DNA from: Phormidium sp. OSCR
GTDB taxonomy: Bacteria > Cyanobacteriota > Cyanobacteriia > Cyanobacteriales > Geitlerinemataceae
DNA length: 64,000 nucleotides
Reading direction: 5' to 3'
Assembly (NCBI GenBank): GCA_001314905.1
Contig: LJZT01000007.1
Location: 17,453-81,452 of the forward strand
Shown: in pieces, positions 1 to 64,000 of the stretch
Numbering within the stretch: the first letter of the stretch is position 1
Layout of the letters: every line of letters starts with the position of its first letter
The notes under the pieces: model-generated
Databases searched by the model: none
Seen by the model: the letters and a program-made list of their open reading frames with translations, nothing else
What the model was told of the DNA's origin: nothing
Made by a program: the position numbers and the translations under genes

Positions 1-1
1 G

Positions 2-160
2 ATCGCCCAAGTTGAAGGGGCCACCTATCTCAACCTCTATCCCCTATTTAGCAACGAAGCCGGTTATCTCAAAGCCGAGTTCACCACCGATGGACTACAC
101 CTGAATGAACAGGGATATGAACTCTGGCGTATGGCTTTGATTATTGCGGAGACGTTGTGA
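2..160 (+). CDS. SGNH/GDSL-type hydrolase, C-terminal fragment (cut by window edge)
   Basis: Only the last 52 codons are in the window, read in frame from base 2 to the TGA at 158-160. The fragment contains D-G-L-H-L-N followed by G-Y-x-x-W. This matches block V of SGNH/GDSL esterases, where the Asp and His complete the catalytic triad (family knowledge). The segment before it (YLNLYPLF) also fits that family. Substrate and localisation cannot be judged because the N-terminus and nucleophile Ser lie outside the window. A heptamer repeat array starts at the base after the stop codon. Confidence 0.7.
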   Translation: MAQVEGATYLNLYPLFSNEAGYLKAEFTTDGLHLNEQGYELWRMALIIAETL

Positions 161-267
161 AATAGGGAATAGGGAATAGTGAATAGTGAATAGTGAATAG
201 TGAATAGGGATAACCCACCCCTGGCCTCTCGCAAGCAAGAGGGGAAGGGAATCGGGAATAGGGAATT
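161..267. repeat. Composite repeat copy: GAATAGT/GAATAGG heptamers plus GC-rich core
   Basis: Bases 161-209 are a tandem array of heptamers of the type GAATAGG/GAATAGT. Bases 210-247 are a divergent copy of the GC-rich core (reverse orientation: ATAACCCACCCC, then an imperfect CCTCTcgcaagcaAGAGG hairpin), and 248-267 return to GAATAGG-like units. The copy fills most of the gap between the SGNH gene and ispH. It is related to the copies near 1.6, 13.3, 14.3, 23.2, 26.9 and 31.0 kb. Confidence 0.8.
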
Positions 268-364
268 GCCATAAGCTTCCGTTAACTCGGTACAATGACA
301 CCATCTCGGAAATTTAACCGAAAATTGACCAACTACCGAATCGCCAACCCCCATTCAATTAACT

Positions 365-1579
365 ATGGATACTAAAGCCTTTAAACGTTCCCTGCAAAAA
401 TCAGACAACTATCACCGTCGTGGCTTTGGACATGAGGTTGAAGTTGAAGGACTCCTGCAAACCGAATATCAGAGCGATCTGATTGGTGAGATTCGTGCTA
501 ACCAGAACCGCCTCGAACGAGATCAGGTCACCATTCGTCTAGCTGAGGCCTTTGGCTTTTGTTGGGGAGTTGAGCGGGCCGTGGCGATCGCCTACGAAAC
601 CCGCAGCCACTTCCCCAGTGAGCGGATCTGGATCACCAACGAAATTATCCATAATCCCGGTGTCAACCAACGGCTACGGGAAATGAATGTCGGATTCATC
701 GAAGTGATCGATGGCGAAAAAGACTTTTCCGGCGTTCAAAAAGGCGATGTGGTGATTCTTCCCGCCTTCGGGGCCACGGTTCAAGAAATGCAGCTTCTCG
801 ATGAACGGGGTTGCACCATTGTTGACACCACTTGTCCCTGGGTGTCCAAGGTTTGGAACAGTGTTGAAAAACACAAGCGACGCAACCACACCTCGATTGT
901 TCATGGTAAGTACAAACATGAGGAAACCCTAGCCACCACCTCATTTGCCGAGAAATATCTGGTGGTTTTGAACCTCAAAGAAGCCGAGTATGTGGCCAAC
1001 TACATTCTCCAGGGTGGTGACAAAGCTGAATTTATGGACAAGTTCCAAAACGCCCATTCCGAAGGCTTTGACCCCGATCGCGACCTCGATTGTGTGGGAA
1101 TTGCCAATCAAACCACGATGCTGAAAAGCGAAACGGAACAAATTGGCAAACTCTTCGAGCGCACCATGTTACAAAAATATGGGCCAACGGAGTTAAACCA
1201 GCATTTCATGTCGTTTAATACCATCTGTGATGCCACCCAAGAGCGTCAAGATGCCATGTTGCAATTAGTAGAAGAAGACTTGGATTTGATTGTGGTCATT
1301 GGCGGTTTTAACTCGTCTAATACCACTCATTTACAAGAGATTGCGATCGAGCGAGAGATTCCTTCCTATCACATCGATTCTGCCGATCGCATTGGCCCAG
1401 GAAATCGCATTGAACATAAACCCTTGGAACAGGATGAACTAGAAATCACCGACAATTGGCTTCCCGAGGGTCATCTCGTCGTGGGGATTACCTCGGGGGC
1501 CTCAACGCCGGATAAATCCGTCGAAGAGACGATTGAAAAAATCCTACATCTCAAAGCCAGGGTTGCTGTTAATCGTTAA
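365..1579 (+). CDS. ispH: 4-hydroxy-3-methylbut-2-enyl diphosphate reductase
   Basis: IspH catalyses the last step of the MEP isoprenoid pathway, converting HMBPP to IPP and DMAPP with a 4Fe-4S cluster in the cytosol. The 404-residue length matches the long cyanobacterial/plant form. The three cluster cysteines are visible in [11 protein letters not shown], in [11 protein letters not shown] and in [11 protein letters not shown]. The C-terminal [10 protein letters not shown] signature is intact. The ATG at 365 follows an AT-rich leader without an obvious Shine-Dalgarno sequence, which is common in cyanobacteria. The gene stands alone: a composite repeat lies upstream and a second one just downstream. 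The products would feed carotenoid, phytol and quinone synthesis. Confidence 0.97.
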
Positions 1580-1612
1580 TTGTTAATCACAATTTAGGAA
1601 ACAGCAGGTGAT

Positions 1613-1680
1613 ATTCCCTGTTCCCTGTTCCCTTCCCCTCCTGGGAGGGGCCAGGGGTGGGTTATCCGGTGTTCCCTAGT
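1613..1680. repeat. Composite repeat copy: GTTCCCT heptamers plus GC-rich core
   Basis: GTTCCCT-type heptamers at 1613-1632 lead into a core at 1633-1665, containing the palindrome CCCCTCCTGGGAGGGG and then GGGGTGGGTTAT. More TTCCCT units follow. The copy lies between the convergent ispH and DUF1822 genes, and its hairpin could double as a terminator (inference). Confidence 0.8.
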
Positions 1681-1685
1681 CCCTC

Positions 1686-2675
1686 CTAAAATGAAAATGT
1701 CTCAACTAAACTTACTGTATTTCGTTGTAGCTTTAGTTTGAAAACTTCTTCGGGTTCAACACTAAACTCTAAACGTAATACCGAGGTTCCGCGAGCCTGA
1801 GTTTGCATGATAACCGTATCCATGTCATCAAGAATCATCAGACTTAAATCCGAAGGAAGAGCAGCACCTAGGGGGGGGATAAGTCGGACTCGCACATCAA
1901 TTTCTTCGTCACTGAGAGGATAGACACCTACTTCTAGAGCGATGGTATGTCCATCACTAAATTGAAGACGCTTGGCTCGTTGAATCGTCGGTTGAGTTGA
2001 GGGAGTGCGGAAGGCGATCGCCGCAACCTGTGCCGTATCTTGAGTCATAAATTCCGCAGATAGAGGCTCCCAATCCGGAGTAAACTGATCCGCAAACCAG
2101 TCCCGCAAACAAATCAAAGATGTCGGGGTTAAGGCGTTTTTTAAAACAACAAAAAGCCGCTCAAGGCTCTGCCAGTTGTCCAGAGTTGTTAACTCTGATG
2201 ATAAGGTTTTGCGGAAGCCAAGAAGATACGCTTCTTCCTCAGTTGGACTAAAGCCAACAGCCACATAGCCGAGGCGATTGTTTAAGGCTTCGGAAGAGGT
2301 TTGTACGGTTAATGTTTTAGGGTGATTATAGACGAGATCTAAGTTGGCGATCGCCGGCTCAACTAAAACACATTCTAACCCTGCCAATCCAGGAATTGGG
2401 AGTTCAGCGACATCAGCCAGTAATTGCTCAATAGGATGGCAAAATCCACTGGCTGTTACATCTGTTGTAATCCCCATACAATCCGTATAAAAATGGACAG
2501 CATAGAGCGCCAAAACCTGGCGATAGATACGTTTCGCCTTAGCAGAATTGGAGTATCGTTGACTACAGCTGGTCGCCACCTGGCGCTGCTGTTGGGTCAA
2601 CGGAACGGTAAATATCAGATTCGTTGTCATTGGGTTAACAGACTCGTGTTCGAGGTTGCCAAAATTAAAAATCAT
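1686..2675 (-). CDS. DUF1822 family protein
   Basis: This 329-residue protein resembles the cyanobacterial DUF1822 family. Characteristic features are an N-terminal FTVPLTQQQRQVA segment, the YRQVLALYAVHFYTDCMGI stretch, and a C-terminal beta-rich part with Q-L-x-F-x-D-G. No enzymatic motif is visible and the family function is unknown to me. The ATG at 2675 overlaps the TGA of the upstream sigma-like gene in an ATGA motif. That fixes the start and implies translational coupling. An internal Met at residue 16 (MTTNLIF) is the alternative start. DUF1822 genes often sit beside sigma-like genes in cyanobacteria, so a joint regulatory role is plausible but unproven. Confidence 0.8.
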   Translation of the reverse strand: MIFNFGNLEHESVNPMTTNLIFTVPLTQQQRQVATSCSQRYSNSAKAKRIYRQVLALYAVHFYTDCMGITTDVTASGFCHPIEQLLADVAELPIPGLAGLECVLVEPAIANLDLVYNHPKTLTVQTSSEALNNRLGYVAVGFSPTEEEAYLLGFRKTLSSELTTLDNWQSLERLFVVLKNALTPTSLICLRDWFADQFTPDWEPLSAEFMTQDTAQVAAIAFRTPSTQPTIQRAKRLQFSDGHTIALEVGVYPLSDEEIDVRVRLIPPLGAALPSDLSLMILDDMDTVIMQTQARGTSVLRLEFSVEPEEVFKLKLQRNTVSLVETFSF

Positions 2676-3322
2676 AATGAGTGGGTCTTGCGAATTGAGG
2701 TTTCAATATAGGGTGCAAGGCGACGCAGAGAGGTGTGATAAAACGTGCTTAGAGTTGACATTTTAATTGAAAACTCTGCCGATATCTCTTGCCATTGATA
2801 GCCATCCAACCGTCTTAAGACCAGTTTCTGAAAGTTGACTTCAGGATATTTAGGCAGACAGCATTCTCGAAATAAGCCATCAACATCATCCTCAAGACAT
2901 TCACGAACCAACTCAGATAAAAAGGGTTTGTCATCTCCCAACACTATAGCCCATTGTGATTTTGAGACCAGGCGTTCCTCAAACGGCTCCATCACAACCG
3001 GTTTATTGTTTCTCCTTCTTTGGTCCGATACCTCTCGAAAAAAACGGCGTTCCAATAGCATATTGGCCCATCGCATTACCGAGGCTAACTTGATGTCATA
3101 CTCATCAATCGATCTACAAATGTAGTAAAACAAACTTTGTAGAGCTTCAGCGCGGTAATCGTGATATCGATCCGGAGATAAGCCAATTCCAGAAGGATAG
3201 ATCAGACGACCCGAATGAATCATTCCGTTAATGAGTCGAGTCAGTGCAACCTGTCGAGCCTGGCTTCCGGGAGGGTTCCCTTGTGCGTCTAAAGCGAGTT
3301 CATTCAACTGTTCGTCATCCAT
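2672..3322 (-). CDS. Sigma-70-like regulatory protein (cyanobacterial type)
   Basis: A 216-residue protein, rich in charged helices. Residues about 85-120 (YICRSIDEYD..VMRWANMLLERRFFREVSDQRRR) resemble region 2 of divergent sigma-70 family proteins. The C-terminal GYQWQEISAEFSIKMSTLSTFYHTSLRRL segment looks like a helix-turn-helix of region 4. I assign it to the sigma-like proteins that accompany DUF1822 in cyanobacteria; true sigma activity is not shown by sequence alone. It is the first gene of a two-gene unit coupled through ATGA to the DUF1822 gene. It diverges from a lipoprotein gene, with a 323-bp region between them. Confidence 0.6.
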   Translation of the reverse strand: MDDEQLNELALDAQGNPPGSQARQVALTRLINGMIHSGRLIYPSGIGLSPDRYHDYRAEALQSLFYYICRSIDEYDIKLASVMRWANMLLERRFFREVSDQRRRNNKPVVMEPFEERLVSKSQWAIVLGDDKPFLSELVRECLEDDVDGLFRECCLPKYPEVNFQKLVLRRLDGYQWQEISAEFSIKMSTLSTFYHTSLRRLAPYIETSIRKTHSL

Positions 3323-3645
3323 AGTTGGGGTCTATCGGACGCCTGGGAGTCACAGCAGACACCGCAAATCTCTAACTCAAAGACCAATTCGATGAGTTAT
3401 GGGATTCCTCGGCGGACTATGACATTTGTCGAGATTCTCTGGGGTGTTCCTAAATCTGTCGCTTTCAGAGGACGATTTTTACGGGAATCCGAGAAAATTG
3501 TTACAAAAATTCATAAATCCTGATGCAAAGTTGTAGGTCGAGGTGGCGGGAATGCTAGGCTAAATGGGGATTTAGGGAAAATACAGAAAATTATCCGTAA
3601 ATTTTATTGACATTTATATTTTTTTGTGCTAAAGGAGGCATATCA
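3323..3645. other. Divergent intergenic region, no gene seen
   Basis: These 323 bp separate the minus-strand sigma-like gene from the plus-strand lipoprotein gene and must hold both promoters. The part nearest the lipoprotein gene is AT-rich. A strong Shine-Dalgarno, AAAGGAGG, at 3631-3638 lies 7 bases before the ATG at 3646 and decides that start over an in-frame upstream candidate at 3607. I see no further gene or clear operator. Confidence 0.6.
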
Positions 3646-4431
3646 ATGAGACAAATTTCGGTTCAAAAGACTCAAATAAGGACTCAACTCTGGCTGTTGG
3701 CGATCGCCAGTCCCTTAATTCTGCTCAACGGTTGTCAGACCCCATCGTCGGGGAATCTCTCCCAGGACACCCCAACCCCCGAAGTACAGGAAGACTCCCG
3801 TAATTCCCAAACCGAGCCAGCCTCGCAAACCGCACTCAACACCCCCGTTAGTGAGGAGTCCCCAGAGGAATTGTTAGCCGAGTCCTCATCCGACAATCAG
3901 GAGCCACCCCTGACAGACGTAGCCGAGGGAGTGACAGACTCGAATCCAAACTCCAATCCGGAAACAGCAGAACCTGCACCCCTATTTTCCGAGGTTCTGC
4001 AACAGGTAAAATCTACCACCGAGATTCCGATTCGGCTTCCGAGCGAGATTCCCCTGACTGACCATGACGAACTTCCCATCTACGTCGAAGCCGAAGCTGA
4101 CGCAGACAGCTACCAAATCTATCTATCCCTCGCTCCCGACTGTCGAGGCGCCACCGCCTGTTCCTATGGCTTCTTCGCCGCCAGACGCACCACAGAAGAC
4201 GACTATTACGGAGTCGGGGAAGAGTTCCAAGAGAGCATTCCCCTCGATAACGGACTCACAGGGGACTTTAACCCCATGATGTGTGGTGCATCCTGTTCCC
4301 CCCCAGTCATTGAATGGTCCCAGGAGGGAGTTCGCTATCGTATTGCACTCAAAGGCGTGAGCGGCGATGACGAGGCGGCCTTAGATAGCTTACAAGCCTT
4401 AGCCAACTCGGCGATCGCCACTCAACCCTAA
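3646..4431 (+). CDS. Putative lipoprotein of unknown function
   Basis: A 261-residue exported protein. A short positively charged N-terminus and hydrophobic stretch end in the lipobox LLNGC, so signal peptidase II processing and lipid anchoring are predicted. A Ser/Thr/Pro/Glu-rich low-complexity linker follows (about residues 28-110). The C-terminal folded part (about 120-255) contains C-R-G-A-T-A-C-S-Y-G and, further on, M-M-C-G-A-S-C-S-P-P, and may be stabilised by disulfides. I do not recognise the C-terminal domain. The ATG at 3646 is chosen because of the AAAGGAGG just upstream. It faces the RTX genes tail-to-tail, 18 bases apart. Confidence 0.75.
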   Translation: MRQISVQKTQIRTQLWLLAIASPLILLNGCQTPSSGNLSQDTPTPEVQEDSRNSQTEPASQTALNTPVSEESPEELLAESSSDNQEPPLTDVAEGVTDSNPNSNPETAEPAPLFSEVLQQVKSTTEIPIRLPSEIPLTDHDELPIYVEAEADADSYQIYLSLAPDCRGATACSYGFFAARRTTEDDYYGVGEEFQESIPLDNGLTGDFNPMMCGASCSPPVIEWSQEGVRYRIALKGVSGDDEAALDSLQALANSAIATQP

Positions 4432-4449
4432 CCCGTCATCCCAAACCCG

Positions 4450-6009
4450 TCACGATGTCCAGCCAACAGCAGATGTACTCACCACCTGAGTCAAATCCGG
4501 GGTAATCTCGACCGTGTAATCAAACGGAGACTCAAGGCTCGTATCAACGCGAGTCATCGCCGAACCGTCAGGATTGCGGGGACTGAAAAAGGACTCCGCA
4601 CTGACGACGAGATTTCCCGCATCGTTACTGGTAATATCCGTCACCGTCAGGGTGTTGCTATTCCCATTACTCAACACCGCCGAGAGATAGGCTGCATCCA
4701 CGAGATCCCCCGTGGCGGGGTCAATGCGACCTAACACCCCGACTTTCGCACCCCCACCGGCGCCATAACTCCTGAGCCAGTTCTGAGTCGCATCTCCCGA
4801 GGCTCGTCGCCAATCCTCACTGGGAGTTCCTTGAGTTCCATCGGTACTAAAGACACCATAGAGACGGGTTCCATCCCAGAACAATCCCAAACCCCGTCCA
4901 TCAGCACCCGTGGACTCATAATCAGTGCGAACCCAGTTGTTATCGGGGTTTTCACTATCAAAACTGGCAATAATCGGGTCTTGGTTATTGCCAGTTTCCT
5001 GCCAGAATCCAATATAAATCGTTTGACTTCCCAGAGTTAGGCGTTGTGCATCCGAGGCGGCGATGGTGGCTTCGTCGGTGTTGGGAGTAAACTGGACTGC
5101 ACTAGAACTAATGGCCGCTGGGAGAGGAGAGAGGGGGTCATCGGGAGTATCATCTGCGAGTCCCAAATCGGGGTCGTTGTCGAGATCGAAATCGAAGTCC
5201 AGCAAATCCGGTTCATCCGTATCTACATTGATATCGAGTTGAACAGCGGGGTCACTGATATCGTTGAGAATTGCCAGAAAGTCCCCACTGGTGCGATCGC
5301 GAATCACCGTATCGCCAGCAAACTCCCCCTCACCCGCCAGAAACTCCAGACGCTCTGGGGTCAATCCTTCAAACAAGGCCAAAGAATCCTGATTCGGCGT
5401 ATAGTCGACAATCAAATCCGCCTGAGCGAGTTCAGAATTTCCCATCCCTGGCCTGAGAACAAAGGTATTCGCACCCTCTCCCCCAATCAAAGTATCAGAA
5501 CCCGAACCACTATCGAGAGTATCATTACCCAAATCCCCACTCAGGAGATGATTCCCCGCCTCAGCCAAAAGCCAATCATCTCCCTGGCCACCATAGAGAC
5601 TATCCTCTCCTGACCCCGCATAGAGGGTATCATTTCCCTGATTACCAAACAAGAAATTCTCACCCTGGCGACCTTGAATCAAATCATCATCCGCCGCACC
5701 CACCAGAGTATCGTTACCGGCACCACCTCGTAGAGTATCATTACCAAAATCGCCACTGAGCAGGTTATTTCCCACCTGAGCAAAGAGGAGATCGTTATTT
5801 TGTCCCCCATACACCGCATCTTGTCCGTCCCCCGCTGCGAGGACATCATCACCAGTCGCTCCAAATATCCAGTTATCTCCGCCAACTCCGGCGATGGTAT
5901 CAGTTCCCGCCGTTCCCAGAATCAGTTGACTGTCGGAGTTTCCCGCAAAGGGATTATCGCTGTTGTCGAGGGTGACAACAGTCAGGGTGTTGAGATCAAA
6001 TGAAAGCAT
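4450..6009 (-). CDS. RTX (hemolysin-type calcium-binding repeat) protein with conserved C-terminal domain
   Basis: A 519-residue protein. Residues about 25-190 are a run of RTX nonapeptides of the form G-G-x-G-x-D-x-L/I (for example GGAGNDTLVG), which bind calcium in a parallel beta-roll. Between about 190 and 250 is the post-repeat ADLIVDYTPNQDSLALFEGL segment typical of these proteins. An acidic Asp/Leu linker follows. The last ~210 residues form a domain shared with the next gene (about 70-80% identical by eye), containing the NWVRTDYESTGADGRG and VGVLGRIDPATGDL segments. There is no N-terminal signal peptide, so type I secretion is the likely route (family knowledge). It is a tandem duplicate of the gene at 6071-8092, lying 61 bases downstream on the same strand. 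Confidence 0.85.
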   Translation of the reverse strand: MLSFDLNTLTVVTLDNSDNPFAGNSDSQLILGTAGTDTIAGVGGDNWIFGATGDDVLAAGDGQDAVYGGQNNDLLFAQVGNNLLSGDFGNDTLRGGAGNDTLVGAADDDLIQGRQGENFLFGNQGNDTLYAGSGEDSLYGGQGDDWLLAEAGNHLLSGDLGNDTLDSGSGSDTLIGGEGANTFVLRPGMGNSELAQADLIVDYTPNQDSLALFEGLTPERLEFLAGEGEFAGDTVIRDRTSGDFLAILNDISDPAVQLDINVDTDEPDLLDFDFDLDNDPDLGLADDTPDDPLSPLPAAISSSAVQFTPNTDEATIAASDAQRLTLGSQTIYIGFWQETGNNQDPIIASFDSENPDNNWVRTDYESTGADGRGLGLFWDGTRLYGVFSTDGTQGTPSEDWRRASGDATQNWLRSYGAGGGAKVGVLGRIDPATGDLVDAAYLSAVLSNGNSNTLTVTDITSNDAGNLVVSAESFFSPRNPDGSAMTRVDTSLESPFDYTVEITPDLTQVVSTSAVGWTS

Positions 6010-6070
6010 AGGAGTTTACGCTGAATTAAGAGGTAGATGCACAGCCACAGAGGCTAAACCGCAGTCTAAC

Positions 6071-8092
6071 TTATTCCCAACCCACCGCAGAAGTGCTAAT
6101 GACAGTCTTGAGATCGGAGGTCATCTCAACGGTGTAGTCAAAGGGAGAACCGGAGCTAGTATCGACAGCAGTCATGCGAGAACCATCGGGATTACGGGGA
6201 CTGAACCAGGATTTCGCACTCACCACGAGATTTCCAGCTTCATTAGTAGTAACATCGGTAATTTCCAGGCTGTTGCTTTCCCCATTGCTTTTCCGAGCCG
6301 AGAGATAGGCTGCATCGAGGAGTTCTCCGCTACTGGGGTCAATTCGACCTAAAACTCCTACTTTTGCACCCCCACCTGAACCATAATTGCGTAGCCAGCT
6401 TTGGGTGACATCTCCCGAGGCTCGTCGCCAGTCTTCACTGGTGCTTCCTTGGGTTCCATCGGTTGCAAAGACTCCATAGAGACTGGTTCCATCCCAGAAC
6501 AGTCCGTAGCCGCGTCCATCGGCTCCGGTAGCTTCATAATCGGTGCGAACCCAGTTGTTGTCAGGGTTTTCGCTGTCGAAGCTGGCGATGATGGGGTCTT
6601 GGTTGTTACCTCCTTTTTGCCATACGCCAATGTAAATGGTTTGGCTTCCTAGGGTGATGTGGGGTACGTCTGATGCGGCGAGGGTGGCTTCATCGGTGTC
6701 AGGATCGAATTTTTTGACGCTCGATGTAATCACCGCCGGGATGGGAGTTTCTTCTTCTACAGGAGTTTCTTCTTCAACTGGGGTTTCTTCCTCAACTGGG
6801 GTTTCCTCCTCGACGGGAGTTTCTTCCTCAACTGGGGTTTCCTCTTCTACAGGAGTTTCTTCCTCGACGGGAGTTTCTTCTTCTACAGGAGTTTCTTCCT
6901 CAACTGGGGTTTCTTCCTCAACGGGAGTTTCTTCCTCAACTGGGGTTTCCTCCTCAACGGGGGTTTCTTCCTCAACGGGGGTTTCTTCTTCTACAGGAGT
7001 CTCCGCAACGGGAGGTTCTTCGAGTTCAGGTTCAGACTGAATCTCCTCTGACGCGATATCTTCGTCCATTCCCACATCCAGATTGGGAGCATCGAGATCG
7101 CTTTCCATCTGAATCTCTAAAGGATTGCTAACTTGCTTGAGAATAGCAAGATAGTCTCCTGTTTGACGATCGCGAATCAACGTATCCCCCAAATAATCGC
7201 CATCACCGGCCAGGAACTCCAGGCGATCGCCATGCAAGCCTCCCATCAACAACAGAGAATCCTCAGTGGTCTGAAAATCAGCAATCACATCAGCATCCGA
7301 GACATTCATCCCCCCAATATTGGACGTTAAAACAAAGATATCTTGTCCAACTCCCCCATGCAGGGTATTCTCTCCTCGACTTCCATAGAGAGTATCATCC
7401 CCCAAATCACCATAAATTAGGTCGTCTCCCAACCCTCCCATGAGGAAATCATTACCATTTTCGCCAAAAACTGTATCATTTCCACGTCCAGCAAAAACCG
7501 TATCATCCCTCTGTCCGCCCAAAATCAAATTATTGCCAGATCTTGCAGAAATATAGTTATTGCCATCTCCGCCATCGAGGGTATCATCGCCTTGTCCACC
7601 GTAGAGAGTATCATCCCCAAAATCGCCGCTGAGTAGGTTATTTCCCCTCTCGGCACGAATCAGGTCATTCCCCTGTCCGCCATACATTGAATCATTGCCA
7701 TTGCCACTGTCAAGAATATCATTACCTTGATTGCCGAACATGATGTTATCGCCATTTCGTCCCTGGATCACATCATCTCCAGCCCCTCCTAGCAGTGTAT
7801 CTTCGCCAAGTCCCCCCGAGAGAGTATCAGCGCCAAAATCGCCACTTAATAGATTATTTCCATCATTGACAAGCAGGACATCATTATGCTGTCCACCATA
7901 AATCACATCATGTCCAGATCCGCCATGAATCACATCTTCACCGACTCCGCCAAACACCCAATTATTGCCACCAACCGCAAAAACTGTGTCGTGACCAATT
8001 CCTGCCACAATCAGTTGATTGTCGCCATTTCCCGTAAATTGGCTCGTGGTGTCATCGAGGCTGACCAGTGCAACAGAATTGAGATCTAACAT
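6071..8092 (-). CDS. RTX protein with PVEEET repeat linker, paralogue of the downstream gene
   Basis: A 673-residue RTX protein. N-terminal calcium-binding nonapeptides run from about residue 20 to 285. They are followed by the VIADFQTTEDSLLL segment, an acidic linker with fourteen consecutive PVEEET hexapeptides (about 365-450), and a C-terminal ~200-residue domain nearly identical to that of its neighbour. I chose the ATG at 8092 because the resulting N-terminus (MLDLNSVALVSLDD) aligns with that of the paralogue (MLSFDLNTLTVVTLDN). The longer frame to 8281 has no homology. Both genes share the context TCCT directly before ATG. Secretion by a type I system and a surface or extracellular role are inferred; no transporter gene lies nearby. 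Confidence 0.85.
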   Translation of the reverse strand: MLDLNSVALVSLDDTTSQFTGNGDNQLIVAGIGHDTVFAVGGNNWVFGGVGEDVIHGGSGHDVIYGGQHNDVLLVNDGNNLLSGDFGADTLSGGLGEDTLLGGAGDDVIQGRNGDNIMFGNQGNDILDSGNGNDSMYGGQGNDLIRAERGNNLLSGDFGDDTLYGGQGDDTLDGGDGNNYISARSGNNLILGGQRDDTVFAGRGNDTVFGENGNDFLMGGLGDDLIYGDLGDDTLYGSRGENTLHGGVGQDIFVLTSNIGGMNVSDADVIADFQTTEDSLLLMGGLHGDRLEFLAGDGDYLGDTLIRDRQTGDYLAILKQVSNPLEIQMESDLDAPNLDVGMDEDIASEEIQSEPELEEPPVAETPVEEETPVEEETPVEEETPVEEETPVEEETPVEEETPVEEETPVEEETPVEEETPVEEETPVEEETPVEEETPVEEETPVEEETPIPAVITSSVKKFDPDTDEATLAASDVPHITLGSQTIYIGVWQKGGNNQDPIIASFDSENPDNNWVRTDYEATGADGRGYGLFWDGTSLYGVFATDGTQGSTSEDWRRASGDVTQSWLRNYGSGGGAKVGVLGRIDPSSGELLDAAYLSARKSNGESNSLEITDVTTNEAGNLVVSAKSWFSPRNPDGSRMTAVDTSSGSPFDYTVEMTSDLKTVISTSAVGWE
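6747..6998. repeat. 14 x 18-bp tandem coding repeat (PVEEET)
   Basis: Fourteen uninterrupted 18-bp units, 252 bp in all, lie inside the RTX gene. On the plus strand each begins GTTTCTTCTTC/CTCC and ends ACAGGA, ACTGGG or ACGGGA. The units differ mostly at synonymous positions, so the hexapeptide PVEEET is invariant while the DNA is not. This suggests an older array maintained by selection or recombination rather than a fresh slippage product. Confidence 0.95.
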
Positions 8093-8544
8093 AGGAATAA
8101 ATCGGTAAACTGCAAAATGTGAACAGTGAATCTTGGTAAAGTCCGGGATATCTAGGTTCCTCAGAGGAGATTCCCGAGAGGTTCTTCTCCTGGTCACTTG
8201 TTTACATTTACAGAGATTCCCAAAATTTGTCCGGAGTTGTAGTCTATTTTTTTGATGTTTTGAAACTGCCAAAATTATCAAAAAAAATTAACTAGAAATA
8301 CTGTTGATTCTCGGTTTGACTTATAAATAACCCACTAAAATTAAGAGGATTCACGGATATTAAATAACAAAAAATCAACTAATCAAAGCTGGGCAAAAAA
8401 CATCAGTAATTGCACGGATTTTTCGGCGATCGCCTCCAAAAGACCACGCAAACGCCGCCAATCCTCCAACCTCGGCCGCGATCGCAGCCCAGACAACTGC
8501 GATACACTGTGGACTCAGTGACCAGTCTGAAGCGAGGAATCCCG
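8093..8544. other. Divergent intergenic region, no gene seen
   Basis: 452 bp between the RTX gene (minus) and speA (plus). The middle (about 8220-8400) is AT-rich and probably holds promoters for both genes. The last 100 bases contain two HIP1-like GCGATCGC/CGCGATCGC sites. I see no convincing small ORF, RNA or terminator. Confidence 0.5.
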
Positions 8545-10503
8545 ATGGTTGATTCAGCCCCATCCCCCATGCGTGAACGGTTTAGCGACAATGGGACCCA
8601 ATCCGAGACGCCCCAGGCCCCCTGGACAATCGAAGATAGCGAAGATCTCTATCGCATCCGGGGTTGGGGCGATCCCTACTTCGGGATTAACTCCGCCGGC
8701 CATGTCACCGTCTCCCCCCAGGGCGATCGCGGCGGTTCCCTGGACCTCTATGAACTGGTTGAAGCCCTGAAAAAGCGCAACCTAGAACTCCCGCTACTAC
8801 TGCGCTTCAGCGATATTCTCGAAGACCGAATCGAACGGATTAACGCCTGTTTCGCCAAGGCGATCGCCCGCTACAACTACCCCGGAGTCTATCGCGGCGT
8901 CTTTCCCGTCAAATGCAACCAGCAACGCCACATCATCGAAGACTTAGTGCGATTCGGCGCCCCCCATCACTTCGGCTTAGAAGCCGGTTCCAAACCCGAA
9001 CTCCTCATCGCCTTAGCCAGCCTCAAAACCGCGAGTTCCCTTCTCATCTGCAACGGCTACAAGGATCGCGGCTATATCGAAACCGCCATGTTAGCCACGC
9101 GCCTAGGCCAACAGCCGATTATTGTCCTCGAACAACCCGAAGAAGTCCAATTAGTCATTTCCGTCAGTCAACAGTTAGGAATTAAACCCGTGGTGGGGGT
9201 TCGGGCCAAACTCAGTGCAAAAGGAATTGGCCGCTGGGGGGGTTCAAGTGGCGATCGCGCCAAATTCGGCCTCACCATTCCCGAAATCATCACCGCCGTC
9301 GAACAGTTACGCCAAGCCAATCTTCTCGATAGCTTACAACTGCTGCACTACCACATCGGCTCACAAATCTCCTCCATCAGCGCCATCAAAGACGCCATCC
9401 GAGAAGCCAGCCAAATCTATGTCGAACTGGCCCAACTCGGGGCCAACATGGCCTATCTCGACGTAGGAGGCGGCTTAGGCGTGGATTACGACGGTTCAAA
9501 AACCGACTTCTACGCCTCCAAAAACTACAATATGCAGAATTACGCCAATGACATCGTGGCGGAAGTCAAAGAAGCCTGCGAAGAGAAACAACAAGCCGCA
9601 CCCACCCTCATTAGTGAAAGTGGCCGGGCGATCGCCTCCCACCACTCCATCCTGATTTTTAACGTCCTCGGAAGCAGTGACGCACCCTCGGGGATTCCTG
9701 AACCCAGCCCCGACAAAGAACATCTGATTCTACGCAACCTGCGGGAAACCTACGACTCCATTACCCCAGAAACCTACCAAGAAGCCTATCACGACGCGAT
9801 TCAATTCAAAGACGAAGCCAGCAGCCTCTTTAGTTTCGGCTATCTCAGCCTCACCGAACGGGCCAACGCCGAACAACTCTATTGGGCCTGTTGTCGCAAA
9901 ATCTATGACATTGTTCGCCAACAAAGCGAAGTTCCCACAGAACTCGAAGTCCTCGAAAAAACCCTAGCCTCGATTTACTACGCCAACCTCTCCATTTTCC
10001 GATCCGCCCCCGACAGTTGGGCGATCGAGCAACTCTTTCCCATTCTCCCCATCCACCGTCTCAACGAAGAACCCAGTTTACGGGGAACCCTGGCCGATCT
10101 CACCTGCGACAGTGACGGAAAAATCGATCGCTTCATCGATCGCCTACAAGCCAAATCCATCCTAGAACTGCATCCCCTCAAGCCGGACGAACCCTATTAT
10201 CTCGGAATGTTCCTCGTGGGGGCCTATCAAGAAATTATGGGAAATCTCCATAATCTCTTTGGCGACACCAACGCCGTCCACATCCATCTCACCCCCAATG
10301 GCTACGACATTGAACATCTCGTCAAGGGAAACACCATGACGGAGGTGTTGGAATATGTCGAATACAACGGCAAGGATTTACTCGAAAACATCCGCAAAGC
10401 CTCTGAAGCGGCCCTACAATCGGGCAAAATCTCGATTGAGGAGTCTCAGCGGCTGTTGCAGAACTATGAACAGAGTTTGCGTAGCTATACCTATTTAACG
10501 TAA
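8545..10503 (+). CDS. speA: Biosynthetic arginine decarboxylase
   Basis: A PLP enzyme of fold III that decarboxylates arginine to agmatine, the entry to putrescine and polyamine synthesis. In cyanobacteria it is also an arginine-catabolism branch. The 652-residue length fits the SpeA family. Visible motifs are the PLP-lysine segment GVFPVKCNQQ, HYHIGSQ, the phosphate-binding GGGLGVDYDGS, SESGRAIASHHS and the C-terminal active-site segment DLTCDSDGKID. The ATG at 8545 is preceded by GCGAGGA at suitable spacing. The open frame extends upstream to 8410 but that part is not conserved-looking. A strong rho-independent terminator follows at 10556. Confidence 0.95.
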   Translation: MVDSAPSPMRERFSDNGTQSETPQAPWTIEDSEDLYRIRGWGDPYFGINSAGHVTVSPQGDRGGSLDLYELVEALKKRNLELPLLLRFSDILEDRIERINACFAKAIARYNYPGVYRGVFPVKCNQQRHIIEDLVRFGAPHHFGLEAGSKPELLIALASLKTASSLLICNGYKDRGYIETAMLATRLGQQPIIVLEQPEEVQLVISVSQQLGIKPVVGVRAKLSAKGIGRWGGSSGDRAKFGLTIPEIITAVEQLRQANLLDSLQLLHYHIGSQISSISAIKDAIREASQIYVELAQLGANMAYLDVGGGLGVDYDGSKTDFYASKNYNMQNYANDIVAEVKEACEEKQQAAPTLISESGRAIASHHSILIFNVLGSSDAPSGIPEPSPDKEHLILRNLRETYDSITPETYQEAYHDAIQFKDEASSLFSFGYLSLTERANAEQLYWACCRKIYDIVRQQSEVPTELEVLEKTLASIYYANLSIFRSAPDSWAIEQLFPILPIHRLNEEPSLRGTLADLTCDSDGKIDRFIDRLQAKSILELHPLKPDEPYYLGMFLVGAYQEIMGNLHNLFGDTNAVHIHLTPNGYDIEHLVKGNTMTEVLEYVEYNGKDLLENIRKASEAALQSGKISIEESQRLLQNYEQSLRSYTYLT

Positions 10504-10504
10504 G

Positions 10505-10549
10505 TTAGTTAATAGTTAATAGTTAATAGTTAATAGTGAATAGTGAATA
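10505..10549. repeat. Heptamer array (TTAATAG/TGAATAG type)
   Basis: Tandem 7-bp units TTAATAG followed by TGAATAG fill the space between the speA stop codon and its terminator. No GC-rich core accompanies this array. It is the same class as the arrays at 161-209 and 62232-62272. Confidence 0.8.
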
Positions 10550-10555
10550 ACTTGG

Positions 10556-10581
10556 GGGCGTACTACCAGTACGCCCTTTTT
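10556..10581 (+). terminator. Rho-independent terminator of speA
   Basis: A perfect 9-bp stem GGGCGTACT/AGTACGCCC with loop ACC is followed directly by five T residues, 53 bases after the speA stop. The minus-strand side lacks a T run, so it serves speA rather than hrcA. Confidence 0.85.
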
Positions 10582-10607
10582 GTTCTGGACTTCGCAACGC
10601 TTAACTT

Positions 10608-11705
10608 TTAACTGTCTAGGGTACTCAGTTGGTTGGAGAGGTAGTCGGCGGCGGCTTGGACCATGGTGATGGCCCCGTCGTAGGTCATGCGGGTGGGACC
10701 GAGGAGGCTGAGACTTCCGACTGCTTGGGAGCCTCGGCGATAGGTGGCCGAGACAAGGGTACACGATCGGATGGGTTCGAGGGGATTCTCTGAACCAATG
10801 CGGACATTGACACGGCGATCGCTCCTTGAGAGTTCCGACGGTTCAAACATCAGGGGAAACAGTTGTTCTTGTTCCTCTTCGAGAAGTTGTACCAGAGACT
10901 GGATCTGTTGCAACTCGGTAAACTCGGGCTGTCGGAGAACTTCGGCTAAGCCACTGATGGCCATGGGGCTAATGGTAGGAGGTTCGAGGCGTTGGGCCAA
11001 GTCCACAAACAGGGTTTTGAGGCTGTCGGCGTAGCGTTGGAATTGGCGATCGAGTTCGCCCCAATCTAAGGCCGCTAAATCGGCGATGGTTTTCCCTCGT
11101 AACTGACTGTTGAGGAAATTGGAGAGGATTTGTAGTTCGCGCTCGAGAATCTCAGGATCGAGGTCTTCCTCAGTCCCCTCACCGGAACTGGGACCACTCA
11201 TCAACATCGATTGGGTTTGATAGGCATCGGTGACCACAATCAGCATCACCTGACCGGGGTCAACTTGCAACAGTTGTAAATGGCGCAAACTGGCGGTGTG
11301 AAGTTGCGGGAGGGAGATGAGGGTAATATAGCCGCTGAGGGTCGAGAGAATTTGCGTCGCCCCACGTAACACCGCTTCAAGACTCCAGGTTTCCCAATTG
11401 AGGCGTTCTGCAAATAGCCGTTGGGCGCGATCGGCGAGGGTATCGGAAGGGGTCATCAAATAGTCCACATAGACGCGATACCCGAAATCCGAGGGAACTC
11501 GCCCGGCGGAGGTATGGGGTTGATACAACATCCCCGCTTTTTCGAGAAGTCCCATTCCTGAGCGAATGGTGGCAGAACTTACACTGAGATTATAGTCATC
11601 CACGAGGGATTTAGAGCCGACCGGTTCCGCCGTCGCAATGTAGTGACGGACGGTCGCCCAGAGAATCTGTTGTTGTCGATCCGTTAACGCGAATTGCCCA
11701 GTCAT
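10608..11705 (-). CDS. hrcA: Heat-inducible transcription repressor HrcA
   Basis: A 365-residue HrcA. The N-terminal winged helix (about 7-80) contains the diagnostic QQILWATVRHYIATAEPVGSKSL and VSSATIRSGMGLLEKAGML segments. A GAF-like central domain follows, and the C-terminus has the RVNVRIGSEN and MTYDGAITMVQAAADYLS signatures. HrcA represses groESL and related chaperone operons by binding CIRCE (TTAGCACTC-N9-GAGTGCTAA) with GroEL as co-regulator. I see no CIRCE in this window, so its targets lie elsewhere. It converges with speA and diverges from aroK, with 192 bp between. The ATG at 11705 gives the canonical start. Confidence 0.95.
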   Translation of the reverse strand: MTGQFALTDRQQQILWATVRHYIATAEPVGSKSLVDDYNLSVSSATIRSGMGLLEKAGMLYQPHTSAGRVPSDFGYRVYVDYLMTPSDTLADRAQRLFAERLNWETWSLEAVLRGATQILSTLSGYITLISLPQLHTASLRHLQLLQVDPGQVMLIVVTDAYQTQSMLMSGPSSGEGTEEDLDPEILERELQILSNFLNSQLRGKTIADLAALDWGELDRQFQRYADSLKTLFVDLAQRLEPPTISPMAISGLAEVLRQPEFTELQQIQSLVQLLEEEQEQLFPLMFEPSELSRSDRRVNVRIGSENPLEPIRSCTLVSATYRRGSQAVGSLSLLGPTRMTYDGAITMVQAAADYLSNQLSTLDS

Positions 11706-11897
11706 TGATATCTGTGCCTAAGGTCTTGGTTGTAACGCCGGTAATCTTAAAAAAGGTTTTATGTTGTCCCTATCATAGACTGAGAGTTCCGATATGGGGG
11801 TTCAGGAAGAACGATCGCCGCCGAGGGTCAGGCTTTTCGCGATCGCCAAACCTCGATACACTGATGAGGCACAATCAGGCACTGTCCAAGCCAATCC

Positions 11898-12476
11898 ATG
11901 TCCGTTACCGATCGCCTACAAGGACTGAATATCTATCTAATTGGCATGATGGGATCGGGGAAGAGTACCACCGGAACTCACCTCGCTCGTCAGCTTCACT
12001 ATCGCTATTTTGACACTGATACCTTGATTGAACAGGTCGCGGGCCAGTCCGTCGGCGACATCTTCGCCCAAGAGGGGGAAGCAGCATTCCGACAACTCGA
12101 ATCTCAGGTTCTCTGCGAGTTGTCCGCCTATCAGCGGTCTGTGATTTCCACGGGGGGCGGAATTGTGGTGGAGTTAAGCAACTGGGGCTTTTTACGTTGC
12201 GGCCTCGTCGTCTGGTTAGATGTCAGCCCAGATCTGCTGTTTCAACGTCTCCAGGCCGATCAGACTCGTCCTCTGTTGCAGACGGCCAATCCCCGTCAGA
12301 CCCTAGAGACCATTTTAGACGAGCGGCGATCGCGTTACCAACAAGCCGATTTACGCATCGAAGTCACCGCCGCCGATAGCCCAGAAGACGTCAGCCAACG
12401 GATTCTCGCCACCATCCCCCAAGTGGTGAAGGCCAAGTCCACCCCATCCGAAACCGCCAATGGGACTTACACTTAA
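11898..12476 (+). CDS. aroK: Shikimate kinase
   Basis: Phosphorylates shikimate with ATP in aromatic amino-acid synthesis. In 192 residues it shows the Walker A loop GSGKST (about residues 18-23), the shikimate-binding DTDTLIE, the STGGGIV glycine-rich turn, and the lid and adenine-binding region LQADQTRPLL. The C-terminus is slightly extended and low in complexity. The last 17 bases overlap the start of the downstream methyltransferase gene in another frame, so the two are probably co-transcribed and translationally linked. Confidence 0.95.
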   Translation: MSVTDRLQGLNIYLIGMMGSGKSTTGTHLARQLHYRYFDTDTLIEQVAGQSVGDIFAQEGEAAFRQLESQVLCELSAYQRSVISTGGGIVVELSNWGFLRCGLVVWLDVSPDLLFQRLQADQTRPLLQTANPRQTLETILDERRSRYQQADLRIEVTAADSPEDVSQRILATIPQVVKAKSTPSETANGTYT

Positions 12477-13149
12477 ACAGGTTGTTCCCTGGGGGCGATC
12501 GCTGGCCGACTACCGCCAAATGTTCGCCCTAACCGACGCTGATTTAGCAGGGTCAATCCTCGACTCTGCGGCGGGGCCATCGAGTTTCAACGCCGAAGCC
12601 ACGGCCCAAGGAACCTCAGTGATCTCGTGTGATCCCATCTATCAGTTTTCCGTCGCCGAGATTCAGCAACGGATTCAGCAGACCTATCCTAAAATTATTG
12701 AGGCCTTAGACGATAACCGCGATCGCTTCGTCTGGGACAACTTCAGCAGCCCCCAGCATCTCGGGGAGGTCCGTCTGGCCACCATGGATCGCTTTTTGGC
12801 GGATTTCCCCCAAGGAATCGCCCAAAAACGCTATCTAACCCAGACACTACCACAACTCTCCTTCGAGACGGGTCAATTCGACCTGGCCCTCTGTGGCCAT
12901 CTCCTGTTTAGCTATTCCGAACAACTTGACCTCGACTTTCACCTCAACGCCATCCAGGAACTGGCCCGCGTCGCCCGAGAGGTACGAATTTTCCCAATTG
13001 TGACCAACTTCGCCGGAGACATCTCTCCCCATTTAGATCCCATCCTGGCCCAACTCCCCCAGGCTGGCTATACTCTCAAAGTTGAAACCGTCCCCTACGA
13101 GTTTCAGCGCGGCGGAAAGCAAATGTTACGGATATTCCCCGCCCAGTAG
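12460..13149 (+). CDS. SAM-dependent methyltransferase-like protein
   Basis: A 229-residue protein with a class I methyltransferase-like layout: an N-terminal SILDSAAGPSSFNAEATAQG corresponds to motif I and VISCDPIYQFS to the acidic end of strand 2. FDLALCGHLLFSYSEQLD corresponds to motif IV and VAREVRIFPI to the following strands. The substrate is unknown. Motif I lacks the classic GxGxG and reads DSAAGPSSF, a variant seen in cyanobacterial hypothetical methyltransferases. The ATG at 12460 lies inside the end of aroK with a 17-base overlap, which indicates an operon, though no functional link to shikimate metabolism is evident. Confidence 0.7.
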   Translation: MGLTLKQVVPWGRSLADYRQMFALTDADLAGSILDSAAGPSSFNAEATAQGTSVISCDPIYQFSVAEIQQRIQQTYPKIIEALDDNRDRFVWDNFSSPQHLGEVRLATMDRFLADFPQGIAQKRYLTQTLPQLSFETGQFDLALCGHLLFSYSEQLDLDFHLNAIQELARVAREVRIFPIVTNFAGDISPHLDPILAQLPQAGYTLKVETVPYEFQRGGKQMLRIFPAQ

Positions 13150-13284
13150 CGCCATTTCTGCCCCATAACTGTTCACCAATAACCGTTTCACGACCCCCTT
13201 AAGGGTTAACTATTAACGTTGCAGGGCAACCACAAACCCCGAAGAGAAAGGACGTACCTTTCCTTTATAGTCCCCCCTACGTCT

Positions 13285-13386
13285 TTCCCCTCCTGGGAGG
13301 GGTGCCCGGAGGGCGGGGTGGGTTATCCGGTGTTCCCTGTTCCCCGTTCCCTGTTCCCTGTTCCCTGTTCCCTGTTCCCTATTCCC
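13285..13386. repeat. Composite repeat copy: GC-rich core plus eight TGTTCCC heptamers
   Basis: The core at 13285-13326 reads TTCCCCTCCTGGGAGGGG, then TGCCCGGAGGGC and GGGGTGGGTTAT. After CCGG come eight heptamers of TGTTCCC type (13331-13386), which end four bases before the argB start codon. It is the cleanest copy of the family and forms the argB leader. Confidence 0.9.
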
Positions 13387-13390
13387 CAAA

Positions 13391-14308
13391 ATGCCAAACG
13401 AACGCAAAGATCTCCGAGAAGCCGACGCCACCCGAGTTCAAGTTCTCAGCGAAGCCCTCCCCTATATCCAGCAATTCGCCGGACGGACAGTGGTGATTAA
13501 ATATGGTGGGGCAGCCATGAAGGACTCCCAACTGAAAGATAAAGTGGTTCGGGATGTGGTGTTCCTCTCCTGTGTGGGACTGCGGCCCGTGGTGGTTCAC
13601 GGCGGCGGCCCAGAAATCAACACCTGGCTAGAGAAACTCAACATCGAACCCCAGTTCAAAGATGGTTTGCGAGTCACAGACGCCGCCACCATGGATGTGG
13701 TGGAAATGGTTTTAGTCGGACGAGTCAACAAGGAACTCGTCGCCCTCATCAACGCCGCTGGCGGCCAAGCGGTGGGACTCTGTGGCAAGGATGGGAATTT
13801 GATTCAAGCCCGCCCCCAGGGGCAAGAGGGGATTGGCTTTGTCGGGGAAGTGGCCTCGGTGAATCCCTCGCTGATTGAGTCGTTGGTTGCAAGCGGATAT
13901 GTCCCGGTGGTGTCGAGTGTGGCAGCCGATGAACATGGCCAAGCCTATAATGTCAATGCCGATACGGTGGCCGGCGAGATTGCGGCGGCGTTGGGGGCGG
14001 AAAAACTGATTCTGTTAACGGATACGGCGGGAATCCTCAAGGATTATCACGACCCCAGTACCTTAATTTATAGTTTGAACATCCAAGAAGCCCGCCAGTT
14101 AATTGATGACGGAATTGTGGCGGGGGGCATGATTCCTAAGGTCAATTGTTGTGTGCGATCGCTGGCCCAAGGTGTGGGCGCTGCCCATATTTTGGATGGA
14201 CGCATCCCCCATGCGTTACTGTTAGAAATTTTCACGGATTCGGGGATTGGTTCGATGATTGTTGCTTCGGATTATAGTCGTTCGATTTGGGAGTTGAGTC
14301 GGGAGTAA
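13391..14308 (+). CDS. argB: Acetylglutamate kinase
   Basis: Phosphorylates N-acetylglutamate, the controlled step of arginine synthesis; in cyanobacteria it is bound and activated by PII (GlnB) when nitrogen is plentiful. The 305-residue protein has IKYGGAAM and HGGGPEIN for ATP and acetylglutamate binding, [25 protein letters not shown], and [14 protein letters not shown] near the C-terminus. The N-terminal extension before [18 protein letters not shown] is the helix found in arginine- and PII-regulated hexameric enzymes. The ATG at 13391 has no Shine-Dalgarno because a heptamer array abuts it. Another composite repeat starts at the base after its stop codon. Confidence 0.96.
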
Positions 14309-14382
14309 GGCAAGAGGCAAGAGGCAAGAGGCAAGAGGCAGAACCCACCCCGCCCTCCGGGCACCCCTCCCAGGAGGGGAAG
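14309..14382. repeat. Composite repeat copy: GGCAAGA heptamers plus GC-rich core (inverted)
   Basis: Four GGCAAGA heptamers and a partial unit (14309-14341) start directly after the argB TAA. The core at 14342-14382 is in reverse orientation (AACCCACCCCGCCCTCCGGG, then CACCCCTCCCAGGAGGGG). The heptamer sequence differs completely from the array on the other side of argB although the cores match. Confidence 0.9.
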
Positions 14383-14390
14383 ATGTCGTG

Positions 14391-14412
14391 GGGGCGAAAA
14401 ATTTTTCGCCCC
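14391..14412. repeat. 22-bp perfect palindrome
   Basis: GGGGCGAAAAA is followed immediately by its exact reverse complement TTTTTCGCCCC. It lies between convergent argB and the ABC1-kinase gene, and could terminate transcription on both strands or be a dispersed palindrome. A related hairpin (GGGCGAAC-acc-GTTCGCCC) occurs at 50620-50638. Confidence 0.8.
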
Positions 14413-14460
14413 TACATTGGCCATTTGGTTGAAAATTGTCAGAAGGCACTACAATTTTTT

Positions 14461-16128
14461 CTAAAAGCGTTCGCGGATCATAAAAATAAGGAGAGATTTC
14501 AGGAAAAAGAATGCTGATAGTCCGGAAATGCAAAAGGCAATAAACGCCGCAATTGGGTAAGTTCCTGAGAGAAAAACAGCACCGGAAAGAATAGAAAATC
14601 CTGTGATACAGGCATAGACTAATACCGTTAACATGAGTTGAATCCGCTGCATTTGTCGCTCAAGTTCTGGGGAATTGGTGCGGAATTGAAACTCGCCTCG
14701 TTCGAGTCGTCCCTCAAGTTCTCGTAGTAACACTTCTGCCCGACTGGGGCGATTAAAGCGTTGATTGATAAAGCCTTTGGCTTGACGGGTAATCTCACCA
14801 AATACCTGTCCTCGTCCACTTTGATTTTCCACCACCAACGTTTTAACAAAGGGTTTAGCACAACCAATTAGGCTATATTGACTGTCTAATGTGCGGGCAA
14901 TGCCATCGAGGGTTCCTAGGGCTTTTAAGACAAAGGTCATTTGGGCGGGAAGTCGGAACGGTTGCTGTTCAAACATGGTGTAGAGTTCCCGTTTGAGTTG
15001 GCCAAATTCCTGAAATTCAATGGGGCGATCGCGAAAGCGATCTAAGGCAAATTGCACCAGATTTCGCACGGGAGTCATGTCTGAGAGTTCCTCAACTAAT
15101 CCCATGGAAATGAGCGTTTCTAGGACTTCATCGGTGTCTTTGCGCAAGACAGCAAAGAAACTTCGCGTCATTTCGGTTTGATTGAGGGAGTTAATCTCGG
15201 ACATCATGCCAAAGTCATAGAAAATAATCTGTCCCTCTGGGGTGACAGCCATATTTCCCGGATGCGGATCGGTATGAAAAAAGCCATCGATTAACAGTTG
15301 TTTGAGATAGCAGCCAATCCCCATAACGTTGAGTTCCCGGAGATTGATACCAATGGATTCTAAGGTTTCTTTGTCATTGATTTTAATCCCAGGCAGATAT
15401 TCAAGGGTTAGGACTTTTGAGGTGGTATAACGCCAATAGACTTTCGGCACTAAGATGGTTTCTGAATCCTCAAAGTTACTCCGAAAGCGCTCGGCATTTT
15501 TGCCTTCATGAATATAGTCTATTTCTTCGTAAATATAGGTTCTAAATTCGTTGTAAATCGATTCTAGGTCATATTTACGAGTCCAATGAAATAAACGCTC
15601 AGCTAAAACAACCTGTTGATAGAGAACTTGAAAGTCTAAATTAAAGAGTTTTTCTAAACCCGGTCGCTGCACTTTTACAACGACATCTTCTCCCGTGTGG
15701 AGACGAGCTTTGTGAACCTGTCCTAAACTGGCGGCCGCAATGGGATGATAATCAAAATCCCGATAAAGGCTATGGAGGGAATTTTTGAGTTCTGTCTCAA
15801 TCAGGGCGATCGCCTCATCGGAGGAAAACGGGGGAACTTTATCTTGTAGTTGCGAGAGGGCGCGGATATATTCGAGGGGTAATAAGTCCCCCCGCGTCGA
15901 GAGGGCCTGACCGATTTTAATAAAGGTTGGCCCCAAATCGAGGAGCGTATTCACCAACCACTGGGCGCGACGTTGACGATGTTTGGAATCACGTTTTCCC
16001 CGCAGGCGATCGCAGCCGAGAAACCACAACAGCTTGGCCGTCGCCGCAAAAATTTCCACCTGGCGGGCGAACAGGGAGCCTCGGGTGCGTTGCCAACGCA
16101 AGGGTTTCGGAGATGCTTTCACTAACAT
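14461..16128 (-). CDS. ABC1/AarF/UbiB-family atypical kinase
   Basis: A 555-residue member of the ABC1/ADCK/UbiB atypical kinase-like family, linked to quinone metabolism and, in plastids and cyanobacteria, to prenyl-lipid homeostasis. The hallmark KxGQ motif is present as FIKIGQALSTRGDLLP, followed by the A-rich loop AAASLGQVHKA. The catalytic lysine is in VVVKVQRPG; DGFFHTDPHPGN and FYDFGMM supply the catalytic and metal-binding residues. Two hydrophobic C-terminal segments (about 495-545) predict membrane anchoring. The ATG at 16128 opens the frame directly at the conserved N-terminus. The cellular substrate is unknown. Confidence 0.92.
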   Translation of the reverse strand: MLVKASPKPLRWQRTRGSLFARQVEIFAATAKLLWFLGCDRLRGKRDSKHRQRRAQWLVNTLLDLGPTFIKIGQALSTRGDLLPLEYIRALSQLQDKVPPFSSDEAIALIETELKNSLHSLYRDFDYHPIAAASLGQVHKARLHTGEDVVVKVQRPGLEKLFNLDFQVLYQQVVLAERLFHWTRKYDLESIYNEFRTYIYEEIDYIHEGKNAERFRSNFEDSETILVPKVYWRYTTSKVLTLEYLPGIKINDKETLESIGINLRELNVMGIGCYLKQLLIDGFFHTDPHPGNMAVTPEGQIIFYDFGMMSEINSLNQTEMTRSFFAVLRKDTDEVLETLISMGLVEELSDMTPVRNLVQFALDRFRDRPIEFQEFGQLKRELYTMFEQQPFRLPAQMTFVLKALGTLDGIARTLDSQYSLIGCAKPFVKTLVVENQSGRGQVFGEITRQAKGFINQRFNRPSRAEVLLRELEGRLERGEFQFRTNSPELERQMQRIQLMLTVLVYACITGFSILSGAVFLSGTYPIAAFIAFCISGLSAFFFLKSLLIFMIRERF

Positions 16129-16299
16129 AGACGGGGATCGAGCGAGGGGATAGATGGATTAAAACGGCTCAGACCGCTGAGGGGTCCATCTCTCGCCAAC
16201 GGTTCTTTCAAAACAGGTTGCACTATAGGAAGTTTAGGCGAAAATTGCCCTCAATAGGAGGTCACAGGGATTTCATTGGCATGAACACATCCTGATAGG

Positions 16300-17076
16300 A
16301 TGAAGGGCGTTGTTGATGTCAAATTACCCCCAATTGCTGTGAAGGTTTATTGTTATCACACTCCCGAACTTACCCCGGTTGAGCCAATCCCCGCCTGTGC
16401 GGTGGCCATCGATGTTCTCCGGGCCACCACCACCATCGCCACAGTCCTCGCGGCTGGAGCCGAAGCGGTACAAGCCTTTAGCGATATCGATAAACTCATG
16501 GCGGCCAGCGACGGCTGGGACCCCTCAAAACGCTTACGAGCGGGGGAACGGGGCGGTGCCAGGGTGGAGGGCTGCGATTTTGGCAATTCCCCCCTCGAAT
16601 ATGAGCGCGATCGCGTCTCAGGCTGTCGTCTATTCCTCAGTACCACCAACGGAACTCGCGCCCTGCAACGGGTTGAAGCCGCGCCGATTCTCCTGACAGC
16701 GGCTTTAGTTAATCGCCGGGCCGTGGTGGAGTTTTTGGTCCAAAATCGACCGGAAACGGTCTATTTGGTGGGGTCTGGCTGGCAAGGGAGTTACTCCCTA
16801 GAGGATACGGTCTGTGCGGGAGCAATTGTCGCCAGTCTGCTGGAGTCGGGGTCTTTCAACCTGGGGGAACTGGCGGGAAATGATGAAACGGTGGCCGCCT
16901 TGGCGTTATATGAACAATGGCGCGATCGCCTGGTGGACTTGATGGCGATCGCCAGTCACGGCCAACGCCTGTTACGACTCAACTGTAACGCCGATTTAGA
17001 GTATTGCGCCCAGGAAGATATCCTCGATGTCTTACCGCGACAACAAGACCCCGGAGTTTTGACCGCCCACACCTAG
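16300..17076 (+). CDS. 2-phosphosulfolactate phosphatase family protein (ComB-like)
   Basis: A 258-residue member of the ComB family, Mg-dependent acid phosphatases first described in methanogen coenzyme M synthesis. Recognisable segments are [23 protein letters not shown] near the N-terminus, [26 protein letters not shown], and [22 protein letters not shown]. In cyanobacteria the real substrate is unclear, since they are not known to make coenzyme M. An internal GTG at 16339 would start the protein at [11 protein letters not shown], which resembles the usual N-terminus of the family, so 16300 may be 13 codons too far upstream. The stop codon lies inside a 13-bp tandem repeat. Confidence 0.88.
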
Positions 17077-17115
17077 CCCCAAACCCTAGCCCCAAACCCT
17101 AGCCCCAAACCCTAG
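17072..17115. repeat. 13-bp tandem repeat, three copies plus a partial
   Basis: The unit CCTAGCCCCAAAC occurs three times in perfect tandem (17072-17110), followed by CCTAG. The first copy contributes the TAG stop codon of the ComB-like gene. Each unit carries a TAG in the same position. Confidence 0.9.
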
Positions 17116-17170
17116 GCTACGATAAAATGCAAGATTCAGCGACTGTCTTGATTGAGAGTATTGAGTAATA

Positions 17171-18406
17171 ATGGCAACGATTAACGAGAATTACCTAAAA
17201 CTGAAAGCGGGCTATTTATTCCCAGAAATTGCCCGTCGTGTGGCGGCGTTTACTGAGGCAAACCCCGATGCCCCGATTATTAAATTGGGCATTGGCGATG
17301 TCACGGAACCCCTGCCGAACGCCTGTTTAGAAGCCATGTCGAAGGCGGTAGCGGAAATGGGCGATCGCGCCACGTTCAAAGGCTATGGCCCCGAACAAGG
17401 CTATGGTTGGCTACGGGAGAAAATCGCCGCCCAAGATTTTCAAGCCCGCAATTGTGACATTGATGCGTCGGAAGTTTTTGTCTCCGATGGGGCAAAATGT
17501 GACACAGGAAATATCCTCGATATTTTTGGCAAAGATAATCGTATTGCTGTCACCGACCCCGTCTATCCCGTCTATGTGGATACCAACGTTATGGCCGGAC
17601 ATACCGGCCCCGCTAACGACGATGGGAAATATGAGGGCTTAGTCTATATGCCCATTTCAGCGGACAACAATTTTACCGCCGAAATTCCCTCGGAAAAAGT
17701 GGATTTGGTCTATCTTTGTTTCCCCAACAACCCCACCGGGGCAACGGCAACGAAAGAGCATTTAAAAGCCTGGGTCGATTACGCACGGGAACATCAAGCG
17801 ATTATCTTGTTTGATGCCGCTTATGAAGCCTTCATTACCGACCCCAGTTTGCCCCATTCTATCTATGAAATTGAAGGGGCTAAAGATTGCGCGATCGAGT
17901 TCCGGTCCTTCTCCAAAAATGCCGGGTTTACGGGGACTCGTTGCGCCTACACCGTGGTTCCCAAAACCCTAACGGCCAAAACATCTAGCGGGGAAACCGT
18001 GCAACTGCATCAACTCTGGAATCGTCGCCAATCTACTAAGTTCAACGGTGTTTCCTACATCGTGCAACGGGGGGCAGAAGCGGTCTATTCCGAGGCAGGA
18101 CAGGGGCAAATCAAGGCGTTAGTGGGCTTTTACTTGGAAAACGCTAAAATCATCTGCGATCGCCTCAGCAACGCCGGTTTAACGGTCTATGGTGGTGTGA
18201 ATGCACCCTATGTCTGGGTGAAAACCCCCAATGGCCTATCCAGTTGGGAGTTCTTCGATAAACTCCTGCAAACGGCCAATGTTGTGGGAACACCGGGTTC
18301 TGGCTTTGGGGCCGCCGGTGAAGGCTATTTCCGCATTTCGGCTTTTAACAGCCGCGTCAATGTCGAAGAAGCGATGACTCGTGTGACGCAAAACTTCAAG
18401 GTTTAA
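17171..18406 (+). CDS. dapL: LL-diaminopimelate aminotransferase
   Basis: A PLP aminotransferase that converts tetrahydrodipicolinate directly to LL-2,6-diaminopimelate, the lysine and peptidoglycan route used by cyanobacteria, plants and chlamydiae. It is 411 residues, the expected length. Motifs: [56 protein letters not shown] and the PLP-lysine region [18 protein letters not shown]. The C-terminal [20 protein letters not shown] carries the carboxylate-binding Arg. It is followed by a long terminator-like hairpin. Confidence 0.97.
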
Positions 18407-18433
18407 CTGAAAGGTTTAACTGATTCGACTCCT

Positions 18434-18500
18434 AGCCGGGTTTCTCCATCATGGATCTTGCATTATGGCTCGATTGACTGATGTGGGAACCCGGCTTTTT
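18434..18500 (+). terminator. Terminator-like hairpin after dapL
   Basis: AGCCGGGTTTC (18434-18444) pairs with GAACCCGGCT (18487-18496), followed by TTTT. The intervening loop is about 42 nt, unusually long for an intrinsic terminator, so another regulatory RNA role is possible. Confidence 0.6.
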
Positions 18501-18609
18501 ACTGGGTTGCGGCCAGCGATGTAAAGTTTTGTCACAAAAAACGGCAATTTACGTAAAACTCGCCCCCTTAAACCGACAGACTAAGGACAGGGTTTTAAGC
18601 GAGTGATCC

Positions 18610-20031
18610 ATGGTTCCCACATCTCCTGCATCTGATCGAGTATCTCCCACCCCAGCTATTGCCGACGAGTGGATTTGTCCCGATATTCGTCCTTACTGGC
18701 AACTCGCCAAAGTAAAACAGGATAGCCGCGTTGTCTTGCGGTGTCCCCAATCGGGCGATCGCCACCTCTTCTCAGACGTCGAAGGCTATGCCCTACGCTA
18801 CTTCACGGGCAAATATAGCATCCGAAACATCCAAAACCGCTGTCAGGCTGAGTTCACCCTTGTGGATAGCCAACTGGTGGTACAGCTAATTCAAAAACTC
18901 ATCCGTAAAGGGATTCTCGCTCTCGATACCTTGCCAACCGAGAATCGCCCTCAACTCAAACCGGAGGTGCAATGGGTCAAAAATGCCGATGGTTACTGGA
19001 TTTTGCGTAACCGAGGCGATCGCACCTACCTACAAGTGGCCCCCAAAGACCAAGCGGCGATCGTCGCCTACCTCAACGGAGACAAACCCAACGTCTCCCC
19101 CGCCAAACTCCAGCAACTCCTACAACTGCTGGCCAGGACGGGAATGTTAGAGGGAACCACTCCCCCGAAACCGCCCAGGGGCAAGTTCAACCCCATGCAA
19201 CTGCTATTTTTCAAAGTTCCCCTGTTCAACCCCGATGCCTGGCTGAACCGACATATCAACAAACTACGCTGGATTTGGACCAAAGGAACGGCCTGGCTCC
19301 TCATCGCCTTTCTGGTGGCCTCCCTCATCGTCGGTATCTCTGAATCGGCCAATATGGCTCATTGGGGGATGCAACTGTGGAGTCAGCAGGGAGGACAGCT
19401 AATGATTCCTTTTGTCTTGTTGATTATGGCGGTCGTCTCCATTCACGAACTCGGCCATAGCTTCACCCTCAAACATTATGGTGGCATTGTTCCAGAAATT
19501 GGTCTGTTGTTCATGTGTCTCTTTCCCGCCGCCTATACCAATACCAGTGACTCCTATTGCTTATCCCGTTGGCAACGGATTCAGGTGGTCGGGGCCGGGG
19601 TTCTCACTCAACTCATTATCGCCGCGATCGCCCTCTGGTTATGGCAATTCGCCGTCGAAGGCAGTTGGTTGTCTACCAGTAGCTATCTGCTGATGATGGC
19701 GGCCCTGTTAACGGTGGCCCTTAACCTCAATCCTCTGGCCAAATTCGATGGGTATCACCTGGCTGTGGCGGTGACGGGAATTAACAATCTACGCAGCCGG
19801 TCTTTCACCTTTTATAAACGACTCTTGAGCGGCCAAACTCGCCGGGAACGACCCAGTGATGCCCGAGTGTTGGCCCTCTATGCTCCTCTGAGCCTACTTT
19901 ATATTTCGATGGTATTTGGCCTGTTGTTCTTGCGACTTGGGGACTGGACGCTGACGAACATTCCGGCGATCGCCCTGACGCTGATTACCCTCTGGGCGAT
20001 CTATTTTTTCCTAATGCCTGATCCAGCTTAA
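18610..20031 (+). CDS. M50-family membrane metalloprotease with N-terminal PqqD-like domains
   Basis: A 473-residue protein. The N-terminal ~190 residues contain two winged-helix units resembling PqqD-like peptide-binding domains (about 15-105 and 110-185). The rest has about six membrane segments and the site-2-protease zinc site: HELGH (about residue 280) and the second motif NLNPLAKFDGYH (about residue 380). Family knowledge: M50 proteins cleave substrates within the membrane. PqqD-like fusions usually accompany peptide-modification or export systems. No precursor peptide or HlyD partner is evident here. The arsenosugar radical SAM gene is its convergent neighbour, but I see no firm functional tie. 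Confidence 0.82.
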   Translation: MVPTSPASDRVSPTPAIADEWICPDIRPYWQLAKVKQDSRVVLRCPQSGDRHLFSDVEGYALRYFTGKYSIRNIQNRCQAEFTLVDSQLVVQLIQKLIRKGILALDTLPTENRPQLKPEVQWVKNADGYWILRNRGDRTYLQVAPKDQAAIVAYLNGDKPNVSPAKLQQLLQLLARTGMLEGTTPPKPPRGKFNPMQLLFFKVPLFNPDAWLNRHINKLRWIWTKGTAWLLIAFLVASLIVGISESANMAHWGMQLWSQQGGQLMIPFVLLIMAVVSIHELGHSFTLKHYGGIVPEIGLLFMCLFPAAYTNTSDSYCLSRWQRIQVVGAGVLTQLIIAAIALWLWQFAVEGSWLSTSSYLLMMAALLTVALNLNPLAKFDGYHLAVAVTGINNLRSRSFTFYKRLLSGQTRRERPSDARVLALYAPLSLLYISMVFGLLFLRLGDWTLTNIPAIALTLITLWAIYFFLMPDPA

Positions 20032-20100
20032 AGCCTTAATCTCTTAAGCAGATCGCAGTCTTGTTGCAACGAGATAAGCCGTCAAATTTTCAGCACTAGA

Positions 20101-20128
20101 AAGACTGGCCCCCTCGGGAGCCAGTCTT
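20101..20128. terminator. Hairpin between convergent M50 and arsS genes
   Basis: AAGACTGGC (20101-20109) and GCCAGTCTT (20120-20128) form a perfect 9-bp stem around a 10-nt loop. It sits in the 107-bp gap between two convergent stop codons and may serve both. T runs are weak on either side. Confidence 0.6.
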
Positions 20129-20138
20129 CTCAACAGGA

Positions 20139-21149
20139 TTAAGACTCCGTTAATGCACCACCACAACTCGAACCACATCCCGCCGTACAGCCATAACAAT
20201 AATCCCGAGTTTGAATCTGTTCAATGACATCCAAACTCCCCGCCTGCAACAACCGTCGTACCGTTAACCGTTCCCCCGTCGCCGCGACAGCGTCAACTCC
20301 CTCCATCTGGTTAAAATCACAATCATAGATATTCCCCAGATAATCGACCGAAAGCTGATTACGACACATCACCCCCGCCACTGTTGCCGAGTTAAAATTC
20401 GCTTCCAAAAAAGCTGTATAAGACTCATGTAGATGCTGACGTTGCAAAAACTGTTTAGTCCGTCCAATGGGTAAATTGGTAATCGTCAAAAGATTGTTAA
20501 ACTCAATGCCAAACTGTTCGCCCAAATGAGCCTTATAAGCGGCTTCTAATTTTTGCTGAGGGGGAGGAAGTCTAAACTCATCTTCAGACCAAGGCATCGG
20601 TGGATTATAGACTAAATCTAAGCTCAACTCTGGGTTGCGTCCATATCCCAATCGGTTGAGCCATTGCAGGGCGCGAATCGACTCATCAAACACGCCATTT
20701 CCGCGCATTTTATCGACATTATCTGCTAAGTAACAAGGAAGGGAGGCGACCACTCGAAGCTGATTTTGAGCGAAATACTCTGGCATATTTTCATAGCCAG
20801 GAACAAAGTAAATGGTCAAATTAGAGCGAACAATGACCTCTTTACCGTTGGCTTTTGCAGCTTCAACTAAGGGTTTAAACCCTTCGTGCATTTCCGGTGC
20901 TCCGCCGGTTAAATCTAAGGTTTCAATTTGGGGAAATTGCTCAATTAAGGTGACTAAATCTTGCCAAGTTGCTCGCGAAATCTCTTCGGTTCGCTTCGGG
21001 CCGGCTTCGACATGACAATGGCTACAGGCGAGATTGCAGCGTTTACCGAGATTTACCTGCAAGACTGAGATTTTTTGTTTGCTTAAGGGAGTGTCAAGTT
21101 TGTGATGAAATGGGGTAATGGTTTGAGAGCGAGTGGGAGTTTGTACCAT
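20139..21149 (-). CDS. arsS: Arsenosugar biosynthesis radical SAM protein ArsS
   Basis: A 336-residue radical SAM enzyme of the ArsS family, which transfers the 5'-deoxyadenosyl group to dimethylarsinous acid to build arsenosugars. The cluster motif CNLACSHC (CxxxCxxC) lies near residue 40, followed by DLTGGAPEM for SAM binding. The Cys-rich C-terminus (CYGCTAGCGSSCGGA) fits the second-cluster or substrate region of the family. I chose the ATG at 21149; a TTG three codons upstream is unlikely. It lies 94 bases downstream of arsM on the same strand, so the two form an arsenic methylation/arsenosugar operon. Confidence 0.9.
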   Translation of the reverse strand: MVQTPTRSQTITPFHHKLDTPLSKQKISVLQVNLGKRCNLACSHCHVEAGPKRTEEISRATWQDLVTLIEQFPQIETLDLTGGAPEMHEGFKPLVEAAKANGKEVIVRSNLTIYFVPGYENMPEYFAQNQLRVVASLPCYLADNVDKMRGNGVFDESIRALQWLNRLGYGRNPELSLDLVYNPPMPWSEDEFRLPPPQQKLEAAYKAHLGEQFGIEFNNLLTITNLPIGRTKQFLQRQHLHESYTAFLEANFNSATVAGVMCRNQLSVDYLGNIYDCDFNQMEGVDAVAATGERLTVRRLLQAGSLDVIEQIQTRDYCYGCTAGCGSSCGGALTES

Positions 21150-21243
21150 GAAGGGCAAAAGATATTAGTTTTTCAAGTTAGATGTTCAAACAGGGAAAAA
21201 TGGGTGAGTTACGGGAGTTCTCACCCTTAGGTTGACATCTAAA

Positions 21244-22248
21244 CTAGGAACAGCAAGATTGTTTAGGGGTAGATGAGGGGTCAGAGGATTGCGATCGCAC
21301 CCTTGACGGTTTAGCCGTCGCTTTGGCGGTTCCTTTATAGGCGCGAACTGTCAGCGATCGAAACTCAATTCCCTCGACCACTTGCCAAGGTTCTTCCTGA
21401 CGAGTAAGAACTTCAACATCACGAAATCCTACCTGCTCGAACTTTTTAGGAAACTCAGCTTCCTGGAATGCTCCAGCAATGCAACCACTCCACAAGTCGG
21501 GGTCATTGAGAATTGTATCGCTGGGGAACTGGTCACTGACAATATCGGAAATAACCGCTCGTCCACCGGGTTTGAGAACGCGGAAAATCTCTTGGAAAAG
21601 CTGCTGTTTGTCCCGAGGACGCACTAAGTTTAGGACACAGTTGGAGACTACCACATCAAGGCTATTGTCGGCGATGAGAGGCGTTTCTCGGCGGATGCGA
21701 TCGCAGGCTTGCTCAAACTCAGACAAGTCCTCTAAATTGTGAATCGGATGTTCACTCAGCCAATCCTGAACCTGCTGCATATCTAGGGCTAAATCTTGAA
21801 TTTTACCCTTGACAAATGACAGATTTTGATAGCCAATTTTCTCGGACATCTCATCTTGATACTTGCGAGCTAGGGCCAGCATCTTGTCATTGAAATCAAC
21901 CCCAATCACCGACCCGTTAGCACCAACTTTTTGCGAGAGGATGTAACAGATTTTTCCAGCCCCTGAACCTAAGTCTAAGACCGTTTCCCCAGCCTGGACA
22001 TACTGAGAGGGGTCGCCGCAACCATAGTCTTTCTGCAAAATTTCTTGGGGAATCAGCTTCAGATAGGTGGTGTCATACTCAGTGGGACAACATAAACTCG
22101 GCTGAACTTGGTCGGCTCCCGCTTGATAGCGCTCTAGCACCACCTGTTCGACATCATAGGTCTTAGAAGCCGTCTCGGAAGCGGTCTTAGAAGCTGTCTC
22201 AGAACGGTCTGGACGCAAGGTTGAGGGTGTGTTTGGGGTTTGAGTCAT
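21244..22248 (-). CDS. arsM: Arsenite methyltransferase of the arsenosugar pathway
   Basis: A 334-residue SAM-dependent methyltransferase. The ArsM cysteines are visible as SLCCPTEYD and YGCGDPSQY near the N-terminus. SAM motif I is TVLDLGSGAGKICYILS, and IADNSLDVVVSNCVLNL followed by EIFRVLKPGGRAVISDIV are the later motifs. The C-terminus ends in a KQSCCS tail, also cysteine-rich as in many ArsM proteins. ArsM methylates arsenite stepwise; with ArsS it makes arsenosugar precursors. I chose the ATG at 22248 because the 34 residues encoded upstream look non-coding. It is first in the arsM-arsS unit; no ArsR gene or As(III) permease lies nearby. Confidence 0.9.
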   Translation of the reverse strand: MTQTPNTPSTLRPDRSETASKTASETASKTYDVEQVVLERYQAGADQVQPSLCCPTEYDTTYLKLIPQEILQKDYGCGDPSQYVQAGETVLDLGSGAGKICYILSQKVGANGSVIGVDFNDKMLALARKYQDEMSEKIGYQNLSFVKGKIQDLALDMQQVQDWLSEHPIHNLEDLSEFEQACDRIRRETPLIADNSLDVVVSNCVLNLVRPRDKQQLFQEIFRVLKPGGRAVISDIVSDQFPSDTILNDPDLWSGCIAGAFQEAEFPKKFEQVGFRDVEVLTRQEEPWQVVEGIEFRSLTVRAYKGTAKATAKPSRVRSQSSDPSSTPKQSCCS

Positions 22249-22473
22249 AATCCAACAATCAGGTCTGTCTTTGTACTGTATCGCGATCGCCCCAAGATGT
22301 GATGACGGATAGGGTCTATCTTTGGGGGCCATCTTGGCATCTATCTTCACTACGTGGCTTCGCCAACATCGGATTTTCAGCGCTCATCACGAGTCGGTCA
22401 AGTCTGACTGAGCAGAGATCCCCCACGCCCTAAAATAGAATCAGCCTCACTGCTCACGTTCAAGTCCCTGGCC

Positions 22474-23193
22474 ATGCGTATTCTCCTCGTTGATGACGAA
22501 ATTGAACTAACCACTCCTCTCTCACGAGCCTTACAACGAGAAGGCTACGACATTGACGTGGCGTTCACGGGACGAGACGGCCTGAAGCTGGCGGCCCAAC
22601 ATCAGTATGATTTATTGGTCTTAGACTGGATGCTCCCCGAATCCTCCGGTTTAGAGGTTTGTCAGGAGCGGCGATCGCATGGAGACACCACCCCAGTCCT
22701 GTTCCTCACCGCCAAAGATACTCTCGATGACCGAGTTCTAGGACTCGACGCAGGGGCCGATGACTATCTCGTGAAACCCTTTGAACTGCGAGAACTCCTG
22801 GCTCGGGTGCGGGCCTTACTGCGGCGATCGCCCCATTGGGACGGCGATCAGGACCCGCTGCGCGACTCAACCTCAACCGCCCCAACCCCGACCAAACAAC
22901 GGTTACAGGTCGCCGATCTCACACTCGACCTCGACAACCAACTGGCCCATCGTCAGGAACGTACCATCGAGCTATCGAGTAAAGAACTACGGCTACTGGC
23001 CTATTTCATGAGCCATCCCGGACAACTCCTAACCCACCAACAAATCCACGATTATCTCTGGGATGGCGATCGTCCCCCCAGCAGCAACGTCCTGGCCGCC
23101 TCAATTCGTCTGCTACGCCGCAAACTCTCCATTTCCGGCGAACCTCCCCTGATTCACACCGTTTACGGCAAAGGCTATCGCTTCGGTGAATAG
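22474..23193 (+). CDS. OmpR/PhoB-family two-component response regulator
   Basis: A 239-residue regulator. The receiver domain (1-120) has the acidic pair DDE, phospho-acceptor Asp in LLVLDWMLPESSG (about residue 52), the Thr of LFLTAKD and the Lys of DYLVKPFE. A short low-complexity linker leads to a winged-helix DNA-binding domain (about 145-237) with ELSSKELRLLAYFM, and a recognition-helix region through HTVYGKGYRFG. The target genes are unknown. It resembles cyanobacterial manganese- and redox-type regulators only in a general way, so no symbol is given. The nearby histidine kinase gene is convergent, not in the same operon. Confidence 0.92.
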   Translation: MRILLVDDEIELTTPLSRALQREGYDIDVAFTGRDGLKLAAQHQYDLLVLDWMLPESSGLEVCQERRSHGDTTPVLFLTAKDTLDDRVLGLDAGADDYLVKPFELRELLARVRALLRRSPHWDGDQDPLRDSTSTAPTPTKQRLQVADLTLDLDNQLAHRQERTIELSSKELRLLAYFMSHPGQLLTHQQIHDYLWDGDRPPSSNVLAASIRLLRRKLSISGEPPLIHTVYGKGYRFGE

Positions 23194-23205
23194 TCCCCTA
23201 AGAGG

Positions 23206-23336
23206 GCCTCTTGCCTCTTGCCTTCCCCTCCACCGGAGGGGTGCCCGGAGGGCGGGGTGGGTTATGCCTCTTGCCTTCTTCCCCCTGTTCCGGTGTTCCC
23301 TGTTCCCTATTCCCTGTTCCGAAGTTCCCTACTCCC
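23206..23336. repeat. Composite repeat copy with two different heptamer types
   Basis: CTCTTGC heptamers at 23206-23222 precede the core at 23223-23265 (CCCCTCCaccGGAGGGG, then TGCCCGGAGGGC and GGGGTGGGTTAT). After the core the array begins again with CTCTTGC units and then switches to GTTCCCT units up to 23336. Two heptamer types in one copy argue for array replacement or recombination. It lies between convergent genes. Confidence 0.9.
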
Positions 23337-26300
23337 CTACAAATCCAAATCTGGCTGACGTAGAGGAATCTGCATAAAGAACTCCGTTCCCGTGCCTACT
23401 TCTGACTCACACCAAATCCGTCCCTGGTGTTTCTCAACAATGATTTGATAGCCAATCGAGAGACCTAACCCTGTTCCTTTACCAACGGACTTGGTGGTAA
23501 AGAAAGGATCAAACAGTTTCTCTAGCATTTCTGACTTAATCCCTGGTCCATTGTCGCGAATCCGAATTGTCACACGGTCAGGGGTGATACAGTTCTTCGC
23601 GCCGTTCGTTAAGCCACTACAAGTTTTCTCCGTACAAATGGTGATTGTGGGCGTCTCGGAAGACTGCGGACTACGCAATCCATAATCCTCGACAGCATCG
23701 ATCGCATTGGCGATGATGTTCATAAACACCTGATTGAGCAAGCCGGGGAAACAGTCCACCTTGGGCAAGTCCCCATAATACTTAATCACGCGAATCGGGG
23801 CCAGTTCTCCTTTACCCTTGAGGCGGTTATGGAGAATCAACAGGGTGCTTTCAATCCCCTCATGGATATCGACGGCCTTGACATCGGCCTCATCAAGCCG
23901 TGAGAAGTTCCGCAGTGAGACGACAATCTGACGGATACGCTCGGCCCCCATTTTCATCGAATCGATTAACTTGGGTAAGTCTTCTTCGAGAAATTCTAGG
24001 TCAATATCCTCGATTTCGTCCTCAATCTCCTCGGGAGGATTGGGAATATGGCGTTGATAGAGGTCAATCAACCCCAGTAAGTCTTCGACATAGGTACTGG
24101 CGTGGCTGATATTACCGGTAATGAAGTTCACGGGATTGTTGATTTCATGGGCAATCCCGGCCACCATCTGTCCTAAACTGGACATTTTCTCATGTTGGAT
24201 TAACTGGGCCTCGGTTTGCTTGAGATGTTCCATAGCCTCTTGCAGTTGACGGGCCTGGGTTTGGGCCGCCAGGGCCGCCGCGCAGGTTTTGGCGTAGAGT
24301 TCGGCCTGATCGATGGCGATCGCCAACTGATCGACCACCGCCTGCAACAGTTCCACCTCATTATCATTCCAAATGCGGCCACTGCCATGACTACAGGCGA
24401 TCGCCCCAAACTGTCCAGAGCGAGTTCCCAAGGGTAAAATCAACTGGGCCTTAACATCTAACGGTTCTAAAAAGGCTCGTGTCTCCTCATCGGCCTGATC
24501 GAGATTATTCAACTGCACCGTTTCCAATTGCCAAATTTTAGGAACGAGCCGTTCGGCCTGAGACATAAAGCTTTCGCCCAAAAAGCTGGGAATCTCTTTC
24601 GCACAAGCTTCATGAGTCACCGCTAAGGTCAGGGGAGACTCACCTTGTCCTGAACACCAGAGATAATAACAGCGGTCAATTTGCAGCAGACTACGAATTT
24701 CATGAACCGCCGTATCCAAGATTGTATCGAGATCGAGGGAATTGCGAATCTGCCCGGCCAGGCGAAACAGGAGGGACTTACGGCGATTGACGAGGGCCTC
24801 ACGCGCCCAGGAGCGATCGACTGACAAGCCGATGGTACTTGAGAGCCAATCTAAAACGCTGACAGCATCTTCAGTCCAGGGATGACAGCCACAAATCAAT
24901 AGCGCTCCTAATAGGCGTTCTTCGACAATGAGTGGATAGAGAACCAATCCCTGAATGTTCTGGTCTTTGGCCCATGCTGTTAGCTTCTGCACATCGAGAA
25001 TCGACGGATCGAAGCCTGCGTCTGGCCCAGTGGCGGCTACATCTGAGAGAATATCTTGGCCAATGCGATCGAGGCGATTATTGATATAGGGTTCGCGAGT
25101 ATCCGCCACCCAACCCAACAGAGATTCCTCTAAGACTGTTGTTGTGGGAAATAGATCCTCCGGGAGAGGATCTCCGGTGCGGTTGTGTTGCACCAATGTC
25201 AGAGGTTTTTCGCTGCAATCAAAGGTGGTTGTATCGGGGTCATCGGCTTGAACCAGCCAAATTCCTACGGTTTTCGCATGTAGATGGGTCAACAGGGCCT
25301 GAATGCTGCGATCGAGGCTTTCATCGAGGGTCTGACTTTGAGCCAGAGCGCTACTGACACAACCGACGAGAGTCGAGAGGTGGCTTTGCTCAAGCAAGAC
25401 CGTCTCATTTTTTTTGTATTGGGTGACATCCCGAAAATAAATCGATAGCCGTTGGGGTTCCGGGTGCAGCCGCACTTCGAGCCAGATTCCCAGAGGCTCG
25501 TAGTATTCCTCGAAATGGCGGCAGGTTTGGCTTTCAAAGGCGGCGTGACATTCTTGCGCGAAGACAGATTCAATCAAATCGGGGAAGGTTTCCCAGAGAT
25601 GGGTGTCTACGACCTCATTACGGCGGATATTCCAGAGTTTTTCGGCGCGGCGGTTGACGTAGAGAATGCGCCACTGGCGATCGACGGCGAAAAAGGCCTC
25701 GGTAATCGTCTCTAGGATGCTAAAGCGATTGGGGGTTTCATCCTGGGAAAAGCCAGAGATCTCATCGGGGGATGATCTGGCCGCTGTCTTGGCGGGGAGG
25801 GGTAAATGATAGGGATTTTTGGCTAGGGGAACTGCACCGAGATAATGCTGCTGGCTGCGGCTATCTTGCCAGGGAGAGCGTTGAAAATAGGTGCCAAAGT
25901 CCCGTAATGCTCGTAGCGATCGCGTCGCTTGGCGGCTGAGAGTCGCCAGAGCTTTGCGCTGAGTTAAGTCGAGCTGACGCGGTTTATAGTCCAGAACACA
26001 GAGGGTTCCCACGGTGGTTCCTTTGGGACTCACCAGGGGCATCCCACAATAGAAGCGATAGTGGGGATAACTGTCAATGAAGGGGCGATCGCTCAACTGA
26101 GGCTGTTGGCTTAAGTCTTCGATCACCGTCAGGCGATCGCGATCGAGGGTTATTTCACACAGATCGATGCAAAGGCCAAACTGCTCCGGCGCAATTCCCA
26201 ACGCCGCCTTAATCCAACAGCGATATTGGCCAGGGGCGGTTTCCCCTAACCCTTGGCCAGCAGTCGATCGCATCCCGTTGCTAAAGACGATCGCCGCAAC

Positions 26301-26435
26301 CGGAGCTTGGCAGATATAAGTGGCAAGTCGTGCGAGATCTTTGAACGCCTCATTGGGGTGTTCGTCAAACGCACAGGACGCTTCGGGCATGGCAACCTCT
26401 AACAATGCACGGGATGGATGGGGCTGAGCTAACAT
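23337..26435 (-). CDS. Multi-GAF/PAS sensor histidine kinase
   Basis: A 1032-residue cytosolic kinase. Order: GAF (about 30-180, ending [17 protein letters not shown]), PAS (about 245-345, [22 protein letters not shown]), two further GAF domains (about 370-550 and 565-730), then a coiled-coil linker. The HisKA domain has its phospho-acceptor His in [12 protein letters not shown]. The HATPase domain has N box [11 protein letters not shown]1 [11 protein letters not shown] box [11 protein letters not shown] and G2 GTGLGLSIG. There are no membrane segments. I chose the ATG at 26435 because GAGG lies about 9 bases upstream; the frame also offers TTG at 26456. The signal and partner are unknown. 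Confidence 0.93.
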
Positions 26436-27214
26436 AACAGTTGCCTCGACTGACAAGTAGAGCCATCAGGGGGTTAATCACGTTGTCTAGCTGAACCTGA
26501 AACTCTCGTTGCAACTAAATTTCGTGAATGGGTGTCTCGAACGCTCATCAGCAGTAGATTGCGATCCTGTACCAGTTCAAGAGACGATGACGGGTTTGGC
26601 CCAGGGACACCCCTCAAACTCACCGATTGATCTACCTTTATCGTATCGAGGAACCCGGCCTTGGTCGCCCTACCTCTCTAGTTTACCTGATTGTCTTTAG
26701 ATTTCCTAAAGATTTAATGAAATGCAAGAGTTGCTTTTTCGGTCAATTCTTGCTTGGCGCTTCCCACAAATGACCGTAGGATTACTTACTCAGAACTCCG
26801 ACTCTAATACCATTTTTCGAAATCAGTTGCTATACATTAACGCCGGGGGAGGGCCAACAGCCGTCCCCTCTTGGGAGGGGTTAGGGGTGGGTTCCCCTAC
26901 AGAACTCTATAGCACGACAGCCAAGAAAATTGGTATAAACTCCGACTCTGAACTCAAAGTATTAAAAAAAATTAAAATTGAGAACCTTAGCTCAAGTCCA
27001 GCCGAGACGAAAAGAGATCTCAAGTTTTAAAAAGCTTTTCACTGAGGCGGCTCAAAAATTGTTACCATGGCCACATAAACTGTTAAACCCTAGCCGATCG
27101 CACCTCCATCCCGACTCCGATTGAGGAGATAGGTGTCCCCCGTACCATCCTTAAATTCGCTGCAATCAGGACTTGCGATCGCCGCAACTGGGACGTCCCT
27201 CTTGAGAGAACGCC
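26436..27214. other. Intergenic region without a supported gene; holds a small repeat element
   Basis: 779 bp between the divergent histidine kinase and CheY-like genes. Open frames here are short and lack recognisable domains. The notable content is a 132-bp element with inverted ends and a 12-bp flanking direct repeat (26794-26949), which itself contains one copy of the GC-rich core. The last 120 bases carry a GCGATCGC-like site and the leader of the response regulator gene. Confidence 0.6.
26794..26949. mobile_element. MITE-like element with 12-bp flanking direct repeat
   Basis: AACTCCGACTCT occurs at 26794-26805 and again exactly at 26938-26949. The 132 bp between begin AATACCATTTTTC and end GAAAATTGGTATA. 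These termini are inverted with about 11 of 13 matches. Inside, 26864-26893 is a copy of the GC-rich core (CCCCTCTTGGGAGGGG then GGGGTGGGTT). No coding capacity is present. The termini and flanks look like a non-autonomous element and its target duplication, although 12 bp is longer than the duplications of most families. Confidence 0.5.
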
Positions 27215-27628
27215 ATGTCTGTCAACGCCTTCAACTCCCCCACCATTCTCGCGGTCGACGACAGTCCAGTGATGCAAAAAACCATCCAACGGACTTTAGA
27301 AAACCACTACCGCGTCATCCTAGCCGACAACGCCCTAGATGCCCTTAGCACCATCTATCACGAACGCATCGCCGTTGTCCTCCTCGATGTGTCCATGCCC
27401 GACATTGATGGTTTAGAAATGTGTCGAACCGTCAGAAGCCTGCCCCAGTTTGCCGATTTGCCCATCATCATGCTAACGGCCCGGGACAAAGCCTTCGACA
27501 AAGTCAAAGGTCATCTGGCCGGCGCGACCGAATATCTTACCAAACCCTTTGATGGAGAACAACTCCTAGACCTCGTCGGGAAATATAGCCATCAGCCCCA
27601 ACCCCAACCCTCATCCTCAGGTAGCTAA
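27215..27628 (+). CDS. Single-domain CheY-like response regulator
   Basis: A 137-residue protein made of one receiver domain with a short Pro/Gln/Ser tail and no output domain. DD in ILAVDDSPVMQ, the phospho-acceptor Asp in VVLLDVSMPDIDG (about residue 58), Thr in MLTARDK and Lys in YLTKPFDG are all present, so it should be phosphorylatable. Single-domain regulators act on motility machinery or within phosphorelays (family knowledge). The gene is separated by 58 bases from a small membrane-protein gene on the same strand. Confidence 0.9.
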   Translation: MSVNAFNSPTILAVDDSPVMQKTIQRTLENHYRVILADNALDALSTIYHERIAVVLLDVSMPDIDGLEMCRTVRSLPQFADLPIIMLTARDKAFDKVKGHLAGATEYLTKPFDGEQLLDLVGKYSHQPQPQPSSSGS

Positions 27629-27686
27629 CGCCAATGTCTTAGAATACCCTTAAGCCATGGCTTAAGTCCCTAACCCGACAACTGTG

Positions 27687-27965
27687 ATGAGCAACCTCTT
27701 CCCCGACCCCTTCAATGGTGGTCCCAATCCCTTCAACGATACCCCAGGACTGTCCAACGACCCCGTTTACCAAAACTCCGAACCTCCCGAGGGAGAATTT
27801 CCCGAAAACGCCATCCAGCGTAGCGACAAGACCGCCTCAATCCTACGCCGCTACTTCAGTATTCTTGTTCTGGGGGGACTCGTGCTGGGCCTGATTTTGT
27901 CCATCGGCGTCATCCGAGTCATTCAGCATTTTGGTCTCAACGACGCCCCTGTACAAGTCGATTAG
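27687..27965 (+). CDS. Small single-pass membrane protein, unknown function
   Basis: About 92 residues: a Pro/Asn/Asp-rich N-terminal half (NPFNDTPGLSNDPVYQ and similar), then one hydrophobic helix (about residues 55-78, containing LVLGGLVLGLILSIGVI), then a short polar tail. A GTG directly precedes the ATG at 27687, adding one residue if used. No family is recognised. The coding-like composition, position in a same-strand run of genes and clean start support a real gene. Confidence 0.6.
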   Translation: MSNLFPDPFNGGPNPFNDTPGLSNDPVYQNSEPPEGEFPENAIQRSDKTASILRRYFSILVLGGLVLGLILSIGVIRVIQHFGLNDAPVQVD

Positions 27966-28090
27966 GGCAAATTTGGCTAAACTAGACCTAACACGCAGCT
28001 CTCCATCCCAGGGCCGACTCACCCCGGCCAGGTCGGAGTTAGCTCGTCATCTCTTCCCTTACAGACCTGCACCTTGATCGACATACCATC

Positions 28091-28282
28091 ATGAAACTAC
28101 TACTGTTTGTCCTCATCGTTGTTTACGCCGGCGGCGTCTGGAAATTCTGGCAAGGCTTCCACCGCACCAGCTTCGAGAGAGGGATTGGCAATCAAATCGC
28201 CCTCTCCCTCATGTGGCCCGTTCTCTACATTGGCAACAAGTCCTATCGTCAAAACTTTACCAAAGCCCTCAAAGGGCGCTAA
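28091..28282 (+). CDS. Small conserved-looking hypothetical protein
   Basis: A 63-residue basic protein. The N-terminal hydrophobic helix MKLLLFVLIVVYAGGVWKFW is probably membrane-embedded. It is followed by an amphipathic stretch and a basic C-terminus (FTKALKGR). I do not recognise a named family. It lies between the small membrane-protein gene and a methyltransferase gene on the same strand, with 48 bases to the next start, so it may be part of a loose operon. Confidence 0.6.
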   Translation: MKLLLFVLIVVYAGGVWKFWQGFHRTSFERGIGNQIALSLMWPVLYIGNKSYRQNFTKALKGR

Positions 28283-28330
28283 TTCCCGAGTTTTAAGTCC
28301 CCCAGTCTGGAGTCGTTACCGTCAATCCTC

Positions 28331-29008
28331 GTGAGCCAAATTCCCCTCAGCGATCGCCTCGCCCAACTCTCCGCGCGGTACAATCGAGACTATCGTGGCG
28401 ACCCCTTCGAGGTTCCCGCCGAAGTCGAATCCCTCGATCTATTTCCCGACTGGGCCGCTGGCAAACTTCAGCAGCGGATTGCCTCCCCCTTTTGGGACCT
28501 GGCCAAACCCAAAAAAAATCAACGCTGTCTCGATCTCGGCTGCGGGGTTAGTTTCCTAATTTACCCCTGGATTACTTGGGAAGCTCTCTTCTATGGGCGC
28601 GATATCAGCACAGTCGCCTGTGAGGCCCTCAAATCCCGCGCCCCACAACTCAACTCCAAACTCTTCAAAGGCGTCACCGTCGGTGGCGCTCACTTCCTAG
28701 AAGACTACGACGCCAACTTCTTCGACCTCGTTATTGCCACCGGGGTCAGTTGCTACTTTCCCCTCGACTATTGGCAGCGGGTGATCGAAGCCGTGCAAAC
28801 CGTCCTCAAACCCGGTGGCCAGTTTGTCTTTGATGTCCTCAACCCCGAAGCGCCTCTGGCTGAAGATTGGGCCATCCTAGAAACCTATCTCGGCAGTGAG
28901 GTCTTTCTCGAACCCCTCAGCGACTGGGAGCGTTTGTTTAACGCCAAAAGCCAAAAGGTCAGCCGTCGCCCTGGGGAGTTGTTTATGCTCTACAAACTCG
29001 CATTCTAA
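28331..29008 (+). CDS. Class I SAM-dependent methyltransferase
   Basis: A 225-residue methyltransferase. Motif I is RCLDLGCGVSFLIYPW, with DIS as the acidic loop of strand 2. Motif IV is FFDLVIATGVSCYFPLDYW, and VLKPGGQFVFDVLNP is the later strand signature. The substrate is unknown. The start is a GTG at 28331, and no ATG occurs before the conserved region. It converges with the chemoreceptor gene. Confidence 0.85.
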   Translation: MSQIPLSDRLAQLSARYNRDYRGDPFEVPAEVESLDLFPDWAAGKLQQRIASPFWDLAKPKKNQRCLDLGCGVSFLIYPWITWEALFYGRDISTVACEALKSRAPQLNSKLFKGVTVGGAHFLEDYDANFFDLVIATGVSCYFPLDYWQRVIEAVQTVLKPGGQFVFDVLNPEAPLAEDWAILETYLGSEVFLEPLSDWERLFNAKSQKVSRRPGELFMLYKLAF

Positions 29009-29042
29009 CCCTGAAGGCATTAACCCTTAAGAGCATTCAAGA

Positions 29043-30743
29043 TCAGGTCACATCATCGAGGGCGTGCAACGTTTGCACTAGAGACTCAATTTCCTGAGCC
29101 TGGTGGTGGTTCACCTGAGCAATACGATTCGTCGTCTGGGCCACAGCCTGAATTGACGTTTGAACCGTTGCAAAGACTTCAGCCGTTTCACCGGCAACGC
29201 GCACCCCAGAATCGGCCGTTTCTGTGCCTAACTGCGTCGCCGTCGAAGTCGAGCGAATCGCCGTTTGAATCTCAGTACTCAGATGACGAATCCGCTCGGC
29301 CGACTGATGACTCTGATCCGCCAGTTTACGAATTTCGGCCGCCACCACTGCAAAGCCTTTCCCCTTCTCTCCGGCCCGCACCGCTTCAACGGCCGCATTG
29401 AGGGCCAACATATTGGTCTGTGAAGCTACATCCCCCACTAGCCGAGCAATGACCCCGATGCGATCGGTACTCTCATTTAATCGCTGCATCTCCTCTAAAA
29501 TGTCTTGAATCTGTTGCCGCAGGGCCTGGGTCCCCGAAAGGGCATTAGCCACATCCTCGGCTCCTTGATGGACCAACTTCAAGGCCTCCTTAGAGGTTGA
29601 TTCAGCTTGTTCAGATTGATCAGAGACCTCACGGGCCGAAGAGCGCAGTCGTTCAATCTGCTCCATGGCCGCCTGGAGATATTGCTCTTTTTTACCTTGC
29701 TGTTCTAAGGCGGCATTTTTCAGGGCCAGCAATTCTTGAGTTTCATTGAGTTGCCGTTCCAAGTCTTCAGTTTGCACGATCGCCTGTCCCGCCAAGGGCC
29801 GCAACAACAGCACCATCACCCCACTGCCAACCAGAGTCAGGATCACAATCACCCCAGCCAGGTTACGGATATCCTCCATGATGCCCTGATAAAGTTCCTG
29901 GCTGTCGAGTTTGACGGCCAAGGCCCAGTCATGATTGGGCAGTCGCAGGCTGGCGATCGCAATCTCCCCTTGGCTTGTTTCCACTAAACGCAGTTGGGCC
30001 TCCTCAGCCACGGCCTCGGCCAAGGCCTGCTCAAACTCCCCTTGATGCTCAAGTTCTCCCCTGTCAAAAAACAATTCACTTCCGCCATTCCCTTGCCGGC
30101 CTAAGACAATGGTCCCACTGTCGCCCAGCTGTTGCCCTTGCTGGCTTAAACTCTCCAAATTGGCAATCTCAAATAACACCAAATCTGTCCCCACCCGTTG
30201 CCCTTGCCCATTGAGAATGGGAGCAGCTGCGAGCAGTGCATACTGACCACTCTCCAATTGGAAAGGAGAACCCAGTTGGGCGCGTTGAGCCGATGACTCG
30301 GGAATCATCCAGGCGGTTCTGGGAATCGTTCGCCCGACCTGCACCGCTAGATTATTATTAGCATCGAGACGCGTAATCCCGAGAATTTCGGGGGACTGCT
30401 GCAGGGCATCCCCTAAAATCCCTTGATTACTGGCCACAAATGGCTCTCGCTCGAGTTCACCGCGATTATAGGCTTCGAGTTCTTGGCGAGCGCGAGTGCG
30501 ACTGGCCACCTGCATGGCAATATCCGTCAGGCGGGAGAGAATTTCCTGCACCGTTCGACCATGAGTGGTCGCCGCAAATTCTAAGTTGCGCTGTTCTCCC
30601 TCTTTGAGTCGTTCGGACAGGGGAAAGATGGCCACCAGAGCAACTAAGGCCCCGATGATAAAAATCCCCACTGCTGATGTACTGACTAAATAGCGTTGAA
30701 ACTGTTTGGTATTCATGGCGTGTGCCATTGGGGGATTTTCCAT
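29043..30743 (-). CDS. Methyl-accepting chemotaxis protein
   Basis: A transmembrane chemoreceptor of about 566 residues. A first helix (about residues 19-40, [15 protein letters not shown]) precedes a periplasmic sensor region of dCache type (about 41-290). A second helix (about 293-317) is followed by a coiled coil and the MCP signalling hairpin with its conserved tip ([21 protein letters not shown] then [15 protein letters not shown]). It would control a CheA for phototaxis or type IV pilus motility, but no che genes are in the window. Several starts are possible (30785, 30743, 30728, 30716); 30743 is a compromise ATG. Confidence 0.88.
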
Positions 30744-31056
30744 AGAGCATCTCAATAAGAATGGATTCAACCCGTTATAGAACAAGGCCGCTCATCTCAG
30801 AAATTCTCTCACGTCAATTCTCAAGAGTCCAACCACTCAAGTCGAGATGCTCCCATATTGACCATGGTTCCAACTTGGAGAAATCTAGCGGGCCAAAAAC
30901 CAGGCCAGCAAGAGAGGGCGAACACAGTTCGGCGATCGCTCGCCGACCCTAAAGGTACGCCCCTTCCTCTTGCCTCTTGCCATCCCCTCCACCGGAGGGG
31001 TGCCCGGAGGGCGGGGTGGGTTCTTCCTCTTGCCTCTTGCCTCTTGCCTCTTGCCT
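30744..31056. other. Intergenic region with a composite repeat, no gene
   Basis: 313 bp between the start of the chemoreceptor and the stop of the ArsA-like gene, both on the minus strand. The half nearer the ArsA-like gene is a composite repeat. The other half should contain the chemoreceptor promoter. Around 30916-30945 there is a GGGCGAACACAGTTCG sequence overlapping a GCGATCGC site, similar to the hairpin at 50620-50638. Confidence 0.6.
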
Positions 31057-31058
31057 CT
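30962..31058. repeat. Composite repeat copy: TTGCCTC heptamers on both sides of the core
   Basis: Heptamers of TTGCCTC/TCTTGCC type at 30962-30981 and 31024-31058 flank the core at 30983-31022 (CCCCTCCaccGGAGGGG, then TGCCCGGAGGGC and GGGGTGGGTT). The right-hand array runs into the TAG stop codon of the ArsA-like gene, whose last codon borders the repeat. Confidence 0.9.
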
Positions 31059-32229
31059 AACTAAACTGAATCCTCAAATAATCTTCATCCATTTTTGCCC
31101 CCGAAGGTTGTAGAGCCGCCAGAGCTTGAGGCAAAACCAAATTACGGCGGTGATTGCCGATGCAAATGTTTAACTCGTCGCCCGTTTTCGAGAGTTGAAT
31201 TTTGTCCTTGGTGATGCCCGGTAAATATAACTCCAGACGATAAATTCCCTCTTCCTGGAAAACGCGAATTGTATTTTCTTTGTAATAGACTTGGCTAGGG
31301 TCTTCGTCGCCATAGAGAGTTTCCCGCAACCGTTGCAATGCCTCCATGCCACACATTTCTTCGGAGTATAAAGGAACTTCTTTTACCGGCAAGGGGTGGA
31401 AGTTTTCGTGAATTTCTTGCTTATAAACCTGCTGTTGTTCCTTCCAGCGCAAGAAAAAGGGATCGGTGACATTGTCCGGTAGAATGCGGTTGGCAATCAC
31501 TAAATCTGTAGCCACATTGTAGAGACTTAAATAGGCGTGAGCGCGTAGAGACTCTTTAATCACCATTCGCTCCGGGTTCATCACCAGACGAACCGTGGTT
31601 TGGCTGTTGTCGGTGAGGACTTTTTCTAGGGCTTCAATTTGCTCGTAAAATTCATAGGGTGCATCCATCACGGCGCGATCGGGCAGAGAGAACCCCGCGA
31701 GAGGTTTAAACAACGGCTCAACCAAGGGACGTAGCGCCACGGAAAGACCCTGTAACGGCTTGTAAAACCGTCTCATATACCAGCCCCCCACTTCCGGCAA
31801 ACTCAACAGCCTCAGAGCCGTTCCCGTGGGGGCAGAGTCAACGATCAAGACATCATATTCGCCCTCATCGTAGTGGCGTTTCATCCGCACCAAGCCAAAA
31901 ATCTCATCCATCCCTGGCAGAATAGCCAGTTCTTCGGCTTGCACCCCTTCTAAGCCTCGGGCTTGCAGAACTTCAGTAATGTATTTCTGAACCGAACCCC
32001 AGTTCTCCGCTAACTCAACCAACGCGTCTAACTCTGCCCCCCAGAGGTTCTCTTGAATCAGACGGGGTTCATGGCTGAGTTCTTGATCGAAACTATCGGC
32101 TAGGGAGTGAGCCGGATCGGTGCTGAGAACCAGGGTTCGATAGCCCTTTTGGGCGCATTGCAGTCCGGTGGCGGCGGCGACTGAGGTTTTGCCTACGCCA
32201 CCTTTGCCAGTCATGAGGATAATTCGCAT
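31057..32229 (-). CDS. ArsA/GET3-family ATPase with C-terminal HSP20-like domain
   Basis: A 390-residue ATPase. The deviant Walker A (P-loop) GKGGVGKTS is at residues 8-16, the A' motif is [13 protein letters not shown], and [16 protein letters not shown] is switch II. The C-terminal ~85 residues form the ArsA_HSP20 domain seen in cyanobacterial and plastid-type proteins, ending in LRIQFS. Family members act as arsenite-pump ATPases or as tail-anchored-protein targeting factors. No ArsB pump gene is present and the arsM-arsS genes are 9 kb away, so a targeting or chaperone role is at least as likely. The stop codon overlaps a repeat array. Confidence 0.9.
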
Positions 32230-32345
32230 TGTCGGGGTGAGTCCTTAAATTCTGAGAAGTGCTACACATTTGTTTACCTTTGTTTACCTTAACGTTTTTT
32301 GGCAGCGGCTGCGTCCATCACCTGCTAGAGATGATTTAGAGAGGG

Positions 32346-32750
32346 TTAAATCTTGGGCTGAGAGGGGGGGGAAGCGAAGGGCAAATGTTGTCGTAGCACC
32401 TGCCAGGGGGAACAATGCCAGTAGTCGAGATGACGGCTGATTTTCCCTTCGCTGTTGACGGTTAGCTCGCTCCAGCCGGGGATGGAGATGCGAGGGAACC
32501 AGGGTAGGGGGGTGTTCCAGCTTAACGTCCAATCGCTGCGGATGCGATCGCCCTCTTGGCGGAGATCATGCAACTCCAGATGCACCGCCTTAAACCAGGT
32601 GGCGATGAAGTGAATGTTCTGACGATAGCGATCGCAGCCACGAAATTCATTGAGCGGATCTTTAAAATAGACATCCTCAGCATAGATCTCGTAAGTCTGA
32701 TTCTCAGGGAAGCGTTGGTAATCCTGGCGGAGAATATCAAGAAGCGTCAT
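32346..32750 (-). CDS. DUF2358 (NTF2-like) protein
   Basis: A 134-residue protein with the pattern of cyanobacterial/plastid DUF2358 proteins: an N-terminal LLDILRQDYQRFPENQTYEIYAEDVYFKDPLNEFRG region, then WTLSWNTPLPWFPRISIPGWSEL and HLDYWHCSPW. The fold is expected to be NTF2-like (cone-shaped alpha+beta), but no catalytic residues are obvious and the function is unknown. It diverges from petE, with about 120 bp between the two start codons. Confidence 0.82.
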   Translation of the reverse strand: MTLLDILRQDYQRFPENQTYEIYAEDVYFKDPLNEFRGCDRYRQNIHFIATWFKAVHLELHDLRQEGDRIRSDWTLSWNTPLPWFPRISIPGWSELTVNSEGKISRHLDYWHCSPWQVLRQHLPFASPPSQPKI

Positions 32751-32782
32751 CAGGGGGCCTCAAGCGAGAAGGAAAAAGAAAT

Positions 32783-32811
32783 TTGACAGCTTGTCACTGC
32801 GATCGTACATT
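32783..32811 (+). promoter_or_regulatory. Sigma-70-type promoter of petE
   Basis: TTGACA at 32783-32788 and TACATT at 32806-32811 are separated by exactly 17 bp and lie 61 bases before the petE ATG. A second TACAAT at 32818 could be an alternative -10 element. Seen directly; the transcription start has not been shown. Confidence 0.65.
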
Positions 32812-32872
32812 TTCCTTTACAATAATGACTGTGACGCTCCGTCATAGATGATTGAGATTGGCAAATAAAATA

Positions 32873-33265
32873 ATGTCGAACCGTTTAATTCAAGCTTTCT
32901 TTGCAGTTGTGCTGGTCATCAGCAGCTTCGCGATGTCCGTGGCTCCCGCTGCGGCCGCAGATGTCACCATTAAAATGGGTGCCGACAACGGGATGTTAGC
33001 CTTCGACCCGCCCACCGTAGAAGTCAGCCCTGGAGACACCGTCCATTGGGTGATTAACAAACTTCCTCCCCATAACGTTGTCTTTGACGAAGCCAACTCC
33101 GCCGATGCTGGTGTTGCCAAACAACTGTCTAACACCAAGTTAGCCTACTCCGCCGGTGATGGCTACGATGTAACCATTCCCGACGATGCCACCCCTGGAA
33201 CCTACAACTACTTCTGCACCCCTCACCGTGGCGCAGGTATGGTTGGCAAACTGGTCATCAAATAG
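32873..33265 (+). CDS. petE: Plastocyanin
   Basis: The blue copper protein of the thylakoid lumen that carries electrons from cytochrome b6f to photosystem I or terminal oxidase. The 130-residue precursor has a signal peptide (residues 1 to about 30, ending PAAAA before ADVTIKMG). The four copper ligands are present: His in KLPPHNVVFD, then Cys, His and Met in YFCTPHRGAGM. I chose the ATG at 32873; an in-frame TTG at 32852 is unlikely. A good promoter precedes the gene and a long imperfect hairpin follows it. Cyanobacterial petE is typically copper-induced through PetR/PetP (family knowledge; those genes are not in the window). Confidence 0.97.
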   Translation: MSNRLIQAFFAVVLVISSFAMSVAPAAAADVTIKMGADNGMLAFDPPTVEVSPGDTVHWVINKLPPHNVVFDEANSADAGVAKQLSNTKLAYSAGDGYDVTIPDDATPGTYNYFCTPHRGAGMVGKLVIK

Positions 33266-33295
33266 GTCAACCATAGGTTCCATCGCTGTACCAAC

Positions 33296-33349
33296 CAGAG
33301 GCTAAGACTGAGATAATTATCCGAACAATGACCTGAGTCTCAGCCTCTG
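33296..33349 (+). terminator. Imperfect hairpin downstream of petE
   Basis: CAGAGGCTAAGACTGAG (33296-33312) can pair with CTGAGTCTCAGCCTCTG (33333-33349) with a few mismatches across a 20-nt loop. It lies in the gap between petE and the convergent symporter gene. There is no T run, so termination or 3'-end stabilisation is inference. Confidence 0.5.
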
Positions 33350-33358
33350 TGTTAGCCC

Positions 33359-34888
33359 TCAATCTCCCGATTGGGGGTTTTTTGCTTGGGCCAGGCTCTC
33401 ACGCCGTTCTCGCAGTCGTAGGATCACCGTTTCCTGAAGTTCGCGAGTCACGGGATAGTGGTACATCAGTAGCAAGCCAATCATCAATAACAATGCTGGA
33501 AGTGGCCCAACTACCAAACGAATGGCAAACAGGGCCGACTCCGGTTGCGGGGGAATCGGTTCTCCAGGCAAGGATTCGACAAACCCCGACAATTCTAAAA
33601 TAATCCCAGCGAACCAGATTCCTAGGGCTAGGCCGGTTTTTTGCAGAAAGACCATCAAGGCGTAAAACGTCCCCTGGCGTTGCTCGCCGGTGTTGAGTTC
33701 ATCCAAGTCTGTGACGTCCGTTAACATCGACCAAGGAATCAGATAGGCCGTCGAGACTCCCAACCCAGCTAAGGCACAGAGGATATAGAGCAAATCCACG
33801 CGATCGCTCGGCAGGAAAAATAATAAGATCTGAGCCACAATCCAGCCCATCATGCCCGCAAAATAGGCCCGTTTGCGTCCATACTTGTAGCTGATCCAAT
33901 TCCAGAACACCAAAGCCAGCATCGCTGTCCCTTGAACCACCAGAGCGACGCTAAAGTAAGAATCCATCTCCATATAACTGACGGCATAGTAGGGGATAAT
34001 TGCCGCCGTCAGTTGAAACGAGAGCCAGGAACAGAGATAAATCCCGATGACATACCAAAACGGGCGACTTTGTAGCACATCCTTAAACTGAACCCAAATT
34101 GACCCCGAGGGCCGCAGATCCAACTCTGATCCCGGTGATGCCGCTCTCTGACGAGGATCAAAGGCCGTGGGATCGGTGGTTCCCCAAACACACCAGTAGA
34201 TGGGTAAGACTGAGAGAACTGCACAAACTCCTCCTAAACTCAGATATTGGGCAATACTGTCATCAGGAAACTGCATGGCAAAAAATTGCCCCAAGGCCAA
34301 GGCCAGAATACTGCCACCAATGGAAAACAAGAAGCGGTAACTGGTGAGGCTGGTGCGTTCATCGTAGTCTCGGCTCAATTCTGGGGTGAGAGCTGTATAA
34401 GGCAACGTCACCGCCGAGGAGACGGCGTTGAAGATAATACTGATGATGGTGTAATAGATAAAACGCCCCCATTGGTTCAGTCCTGGGTCTTCGCTGAAGG
34501 TGGGGACAATCCAGTAGAGGAAGAAAAAGACCCCAAAGGGAATCGAGGCCACTAACATCCAGGAATGGCGGCGACCCCAACGGGAGCGGGTACGATCGCT
34601 GAGGTAGCCAATAATCGGATCATTAACCGCATCCCAAACTTTACCAATCAACAACACCGTTCCCGCCAGAGCCGGACGGAGGTTCGCCACATTGGTCAGG
34701 AAAATCAAGAACGAGAAGGCCAGCAAAGTGGCCGTAATGCCGGCCCCGGCATCTCCGGCCCCGTAGGCTAGTTTAGTTTTAAAGCTTAGGGATTTATGAT
34801 TAGGCCTTGTTGGTGGCTCAGTCGATTCGTCGTGCATTGGCTCGTCGTGCATTGATAGAGAAAGGGCATCGTGTATGGCATTGGCCAT
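33359..34888 (-). CDS. GPH-family (MelB-like) sugar:cation symporter, MFS
   Basis: A 509-residue integral membrane protein with about 12 hydrophobic helices. The N-terminal KLAYGAGDAGAGI and WDAVNDPIIGYLSDRTRSRWGRR segments are the glycoside-pentoside-hexuronide:cation symporter signature, including the loop 2-3 motif. GVSTAYLIPWSMLTDVTDLDE in the second half repeats the pattern. The substrate cannot be told from sequence; a sugar or sugar acid is likely. The first ~30 residues are polar with several Met codons (34888, 34852, 34837), so the start is uncertain. It diverges from the GluR0-like channel gene with a 16-bp palindrome between them. Confidence 0.88.
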   Translation of the reverse strand: MANAIHDALSLSMHDEPMHDESTEPPTRPNHKSLSFKTKLAYGAGDAGAGITATLLAFSFLIFLTNVANLRPALAGTVLLIGKVWDAVNDPIIGYLSDRTRSRWGRRHSWMLVASIPFGVFFFLYWIVPTFSEDPGLNQWGRFIYYTIISIIFNAVSSAVTLPYTALTPELSRDYDERTSLTSYRFLFSIGGSILALALGQFFAMQFPDDSIAQYLSLGGVCAVLSVLPIYWCVWGTTDPTAFDPRQRAASPGSELDLRPSGSIWVQFKDVLQSRPFWYVIGIYLCSWLSFQLTAAIIPYYAVSYMEMDSYFSVALVVQGTAMLALVFWNWISYKYGRKRAYFAGMMGWIVAQILLFFLPSDRVDLLYILCALAGLGVSTAYLIPWSMLTDVTDLDELNTGEQRQGTFYALMVFLQKTGLALGIWFAGIILELSGFVESLPGEPIPPQPESALFAIRLVVGPLPALLLMIGLLLMYHYPVTRELQETVILRLRERRESLAQAKNPQSGD

Positions 34889-34889
34889 T

Positions 34890-34905
34890 CTAGGCGATCG
34901 CCTAG
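34890..34905. promoter_or_regulatory. 16-bp perfect palindrome containing a HIP1 core
   Basis: CTAGGCGATCGCCTAG is fully self-complementary and lies immediately upstream of the symporter ATG, in the 134-bp divergent region shared with the channel gene. It may be an operator, or simply an extended HIP1 site, because GGCGATCGCC is common in this genome. Confidence 0.35.
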
Positions 34906-35022
34906 CCCCACCCGGTCAAGGGGGGGTCGCCATAGCCAATTGTCCCCACCCCGGCCGCTGAACAAGCCGAGACTGAACAGCCAATCTCGGCCAATCCGTT
35001 GGAATGGAATCAACCTGAAACG

Positions 35023-36162
35023 ATGCCACCCTTGCGATCGCAAAACGCCCCAACTCACCGCCGCTTCCGTTGGCCCTGGGCCATCATACTCATACTGGCC
35101 GGCCTCTGTTGGCTTCCCTCATTCCCGGCGGCTTCAGTCACCTCCTCTTTCACAGACGCGACCCCCCTGCGAGTGGTCACGCGACCCCTTGCCCCCCTGG
35201 TCATCGAAGACAATGGCCAATATCAAGGCTTTGTCATTGATCTCTGGCAGGAAATCAGCCGTCGCCTCACTATCCCCTACGCGATCGACTCCGTTGACAG
35301 CGTTGAGACGTTGCTGGAGATGGTGGAGTCGAACCAGGCCAATATTGGCATTGGGGCCATCAGCATCACCGCCGAACGGGAACAACGCCTTGATTTCTCG
35401 CAACCGATTCTTGAGTCAGGCTTACAGATTCTCGTATCTGGGCAGAATCAAGGATTGTTGGGACAAATTCAACAAAGCGCCCTAAGCATTATCTCTTCGC
35501 CCACCTTCTACGGGGCCATCGCTGTGTTTATTGTGATTCTGTTGCTGGTGGCTCATCTAATCTGGTTACTGGAACATCGGCATAATCCCGATTTTCCGCG
35601 ACCCTATGCTTTGGGAATTTGGGAGGCCTTCTGGTGGGCCGCTGTCACTGTGACCACTGTCGGCTATGGGGACAAAACCCCGAAACGACCTCTAGGAAAA
35701 TTGGTGGCCCTGTTCTGGATGTGTGCCGGCTATTTTGTCTTTGGCTATTTCATTGCCAGCATGACCACCATTTTCACCGTGGATGGCTTGCAGGGAGCAA
35801 TTCAGTCGGTCGATGACTTGGCCGGGCGACGGGTGGCGACGGTTGAAGCCAGTACCGCCGCCGATTTTTTGGCCAACAGCCCCGCGATTCCCGTAGAATA
35901 TGCCGACCCAGAACAGATGTATCAGGCTTTGCAACGAGGGGAAGTTGAGGCGATCGTTTATGATGCTCCCGTGTTGCAGCATTATGCCAGCCGTGAGGGC
36001 AATCCGGGGCAACTCGTGGGCGGGATCTTTGAGCGTCAGTTCTATGGCTTTGCGGTTCCGATCAATAGTCCCTACCTGAAGGCGATTAATGTGGCTCTCC
36101 TGCGGACGATTGAGGATGGAACCTATGAACGCTTGCGAGAGTTATGGTTTGGAGACGCTTGA
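35023..36162 (+). CDS. GluR0-like ligand-gated potassium channel
   Basis: A 379-residue receptor channel built like bacterial ionotropic glutamate receptors. It has an N-terminal hydrophobic segment, then the first half of a periplasmic-binding (SBP_bac_3) domain (about 48-140, TPLRVVTRPLAPLVI through AISITAEREQRLDFSQPI). Next come a membrane helix, a pore loop with the potassium filter TVGYGD, and a second helix. The other half of the ligand domain (about 255-378) completes it. The TVGYGD filter predicts K+ selectivity. The ATG at 35023 is chosen over an upstream TTG at 34999. The ligand is unknown but presumably an amino acid, by analogy with cyanobacterial GluR0. Confidence 0.9.
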   Translation: MPPLRSQNAPTHRRFRWPWAIILILAGLCWLPSFPAASVTSSFTDATPLRVVTRPLAPLVIEDNGQYQGFVIDLWQEISRRLTIPYAIDSVDSVETLLEMVESNQANIGIGAISITAEREQRLDFSQPILESGLQILVSGQNQGLLGQIQQSALSIISSPTFYGAIAVFIVILLLVAHLIWLLEHRHNPDFPRPYALGIWEAFWWAAVTVTTVGYGDKTPKRPLGKLVALFWMCAGYFVFGYFIASMTTIFTVDGLQGAIQSVDDLAGRRVATVEASTAADFLANSPAIPVEYADPEQMYQALQRGEVEAIVYDAPVLQHYASREGNPGQLVGGIFERQFYGFAVPINSPYLKAINVALLRTIEDGTYERLRELWFGDA

Positions 36163-36180
36163 GCGACCGTTGAGCGCCGT

Positions 36181-36843
36181 TCACGACGTTCGTTGGTATT
36201 CCAAGCAGAGCGTGGGGCGGTTGGTTCCGCTGGGGCGGTGACGCTGAACTTCTTGCAGGCCGTGTTGAGAAATCTGTTGCAGTTCGCTCTCTGAGAGGGG
36301 CCAAGGAGGTCCATCGGGTTCAGCCTCGTCTTCGCGAATATTGGTAATCAGAAATAGGGTTCCGTTGGGGGCCAGGAATTGGCAAATGGCGCGTAGGGTT
36401 GGCTGACGAACCTTCAGGGGGAGGGCTTGAATGGTGCGACATTCAAAGACGAGATCAAACGCTTGTGAATGAGTTTGGGCAAACTCGAATAAGTCGGCCA
36501 CTTGATAATTTACTGAGGAGTTGGGGAATCGTTCTTTACACCAGGCGATCGCCGTCGGGGAGATATCAAAGGCTGTCACCTGATACCCCTGTTCGGCCAA
36601 GGCTTCGGCATCATCGCCTAAGCCACAGCCAACCACTAAGGCTCGTTGGGAGGAATTGGGGCCACGCTGATCCAACCAGGCCAGCAAATGGGGGTTCGGC
36701 TGCATCAGCGCCCAAGGAATGGCATCGGCTTCCCCCTCAGCGGTGGTGTACACCTGCTCAAACCAACGGGATGGATTGGCATCTTCTGTTGCTTTGGTGG
36801 CGATGTTACGAATATACTCCCGGCGGGATTGAGGCTCAGACAT
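36181..36843 (-). CDS. Class I SAM-dependent methyltransferase (TPMT-like)
   Basis: A 220-residue methyltransferase. The N-terminal WFEQVYTTAEGEADAIPW segment resembles thiopurine-methyltransferase-like proteins. Motif I is RALVVGCGLGDDAEALAEQG, strand 2 ends in VTAFDISPTAIAWCKERF, and motif IV is AFDLVFECRTIQALP. The physiological substrate is unknown; such proteins can detoxify thiols or halides. It converges with the channel gene, 18 bases apart. Confidence 0.87.
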   Translation of the reverse strand: MSEPQSRREYIRNIATKATEDANPSRWFEQVYTTAEGEADAIPWALMQPNPHLLAWLDQRGPNSSQRALVVGCGLGDDAEALAEQGYQVTAFDISPTAIAWCKERFPNSSVNYQVADLFEFAQTHSQAFDLVFECRTIQALPLKVRQPTLRAICQFLAPNGTLFLITNIREDEAEPDGPPWPLSESELQQISQHGLQEVQRHRPSGTNRPTLCLEYQRTS

Positions 36844-37029
36844 GGTGGATTTTCTTGAATAATCAACTTATTGAGTATACAAATTGACCCGGCCAATGGA
36901 TTGTTCAAAATAGCGATCGCCGTCAAACCCCAATTCCTACGCCAGCCTCTGAATCAGGCGTGAGGTCAGTCACACCAAAGCTCAATGAATCGGTCACAGT
37001 AGAAGGACTCGCTCAACTCTCCTGAGATT

Positions 37030-38871
37030 ATGGCCATACCTCTGACCGTTGAACCACCAGGACGGACTCCCCGAAGTCTTCTATCTGTACTTCTATCTAT
37101 GAGCATTTTGCGGGCGATCTCCATGTCCATTGGTGTTGCCCTATCACTCCTGAGCGTCCCCAGTTCAGCCCTCGGGCAATCCTTTCGAGACACCTCAGAC
37201 CATTGGGGAGGCGATTGTATCAGCAAACTGGCTGCCGAGAACGCCCTCAATGGATATCCCGATGGCAGCTTTCGCCCCAATCATCCTGTCACCCGGGCGG
37301 AGTTTGCGGTTCTCATGCTGAATAGCTTTCCCGACGTGAGAGCGCGATATCAAGATGAACCTGAGTTTAGAGATCTCTCCAGGGATCATTGGGCTTATTC
37401 GAGCATCCAAACAGCCTATCGCAAGGGGATTTTTGTCGGCTATCGGGATCAAACCTTCCGGGCCGATCAATCCATTACTCGTATCGAAGCCCTGGCCATT
37501 CTCTCGACTCTAATTCGCCGGCCGTCTCACCAGCGTTATCGAGAGCGAGGGTTGGCGATTCCCCCCAATCCTCAGCAAGTCCTGGCTGAGATGGTCCAAG
37601 ATGCTCAAGAGACTCCCGATTGGGCGCAAGAGGCGGCCAGTGCGGCGGCGGCGAGTTTTTTAATTGTCGATTATCCCAACGGACAACGATTACGACCCCA
37701 AGCGGCCAGTACTCGGGCTGAGATTGCGGCCTTTTTATGTCAATCTCGGGATTGGCATGGTTTGGTTCCCATCGCGGCGGTGGCCGGGAATCAGCATTTT
37801 TCGGGCCATCCTGGGTTTGCGATCGTGCAGGAGGCGACGATCCGAGGCCAAGCGGCTTGGTTTGACCGCCAACGAGAGAGGGTGGTTCGACCGGTTCCCC
37901 CTGCTGGCTGGCAGGTACAAGAACTCGGAGATCTGGCCGAGGAGCGGCTGGCGGCTCTGTTTGAGGATGAGTCGGGAACTCGGCGTTGGGGCTATTTTGA
38001 TGACGAGGGTCAGTTGGCGATCGCCCCTGAGTTTAGCAGTGCGGCTGAATTTTCTGAAGGTCTCGCGGCGGTCTCACAACAGGGCCAGTATGGGTTTATT
38101 GATGCTACGGGTCAGATCGTCATTCCGGCCCAATTTGAGGCGGTTCAACCCTTCCGTGAAGGGCTGGCCGCCGTCCGTCGCCAGGGACAATGGGGCTTTA
38201 TCGATCGCAGCGGCCAAGAGGTCATCGCGCCCCAATTCGTCGCCGTTGCCCCTTTTTCTGAGGGGTTAGCCCGCATTGAAACTCGCTCTGGTAACCAGAG
38301 TCACTATGGCTTTATCGATCGCAACGGCCAAGCGGTGATGGCGGCCCGGTTCAAGGAGGCTCGCTCCTTTTCTGAGGGCTTAGCTGCCGTCTGTGTTGAG
38401 GATCGAGATAGCGGACTAGACCGTTGTGGGTACATCAATCCCCAAGGAGATTGGGTCATTGAGGGAACCCTGGGCCTCGGGGGCGACTTTTCATCAGGGG
38501 TTGCCGCTATCCGTCGCCTTCAGAGGGGTTCTCGTGTCGAAGTTGGCTATAGCGATCGCAACGGCCACTGGGAAATCGCCCCAGAATCACTGACGCAGGA
38601 GTTAGGTGGCGTCGCCCGAGACTTGGGAACCTTCGTGGATGGATTTGCCAGCCTCCGGGTTGGGGAAAACGCCGGAATCATCGATCGCCAAGGTCGTTTG
38701 GTGGTTCCCCTCAAGTTTTCAGCCATTGGCGAGATGGCTCAGGGCTATGCACGAGTTCACTATGGCGGTATTTGGGTGAGCTATGTCGGCGGCTATGATC
38801 ATTCTGCGATGCCGTTCTACCAAACGAATTTGGAAAGTGGACGCTGGGGATATATCAAACTCCCAGATTAG
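37030..38871 (+). CDS. SLH-domain protein with WG-repeat C-terminal half
   Basis: A 613-residue exported protein. A signal sequence (about 15-50) precedes SLH-type modules at about 51-105 (SFRDTSDHWGGDCI then GYPDGSFRPNHPVTRAEFA), 115-165 (FRDLSRDHWAYSSIQ) and 195-240. SLH domains anchor proteins to the peptidoglycan-linked cell surface or, in cyanobacterial porins, to the wall. Residues about 320-600 are WG repeats of the form GxYGFIDxxGQxVIxPxFxxxxxFxEGLAxV (for example GQYGFIDATGQIVIPAQF). The combination suggests a wall-bound binding scaffold; no enzymatic domain is visible. It lies between a methyltransferase and a desaturase gene with no obvious link. Confidence 0.88.
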   Translation: MAIPLTVEPPGRTPRSLLSVLLSMSILRAISMSIGVALSLLSVPSSALGQSFRDTSDHWGGDCISKLAAENALNGYPDGSFRPNHPVTRAEFAVLMLNSFPDVRARYQDEPEFRDLSRDHWAYSSIQTAYRKGIFVGYRDQTFRADQSITRIEALAILSTLIRRPSHQRYRERGLAIPPNPQQVLAEMVQDAQETPDWAQEAASAAAASFLIVDYPNGQRLRPQAASTRAEIAAFLCQSRDWHGLVPIAAVAGNQHFSGHPGFAIVQEATIRGQAAWFDRQRERVVRPVPPAGWQVQELGDLAEERLAALFEDESGTRRWGYFDDEGQLAIAPEFSSAAEFSEGLAAVSQQGQYGFIDATGQIVIPAQFEAVQPFREGLAAVRRQGQWGFIDRSGQEVIAPQFVAVAPFSEGLARIETRSGNQSHYGFIDRNGQAVMAARFKEARSFSEGLAAVCVEDRDSGLDRCGYINPQGDWVIEGTLGLGGDFSSGVAAIRRLQRGSRVEVGYSDRNGHWEIAPESLTQELGGVARDLGTFVDGFASLRVGENAGIIDRQGRLVVPLKFSAIGEMAQGYARVHYGGIWVSYVGGYDHSAMPFYQTNLESGRWGYIKLPD

Positions 38872-38949
38872 TCGCTGAGACAATGGCTTGTAGAATGAGC
38901 TAATAAACTATAACCCCCCAGGGGCTTCGCTTGACCGAGCTACTCCGAT

Positions 38950-39975
38950 ATGACGACCACTTCCCCGCCTCCGACGACTATGCCGGATATTGAACGACGG
39001 ATTCGCCAGGCGATCGCCCCGTCGCAGTTACGTCAATGGTTAACCCTCAATCCAACTCGGGCTTATCGGGATATCATCCTGGACTGGTTGGGAATTGGTC
39101 TCGGTTTGGCGATCGCCGCTCAATTCCAGACTCTTTGGAGTTATGCGATCGCCATCCTCATCATCGGCAACCGTCAATATGCCCTCTTTATCCTGGCCCA
39201 TGATGCCATTCATGGGGCCTTGCATCCCAATCGTCGTCTCAATGACAGCCTAGCCCGCTGGTTGGTCTATGGTCCGATGTTTATGGCCCTAGAGGATGCC
39301 CGTCGCAATCATCTGCAACACCATCGCCACATGGGAACCCCGGCTGATCCCGATCGCTATCTCCATACCTTCGAGGGTAAAAACTCTCCTTTTGCCTTTC
39401 TCCTCTACTGTTCGGGCCTGGCCACCTTCGGCAAAACGGTTCTCAAAGTCACTCCCTTTGGACTCATGACATCGAGGAGACTGCCGACCCCGACCTCTAA
39501 CACTGGGGCCACCCCGCCTCAAAACCCACTCAAAGACTACGTTAAACAGCGCTTGCCGGTTTTGATTTGGCAGCCGCTACTCATTTGGCTATTTTGGCTC
39601 TCTCCGCTGCCAATTTGGGCGTATTTGCTGCTCTGGGTGTTTCCTATTTATGCCCTGGTCTTTGTTCCCGATGAAATTCGCGCTTTTTGCGATCATGGGG
39701 TTCTGCGTCATCCCGCCAGTAGCGGTGATTCTCTGCGGTTGGTGTCCTTCCGTCCCCCCCTCTGGGAAGCGGCGATGTTTGCTCCCCATCATATGCACTA
39801 TCACGCTGAACATCATCTCTGGCCGGCCATTCCCCACTACAAGTTACACTTGGCTCATGGTGCGGTGCGCGATCGCCGGGAAATCACGGTTCGCCCCAGT
39901 TACCTGGGGTTTCTCTGGCGGGTGGTGCGATCGCTGCCTCTGACGGACAAAACAGCAGTTATTTCGGGAAACTAG
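38950..39975 (+). CDS. Fatty acid desaturase-family membrane di-iron enzyme
   Basis: A 341-residue integral membrane protein with the three histidine boxes of the desaturase/hydroxylase family: HDAIH (about residue 86), HLQHHRH (about 122) and HYHAEHH (about 287). Four to six hydrophobic helices surround them. Spacing and flanks resemble the FA_desaturase family, but not clearly the acyl-lipid DesA, DesB, DesC or DesD enzymes, so carotenoid or another substrate is possible. The next gene, a methyltransferase, starts 5 bases after its stop codon, so the two are co-transcribed. Confidence 0.85.
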   Translation: MTTTSPPPTTMPDIERRIRQAIAPSQLRQWLTLNPTRAYRDIILDWLGIGLGLAIAAQFQTLWSYAIAILIIGNRQYALFILAHDAIHGALHPNRRLNDSLARWLVYGPMFMALEDARRNHLQHHRHMGTPADPDRYLHTFEGKNSPFAFLLYCSGLATFGKTVLKVTPFGLMTSRRLPTPTSNTGATPPQNPLKDYVKQRLPVLIWQPLLIWLFWLSPLPIWAYLLLWVFPIYALVFVPDEIRAFCDHGVLRHPASSGDSLRLVSFRPPLWEAAMFAPHHMHYHAEHHLWPAIPHYKLHLAHGAVRDRREITVRPSYLGFLWRVVRSLPLTDKTAVISGN

Positions 39976-39980
39976 GGGAT

Positions 39981-40985
39981 GTGGTACGGCTGAATCTACA
40001 ACAAGAATTTGTCTCTTGTGGCGTGTGTGGTAGTGATCGCTGGCATCCCTACGCCAGTGGCCAGGACTATGAATACGATACTTCAGGGGATATCTTTCAG
40101 ATTGTCCAATGTCGTCAGTGTAGCCACCGCTATCTCAACCCACGGCCGGTTACAGCGGAACTTCCTCGCATCTATCCCCCCCATTACTATGCCTATAACT
40201 ACGATCAGGCCATTCACCCTGTGGCTTTACGAGCCAAGGATTGGTTAGATCGTGGTAAAGTGCAAGGCTGGATTGGCGATCGCCTCCGTCAACCTCACCC
40301 AAACCGTAGAACGTCCCCCGAGAAAGCCTTGCGGGTTCTCGATGTTGGCTGTGGGAACGGACGCTATCTCAAGCGGTTACATCATCTGGGTTTAGCGAAA
40401 CATAACTTGTTTGGCGTGGAAATGAATCAAGAGGCTATTCATCACCTCAACGACGAGGGATTCCAAGGCTATTACGGACGTTTAGAAGCTGTCGCCTCAG
40501 AATTGCCCGAGAATAGCTTTGATGTGATTGTTTTGTTGCAAGTTCTCGAACACGTCGCCAATCCGGCTCAAATTATCCAGATTTTAGCCCAACTTCTCCG
40601 CCCCGGTGGCCGCTTAATTTTAGAAACGCCCAATATCGAGGGTTGGGATGCGCAACTCTTTAATCAGGGCTATTGGGGAGGCTATCACTTTCCCCGTCAC
40701 TGGCATTTATTTAACCGCAAAACCTTAGAGCGACTCTTTCGTGATGCGGGACTCGAGCCGGTTCACTTTCGCTCCTTACCCTCCCACGCTTTTTGGATTC
40801 TCTCCTATCACCATTGGTTCAAACATCAGCTGCACTGGCCGCACTTGGCAAAAACCTTTAATCCGTTGCAAAACATTCCTTTACTCAGTGTATTTACTAG
40901 CTTTGATTTAGTACGGGGTAAATTCGGCTTTTCGACATCCAACATTCAGGCGATCGCCCATAAACCTGATCCTGATTTGGGTTAA
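39981..40985 (+). CDS. SAM-dependent methyltransferase with N-terminal zinc-ribbon-like cysteines
   Basis: A 334-residue protein. The N-terminus has CGVCGSDRW and, 30 residues on, CRQCSHRYLNPRP, a pattern seen in sugar or small-molecule methyltransferases with a zinc-binding head. The methyltransferase core follows: VLDVGCGNGRYLKRL (motif I), FGVEMNQEA, FDVIVLLQVLEHV (motif IV) and LLRPGGRLILETPN. NYWGGYHFPRHWHLF-like residues near 225 are typical of this family. The start is GTG at 39981. It is tightly coupled to the upstream desaturase gene, which hints at modification of a lipid or glycan; that is inference. Confidence 0.87.
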   Translation: MVRLNLQQEFVSCGVCGSDRWHPYASGQDYEYDTSGDIFQIVQCRQCSHRYLNPRPVTAELPRIYPPHYYAYNYDQAIHPVALRAKDWLDRGKVQGWIGDRLRQPHPNRRTSPEKALRVLDVGCGNGRYLKRLHHLGLAKHNLFGVEMNQEAIHHLNDEGFQGYYGRLEAVASELPENSFDVIVLLQVLEHVANPAQIIQILAQLLRPGGRLILETPNIEGWDAQLFNQGYWGGYHFPRHWHLFNRKTLERLFRDAGLEPVHFRSLPSHAFWILSYHHWFKHQLHWPHLAKTFNPLQNIPLLSVFTSFDLVRGKFGFSTSNIQAIAHKPDPDLG

Positions 40986-41110
40986 ATTTGGGTTAAATTT
41001 CACATTAAGCTTAGGTTAAATTTTGGAAAGGGTTTCTGGTCTTAGATTACAGAGTTTTTAGCCAGTCCCGGATTCCAAGACAATTACCGTAGAATAGGTC
41101 AGAATTGAAG

Positions 41111-41134
41111 TGAGCGATCGCGCGTTATCGCTCA
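41111..41134. other. Hairpin upstream of the phosphatase cluster
   Basis: TGAGCGAT and ATCGCTCA form a perfect 8-bp stem around CGCGCGTT, about 140 bases before the first gene of the partner-switching cluster. It may terminate the preceding operon or be part of the 5' leader. Confidence 0.4.
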
Positions 41135-41274
41135 GCCAGACGATAGCCCTAAACTCAACGTATCTCACTGTTTCAACCGTATCCTAGAGATTTCGACGCG
41201 ATCGCAGGGTGTTCACAACCGGGTATAGGGTGTGGCTACGGTTCATTGTTTCTTGTTAATTGTTCATTGCTATC

Positions 41275-42621
41275 ATGCTAGAAATCGAAGGTATTTCTGA
41301 CATTTATGGAAGTTCGCTGGACAGCTTAAATCTCAACTCAAAACTGCAAGACTTAGCCCTAGAAAGCTTTAGTCTTGACATTGAAGTTCCCGGAAGCTTT
41401 TTAGTTCAGCAATTCAATCAAAACCCCTTGCTTCCCGGCGCAATTCTTCTAAAAAACAATAAATTTTTTGGCATGATTTCTCGTCGAAAATGCCTAGAAA
41501 TCATGAGTCGTCCCTATGGGATTGAGCTCTTCTACCACCGTCCCATCCAATGTCTCTATGACTTTGTAAAAACTGACCATCTCTCCTATCCCGGCGACAG
41601 CGACATTTTCACAGCCGCGCGTCAATGTTTGCAGCGATCGCCAGCCAACCTCTACGAACCCATCATTGTCATTCTCAGAGATGGCTCTCACCATCTCCTC
41701 GACGTTCATAAACTTCTCATCGCCCAATCCCAACTCTATGAAATCGCCAGTCAACTCCTAGAACAACGCCGTAAAGAACTCGATCGCGCCAATGCCGAAG
41801 TTCAAGAACTCAACGAACGTCTAAAAGCCGAAAACCTGCGTCTGAGTAGCGAAGTTCACATCGCGCACCAATTACAACAAATGCTACTACCAACAGACCA
41901 AGAACTCGCGCAAATCCAAGACCTAGACATCGCCGCTTACATGGAACCCGCCGCCGAAGTGGGCGGAGACTACTACGACATCCTACCCCATGCCAACGGC
42001 GTTAGAATCGGCATTGGTGACGTCACCGGCCATGGCCTCGAAAGCGGTGTTTTCACCATCATGGTGCAAACGGCCATCCGCACCCTTCTGTCGGCCGAAG
42101 AAACCGATCCGGTTCGCTTCCTCAGCATCCTCAACCAAACCATCTACGACAACGTCGAACGGATGAACTCTGATCGCAACCTCACCCTAAGTCTAATTGA
42201 CTACAACCAAGGGCAACTGCAACTGAGCGGCCAACATGAAGAAGCCATCCTACTGCGGCAAGACGGCTCCCTCGAACGGATTGATACCCTAGATCTCGGA
42301 TTTCCCATCGGACTCGACAACGACATCGACGCCTTCATCCACCCGATTCAACGAAACCTCGAGCCTGGAGAAACCCTGATCCTCTACACCGACGGCATTA
42401 CCGAAGCCGAAGCCCCCAACGGGGACTTCTACGGCATCGAGCGTCTGTGTCACATTGCCCGTCAATATGCCCATTGCAACGCCCAAGGAATCCAAGACGC
42501 GATCATTAAACACCTAAAAGATTATATCAACGGTCACAAAATATACGACGACATCACCCTATTAGTGTTAAAACGGAAGCTTCAGGGTAAACCGTCACAC
42601 CATACCCAACCCCAAACATAA
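41275..42621 (+). CDS. PP2C/SpoIIE-family protein phosphatase with N-terminal CBS-like input domain
   Basis: A 448-residue cytosolic phosphatase. Residues about 25-155 hold the pattern PGSFLVQQFNQNPLLPGAILLKNNKFFGMISRRKCLEIMSRPYG, reminiscent of CBS-type sensor modules. A coiled coil (about 155-205, ELNERLKAENLRLSSEV) leads to the PPM/SpoIIE catalytic domain, with metal-binding aspartates in EVGGDYYDIL and GIGDVTGHGLESG and a late Asp in LILYTDGITEAE. Such enzymes dephosphorylate STAS-domain antagonists. The catalytic domain closely resembles that of the next gene (same coiled coil, same EVGGDYYD and VTGHGLESG). I chose the ATG at 41275. Confidence 0.9.
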   Translation: MLEIEGISDIYGSSLDSLNLNSKLQDLALESFSLDIEVPGSFLVQQFNQNPLLPGAILLKNNKFFGMISRRKCLEIMSRPYGIELFYHRPIQCLYDFVKTDHLSYPGDSDIFTAARQCLQRSPANLYEPIIVILRDGSHHLLDVHKLLIAQSQLYEIASQLLEQRRKELDRANAEVQELNERLKAENLRLSSEVHIAHQLQQMLLPTDQELAQIQDLDIAAYMEPAAEVGGDYYDILPHANGVRIGIGDVTGHGLESGVFTIMVQTAIRTLLSAEETDPVRFLSILNQTIYDNVERMNSDRNLTLSLIDYNQGQLQLSGQHEEAILLRQDGSLERIDTLDLGFPIGLDNDIDAFIHPIQRNLEPGETLILYTDGITEAEAPNGDFYGIERLCHIARQYAHCNAQGIQDAIIKHLKDYINGHKIYDDITLLVLKRKLQGKPSHHTQPQT

Positions 42622-42725
42622 CAGCGGCAGACTCAACAGGCGATCGATGCGCCTACCGTGACGGGGGGCGGATTGTGTGTCACAATTTAACCTGAATTTA
42701 ACTGAACCTTGCCTGTTTGCTAACT

Positions 42726-45290
42726 GTGATTTCCTTGAGCGTGTTCTCACTCGTGTTCTCGATCGTACAACCACATGGGAGTGAGGGGAGCAGTTACCCA
42801 GTGTTCGATATTCTGTGGGTTCTAGTTTGTGCCGGTTTAGTCTTCCTGATGCAGCCGGGGTTCATGTGCCTCGAATCAGGACTAACACGCTCAAAAAATA
42901 GCATTAACGTTGCCGTAAAAAACTTTGCCGACTTTGGCATTTCGGTCTGTCTGTTTTGGGCCTTCGGCTACGCCCTCATGTTCGGCTCCTCCATCCTCGG
43001 CTGGCTGGGACAAAACAGTTTTTTTTTGGCGGTGGACAACGATCCCAAACTGGCCGCCTTCTTTCTCTTTCAAGCGATGTTTTGTGGAACCGCCACCACC
43101 ATCGTCTCGGGAGCCGTCGCTGAACGAATTAAGTTTGGCACCTATCTCGCCGTGGCCTGTCTCACCTCAGGGCTAATCTACCCAATCTTTGGTCATTGGG
43201 CCTGGAACCTAAAAGTCTCTGGCTTAGCCGGCGGTTGGCTCGGACAACTCGGCTTTGTCGACCTCGCCGGGAGTACCGTCGTCCATAGTATCGGCGGTTG
43301 GATCTCCCTGGCGGTTCTGTTGGTCATCGGCCCCCGCGTGGGGCGCTTCCTCCCCGACGGAACCCCGCAAAAAATCCAAGGGTCGAATTTACCCTTATCT
43401 GTCTTGGGAACCATGCTCCTCTGGCTGGGTTGGCTCGGCTTTAATGGAGGCAGTACCCTGGCCTTCAACGATCGCGTCGCGGCAATCATGGTGCATACGG
43501 TTCTGGCCGGAGTCGCTGGGATGATTACCGCCACCTTCTACAGTTGGTCCCGCCATCGCGTCCCGGAAGTTGAACTGCTCCTCAATGGCTCCCTGGGGGG
43601 TCTCGTCTCCATTACCGCCTCCTGTGATGTCGTCACCACCTCCGGCGCGGTTGTCATCGGCATTGGTGGCGGTCTAGTGACGCTCCTGGTTAGTTCCCTC
43701 CTCAAGCGCTTTCGCATTGACGACGCCGTTGATGCGGTTCCCGTTCACCTCGGTGGTGGTATTTGGGGAACCCTGGCTGTGGCCATTTTTGGCGATGTCG
43801 AGCTGTTGGGAACCGGACTGAGCCACGGAGAACAGTTTTTAGTGCAACTGCTGGCGGTTCTGGTGGCGGGCCTGTGGGCCTTTGGCATCACTTACCCCCT
43901 ATTGCGCTTTTGCCATTCACGAGTTCCCCTGCGCGTCTCCCCGGAAGATGAGGAGATGGGGTTAAACGTCTCCGAACATCGCGCCAAAACCGAAATCTAT
44001 GATCTGTTCCAGGTGATGGAGTCGCAAGCGCAAAACCAAGATTTGAGTTTGCGGGTTCCCGTTGAACCCTTCACCGAAGTTGGACAAATCGCCAAACGCT
44101 ACAACCAGGTGATGGAAGCCCTCGAAGATGCTGTCAACCGCACCAATGCCATTGTTAACACCGCCAGCGATGCGATTTTGACCTTTACCCCCGATGGCTT
44201 GAAAATCACCAACGCAAACCCCAGTACAGAGGCGATTTTTGGCTATCCGCGCCAGAAAATTCTCGGACAATCCCTCATGTCTTTGATTGATTGGGATGCC
44301 AGTTCTCAGAAGGCAGACCCTCTGCCTCGTCTATTACTCGAAGGACGGGCCGAACTGGTGGGCCGGCGGGCCGGTGGAAACGGGATTCCCCTGGAAGGGA
44401 CGGCTACTAAGGTCTGTGTGGGAGACCATTCGTTCTATACCGCCATTTTCCGGGATATTTCTGAGCGTAAGCAAGCTGAAACAGCTCTGGCTCAGGCTAA
44501 CGAAGAAATTACCCTTCTCAACGATCGCCTGCAAGCGGAAAACCTCCGCCTGGGGGCAGAATTGGACATCACCCGTCGTCTGCAAAAGATGTTGCTGCCC
44601 AAGAATCGGGAACTCAAGGCGGTGATGGGGTTAGAGATTTCTGGCTATATGGAGCCGGCCACGGAAGTCGGAGGCGACTACTACGACGTTCTCTGTCACG
44701 ATGGTGGCGTCAAAATTGGCATTGGCGATGTCACCGGCCATGGTCTCGAAAGTGGGATGCTGATGTTGATGGTACAAACAGCGGTGCGGACGCTGTTGGA
44801 GAATGATGAGGTCGATCCCAAACAGTTCCTCAATACCCTCAATCGCACCATTTACGGCAACGTACAACGCATGGACTCTGATCGCCACCTCACCTTAGCT
44901 TTACTGGACTACCGCGATGGGGAAATTCGCCTGAGTGGCCAGCATGAAGAAACGATTGTTGTCCGCGCTACGGGGGAGATTGAGCGGATTGACACCATCG
45001 ATTTGGGCTTCCCCATTGGCTTGGAGGCCAATATCAGTGAGTTCATCGATGAGAAACTCCTCAAACTCGATTCGGGCGATGTGGTGGTGTTATATACCGA
45101 CGGGATTACCGAAGCCGAAGACGAGCAAGGCCGCTTCTATGGGATTGAACGACTCTGCGATGTTGTGCGACACTATTTGCGTGAACCCGCTGAGATCATT
45201 CGACGGGCAGCCATTGAAGACCTACGCCGTCATATTGGGCGACAAAGGGTTTACGATGATATTACTTTGTTAGTAATGAAACAAAAGTAG
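42726..45290 (+). CDS. Ammonium transporter fused to PAS and PP2C/SpoIIE phosphatase domains
   Basis: A fusion of about 854 residues. Residues ~1-410 are a complete Amt domain with about 11 helices. It has SGLTRSKN, FQAMFCGTATTIVSGAVAER, the Asp and first pore His in VDLAGSTVVHSIGG, and the second pore His in VDAVPVHLGGG. A HAMP-like helix (about 430-465) and a PAS domain (about 470-590, AIVNTASDAILTFTPDG) follow. Then come a coiled coil and a PP2C domain (about 625-854) with EVGGDYYDVL, GDVTGHGLESG and VVLYTDGITEAE. There is no ATG near the N-terminus; GTG at 42726 is my choice, with TTG 42717 and GTG 42741 as alternatives. It is followed 23 bases later by an anti-sigma-like ATPase gene. Confidence 0.92.
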   Translation: MISLSVFSLVFSIVQPHGSEGSSYPVFDILWVLVCAGLVFLMQPGFMCLESGLTRSKNSINVAVKNFADFGISVCLFWAFGYALMFGSSILGWLGQNSFFLAVDNDPKLAAFFLFQAMFCGTATTIVSGAVAERIKFGTYLAVACLTSGLIYPIFGHWAWNLKVSGLAGGWLGQLGFVDLAGSTVVHSIGGWISLAVLLVIGPRVGRFLPDGTPQKIQGSNLPLSVLGTMLLWLGWLGFNGGSTLAFNDRVAAIMVHTVLAGVAGMITATFYSWSRHRVPEVELLLNGSLGGLVSITASCDVVTTSGAVVIGIGGGLVTLLVSSLLKRFRIDDAVDAVPVHLGGGIWGTLAVAIFGDVELLGTGLSHGEQFLVQLLAVLVAGLWAFGITYPLLRFCHSRVPLRVSPEDEEMGLNVSEHRAKTEIYDLFQVMESQAQNQDLSLRVPVEPFTEVGQIAKRYNQVMEALEDAVNRTNAIVNTASDAILTFTPDGLKITNANPSTEAIFGYPRQKILGQSLMSLIDWDASSQKADPLPRLLLEGRAELVGRRAGGNGIPLEGTATKVCVGDHSFYTAIFRDISERKQAETALAQANEEITLLNDRLQAENLRLGAELDITRRLQKMLLPKNRELKAVMGLEISGYMEPATEVGGDYYDVLCHDGGVKIGIGDVTGHGLESGMLMLMVQTAVRTLLENDEVDPKQFLNTLNRTIYGNVQRMDSDRHLTLALLDYRDGEIRLSGQHEETIVVRATGEIERIDTIDLGFPIGLEANISEFIDEKLLKLDSGDVVVLYTDGITEAEDEQGRFYGIERLCDVVRHYLREPAEIIRRAAIEDLRRHIGRQRVYDDITLLVMKQK

Positions 45291-45313
45291 CTTCTTCGGG
45301 AGTCTTGGCAGAT

Positions 45314-45895
45314 ATGACGCAAATTTTCGGGGACTATTGTGAGGGTGAGCCAAATAGCCCAGAGTTTTTAATTATTGGCTTTTCCCCCAGTTCGGTTCCT
45401 CTGAAACAACGTTGGCGCAATAATGGACTGTCGGCAGATTTTATGGCCGACTATTTGACGACGTTCTTTTTGGGCAATGAGGACAACCCGGCGTCGATGC
45501 GCCGTCAGGCAGAAATAAAGAGTGCGGTGGGGTTCATCGCGAATGAACTTTTGGAAAATGCGATGAAGTTCACCGATGAACGCTCGGCGTTTCCCATTAG
45601 CATTCAATTACAACTTCATCCAAACCATTTGATGTTTTTTACGACCAATAGTGTTGAACCGGAGAAAATTGCTCAGTTTCAAACTTATCTTGAGGAACTC
45701 ACGTCTTGCGATCCGGAGGAAATGTATGTCCGTCAGTTGGAGAAAAATGCCCTAGAGGACACGGGTACCAGTTCTCGTTTGGGATATCTGACGATGATGA
45801 GTGATTACATGGCCCGTTTAGGTTGGAAGTTTGAGACGGTTCAGAAAGATCCTGAAGTTGTTGCGGTGACAACAATGGTTCAGCTTCCGGTTTAA
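45314..45895 (+). CDS. slr1658-type regulator (anti-sigma-like ATPase fold)
   Basis: A 193-residue protein similar to the cyanobacterial slr1658 superfamily. The HATPase-like N box is NELLENAMKFTD (about residues 80-92), and DTGTSSRLGYLTMMSDYM near 155 is a degenerate G-box region. The glycine-rich lid is weak, so ATP binding or kinase activity is uncertain. By analogy with SpoIIAB/RsbW it would bind or phosphorylate the STAS protein encoded next. The ATG at 45314 lies 23 bases after the Amt-phosphatase stop, indicating one transcript. An upstream TTG at 45305 is less likely. Confidence 0.75.
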   Translation: MTQIFGDYCEGEPNSPEFLIIGFSPSSVPLKQRWRNNGLSADFMADYLTTFFLGNEDNPASMRRQAEIKSAVGFIANELLENAMKFTDERSAFPISIQLQLHPNHLMFFTTNSVEPEKIAQFQTYLEELTSCDPEEMYVRQLEKNALEDTGTSSRLGYLTMMSDYMARLGWKFETVQKDPEVVAVTTMVQLPV

Positions 45896-46124
45896 GGAAC
45901 GGTTCCCGACTCCCTTGATCAACTTCGGCTCGGCCCTAGGTCTCGGGCCTGTGGAAGGTTCTCCTAGGGGCGTCCCGCTGGGGTATTCCTGGCCTATTCA
46001 TGGCATAGTAAAGATAGGTCAGCTTAAAGATACCAACTTTGCTAGGTTTGGGGAAGTCGAGGAGGCGATCGCCGCCTCATTCGGTAAAGGAGGGTTTCTC
46101 CTCTGTTCACGTTAACAGTGCATT

Positions 46125-46472
46125 ATGGAAATTAAGACGGACGATTATTGTATTTGCTACGACCCGGAGACGACGACGGTATCCTGTCAAGGTTCACTCC
46201 GACTCAGTGGAATGGCTGAATATGCTCCCATTGCGGAACTTCTCGATGAGGTCGCAAGTCGAGAGCAATCGCCGGTGGTTCTCGATTTACAAGGGCTAGA
46301 ATTTCTCAATAGTTCGGGCATTAGTATGCTCTCGAAATTTGTGATTAAGGTTCGCCATAAAAAAACTGTGACGATGATTGTCCGTGGCTCGAAAGGGATT
46401 CCCTGGCAAGGAAAATCTTTGAAAAATTTACAACGGTTAATGCCATCTCTCACCCTAGAATGGGACGAGTAG
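46125..46472 (+). CDS. slr1659-type STAS-domain regulator (anti-sigma antagonist-like)
   Basis: A 115-residue single-domain protein. VVLDLQGLEFLNSSGISMLSKF is the STAS signature, with the conserved phosphorylatable serine in NSSGI (about residue 63), as in SpoIIAA and RsbV. It matches the cyanobacterial slr1659 superfamily. It should be the switch substrate: phosphorylated by an anti-sigma-like kinase and dephosphorylated by PP2C phosphatases. It follows the slr1658-type gene after 229 bp. That gap contains two CCTAGG palindromes and a GAGG-CGATCG hairpin-like site, so it may have its own promoter. Confidence 0.82.
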   Translation: MEIKTDDYCICYDPETTTVSCQGSLRLSGMAEYAPIAELLDEVASREQSPVVLDLQGLEFLNSSGISMLSKFVIKVRHKKTVTMIVRGSKGIPWQGKSLKNLQRLMPSLTLEWDE

Positions 46473-46568
46473 GTCGAAACCCAGCAACTCTGATTGAGTT
46501 GCCCTTGGAAAATCTCTCATCACAGTGATACGATGGGGGTCTGTCTAAGATTAGACAACCCTGGGGCA

Positions 46569-48197
46569 ATGTCCCGTCATGATCGCATTCAGTTAACTCA
46601 CCATTTACCTCTGGCTATGTTTTGGGCTGATAAAATTGCCGCAAGTACGCAAGGCGACAGCGTCGTCAACGATTCCAAAACCCCTTCAGGACGGGTTCAT
46701 GTGGGGTCGTTGCGAGGCGTGATTGTCCATGACACCATTTATCGGGCCTTGAAGCGTGCCAATAAACCGGTGAGGTTCCTCTATGGGATTGATGACTATG
46801 ATGCCCTCGATGGGATTCCGGCCTATCTCGATGGCAACCGCTTCGGGGACTATCTTGGACAGCCGCTGTGTAATGTCCCCTCCCCTGGTGAGGGTGCGAG
46901 TGACTACGCGAAATACTACAGTGGTGAGTTTTTTCAGGTCTTTGAAGAACTTGGGGTGCGTCCAGAAATCTACTATCTACGAGATCTCTACCGTCAAGGC
47001 CGCTTAAACTCTTATATTGACACCTTTCTCCAAAAGGCTCACTTGGTTCGAGAGGCCTATAAACAGGTCAGTGGCGCCGAACGGGCCGAAAATTGGTATC
47101 CCTTCCATCCCATTTGTGAGAACTGCGGCAAAATCGCCACGACTGTCGTTAGTGATTACAACGGCAAGGAGGTCTTTTATACCTGTAAACCTGATGCCAT
47201 GAGCTATGTCAAAGGCTGTGGCCATTCCGGTTGGGTGTCTCCGTTTGATGGAAACGGTAAACTGCCCTGGAAGGTCGAATGGGTGGCTAAATGGGATTTG
47301 TTAGGAGTTACGATTGAGTTGGCGGGGAAAGATCACTCGCAAAAAGGCGGTTCTCGGGATGTGGCGAACGCCATTTATCGCAAAGTTTTTGATAAACGGC
47401 CGCCCTTCCATTCTCCGTATGAGTTTATCCTGGTGGGAGGAACCAAAATGAGTTCCTCGAAAGGAGTCGGGGCCAGTGCGCGGGAGGTGGCCAACCTGCT
47501 ACCGCCGCAGTTGTTGCGCTTTTTGATGTTACGAACTCAGCCGAAAACGGCGATTAATTTCTCGCCGAACTATGAAACCATCACGCGGCTATTTCGGGAT
47601 TATGACACGGCGATCGAGAAGTATGGCCGCCTTAGTACTCAGGACCAACAGGGGGATTTGAGTAAGGATTTACTGGCCCTGCTGTATTCGCAACTTGATG
47701 ATCAGATTGAGCCTTATCATCCGTTCGATTTTAGTACCCTAATTTCCTTGCTACAAGTGCCTCATCTCGATATTGAGGCGGAGGTTCACAAACGCAGTGA
47801 ACAGCCGCTAACGGAACGAGATCAGCAGGTGGTGCGTCAGCGGATTGAGGTAGCTCAAAAGTGGCTGGACGATTACGCAGATCCTGAAGAAAAACTCATT
47901 TTATATGTTGATGAGATTCCGCCATCGGTAGAGGGTTTAGAGGAGGCCCAACGTCGGTATTTAGGGGAGTTGGCGACGCGCCTTGACAGCTTAGAGGCTT
48001 GGGATGGGGAAACACTGCAAACAGAGATTTTTACCACCACCAAGCTGCTGGAACTACCGCCGAAACAGGCGTTCCCAGCGCTCTATCATAGCTTTTTAGG
48101 CAAGGAACGAGGACCCAAGGCGGGAAATCTCCTCTCCTATCTCGATCGCCCCTTTGTGGTGCAGCGACTGCGGGATGTGGCTCAAGGACAGAATTAA
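46569..48197 (+). CDS. lysS: Class I lysine--tRNA ligase
   Basis: A 542-residue class I lysyl-tRNA synthetase (LysRS1 type, sometimes called lysK), not the usual class II enzyme. The Rossmann signature is PSGRVHVGS (HIGH-equivalent, about residue 39) and the KMSKS loop is TKMSSSKG (about residue 292). Internal zinc-type cysteines (CENCGKIATTVV, then CKPDAMSYVKGCGHSGWVSP) fit the family. The C-terminal helical domain is complete. I chose the ATG at 46569 because the protein then begins at the conserved RIQLTHHLPLAMFWADKIA; an ATG at 46533 is possible. It charges tRNA-Lys in the cytosol. Confidence 0.92.
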   Translation: MSRHDRIQLTHHLPLAMFWADKIAASTQGDSVVNDSKTPSGRVHVGSLRGVIVHDTIYRALKRANKPVRFLYGIDDYDALDGIPAYLDGNRFGDYLGQPLCNVPSPGEGASDYAKYYSGEFFQVFEELGVRPEIYYLRDLYRQGRLNSYIDTFLQKAHLVREAYKQVSGAERAENWYPFHPICENCGKIATTVVSDYNGKEVFYTCKPDAMSYVKGCGHSGWVSPFDGNGKLPWKVEWVAKWDLLGVTIELAGKDHSQKGGSRDVANAIYRKVFDKRPPFHSPYEFILVGGTKMSSSKGVGASAREVANLLPPQLLRFLMLRTQPKTAINFSPNYETITRLFRDYDTAIEKYGRLSTQDQQGDLSKDLLALLYSQLDDQIEPYHPFDFSTLISLLQVPHLDIEAEVHKRSEQPLTERDQQVVRQRIEVAQKWLDDYADPEEKLILYVDEIPPSVEGLEEAQRRYLGELATRLDSLEAWDGETLQTEIFTTTKLLELPPKQAFPALYHSFLGKERGPKAGNLLSYLDRPFVVQRLRDVAQGQN

Positions 48198-48285
48198 GGA
48201 GACGGTAAGGTTCTGGCTGAGGCTGGGATCAATCCGGTTCATTGGTCAAGGTTTGGGTATAGGTAACGTGACAACAGGACAAAGG

Positions 48286-48888
48286 ATGGTGACAAAGGTG
48301 TTGAGTCTGTCCCGATTAACTTCAGTCCGACGTTATCGCGGTTACGGCGGCCGCTGTGTGCTTATGGTTTTGACCGTTTTGGTTTTAGCGAGTTGTTCGA
48401 TCGATGGCGAGAACTCGTCGGCGGTGGATGTGGCGGATTCTCCGACTCCTGAGCCTACCACGACTCCGGCGAATGCGTCTTCGCAACTCGGACAACGGTT
48501 GCCGATTGAGGCTTATGTTTGGCTGGGCGATCGCCGCCTGGAGTTAGAGGTGGCCCGCACGCCGCAGCAACAGGCTATGGGGTTGATGTACCGAGAGGAA
48601 CTCCCGGACGATCGCGGGATGGTGTTTCCCTTCAATCCTCCCCGGCCGGTCAGTTTCTGGATGAAGAATGTCCGCATCCATTTGGACATGATTTTTCTGT
48701 TGGAGGGGGAAGTCGTCGGTTTGGCTGAAGATGTCCCTCCCTGTGAAACGGTGGCCGCTCGCTGTCCGACGTACGGGCCTGGGGATGATGTTCTGGTAGA
48801 TGCGGTGATTGAATTACGCGGGGGCCGGGCCGCTGAGTTAGGGATTGAGGTGGGCGATCGCCTGGAGGTAGTTCGGGATGAGTCCTAG
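48286..48888 (+). CDS. DUF192-family lipoprotein
   Basis: About 200 residues. The signal peptide ends in the lipobox VLASC, so the mature protein is lipid-anchored. After a Thr/Pro-rich linker comes a DUF192 domain (about 85-195): LEVARTPQQQAMGLMYREELPDDRGMVF, FWMKNVRIHLDMIFL and CPTYGPGDDVLVDAVIELRGG. DUF192 proteins are small beta-rich periplasmic or secreted proteins of unknown function. The start could also be GTG at 48268, six codons upstream. It follows the lysyl-tRNA synthetase after 88 bp. Confidence 0.88.
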   Translation: MVTKVLSLSRLTSVRRYRGYGGRCVLMVLTVLVLASCSIDGENSSAVDVADSPTPEPTTTPANASSQLGQRLPIEAYVWLGDRRLELEVARTPQQQAMGLMYREELPDDRGMVFPFNPPRPVSFWMKNVRIHLDMIFLLEGEVVGLAEDVPPCETVAARCPTYGPGDDVLVDAVIELRGGRAAELGIEVGDRLEVVRDES

Positions 48889-49236
48889 GGGCGATCGTTA
48901 AATGTTTGTAAAAATGTTGCCCTTGTATCCATTCAACGCTATGAAACTCTGTTAGGGTGGTGGCTTAGCGATCGCTGCATCGGGGTGGTGATGGTGAGTC
49001 ATCCCAGAATGGAGTGACTGGGGTGAGTTGAGAGCGGCGGACATCCGAGGTAGCCAGTTTGTTAACTGTTCAATGCTCTCGGGGGGGAAACCGACGACGG
49101 CTGGTTCGGGTTAAGCCGCCTGATGCAGCCAGCTTACAAGCTGGCCCGCGAATCGGTGGATTCGGGCAATGTGCGTCCGATAATACCCCTAGTTTATGTG
49201 AGATATCGGTGATCATCAAAGGGGGGCAATTGAGTC
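48889..49236. other. Intergenic region with two adjacent hairpins, no gene
   Basis: 348 bp. CCAGCTTACAAGCTGG (49129-49144) is a 7-bp stem with a 2-nt loop. It is immediately followed by CCCGcgAATC-ggtg-GATTCGGG (49145-49166), a second stem with a bulge. Together they could form a terminator or a structured RNA. A GGGGGG run at 49221-49226 lies 10 bases before the next start codon and may act as Shine-Dalgarno. Confidence 0.45.
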
Positions 49237-49428
49237 ATGGGAGCAACACGACAACGACAGTTTATTGACTTTTTGCAAGAGGAGTTATCCCTCTCGCCAG
49301 ACTCGATCGCGATCGCTTTACGTCGTCGAGATACGGATGTCGGACCGTTGCCGATGATTCTCTGGAAGTATGGCTTTGTCACCCTGGATGAATTATCTCA
49401 GATTTACGATTGGTTGGAAGCGGTTTAA
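49237..49428 (+). CDS. DUF2949-family small protein
   Basis: A 63-residue protein with the cyanobacterial DUF2949 pattern: an N-terminal FIDFLQEELSLSPDSIAIALRR helix pair and a C-terminal PMILWKYGFVTLDELSQIYDWLE. A paralogue at 58882-59073 is clearly similar (FLQDDLSVPSNSIDLALR, PMVLWQYGLISLEQLDRIFDWLE). The function is unknown; the helical fold with a conserved Trp-Tyr-Gly turn suggests protein-protein contacts. It lies next to, but on the opposite strand from, the decayed toxin-antitoxin genes. Confidence 0.8.
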   Translation: MGATRQRQFIDFLQEELSLSPDSIAIALRRRDTDVGPLPMILWKYGFVTLDELSQIYDWLEAV

Positions 49429-49475
49429 TCAAGCCGTGGTTTCTTGAATGAGGGTATCTTCGGAGTATTCGGCAC

Positions 49476-49768
49476 TCATGGGCGATCGGGTAAGTGAGGG
49501 GCGAGTTGGCGGGCAAGCTGGGGCAAATCATTCATCGCGACTTGCCACAGAAAATCGAGATCCACGCGATCGCACTGATGAAGTATGATGTCTTGAATTC
49601 CGATGATCTGACTCCAGCGAATGTGACTGAGTTCGTTGCGAGCATCATCGGACAGGCGGCGGGCAGCTTCACCGACAATTTCGAGGCGGCGAACGATCGC
49701 ATCTTGTAGCATTCTATCCTGTTCCACTTCGGACTGGGTTTTGTCACTGAGGTACTGCGGTCAGTCAT
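49476..49768 (-). pseudogene. Degraded HepT-like toxin gene (DUF86)
   Basis: The readable part, from a GTG at 49727, gives LQDAIVRRLEIVGEAARRLSDD then RWSQIIGIQDIILHQCDRVDLDFLW, clearly HepT/DUF86. Upstream in the same frame YLSDKTQSEVEQD is still recognisable before an in-frame TGA. The likely original ATG (49766-49768) overlaps the stop of the upstream nucleotidyltransferase remnant in an ATGA motif. It is out of frame with the rest, so a frameshifting deletion has removed roughly 30 N-terminal residues. The catalytic RNase motif R-x4-H, normally GLRDILIH, reads GIQDIILH here: the Arg codon has become CAA at 49593-49595. Confidence 0.8.
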
Positions 49769-50124
49769 GATTCAGGATAAAAGGATTGAGCGGTTCCGAG
49801 GATAGCAGCGCGACGGATGGGATTGTGACTCTGTTCGATCGCTCGGCGAGTGACCAGATCGACAGGGCGATTATCAAACAAGAGACTCAGTTGTCATTCG
49901 ATACTATCCAGGTCAAAAAAGGTGATACGAGCCGTATCAGCAAAAGTGACCAATAAATCGATATCACTATCGGGGCAAAAGTCGTCCCGCAAGACGGAAC
50001 CGAAGAGTTCGAGTTTGGTAATCTGCCAGCGATCGCACAGGTCCCTGAGTTGTTGGCGATCGACCGTGAGATTGGGACGTAGGGCGATCGCCGTCTGAGA
50101 GAGATTGGGATTGGTTGGGGTCAT
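49765..50124 (-). pseudogene. MntA-like nucleotidyltransferase (antitoxin) with in-frame TGA
   Basis: From the ATG at 50124 the first 76 codons encode a minimal nucleotidyltransferase with ELFGSVLRDDFCPDSDIDLLV, the G-S-x10-D-x-D catalytic motif. A TGA at 49894-49896 interrupts the frame after FFDLDSIE. Reading through gives QLSLLFDNRPVDLVTRRAIE and HNPIRRAAILGTA, the expected C-terminal half, ending in TGA at 49765-49767. The premature stop removes the C-terminal strand and helices. In MntA/HepT modules the nucleotidyltransferase neutralises HepT by AMPylation, so the pair would be non-functional. The start overlaps the end of a third remnant by ATGA. Confidence 0.85.
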
Positions 50125-50261
50125 CGCAACTCCTCCGAAATGTGATTAACTTCTGCGAGAATACGATCGCCGATATGAGGTTTGAGACCGTCTCTCATCA
50201 CCAAATCGACCTTGACACCAAGGCGATCGCTCAGTTCATGTTCCAATTGGCAAAAGGTCAG
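50121..50261 (-). pseudogene. C-terminal remnant of another MNT-type nucleotidyltransferase
   Basis: A 46-codon stretch ending in TGA at 50121-50123 encodes LTFCQLEHELSDRLGVKVDLV and then RDGLKPHIGDRILAEVNHI. This is the typical C-terminal segment of minimal nucleotidyltransferases (KVDLV, LKP, I-L-x-E). There is no start codon or catalytic G-S-D-x-D region; an in-frame TGA precedes it near 50268. Its stop overlaps the ATG of the next remnant. It abuts the end of the intact nucleotidyltransferase gene, so a deletion probably joined two tandem genes. Confidence 0.7.
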
Positions 50262-50572
50262 AAGTCCAAGTCATAAATCTGTAACGCCTCTCGTAAAACA
50301 CGATCGCGAAAATACCCACTCAACTCAGCCGGAGTTCGCAGATCAACCCGTCGCCGTAATTGCTGCGTTAAGCGATCCTCCATCTCCACCAACTTCCAAA
50401 ACCCCGGAACACATCCCGGCTTAAACTCCACCAACACATCCACATCGCTGTGTGGTGTAAAATCCTCTCGCAACACCGAACCAAACAGAGACAAACGGGA
50501 CACACCATAGCGTAAACAAAACGCCTCGATCGCCTCTAACGACACCGCGATCGGTAACTCCGAAATCGTCAT
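50258..50572 (-). CDS. MntA-like minimal nucleotidyltransferase, apparently intact
   Basis: A 104-residue nucleotidyltransferase-fold protein. The catalytic motif is LFGSVLREDFTPHSDVDVLVEF (G-S-x10-D-x-D), followed by FWKLVEMEDRLTQQLRRRVDLRTP, which supplies the third carboxylate, and a C-terminal helix. It is full length for the family. Such proteins normally pair with a downstream HepT gene. Here the downstream DNA holds only nucleotidyltransferase remnants and a decayed hepT, so it may be an orphan antitoxin. Whether it is expressed is unknown. Confidence 0.82.
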   Translation of the reverse strand: MTISELPIAVSLEAIEAFCLRYGVSRLSLFGSVLREDFTPHSDVDVLVEFKPGCVPGFWKLVEMEDRLTQQLRRRVDLRTPAELSGYFRDRVLREALQIYDLDF

Positions 50573-50619
50573 CTCCTCATCTCCTCAACAGTTAAACCTC
50601 CCCAAACTCCCCGGGGTAA

Positions 50620-50638
50620 GGGCGAACACCGTTCGCCC
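50620..50638. other. Hairpin GGGCGAAC-acc-GTTCGCCC
   Basis: A perfect 8-bp stem with a 3-nt loop lies between the orphan nucleotidyltransferase and the aminopeptidase gene. It resembles the GGGGCGAA palindrome at 14391-14412, including the CTAC that follows, which suggests a dispersed family. Confidence 0.6.
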
Positions 50639-50647
50639 CTACCGAGA

Positions 50648-50673
50648 ATGGCCCGTCAGAAAGACTGGGCCAT
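50648..50673 (-). terminator. Terminator-like hairpin after the aminopeptidase gene
   Basis: On the minus strand ATGGCCCAGTC and GACGGGCCAT pair with one bulge around a short T-rich loop, about 18 bases past the aminopeptidase stop codon. No strong T run follows, so the assignment is tentative. Confidence 0.5.
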
Positions 50674-50690
50674 CCACAAGAACCGGGCCA

Positions 50691-53270
50691 TTACGACTTG
50701 TCCGATTTCGCCTCCAAAGCCTCCAGACGACTGAGAAGATCTCGATTGAGTTTCTTCATCTTGTCCAACTCCCGACGCAGGCCCGTCACCGCCTTGTCCG
50801 TTCCGATGTTTTTCTCCACCGCCTCGATCGCCTCCTCAGCCACCCGAACAATGCGGCCATCAGCCGTTTGTTCAGCAATCCCTTGTAGAATCGCGATCGC
50901 CCCCGAGGTTTCCATCGACTTCAACGCCACCACCACCGAACGTTGGCTTAAGAAGAAGTCCTCCCGGGCCAACTGTTCCAAACGAGTGAGAATGCGATCG
51001 ACATCTGCCGGCGACTGTCCCGTCGAAACCGTCCCCAGGGCGCGAATCGCCCCTAAACGCAAGGCTTGGGGAACCGTGTCAGCGGTGTACTCCAGAATCA
51101 GATCCAGGGCATCCTGGCGAGTTTTGAACTGACTCAACCCGGCGATCGCCCCTAAACGAACGACCTCATTCCAACCGGCTTTTGTCTCTAAGACTGATCG
51201 CAAATGGGCGATCGCTTTTTCCGGTTTCGGTTTCCCGTCAGGGAGTTTGGCTGCAATCATCCCCAACGCCTTCGCCGCCGCTGCTTCAACCCGATAACTA
51301 GCGTCGCCTTGCTTAACAATCGACTTCACCGCCTTATAACTGGCCCGAGTTTTCACCTTCGCCAAGCCGTTCACCACCGCCCGACGGACGCGGGAATCCT
51401 CATCTTGTAATCCTGCTAACAACCCCTCAAAAGCTTGGTCAAGGTTGATTTTAGCCAACTGACCCGCTATCTCCACTCGTACCCCCCAAAATGGCTCGGA
51501 TTTGAGGGCTTTCGCCAAGGCTTCCACCGCCGCTAAACTGCCCTCTTTCGCCAGGGCTTCAGCGGCATAAATCCGGGAAATGGGGTCATCATCTTCAGTT
51601 AACTGGGCGATGAGATTGGGGAGAGGATACTTGAGTTTTAGGGTTTTGAGAACCGTATTCCCCACATCAAAGGTGACATAATGGGGCTTGCGAGGGAGGG
51701 CGAAATAAAAGGTCTGTTCCGCGTCACAGAGATGGACAGTCATTCGTTGGGCGGTGTCGTCTTCGTAACCAAAGGCGATAGGAACATGGAGGTCAAATAG
51801 ATTGCGATCGTAGAGAGTATTTCCGTCTTTTGCTTGCGTTTGTTTGACGGTCACTTTAGCAATGTTGCCCTCTTTGTCCCAACTGTAACTCACCTCAAAA
51901 TCAGGATGCCCCCCTCGGAACACATATTGGTCAAACAACCCTTGTAAATTGCGTCCTGTGGCTTCAGAAATTGCCCGCAACAAATCAACCGTTCCCACCG
52001 TCGAATGAGCATTTTGATTAACAAAATGGGCGATCGCCTTAAAGAACAACGCCTCACCCAACTCACACCGCAGCATATGATAGACACAAGCCCCCTTCTC
52101 ATAAATGTGGCTATCATACAACTCAATCGGTTCTCGATAGACATTGGTGACAATGGGGCGACGGTAGCGGCGTTTATCTTCATCGAGATAGCTGCGGGCT
52201 TCTTGCAACAGATAATAAGCCCCATCATCGTGACTATATTCATACTCCGTCCACAAGACTTCAGCATAGGAGGCCATCCCCTCCTTAATCCAAGCCTGAG
52301 ACCAATGTTCAATCACCAATAAATCGCCAAACCATTGGTGGGCTAATTCATGGGCCACCAGGCTTTCACTGCGGTCATTGTCGATCGCCGCCCGTTCATC
52401 GAGGAGACAGCGATCAGTTAAAAGTGTCGTTGAGGTGTTTTCCATCCCCCCAAAAATGAAGTCAGCCACACAGACTTGAGCATATTTGGGATAAGGATAC
52501 TCGTAACCAAAAGCATTACTAAAAAACTCCACCATTCGTGGCGTTTTGCCCAGAGTGCGTTTGCCATCTTCGAGGCGATCGCGTTCCACATAATAGGTGA
52601 TGGGTTTCCCATTCCATTCATCGCGAATCTCGGCAAAACGCCCCACCGCCAAGGTCATCAAATAGGTTGGATGAACTTGAGTTTGTTGCCAATGATAAAT
52701 CTTCTCCTGACCCTCATCTTCAGTCCTGAGGAGAACGCCATTAGAAATCGCGAGGAAGTCTTGGGGAACGCGGACACGAATTTCCGACGTCGCCAGTTGT
52801 CCAGGATAGTCAAAACAGGGAAACCAAAACCGAGAATCTTCATCTTCCCCTTGAGTCCAAACCTGAGTCGGTTTATGGGGTTCCGCCTCCGTTGGCCCCA
52901 CAAAATATAAGCCCCGTCGAGGCTGTTTAACACTGTAGTCAATTTTAAGGAGTAGGGGCTGATCCGGGCTGGTGGGGTCATCCAAATCAATGGTGAGAGT
53001 CTCGCCGTCAGCCGAAAAGGACTGGGGGCGATCGTTGATTTCAACGTCTTTAATCTGGAGTTGAGCCGCATCGAGTTGTAGCTGAGTAATCCCGCCACGA
53101 ATGGGTCGCAAATGGATATGACAAGTTCCCGAAAATCGCTTTTTGGGGATATTTAAAACTAAATCGAGGAAAATATGTTCGACTTGTCCGGGACGATCTG
53201 GGGTGTAGTGAGGACGTGCGCCGGGGAGTTCAAAGGCGTTGGTGTTCGTGTCAAAGTAGAAGTTGGACAT
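50691..53270 (-). CDS. M1-family metalloaminopeptidase with C-terminal HEAT-like repeats
   Basis: An 859-residue zinc aminopeptidase. The exopeptidase motif FGGMENTST (about residue 280) and the zinc site HELAHQWFGD (about 307), followed by WIKEGMASYAE, are intact. The N-terminal beta domain and catalytic domain fill residues 1 to about 450. The rest contains HEAT-like helical repeats (about 560-830, for example VRRAVVNGLAKVKT and LGAIAGLSQFKTRQDALDLI) and a short coiled coil at the end. The repeat tail distinguishes it from PepN and probably forms a protein-binding solenoid. I chose the ATG at 53270 (MSNFYFDTNTNAFELPG). It has no signal peptide, so it is cytosolic. Confidence 0.92.
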   Translation of the reverse strand: MSNFYFDTNTNAFELPGARPHYTPDRPGQVEHIFLDLVLNIPKKRFSGTCHIHLRPIRGGITQLQLDAAQLQIKDVEINDRPQSFSADGETLTIDLDDPTSPDQPLLLKIDYSVKQPRRGLYFVGPTEAEPHKPTQVWTQGEDEDSRFWFPCFDYPGQLATSEIRVRVPQDFLAISNGVLLRTEDEGQEKIYHWQQTQVHPTYLMTLAVGRFAEIRDEWNGKPITYYVERDRLEDGKRTLGKTPRMVEFFSNAFGYEYPYPKYAQVCVADFIFGGMENTSTTLLTDRCLLDERAAIDNDRSESLVAHELAHQWFGDLLVIEHWSQAWIKEGMASYAEVLWTEYEYSHDDGAYYLLQEARSYLDEDKRRYRRPIVTNVYREPIELYDSHIYEKGACVYHMLRCELGEALFFKAIAHFVNQNAHSTVGTVDLLRAISEATGRNLQGLFDQYVFRGGHPDFEVSYSWDKEGNIAKVTVKQTQAKDGNTLYDRNLFDLHVPIAFGYEDDTAQRMTVHLCDAEQTFYFALPRKPHYVTFDVGNTVLKTLKLKYPLPNLIAQLTEDDDPISRIYAAEALAKEGSLAAVEALAKALKSEPFWGVRVEIAGQLAKINLDQAFEGLLAGLQDEDSRVRRAVVNGLAKVKTRASYKAVKSIVKQGDASYRVEAAAAKALGMIAAKLPDGKPKPEKAIAHLRSVLETKAGWNEVVRLGAIAGLSQFKTRQDALDLILEYTADTVPQALRLGAIRALGTVSTGQSPADVDRILTRLEQLAREDFFLSQRSVVVALKSMETSGAIAILQGIAEQTADGRIVRVAEEAIEAVEKNIGTDKAVTGLRRELDKMKKLNRDLLSRLEALEAKSDKS

Positions 53271-53489
53271 AATGCAGGTTAAGGACAAAATCAGGCGCAG
53301 AACGTGAACAGGTTATGGTAGGGGTGCAACGATCGCCCCAGCGGTGTAACGGGTTCCTTGTGGGGTGGCGATCGCCCCCTATCCCTAGTTTACTGACTGC
53401 CGGGCCGACTGGGTCCATCTCAGGAGTCAGCCATTGGCCCCAGAGTCGGGTGGTTAGCTGAACCAAGTCGCTAGAAAAAGAGGTCTTCA

Positions 53490-55169
53490 ATGAAAAACGC
53501 GAAAGAGTCGAAAACCGGTAAGGGTTGGTGGCGTCCAATAGCCATCGCCACCACAGTGATCTTAGGAACCGGCGCGATCGCTCTCGGTTGGTTACGGCTG
53601 CGTCCGAGTCCCTTAAGCTCCCCCCAGGAGGGCGCGGAGGCAGTTCCAGCCGAGGCGATCATGGCCCTATACATTGAAATGGATGCGTCCGTCTGGGGAC
53701 AATTACAACGCTTTGGCACTCCCGAAGCCCAAGCCTCTGTCGAAACACTACTGGCTGAGTTTCAGCAAGATCTCGCCCAAGATACCCAACTCGACTTTAA
53801 CCGTGATCTCAAACCCTGGATTGGCAATGTCATGTTAGCCCTGGTTCCCAACCCAGCGGGCGATGACGAACAGCTCCTGGCCATTGTCGGGATTCGCGAT
53901 AAAATCCAGGCCCTGGCCTTCGCCAACCGAGTCAAGGGGTCTCAGGACAAGGAATTACAAGAAGAAACCTATCGCAACACCACCATTTCAACAGTGACCA
54001 TGACGCAGCAAGCAGGAGACGAGTCGCCGCAACCCGAGTCCTATAGCATTGCGGTATTCGGAGATTATCTGGCTGTGGGCGATCAGCCCGATGTGGTCAA
54101 AGCCGCCATCGATACGGCCAAAGATAACACCTCCTTTGCTCGTGAAGGTCAGATGCGAGATCTGTTGCGATCGCAGCTCGTTGAAACCCCACTCATCCAA
54201 GCCTATATTGCCGATGTCGCCGACTTACAACAACTCGATGAGTCCGCCTCGGCACCGGCCGAGTTAGCCGAAGCGACCCCAGGGGCCATCGTCGCAGGAC
54301 TAGGTGTCACCGATATCGGACTTCATCTGCGAACCCTGCTGAGTGTTCCTGAGGACTCGTCCCTCAACGTCCCCGTTCAACCCCTGGCCAACTCTCGGGT
54401 TAATCGCTTCCCAGAGAATACCCTGGCCTTGATTGAAGGGAGTCACCTCGATCAGACTTGGACTCAATGGACTGAATGGGTCGAACAAACCCCAGAAGGG
54501 ACGATGCTCTTGAGTGAATTACGAGCGGCGGCGGGCCAATTTGGGATTGATCTCGATCGCGAGATCTTTGCCCCTCTCGATGGAACCTTCAGCCTGGGGG
54601 TGGTTCCCGTCGCCGGAGGTCGTCCCGGCCTCTCCTCGACCCTCGGTGTGGGGGCGATGGCCTTTATCGAGAGCAGCGATCGCACCACCCTCGATGCCAG
54701 CCTCGACAAGCTAGGAACCCTGGCCCAAGAGGGGTTTGGACTGCCCATCGGCATTGAGTCAACCACTCTCGACAGCGTGGCCATTACCCAATGGACCTTG
54801 TCTGTGTTCGGTGTAGAAGGGGAAACACTCCTCGGCTATGGTTGGCCCGAAGCCAATCTCTTGGCCCTGGGGATAACACGGCCCATGCTGGAGTTGGCCC
54901 TGACACCGCCAACCAACAACCTCGCTCAACAGTCAACTTTTACTCAGATCGAGGAACGCTTTCCACCCTCCTATGGCGGCCTGGTGTTTGCGAATGTCGA
55001 AGCCATGCGTAATTCCCTGGATTTGGTCGCCTTGCAAACCCAGGAAGTCCTCACCCCCGAGGCGGTACTCCTCTTGGAAACCGTCCAGGGACTGGGAATA
55101 ACGGCCGCTTCAGATGATGATGGCGTCTCGGCTCTGGATATCCATATTCCCTTGGTTCTGGCCGATTGA
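53490..55169 (+). CDS. DUF3352-family membrane-anchored protein
   Basis: A 559-residue protein with an N-terminal signal-anchor (about 15-37, PIAIATTVILGTGAIALGW). A large extracytoplasmic domain of DUF3352 type follows, recognised by VPAEAIMALYIEMDASVWGQL, LDFNRDLKPWIGNVMLALVP, FGDYLAVGDQPDVVKAAIDTA and the later LALIEGSHLDQ. The function is unknown; the family is widespread in cyanobacteria. AAGAGG seven bases before the ATG at 53490 supports the start. It diverges from the aminopeptidase gene. Confidence 0.88.
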   Translation: MKNAKESKTGKGWWRPIAIATTVILGTGAIALGWLRLRPSPLSSPQEGAEAVPAEAIMALYIEMDASVWGQLQRFGTPEAQASVETLLAEFQQDLAQDTQLDFNRDLKPWIGNVMLALVPNPAGDDEQLLAIVGIRDKIQALAFANRVKGSQDKELQEETYRNTTISTVTMTQQAGDESPQPESYSIAVFGDYLAVGDQPDVVKAAIDTAKDNTSFAREGQMRDLLRSQLVETPLIQAYIADVADLQQLDESASAPAELAEATPGAIVAGLGVTDIGLHLRTLLSVPEDSSLNVPVQPLANSRVNRFPENTLALIEGSHLDQTWTQWTEWVEQTPEGTMLLSELRAAAGQFGIDLDREIFAPLDGTFSLGVVPVAGGRPGLSSTLGVGAMAFIESSDRTTLDASLDKLGTLAQEGFGLPIGIESTTLDSVAITQWTLSVFGVEGETLLGYGWPEANLLALGITRPMLELALTPPTNNLAQQSTFTQIEERFPPSYGGLVFANVEAMRNSLDLVALQTQEVLTPEAVLLLETVQGLGITAASDDDGVSALDIHIPLVLAD

Positions 55170-55499
55170 CCCGGAGTATAGAAGCCGTTGCCCGCTCAAC
55201 AAGAACGCTAGAATGGGGATGAGTCGAGAGCGACTCTGTTGTCACTCCCGAGTTGCAGTATGCAGGTTCGTCTGAATGCGGTCTCAATTTTGATAGCCCT
55301 GGCCCTGGCGGGGTTGTGGGTGTTGCTGTTGGCAAAACCAACTGCCTTAGGCTGAACGGGGAATCGCTCGATTGAGCGTACAGGATAATGGGCGCTACAA
55401 TCAGCGGTACAATCAAGAGGTAATCTTCGTCAAGTTGCACGACGGTACAATCGATGCATCTCCTCAGTCGAACTGGGGGATAGGTGAGGGAGGGACCCG
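55170..55499. other. Intergenic region with one possible very small gene
   Basis: 330 bp between the DUF3352 and YaaW-like genes. The only coding candidate is a 31-codon frame at 55260-55355. The remainder, about 55356-55499, is the probable promoter region of the YaaW-like gene; I see no repeat or clear hairpin. Confidence 0.5.
55260..55355 (+). CDS. Possible 31-residue single-helix membrane peptide
   Basis: An ATG-to-TGA frame of 32 codons encodes a short polar start, a hydrophobic stretch (ILIALALAGLWVLLLA) and a KPTALG tail. The composition fits a small membrane peptide, but I do not recognise it as any photosystem or cytochrome b6f subunit. There is no strong Shine-Dalgarno. It may be a chance frame. 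Confidence 0.3.
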   Translation: MQVRLNAVSILIALALAGLWVLLLAKPTALG

Positions 55500-56348
55500 A
55501 TGGTGGATGAGTTAAGAACAGCCTTAGAATTGGCAAGTGAGGAAGAACTGCATGGGTTAACCCAGTTGTTGTTTCGCCCTCGCTTTAATCCCCTGGATTA
55601 TATGAAGCCGGTCGATCCCTTGGAATTGCAAAGTCGCGATCGCCAAGAGTGGATGGATGCGATCGAAGAGCGGTTCCGTTTCCTGGCCGCCGATGGACTG
55701 ACGGTGTTGCGGGGACAAAGTCATGAAATTTCCTACCGCACAGTGTTGATTCAGGTCTGTCACTATCTGCGGATTCCCTATTCTAAATCCCTCTCGACAA
55801 CGGATTTGGAAGCCGAGATTTTTCTACATTTGATGGGACGGGCCTGGGATAAACTCCCGCAAGCTGAGCAAGCGGCCTTGATGGTTCGGGTTCAGAAGTC
55901 ATTGGCGAAAACGGAATTCGCCCAACCGTTGCCCCTTCATGTGCAACGAGATCCCATTGGCTGGCTGGTGAAGGGAGGGAGTGCGATCGCCGTCAATTCA
56001 GTCCTACGTCCCCTGTTACTCAATCAACTGGCCCGACAGTTCGCCATTGAGTTTGCTCGCCATCAGTTGGCGAAAGAAACCCTCAAAGGAGGGGCCGCCG
56101 CAGCGGCCCGGTTGAAGAGCTATGTGGGGGTTCAGATGGCTCGTCGGGGTATGGCGACGGCTACGGCTCGTTATACGGCAACTCGTTCGCTGTTTGCCTT
56201 TGTGGGGCCGGCGTTATGGGCTTGGTTTTTTGCGGATATCTGTTGGCGAGCGGTGGCGACGAATTATGCCCGCATCATTCCCACGGTATTTGCACTGGCC
56301 CAAATCCGCCTGACGCGATCGCAAACCTGTGAATTTGCCTATGGTTAG
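55500..56348 (+). CDS. YaaW-like (UPF0174-type) protein
   Basis: A 282-residue protein. The N-terminal pattern VDELRTALELASEEELHGLTQLLFRPRFNPLDY is typical of cyanobacterial YaaW-like proteins. A central helical region (about 90-155) and a C-terminal half with Ala/Arg-rich helices follow. One or two hydrophobic segments lie near residues 230-275 (LFAFVGPALWAWFFADICW). The function is unknown to me. The stop codon lies four bases from the stop of convergent lipA, so the genes share almost no terminator space. Confidence 0.72.
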   Translation: MVDELRTALELASEEELHGLTQLLFRPRFNPLDYMKPVDPLELQSRDRQEWMDAIEERFRFLAADGLTVLRGQSHEISYRTVLIQVCHYLRIPYSKSLSTTDLEAEIFLHLMGRAWDKLPQAEQAALMVRVQKSLAKTEFAQPLPLHVQRDPIGWLVKGGSAIAVNSVLRPLLLNQLARQFAIEFARHQLAKETLKGGAAAAARLKSYVGVQMARRGMATATARYTATRSLFAFVGPALWAWFFADICWRAVATNYARIIPTVFALAQIRLTRSQTCEFAYG

Positions 56349-56352
56349 GTCT

Positions 56353-57273
56353 TTAGGGGGCCGAATCTCCGGCATGATAAGAACTCCGCACCAGAGGACC
56401 CGATCGCACCTGAGAAAAGCCGAGATCTCGCGCGAGGTCTCCGAGGCGATCGAAGTCGTCGGGATGCCAGTAATGGCGCACCGGCAGATGCTCCAGGGAT
56501 GGACGCATATACTGGCCTAGGGTGAGGCGATCGCAGCCCACGGCCCGCAAGTCCGTCATGGCCTCGATAATTTCCGCCTCGGTTTCCCCATGACCTAACA
56601 TCAAACCCGATTTGGTGGGCAAATTGGGATTGAGGTCGTTGACATAACGCAAAACCTTGAGGGAGCGATCGTATTTCGCCCCGCGACGTACTGGCCCCTG
56701 AAGCCGACGCACCGTTTCGAGATTGTGGTTGAAACAGGCCGGTTCGGCGGCGACCACTTGTGCAATGCGTTGCTGTTGTAGCTGTTCTGGGGAGGTTCCC
56801 GCCTCCCGGCCACCCCAAAAGTCTGAGGTGAGGACTTCGATTTGAGTCTCGGGGGAGCGATCGCGAATCGCCTCTAGGGTCTTGACAAATCCACCCGCAC
56901 CCCCATCAGCTAAGTCGTCTCGGGCCACGGCCGTTAACACCACATAGCGCAACTGTAGTTGTTCAACGGCTTCAGCCACCTGCCGGGGTTCCTCGGCATC
57001 GAGGGGCATGGGCGCATGACCACTATCGACTTGACAAAAACCACAGGAGCGGGTACAGGTTGGCCCCATCAATAAAAAGGTGGCGGTTCCTTGGGCGTAA
57101 CATTCCCCCCGGTTGGGACAGCGGCCCTCTTCGCAGATGGTGTGGATCTGTCGCTGTTTAATAATTCGCTGTACCCTGGAGATCTCACTAGCTTGGCCGA
57201 GGGGACGACGCAGCCAGGGGGGAAGGGTGGCCAGTTCAGCGCGCAGTTGCGCCCGGCGGTCTCGATCGCTCAT
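56353..57273 (-). CDS. lipA: Lipoyl synthase
   Basis: A radical SAM enzyme that inserts two sulfur atoms into protein-bound octanoyl groups to make lipoyl cofactors for pyruvate dehydrogenase and glycine cleavage. Both cluster motifs are present: the auxiliary cluster [12 protein letters not shown] and the radical SAM motif CTRSCGFC. The C-terminal R-S-S-Y-H-A motif (RSSYHAGD), which supplies the serine ligand, is also visible. With the ATG at 57273 the protein is 306 residues; the frame extends upstream without conservation. Cyanobacteria often carry two lipA copies; only one is in the window. Confidence 0.96.
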
Positions 57274-57462
57274 GATGAATAAGGATAATACTCGTCGAAC
57301 AGGTGTAGGATGACCCAGCAGGGCGATCGCGGGTCTGTCCTGTTTCGACCATGTTACCTCGACCATAGGTTTGCCCCACCTGATAGACTATATCCGGTAG
57401 GGTAAACTAGATAGCATCTATCCCTCAGCCTATCCCTTCGCGCACCGCTCAAGGAGTCAGTC

Positions 57463-58020
57463 GTGGCAAGTCACAAAATTTTGGTCATTGATGACAGTCG
57501 TGTCATCCAGAAAACTGTTAAAAGTATGTTGCCTCCGGGGAACTTCGATGTGGTCGAAGCCAAGGATGGTGAAGAAGGTTTGAATAAGATTCACTCGGAT
57601 AAGCCCAGTCTGATTATGTTGGATTTCCTGCTTCCCAAACGAAGCGGCTGGGAGGTGTTTCAGGAAATTCAGGCCGACGCGAATCTACGCAAAATCCCTC
57701 TGTTGGTGATGTCGGGACGCAAGGAAGAGGTCACCGAGAAGATTTCTGAGCCGTTTGAGTTCTTTGAGTTTATCGAGAAACCGTTTGAGAAGAAACAGCT
57801 TCTCGGGGCCATTAAGTCGGCCATGGCCAAGTCCAAAAAATCTCGCGCAGCAGCGGCGGCTCCCGCAGCAGCGGCGGCTCCCGCAGCGGCGGCTTCTGCT
57901 GGCGGTGGCGAGGATGTGGCGGCTCTGCGAGCTAAGGTGGCTAGTTTAGAGAAGGAAGTGGCCGGCTTGAAAAAGCAAGTTTCGCAGATTCTCGCCTTTA
58001 TCAAGCAGAAGTTGAAATAG
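57463..58020 (+). CDS. Response regulator with Ala/Pro-rich linker and C-terminal coiled coil
   Basis: A 185-residue protein. The receiver domain (1-120) has DDS in ILVIDDSRVIQK, phospho-acceptor Asp in LIMLDFLLPKRSG (about residue 53), Ser in LLVMSGRKE in place of the usual Thr, and Lys in FIEKPFEK. An AAAPAAAAAPAAAA linker (about 127-145) leads to a short coiled coil (about 152-182, LRAKVASLEKEVAGLKKQV). The coiled coil is probably for oligomerisation or docking. The start is GTG at 57463 with AAGGAG at ideal spacing. The next feature downstream is tRNA-Pro. Confidence 0.88.
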   Translation: MASHKILVIDDSRVIQKTVKSMLPPGNFDVVEAKDGEEGLNKIHSDKPSLIMLDFLLPKRSGWEVFQEIQADANLRKIPLLVMSGRKEEVTEKISEPFEFFEFIEKPFEKKQLLGAIKSAMAKSKKSRAAAAAPAAAAAPAAAASAGGGEDVAALRAKVASLEKEVAGLKKQVSQILAFIKQKLK

Positions 58021-58147
58021 TTTCGCTTTGACGGCCCGTTGGGGGCGATCGATTCTCTTCACGGTGGCCCCCACATCGGTGACCGGCTCTGCTATGTCGG
58101 TCTTGATCTTTAATTTGCCAAAATTGATCGTCAAGTGTTTGAGTCTG

Positions 58148-58156
58148 TGCTACACT
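58148..58156 (+). promoter_or_regulatory. Possible extended -10 promoter of tRNA-Pro
   Basis: TGCTACACT fits an extended -10 element (TGn followed by TACACT) about 40 bases before the tRNA. No convincing -35 at 16-18 bp spacing is seen, so this is tentative. Confidence 0.35.
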
Positions 58157-58196
58157 GTCCTATGTTAGGATGGTTAATCCATCTGACCGTTAACAC

Positions 58197-58270
58197 CGGG
58201 ATGTAGCGCAGCTTGGTAGCGCACTTCGTTCGGGACGAAGGGGCCGCTGGTTCGAATCCAGTCATCCCGA
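58197..58270 (+). tRNA. tRNA-Pro (anticodon CGG)
   Basis: A 74-nt cloverleaf. The acceptor stem CGGGATG pairs with CATCCCG, with A as discriminator. The anticodon stem CTTCG/CGAAG encloses the loop TTCGGGA with anticodon CGG, reading CCG proline codons. The T arm has GGTTCGAATCC. The CCA end is not encoded. Confidence 0.96.
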
Positions 58271-58275
58271 TTGTT

Positions 58276-58311
58276 GGGTGAAAGTCGTCTCAGTACGGCT
58301 TTTAGACACCC
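58276..58311 (+). terminator. Hairpin after tRNA-Pro
   Basis: GGGTG-AAAGTCGT pairs with ACGGCTTT and CACCC (one G-U and a small bulge), starting five bases after the tRNA. TTTT occurs within the 3' arm. It is plausibly the tRNA terminator or a processing signal. Confidence 0.5.
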
Positions 58312-58881
58312 ATTCAGATAAATTCAGTCCTAATCTTCGTCAGCTAGGTGGATTATTCCCAAGTTTGGGAACCCTAGCCTTAGTGACCTGTCGCGTTGGT
58401 TATCTTGGATAGCATATCGGGGCGATCGCTAGGGGGTACTTCACTCTTCCCCGAGGTTATCATCCCTGGGACGTTGGCTCATTCCTCCGGCCGTGACTCC
58501 GCAAAGTTGCTTAGCAAATAAACGTAATCACGAGAGTCATCACCTCAGACCTAGGTGAGACTACTGATGTTAGGAAATCATCTAAAGATTATCGAAAAAA
58601 TTGACGTTTTTTCCAAACATCTGAGAGGATTTAGAGAATCCTAATCTGGCAAAAGGTGGGTGAGTGATAACGGTTAAGGGCGATCGCACCTCAGGGATAA
58701 CACGGACTTATCGTTAGCGGGGATCGCGCGAATCAGGCAGACTTCGCTGGATCACAAAAGTCTCAGGCGATCGCAACCCAGAGCGATCAAGATCACAACG
58801 AAAGGGTTATATCGATCGCAGAGCAGCCCTCAAATATAGTGCATAGTAAGAATGTCCCGAAGACGGACTCAATTTAAAATC
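58312..58881. other. Intergenic region without a gene
   Basis: About 570 bp from the tRNA to the DUF2949 gene. It contains several small palindromes, such as TTCCCAA-gt-TTGGGAA near 58360 and GAAAAAA-ttgacg-TTTTTTC at 58594-58613, plus three GCGATCGC-like sites. No open frame here has recognisable content. A small RNA is possible but not supported by any family I recognise. Confidence 0.5.
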
Positions 58882-59073
58882 ATGAAATTTAACAAACTCG
58901 CAAAACTGATTCGCTTTTTACAAGACGATTTATCCGTTCCCTCGAACTCCATCGACTTAGCCCTGCGTCACGGCGAAAACGCGCCTAATGCCTTCCCGAT
59001 GGTCTTATGGCAATATGGACTCATCAGCCTCGAACAACTCGATCGCATTTTTGACTGGCTTGAAACCGCCTAA
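58882..59073 (+). CDS. DUF2949-family small protein (second copy)
   Basis: A 63-residue protein, paralogous to the one at 49237-49428. Both share an N-terminal helix ending in the FLQ-D/E-D/E-L pattern, then S-I-x-L-A-L-R and PM-V/I-LW-Q/K-YG and end in D-W-L-E. I chose the ATG at 58882 because it gives the same length as the paralogue; an ATG ten codons upstream (58852) is in frame. The function is unknown. A strong hairpin terminator lies downstream. Confidence 0.8.
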   Translation: MKFNKLAKLIRFLQDDLSVPSNSIDLALRHGENAPNAFPMVLWQYGLISLEQLDRIFDWLETA

Positions 59074-59201
59074 GAGACATCCTCCGTCTCCTGATCGCTT
59101 CGTTTAACGGTCCACATCTTGGCAAACCCGTCTCACTCCGTTACCCGTTCGATTTAAAAACCTGTTTGAGCACTTAAAAAATGCAATACTCTATCCCCAG
59201 A

Positions 59202-59226
59202 AGCCGCCTCAGGTGAGGCGGCTTTC
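59202..59226. terminator. Strong bidirectional terminator
   Basis: AGCCGCCTC-aggt-GAGGCGGCT is a perfect 9-bp GC-rich stem with a 4-nt loop, followed by TTT on the plus side and preceded by AA on the other. It lies between the convergent DUF2949 and FraC-like genes and probably serves both. Confidence 0.75.
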
Positions 59227-59254
59227 TCGATCCGAGTCATCCTCCCACAGCGAC

Positions 59255-59785
59255 TCAAAGCCCGAGAATCATCGCCACGAGCAACACAAAGATGACCCCG
59301 TGACTCAAACCATGAGCCAAGAGAATCGTTCGATCTTGATCAACCCGAATCTCATAGCGAACCAAGCGTTCGGTTTTCAAATGCTCAAATTGCTCGTAAA
59401 AGACTTGACTCTCTAACGGCAGGATCTTGAAGCGCTGTAACACATAGAGACATTGACTTTTAATAAAAAAGCTGGCAAAAAAGACAATGATCGTGGCGAT
59501 GGCCAGCACCGACTCAATCCCGTCCCGGCCAGGACGGCGCACAAACTCTCCCGTAAACAGATATCCCATCACCTGAATCACCCAGGGATGAGTCGCAAAC
59601 GTCTGCACCAGAATAAAAAAGCCAATCCAGCCCAATAGAATGCACAACAAGTCAGTCACCAGAGCATACTGGACACTCGCACGACGACTAATGGCCAAAC
59701 GGCGATGAAACACCGTCGACTCGATCGCCACCGACACCAGCAGTAGTAGAATCTGAGAGGCGATCGCCCTCAGCGGTAATACCAT
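59255..59785 (-). CDS. fraC: FraC-like filament integrity membrane protein
   Basis: A 176-residue membrane protein with about four hydrophobic segments (about 5-25, 38-60, 90-112, 150-170). The N-terminus VLPLRAIASQILLLLVSVAIES, the following RRASVQYALVTDLLCILLGWIGFF and the region after it resemble FraC, a septum-located protein needed for filament integrity and cell-cell communication in Anabaena. The match is from memory of the family, so the symbol is tentative. I chose the ATG at 59785; a TTG four codons upstream is unlikely. fraD and fraE, adjacent to fraC in Anabaena, are not seen here. It diverges from dnaN. Confidence 0.6.
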   Translation of the reverse strand: MVLPLRAIASQILLLLVSVAIESTVFHRRLAISRRASVQYALVTDLLCILLGWIGFFILVQTFATHPWVIQVMGYLFTGEFVRRPGRDGIESVLAIATIIVFFASFFIKSQCLYVLQRFKILPLESQVFYEQFEHLKTERLVRYEIRVDQDRTILLAHGLSHGVIFVLLVAMILGL

Positions 59786-59904
59786 CAAGGTCAACAAACC
59801 TCCCCAACCCGTGCCGTCGAGGCCTATGGTACTCTCTTAAAGCTGTTTGTTTGCCCAACAGCCCCTGATTTTTGATCCAAACATCTCCTGTAACTGACTG
59901 AACT

Positions 59905-61053
59905 ATGAAACTGGTTTGCACCCAAGGGGAACTCAACACCCATCTCTCCCTCACCATTCACGCCGTCCCCTCTCGTCCCACGCATCCGGTTTTAGCCAAC
60001 GTCCGACTCACCGCCGATGCCGAACAACAACAAATCCGCCTCACGGCCTTCGATCTCAGCTTAGGGATTCGTACCAGCTTCCCGGCCCAAGTTGAATCGA
60101 GTGGTGACGTGGCCCTACCCGCAAAACTGCTCAACGACATTGTCTCGCGGCTTCCCGACGGCGAACTCACCCTCGCACAAGACGACGACAGTTATCAAAC
60201 CACCCTCACCTCCCTCTCAGGAACCTATAAAGTCCAAGGAATGAGCGTCGAGGAATTTCCCGAACTTCCCGCCATCGAAGATGGCAAAGTCATCCAACTC
60301 GACAGCGAATCCCTCCTCGAAGGCTTACGGGGAACCCTTTTCGCCACCAGTTCCGATGAAACCAAACAAGTTCTAACCGGGGTTCACCTAGCGGTTCGGG
60401 CCGATGGCATTGAATTTGCCGCCACCGACGGCCATCGTCTAGCTGTCGTCGAGGCCCTCAACGATGCCGAGGCCCCGGCCATGAATCTCGAAGAGGGCGA
60501 AGTCTTTGAAGTCACCGTTCCGGCCCAGGCCCTGCGGGAACTCGAACGCACCATTGGCAAACGGGCCGCCGCCACTCCCTTAACCCTCTCCATTGACGAA
60601 GGACAAGCGGTGTTTGAAGTCGAAGATCGTCGCCTCACCAGTCGTACCCTAGACGGGGCTTATCCCGCCTATCGTCAACTGATTCCCCGCCAATTTGACA
60701 ATCAAGCCAATCTCGATCGCCGCGCCCTCTTAAGCGCCCTAGAGCGCATTGCCGTCATTGCCGATCGCAAGAATAACATTGTCAAGTTTAGCTTTGACAG
60801 TGCCGCCGGCCAGGTGACTCTAGGGGTCGATGCGGCGGATGTCGGCAGTGGCAGTGAGTGCTTACCGGCCCAAATTTCCGGGGATAGCTTAGAGATTGCC
60901 TTCAACGTCAAGTATGTAATGGAATCGCTGCGCAATCTGCAATCGACAGAGATTCAACTTCAGTTAAATAGCGCCACCTCTCCGGTGATTCTCACCCCCC
61001 TCGGCGGCACGAAGATGATCCACCTCGTGATGCCGGTTCAGATTCGCGAGTAA
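59905..61053 (+). CDS. dnaN: DNA polymerase III sliding clamp (beta subunit)
   Basis: A 382-residue clamp made of three similar domains (about 1-120, 130-255, 260-382) that dimerises into a ring tethering Pol III to DNA. Recognisable segments are MKLVCTQGELNTHLSLT, HPVLANVRLTAD, FAATDGHRLAV, DGAYPAYRQLIP and the C-terminal MHLVMPVQIR-type ending, here IHLVMPVQIRE. The ATG at 59905 is unambiguous. No dnaA, recF or replication origin motif is seen close by, which is usual in cyanobacteria. A strong hairpin follows the stop codon. Confidence 0.97.
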   Translation: MKLVCTQGELNTHLSLTIHAVPSRPTHPVLANVRLTADAEQQQIRLTAFDLSLGIRTSFPAQVESSGDVALPAKLLNDIVSRLPDGELTLAQDDDSYQTTLTSLSGTYKVQGMSVEEFPELPAIEDGKVIQLDSESLLEGLRGTLFATSSDETKQVLTGVHLAVRADGIEFAATDGHRLAVVEALNDAEAPAMNLEEGEVFEVTVPAQALRELERTIGKRAAATPLTLSIDEGQAVFEVEDRRLTSRTLDGAYPAYRQLIPRQFDNQANLDRRALLSALERIAVIADRKNNIVKFSFDSAAGQVTLGVDAADVGSGSECLPAQISGDSLEIAFNVKYVMESLRNLQSTEIQLQLNSATSPVILTPLGGTKMIHLVMPVQIRE

Positions 61054-61061
61054 GCCCAAAA

Positions 61062-61090
61062 CCCCCCAACCTCTTTAGGACGTTGGGGGG
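61062..61090 (+). terminator. Hairpin terminator after dnaN
   Basis: CCCCCCAAC (61062-61070) pairs with GTTGGGGGG (61082-61090) around an 11-nt loop, starting eight bases after the stop codon. It may also act on the convergent gene at 61124. Confidence 0.75.
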
Positions 61091-61123
61091 GTGACAATCT
61101 GGGTTGGGGCAATTTGGGGGGAT

Positions 61124-61471
61124 TCACCCGGAAACAGTTTCTAGGAGTTGCCACTGTTCACTGTCTACGACGGCTGCTTTCACGGACTCGAACATCATCT
61201 GACAGTGATTATTCACTTGCAGGGGCAGTTCTTCGTTTTTGACCACGAAATTCAGCCGTACTTCCGGTTTATTATCAATGGGAACATCAATGAGAACATC
61301 AACCGTGACCAGTTTAGAAAACGAAACCCGTCCCGGAGTTTCCCGAGCCATAAAATAATCCTCGGTCTGATAGATTGGCTCGAAGTCGCACGCTTGGAGG
61401 AGTTCAGGCAGAACCTGCCTGACGTGCTCGACTGGAGCGGCTACAACGAAGATAGCAGTGTAGCGAGCCAT
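61124..61471 (-). CDS. Conserved-looking cyanobacterial hypothetical protein
   Basis: A 115-residue alpha/beta protein, starting MARYTAIFVVAAPVEHVRQVLPELLQACDFEPIYQ, with a beta-strand-rich middle (SKLVTVDVLIDVP and VRLNFVVKNEELPL) and a helix before the C-terminus. No family name is recognised, but the protein has a well-formed amphipathic pattern and good codon use. I chose the ATG at 61471. It lies downstream of another small gene on the same strand, 132 bases away, and converges with dnaN. Confidence 0.65.
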   Translation of the reverse strand: MARYTAIFVVAAPVEHVRQVLPELLQACDFEPIYQTEDYFMARETPGRVSFSKLVTVDVLIDVPIDNKPEVRLNFVVKNEELPLQVNNHCQMMFESVKAAVVDSEQWQLLETVSG

Positions 61472-61603
61472 AAGAAACAACAGAAGCACGACATTGAGTT
61501 TCAGCTTACCACACCCGCAAGCGAAGGGGAGCGTTTCGGGAAAATCGACAACCGGGCGGCGACTGGGGCCACCCGGTGTCTTAAGGACGAGTTCCCCCAG
61601 GGG

Positions 61604-61915
61604 CTAGTCCGGGTTAGACTCAGGATGACTCTTGCGAATCTTCTCGGAGTCGGGACAGTCATCGGCGATGAGCGGTTCAAATCCAGACTTGGGGACGCTG
61701 GCCAGTTTTTGGCTGACGGAACCGATGCTGTCGAGACGCACAAGTTCTTCCCAAGCACAGATTTCGTCGTCTTCGTCGGATTCGTAGCGGATGGTTACGA
61801 GATCTCCTTCGATGTCGATAATTTGGGCGCGATCAATCCAGCGTTGTTGATCTCGTAGAAAAATACAGACTTCACGACCTTCACAGCAGAATTGATAGAG
61901 CTTGCGATGTAGCAT
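61604..61915 (-). CDS. Small cyanobacterial conserved protein (DUF6679-like)
   Basis: A 103-residue protein. The N-terminal 70 residues (LYQFCCEGREVCIFLRDQQRW, AQIIDIEGDLVTIRYE, DEICAWEELVRLDSIGSV) form a compact beta-rich pattern that I associate with the cyanobacterial DUF6679 family. The assignment is from memory. The C-terminal 30 residues are polar and probably disordered. No function is known. It is upstream of the 61124-61471 gene on the same strand. Confidence 0.65.
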   Translation of the reverse strand: MLHRKLYQFCCEGREVCIFLRDQQRWIDRAQIIDIEGDLVTIRYESDEDDEICAWEELVRLDSIGSVSQKLASVPKSGFEPLIADDCPDSEKIRKSHPESNPD

Positions 61916-62071
61916 TCAAAGTTTGGGAAAGACGTATGCTTCCTCGCCATTCTAACGCGATCGCACCCCCACGTCGATGAAATTACCGAGTCTGTTGGGG
62001 GCGATCGCCCCCTTCCCCTCTGTTGTCAGGCCAATCCTCGTTAAGATGAAAGGATACCCGTTTCATCTCTC

Positions 62072-62177
62072 TGTATCAAGACAGATTAAACAGGACAATG
62101 CAATCACCCAAAACGCCGCGTCTAAGGGTATCCCCTTTCGCGCATCTCTATCGTCCTACCTAAACTGTCTTGATAAC
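62072..62177. repeat. 25-bp imperfect inverted repeat around a 56-nt centre
   Basis: The arms share a perfect 11-bp inverted match, TATCAAGACAG (62074-62084) against CTGTCTTGATA (62165-62175), and continue to GGAC/GTCC at their inner ends, about 19 of 25 positions in all. Outside them TTAAG (62041) and CTTAA (62183) are also inverted. It could be a small non-autonomous element or the stem of a structured RNA. Confidence 0.6.
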
Positions 62178-62231
62178 TTACCTTAAGACACTCTCATTGA
62201 GGAGATAACCAACCACTAGCCCCCCATACCC

Positions 62232-62272
62232 CATTCACTATTAACTATTCACTATTAACTATTCACTATTCA
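62232..62272. repeat. Heptamer array (ACTATTC/ACTATTA type) abutting the radical SAM gene
   Basis: Tandem 7-bp units alternating ACTATTC, ACTATTA and ACTATTC run up to the base before the ATG at 62273. They are the complement of the TTAATAG/TGAATAG units found after speA, so the same array type occurs in both orientations. Confidence 0.85.
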
Positions 62273-63907
62273 ATGAGTGCCAACCCTGTGAATGCTTCTG
62301 TTTTTGCCGATGAACGCCTGTTGTTCGAGCCAGTCTCCCCAGAGGCGAACCCTCTGGAGGTGATTTTTGCCTTTCCCAATACCTACAGTGTCGGCATTAC
62401 CAGCCTCGGCTATCAGGTGATTTGGGCCACCTTGGCCATGCGAGAGGATGTCTCAGTCAGTCGCCTCTTTATGGATGTCAGCGAACCCCTCCCCGATGGG
62501 GCCGATGTGTTGGGGTTCTCCCTGTCTTGGGAACTTGATTATGTCAATATCCTCAGTTTGCTCGAATCGTTGCAAATTCCCCGACGATCTGAGTTTCGCC
62601 AGGAGAACCATCCCCTAGTGTTTGGCGGTGGCCCGGTGTTGACAGCCAATCCTGAACCCTTTGCCGATTTCTTTGATGTGATTCTTCTCGGGGATGGAGA
62701 AGATTTAATTCCCAACTTCCTCGATGCCTGTCAAGAGGTACGGGGGGCCTCACGAGGAGAACAGTTACGACGTTTGGCCCAGGTTCGGGGGATCTATATT
62801 CCCAGTTTATATGAGGTACGTTATCACAGTGCCGAGGGGGCGATCGCCTCAATTACCCCCAGCGACGCTCAGATTCCCCCCCAAGTCGAGAAACAAACCT
62901 ATCGAGGGAATACGCTGTCGGCATCTTCAGTGGTGACGCAACAGGCCGCCTGGGAAAATATCTATATGGTGGAGGTGGTACGCAGTTGTCCAGAAATGTG
63001 CCGCTTTTGTTTAGCCAGTTATCTGACGCTTCCCTTTCGTACAGCGAGTTTAGAGGCCTCTCTGATTCCGGCCATCGAACGGGGGTTGGCGGTGAGTCAT
63101 CGCTTGGGGTTGTTGGGGGCCTCAATTACCCAACATCCCGAGTTTGAGGCGGTGTTAGACTATCTCGATGGCGATCGCTACGATGATTTACGGTTGAGTA
63201 TCGCCTCGGTACGAACCAATACGGTGACCCCCAAGTTAGCCGGGATTTTAACGAAGCGGGGGACGAAATCGATCACCATTGCCGTGGAAACGGGATCACA
63301 ACGGCTGCGACGGGTGATTAACAAGAAATTAGAGAATGACGAGATTGTTCAGGCGGCGCAACAGGCCAAGGCGGGCGGTCTCAAAGGGGTTAAACTCTAT
63401 GGCATGGTGGGCATCCCCGGTGAGACGGATGAGGATGTTAGTGAAACGGTGGCCATGATGACGCAGTTAAAACGAGAGGTTCCGGGGTTACGGCTAACTC
63501 TCGGCTGTAGTACCTTTGTCCCCAAGGCTCATACTCCCTTTCAAGGCTATGGTGTCAATCCTCGGGCCAAGAAACGGTTAAAGGTTTTGGAGAAGGCCTT
63601 GCGATCGCAGGGGATGGATTTTCGCCCAGAAAGCTATAACTGGTCAGTGATTCAGGCGTTAATTGCTCGCGGCGATCGCCGTCTCTCGCACTTGTTAGAG
63701 TTAGTACGAGACTATGGCGACACCGTCGGCAGTTATAAACGGGCCTTCAAGCAGTTACGAGGACAACTCCCCCCCCTCGATTACTATGTGCATGAGGACT
63801 ACGACGGCGATCGCGTCCTTCCCTGGTCTCATCTGCGCGGGCCATTACCCCCAGAAACCCTCGCCAAACACCTCACCGACGCCCAACAAGCCATGGCCCT
63901 TCCTTGA
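62273..63907 (+). CDS. Radical SAM protein with N-terminal B12-binding-like domain
   Basis: A 544-residue radical SAM enzyme. The N-terminal ~200 residues have the Rossmann-like pattern of the cobalamin-binding radical SAM class (VIFAFPNTYSVGITSLGYQ, ADVLGFSLSWELDYVN, VFGGGPVLTANPEPFADFFDVILLGDGE). The radical SAM domain begins at VEVVRSCPEMCRFC (CxxxCxxC, about residue 240). It continues through SIASVRTNTVTPKLAGIL, VETGSQRLRR and MVGIPGETDEDV, with a C-terminal extension to LPPETLAKHL. It resembles the uncharacterised TIGR03960-type family. The substrate is unknown. The leader is a heptamer array with no Shine-Dalgarno. Confidence 0.87.
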   Translation: MSANPVNASVFADERLLFEPVSPEANPLEVIFAFPNTYSVGITSLGYQVIWATLAMREDVSVSRLFMDVSEPLPDGADVLGFSLSWELDYVNILSLLESLQIPRRSEFRQENHPLVFGGGPVLTANPEPFADFFDVILLGDGEDLIPNFLDACQEVRGASRGEQLRRLAQVRGIYIPSLYEVRYHSAEGAIASITPSDAQIPPQVEKQTYRGNTLSASSVVTQQAAWENIYMVEVVRSCPEMCRFCLASYLTLPFRTASLEASLIPAIERGLAVSHRLGLLGASITQHPEFEAVLDYLDGDRYDDLRLSIASVRTNTVTPKLAGILTKRGTKSITIAVETGSQRLRRVINKKLENDEIVQAAQQAKAGGLKGVKLYGMVGIPGETDEDVSETVAMMTQLKREVPGLRLTLGCSTFVPKAHTPFQGYGVNPRAKKRLKVLEKALRSQGMDFRPESYNWSVIQALIARGDRRLSHLLELVRDYGDTVGSYKRAFKQLRGQLPPLDYYVHEDYDGDRVLPWSHLRGPLPPETLAKHLTDAQQAMALP

Positions 63908-64000
63908 CACTCCCGCCGTTAAATCAAAGATTATAACGGGGGATTCTTGCTTCATGACTGTTTGTCTAGCCCCAGAGCATTTTTGCCCCGAAACCCCGTC
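63908..64000. other. Window end, weak hairpin only
   Basis: CCGTTA and TAACGG (about 63914-63937) form a short inverted repeat just after the radical SAM stop codon and may belong to a terminator. No other feature is seen before the window ends. Confidence 0.3.

What the first reader, a model, noticed from the sequence alone, without database searches (positions are those of the whole stretch)
42726..45290. Ammonium transporter fused to PAS and PP2C/SpoIIE phosphatase
One reading frame joins a complete Amt domain, which keeps both pore histidines and the conserved Asp, to a HAMP-like helix, a PAS domain, a coiled coil and a full PP2C domain. Amt domains fused to histidine kinases or GGDEF domains are established. 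A phosphatase output would link ammonium sensing to a partner-switching cascade rather than to two-component signalling. The retained pore residues suggest a transceptor rather than a dead receptor (inference).
Basis: partly seen in the sequence, partly recalled or inferred. Interest (0 to 1): 0.8.

Follow-up and report, generated by a model that had tools for sequence, protein, structure and literature searches.

The report
Ammonium receptor fused to protein phosphatase
A cyanobacterial gene joins a complete ammonium-transporter domain to a protein-phosphatase domain in one chain and sits next to the genes for a likely opposing kinase and a STAS switch protein, so it is likely an ammonium receptor rather than a transporter, and the switch it feeds would probably control a cyclase that makes a second messenger.

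Summary
One intact frame (GTG 42726 to stop 45290, 854 aa) joins an Amt domain, a HAMP-like connector, PAS, a long helix and a SpoIIE/PP2C domain, with pore residues and phosphatase metal aspartates kept. It is not an assembly accident: the 40 best of 120 listed relatives all carry Amt and SpoIIE. In 10 of 17 named genomes the fusion shares a gene block with a Slr1658-type kinase gene and a Slr1659-type STAS gene, as here.

The transceptor inference is not supported. The Amt part is closest to two solved ammonium receptors, Sd-Amt1 and Ks-Amt5; Ks-Amt5 keeps the same pore residues yet does not transport. Most of the intramembrane NH4+ site of Ks-Amt5 is conserved here. The same Amt and connector also carry histidine kinases and cyclases, and outputs were exchanged repeatedly.

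Beyond the finding: the kinase model matches SiaB and anti-sigma-F equally, and Slr1658 genes co-occur with cyclases on a repeated-motif stalk (35 of 36 sampled genomes with the stalk have Slr1658). The likely output is therefore a diguanylate cyclase, as in Pseudomonas SiaABCD, rather than a sigma factor. Ammonium response, phosphatase activity, substrate and polarity are untested.

The parts
42726..45290 (+). Amt-HAMP-like-PAS-helix-PP2C fusion gene (854 aa, GTG start; TTG 42717 is an alternative)
42813..43988 (+). Amt domain (residues 30-421) with candidate intramembrane NH4+ site Q43 E50 N66 D69 T125 S128 and pore residues D179 H187 H341
   Evidence: Pfam; alignment to 6eu6 and 8qj3; invariance
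43992..44156 (+). HAMP-like two-helix connector (residues 423-477)
   Evidence: model; Pfam HAMP in 13 of 52 aligned sequences
44169..44465 (+). PAS domain (residues 482-580)
44460..44594 (+). long helix, predicted coiled coil (residues 579-623)
   Evidence: model; coiled coil is inference
44700..45281 (+). SpoIIE/PP2C phosphatase domain (residues 659-852)
   Evidence: best fold matches SiaA-PP2C and, tied, Rv1364c
41260..42621 (+). second SpoIIE phosphatase; a second SpoIIE gene lies in the block in 8 of 10 linked named loci
45305..45895 (+). Slr1658-family protein, predicted SpoIIAB/SiaB-like kinase
   Evidence: NF052618 282 bits; N-box invariant; fold
46125..46472 (+). Slr1659-family STAS protein, likely phosphatase substrate (NSSG motif, S63/S64 invariant)
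   Evidence: NF047705 168 bits; SpoIIAA alignment

Best explanation
The gene at 42726-45290 encodes one 854-residue chain that joins an Amt domain, a predicted HAMP-like connector, a PAS domain and a PP2C (SpoIIE-type) domain, and it is predicted to be an ammonium receptor whose phosphatase would act on the neighbouring STAS protein (46125-46472) against the predicted neighbouring kinase (45305-45895). Shown here: the chain, its intact catalytic and pore residues, the conserved gene block, and the kinship of the Amt part with the solved receptors Sd-Amt1 and Ks-Amt5. Inferred: NH4+ that passes the outer selectivity filter settles in an intramembrane site (Q43, E50, N66, D69, T125, S128) instead of crossing. 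The resulting movement of the Amt C-terminal region (GLN-x3-H, residues 412-418) is passed through the HAMP-like pair, PAS and helix to the PP2C domain, which is switched by dimer geometry as proposed for RsbU. The STAS protein is held phosphorylated by the Slr1658-type kinase and freed by this phosphatase and by the second one at 41260-42621. Free STAS protein would then bind a stalked cyclase; in this genome the one candidate found is a 261-aa GGDEF protein on contig C97. I commit to ammonium activating the phosphatase, but the sign is a guess.
Against: No ammonium response, phosphatase activity or phosphorylation has been measured. Q and D of the site also occur in 12 of 53 plain cyanobacterial Amts, so the site does not prove a receptor. 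Two of the three bulky blockers of Ks-Amt5 (Y30, F34) are Leu here. Amt proteins are trimers (established), while PP2C switching is proposed for dimers; the mismatch is unresolved. In 7 of 17 named loci the fusion is not beside the kinase. The stalk cyclase of this genome is on another contig, its stalk shows one motif copy and its active-site motif reads GGEEI. Pfam PAS_9 is found in only 36 of 52 aligned sequences, so PAS may be dispensable or be the real sensor. Foldseek itself ranks anti-sigma-F and SpoIIAB first for the kinase and does not list SiaB among its 50 best.
Confidence: 0.6

Rival explanations
1. Transceptor: the Amt domain both imports ammonium and reports flux to the phosphatase.
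For: The seven pore positions read are kept in the window protein and in 61 of 63 SpoIIE-fused Amts, the other two with Cys at Ser243; two of three Ks-Amt5 blockers are Leu here.
Against: Ks-Amt5 keeps the same residues without transport; nearest solved relatives are receptors; a separate plain Amt exists; the C-terminal GLD, GID or GMD...HG of 51 of 53 plain Amts is GLN...H in 10 of 10 fused ones, 9 of them without the following G.
Confidence: 0.2
2. The relay ends on a sigma factor, as in SigB/SigF partner switching: the Slr1658 protein would be an anti-sigma factor and the STAS protein its antagonist.
Against: None of the nine neighbours scanned in the window is a sigma factor; Slr1658 genes lie in runs with nucleotide cyclases in 24 of 59 loci and co-occur with the stalk family.
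Confidence: 0.25
3. The PAS domain is the real sensor (redox, light or a metabolite) and the Amt part is a relic anchor.
For: PAS is present in most relatives (PAS_9 in 36 of 52) and Slr1658 is tied to redox and iron phenotypes.
Against: Amt site and pore residues are invariant over the 52 aligned sequences, and some Amt-SpoIIE relatives show no Pfam PAS match (P0067, P0151).
Confidence: 0.12

Closest known systems
Ks-Amt5, Amt fused to a histidine kinase (Kuenenia stuttgartiensis; PDB 6eu6; PMC5764959)
   Different: Output is a histidine kinase and the paper notes no HAMP; here HAMP-like, PAS and PP2C; T51 is Phe and two of three pore blockers are Leu
Receptor Sd-Amt1 (Shewanella denitrificans; PDB 8qj3 OFF, 8qj4 ON, 8qpf); its diguanylate cyclase output is recalled, not from a call
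   Different: Chain of 644-661 residues, so a shorter output part; the match to it ends before PAS and PP2C
SiaABCD of Pseudomonas aeruginosa (PMC8457831, PMC7647112; passages read)
   Same: PP2C phosphatase, GHKL-type kinase and STAS-like partner; PP2C and kinase folds match SiaA and SiaB best or equal best; two repeats on a cyclase stalk recall the two SiaC sites on SiaD
   Different: Scores stay far below the Sia family cut-offs; the partner matches STAS, not the DUF1987 of SiaC; input is an Amt receptor; the cyclase is encoded elsewhere in this genome
RsbU/RsbP-type PPM phosphatases (PMC12143880; abstract, sections 18 and 22 read)
   Same: Sensor-linker-PP2C order; the paper proposes that sensors are exchangeable between phosphatases, kinases and GGDEF through coiled-coil linkers
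   Different: No Amt sensor appears in the sections read; trimer against dimer

Membership tests
Amt/Rh ammonium transporter family | PF00909 and TIGR00836 over cut-off, Amt fold | tested here: met
   401 and 421 bits; fold
Ammonium receptor of the Ks-Amt5/Sd-Amt1 kind | Amt domain with a covalently attached signalling output | tested here: met
Ammonium receptor of the Ks-Amt5/Sd-Amt1 kind | Intramembrane NH4+ site (Ks Q24 E31 N47 D50 T51 T109 T112) | tested here: inconclusive
   5 of 7 identical, one Thr to Ser, one Thr to Phe; Q and D also in 12 of 53 plain Amts
Ammonium receptor of the Ks-Amt5/Sd-Amt1 kind | Ammonium changes output activity; little or no transport | not testable with these tools
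   needs assays
SpoIIE/PPM (PP2C) phosphatase | PF07228 over cut-off, PP2C fold, metal-binding aspartates | tested here: met
SpoIIE/PPM (PP2C) phosphatase | Phosphatase activity on a STAS phosphoprotein | not testable with these tools
   needs assay
HAMP domain | PF00672 match with two helices and a connector | tested here: inconclusive
   no match in the window protein; 13 of 52 aligned sequences match; two helices in the model
Slr1658/Slr1659 regulator pair | NF052618 and NF047705 over cut-off, adjacent | tested here: met
   282 against 200 and 168 against 100 bits
SiaABC(D) | NF038263 (SiaA) and NF038262 (SiaB) over cut-off | tested here: not met
   52.6 of 700 and 23.7 of 85 bits
SiaABC(D) | Partner protein of the DUF1987 (SiaC) family | tested here: not met
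   the partner matches STAS and anti-sigma antagonist models only
SiaABC(D) | SiaD-type diguanylate cyclase in the operon (NF038266 over cut-off) | tested here: not met
   no GGDEF or cyclase in the runs of the nearest named relatives L015-L018; the genome's stalk GGDEF scores 147 of 290 and lies on another contig

The most novel reading that the evidence does not exclude
Cyanobacteria own an exchangeable ammonium receptor (an Amt plus connector that carries kinases, cyclases or phosphatases). In this lineage it drives an undescribed Sia-like switch, Amt-phosphatase, Slr1658 kinase, Slr1659 STAS and a two-site stalked cyclase, that turns outside ammonium into c-di-GMP without a sigma factor or a two-component system.
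Probability: 0.4. Interest if true: 0.82.

Novelty: new variant of a known kind. Interest (0 to 1): 0.7.

Why it matters
Receptors built from Amt were known with a kinase output. A phosphatase output, on an Amt and connector whose outputs were exchanged repeatedly, makes the question of how one sensor drives unrelated outputs directly testable by swaps. It also raises the question of how a trimeric sensor drives an output thought to work as a dimer. The tie between Slr1658/Slr1659 and stalked cyclases gives that little-studied pair, of which Slr1658 is known from iron and redox phenotypes, a concrete biochemical target.

Tried and rejected
Frame error, chimera or assembly accident: rejected, the fusion is conserved over many genomes. 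Transceptor because the pore is kept: the argument fails on Ks-Amt5. The NH4+ site as a receptor-only mark: it was in all 199 fused Amts and 4 of 34 plain ones, those 4 being database rows that may be partial; in the sample Q and D were in 12 of 53 plain Amts, so I dropped the claim that it is exclusive. NtcA box GTAN8TAC: none near the operon, 3 in the window against 4.3 expected. Co-occurrence of full Amt-PP2C and Slr1658 in sampled genomes (5 of 5) is weak: three are one genus, and 16 of 22 genomes with another long Amt match also carry Slr1658 (by comparing). The tally of 5 of 291 is a lower bound, as only 3 candidates per genome were scored. PDB search with the Slr1658 sequence and its profile: no match. 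Literature: no paper holds 'ammonium transporter', 'SpoIIE' and 'fused'; I saw no Amt-phosphatase paper in the listings; slr1658 is in 4 papers, slr1659 in 1. The library lacks most subscription journals.

Full report
1. What is there. The frame is open from TTG 42717 or GTG 42726 to the stop at 45290. The GTG is kept in L015-L018. Pfam places Ammonium_transp at 30-421, PAS_9 at 482-580 and SpoIIE at 659-852. The model (mean pLDDT 80.8, pTM 0.53, 52 sequences) has an Amt fold, helices 423-437 and 451-477, a PAS region, helix 579-623 and a PP2C fold. At that pTM the placement of the domains towards each other is not reliable.

2. The family. A search with the C-terminal half scored 6624 proteins at E <= 0.001 and listed 120; the first 40 all carry Amt plus SpoIIE. 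The organism names given among them are cyanobacteria (Baaleninema, Coleofasciculus, Roseofilum, Hormoscilla, Geitlerinemataceae; Spirulina subsalsa, P0067, further down). I aligned the window with 51 relatives chosen because they carry both domains: of these 52, 36 match PAS_9 and 13 match HAMP. A scan of genome contigs gave 494 relatives, of which 80 were kept. Of the 80, 17 are Amt-SpoIIE: 16 single frames and Arthrospira L074, where Amt-PAS and PP2C are two frames. All 17 titles name cyanobacteria. My SpoIIE profile hit no Amt frame of a non-cyanobacterial locus; nine such frames scanned with Pfam had histidine kinase parts, kinase plus receiver, or GGDEF-EAL.

3. One Amt chassis, many outputs. 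The Amt half finds the same Amt joined to SpoIIE, HisKA/HATPase, kinase plus receiver plus class III cyclase, and PAS plus class III cyclase (best 120 of 7601). On a tree of 104 Amt regions that I chose (quick method, two long branches flagged), the SpoIIE label needs 5 changes, of which starred branches force 3; all five labels together need 11. Gain and loss cannot be told apart.

4. Receptor or transporter. Ks-Amt5 binds two NH4+ with Q24, E31, N47, D50, T51, T109 and T112 and lost transport although filter, Phe gate and His pair are kept (PMC5764959: passages and section 8). By the alignments the window has Q43, E50, N66, D69, F70, T125, S128, identical to Sd-Amt1 (8qj3). By the same alignments AfAmt1 has V, Y, S, S and AmtB I, Y, V, T at the Q, E, N, D positions. 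Q-E-N-D is in 63 of 63 unique SpoIIE-fused Amts and 136 of 136 with another long tail (these were gathered by similarity to the window). For a sample not gathered that way I took the PF00909 matches of 79 genomes: 68 of 75 places were fetched, the seven left out being partial; 5 of the 68 were dropped because they did not align over the full Amt profile, leaving 63. Q and D occur in 10 of 10 with a tail over 100 residues and 12 of 53 plain. Four of the ten have tails of 115-184 residues whose output I did not identify. So the site is shared by fused Amts but not private to them. The C-terminal motif separates better: GLN in 10 of 10 fused (9 with GLN...H followed by a residue other than G) against GLD, GID or GMD...HG in 51 of 53 plain.

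5. The neighbours. 45305-45895 is NCBIfam slr1658_cyano (282 bits, cut-off 200) and 46125-46472 slr1659_superfam (168, cut-off 100). The genome has one match of the first, two of the second (one over cut-off, here), and nine SpoIIE matches, eight over cut-off. The kinase gene is in the fetched stretch of 10 of 17 SpoIIE-fused loci and 0 of 63 loci without SpoIIE fusion, about 42 of those cyanobacterial by title; flanks are up to 7 kb and some contigs are short. All ten also hold the STAS gene, and eight hold a second SpoIIE gene. Of the genomes of the seven unlinked loci, six have Slr1658 over cut-off elsewhere and Arthrospira has two fragments.

7. The stalk. Of 21 GGDEF proteins in these stretches, 15 carry two copies of a motif like DLEILLETTxxHxD 53-60 residues apart, 3 one copy and 3 none by my regular expression; of 14 class III cyclase proteins 9 carry at least one; 2 motif-bearing proteins are neither. 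SiaC binds two conserved motifs on the SiaD stalk (PMC8457831, passages). A profile of 15 stalks hits 36 of 291 sampled genomes at E <= 1e-6, with 15 candidates scored per genome. Of these 36, 35 carry a full-length Slr1658 match; 44 of 291 do, 42 over the cut-off and two just under it. One genome has the stalk alone and 9 have Slr1658 alone. By genus, 24 of 24 with the stalk have Slr1658, and none of 84 genera without Slr1658 has the stalk. The profile came from neighbours of Slr1658, so presence is biased towards such genomes; absence elsewhere is the informative half, and relatedness of genomes is not corrected for beyond the genus. The window's genome has one hit, a 261-aa GGDEF protein on contig C97 with one motif copy and GGEEI at the active site. 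In L024 a two-motif GGDEF gene lies about 680 bp after Amt-PP2C, kinase and STAS. SiaD's own family model scores these two proteins 147 and 164 bits, far under its cut-off of 290, and on the GGDEF part.

8. Mechanism and novelty. The receptor-phosphatase step is well supported by anatomy; the STAS substrate by linkage; the cyclase output by co-occurrence and analogy only. Linker-driven PP2C switching with exchangeable sensors is proposed in PMC12143880 (abstract, sections 18 and 22 read); Amt is not among the sensors in those sections. I rate this a new variant of a known kind (Amt-based receptors), with a wider pathway that may be new.

Noticed in passing
loci L146-L195, L024; contig C97 of the window's genome (L264, L272): Slr1658/Slr1659 genes travel and co-occur with GGDEF and class III cyclases on a stalk with one or two copies of a DLEILLETTxxHxD motif.
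   Followed up: partly
L246, L250-L257 (plain Amts, about 500 aa): Nine plain cyanobacterial Amts carry a Ks-Amt5-like site (QENDATT) with a GID...HG tail and no fused output; they may be receptors with a separate partner.
   Followed up: no
L074 and contig C1 of the Arthrospira sp. PCC 9108 genome: Both the Amt-PP2C gene and the Slr1658 gene are split into two frames, which could be joint decay of the pathway.
   Followed up: no
L170:4750-5880 (-) and L170:1301-2485 (-): Two proteins of 377 and 395 aa near Slr1658 carry the stalk motif but match neither my GGDEF nor my cyclase query; a possible further output.
   Followed up: no
41260-42621: Second SpoIIE phosphatase whose first 240 residues match no Pfam family even at E 1.
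   Followed up: partly
L151, L154, L158, L181: CheB-like proteins lie in the same run as SpoIIE and Slr1658 (CheB confirmed by Pfam for L151 and L154).
   Followed up: no
P0126, P0127, P0130 and similar: Very long Amt fusions combine histidine kinase, receiver and class III cyclase in one chain.
   Followed up: no
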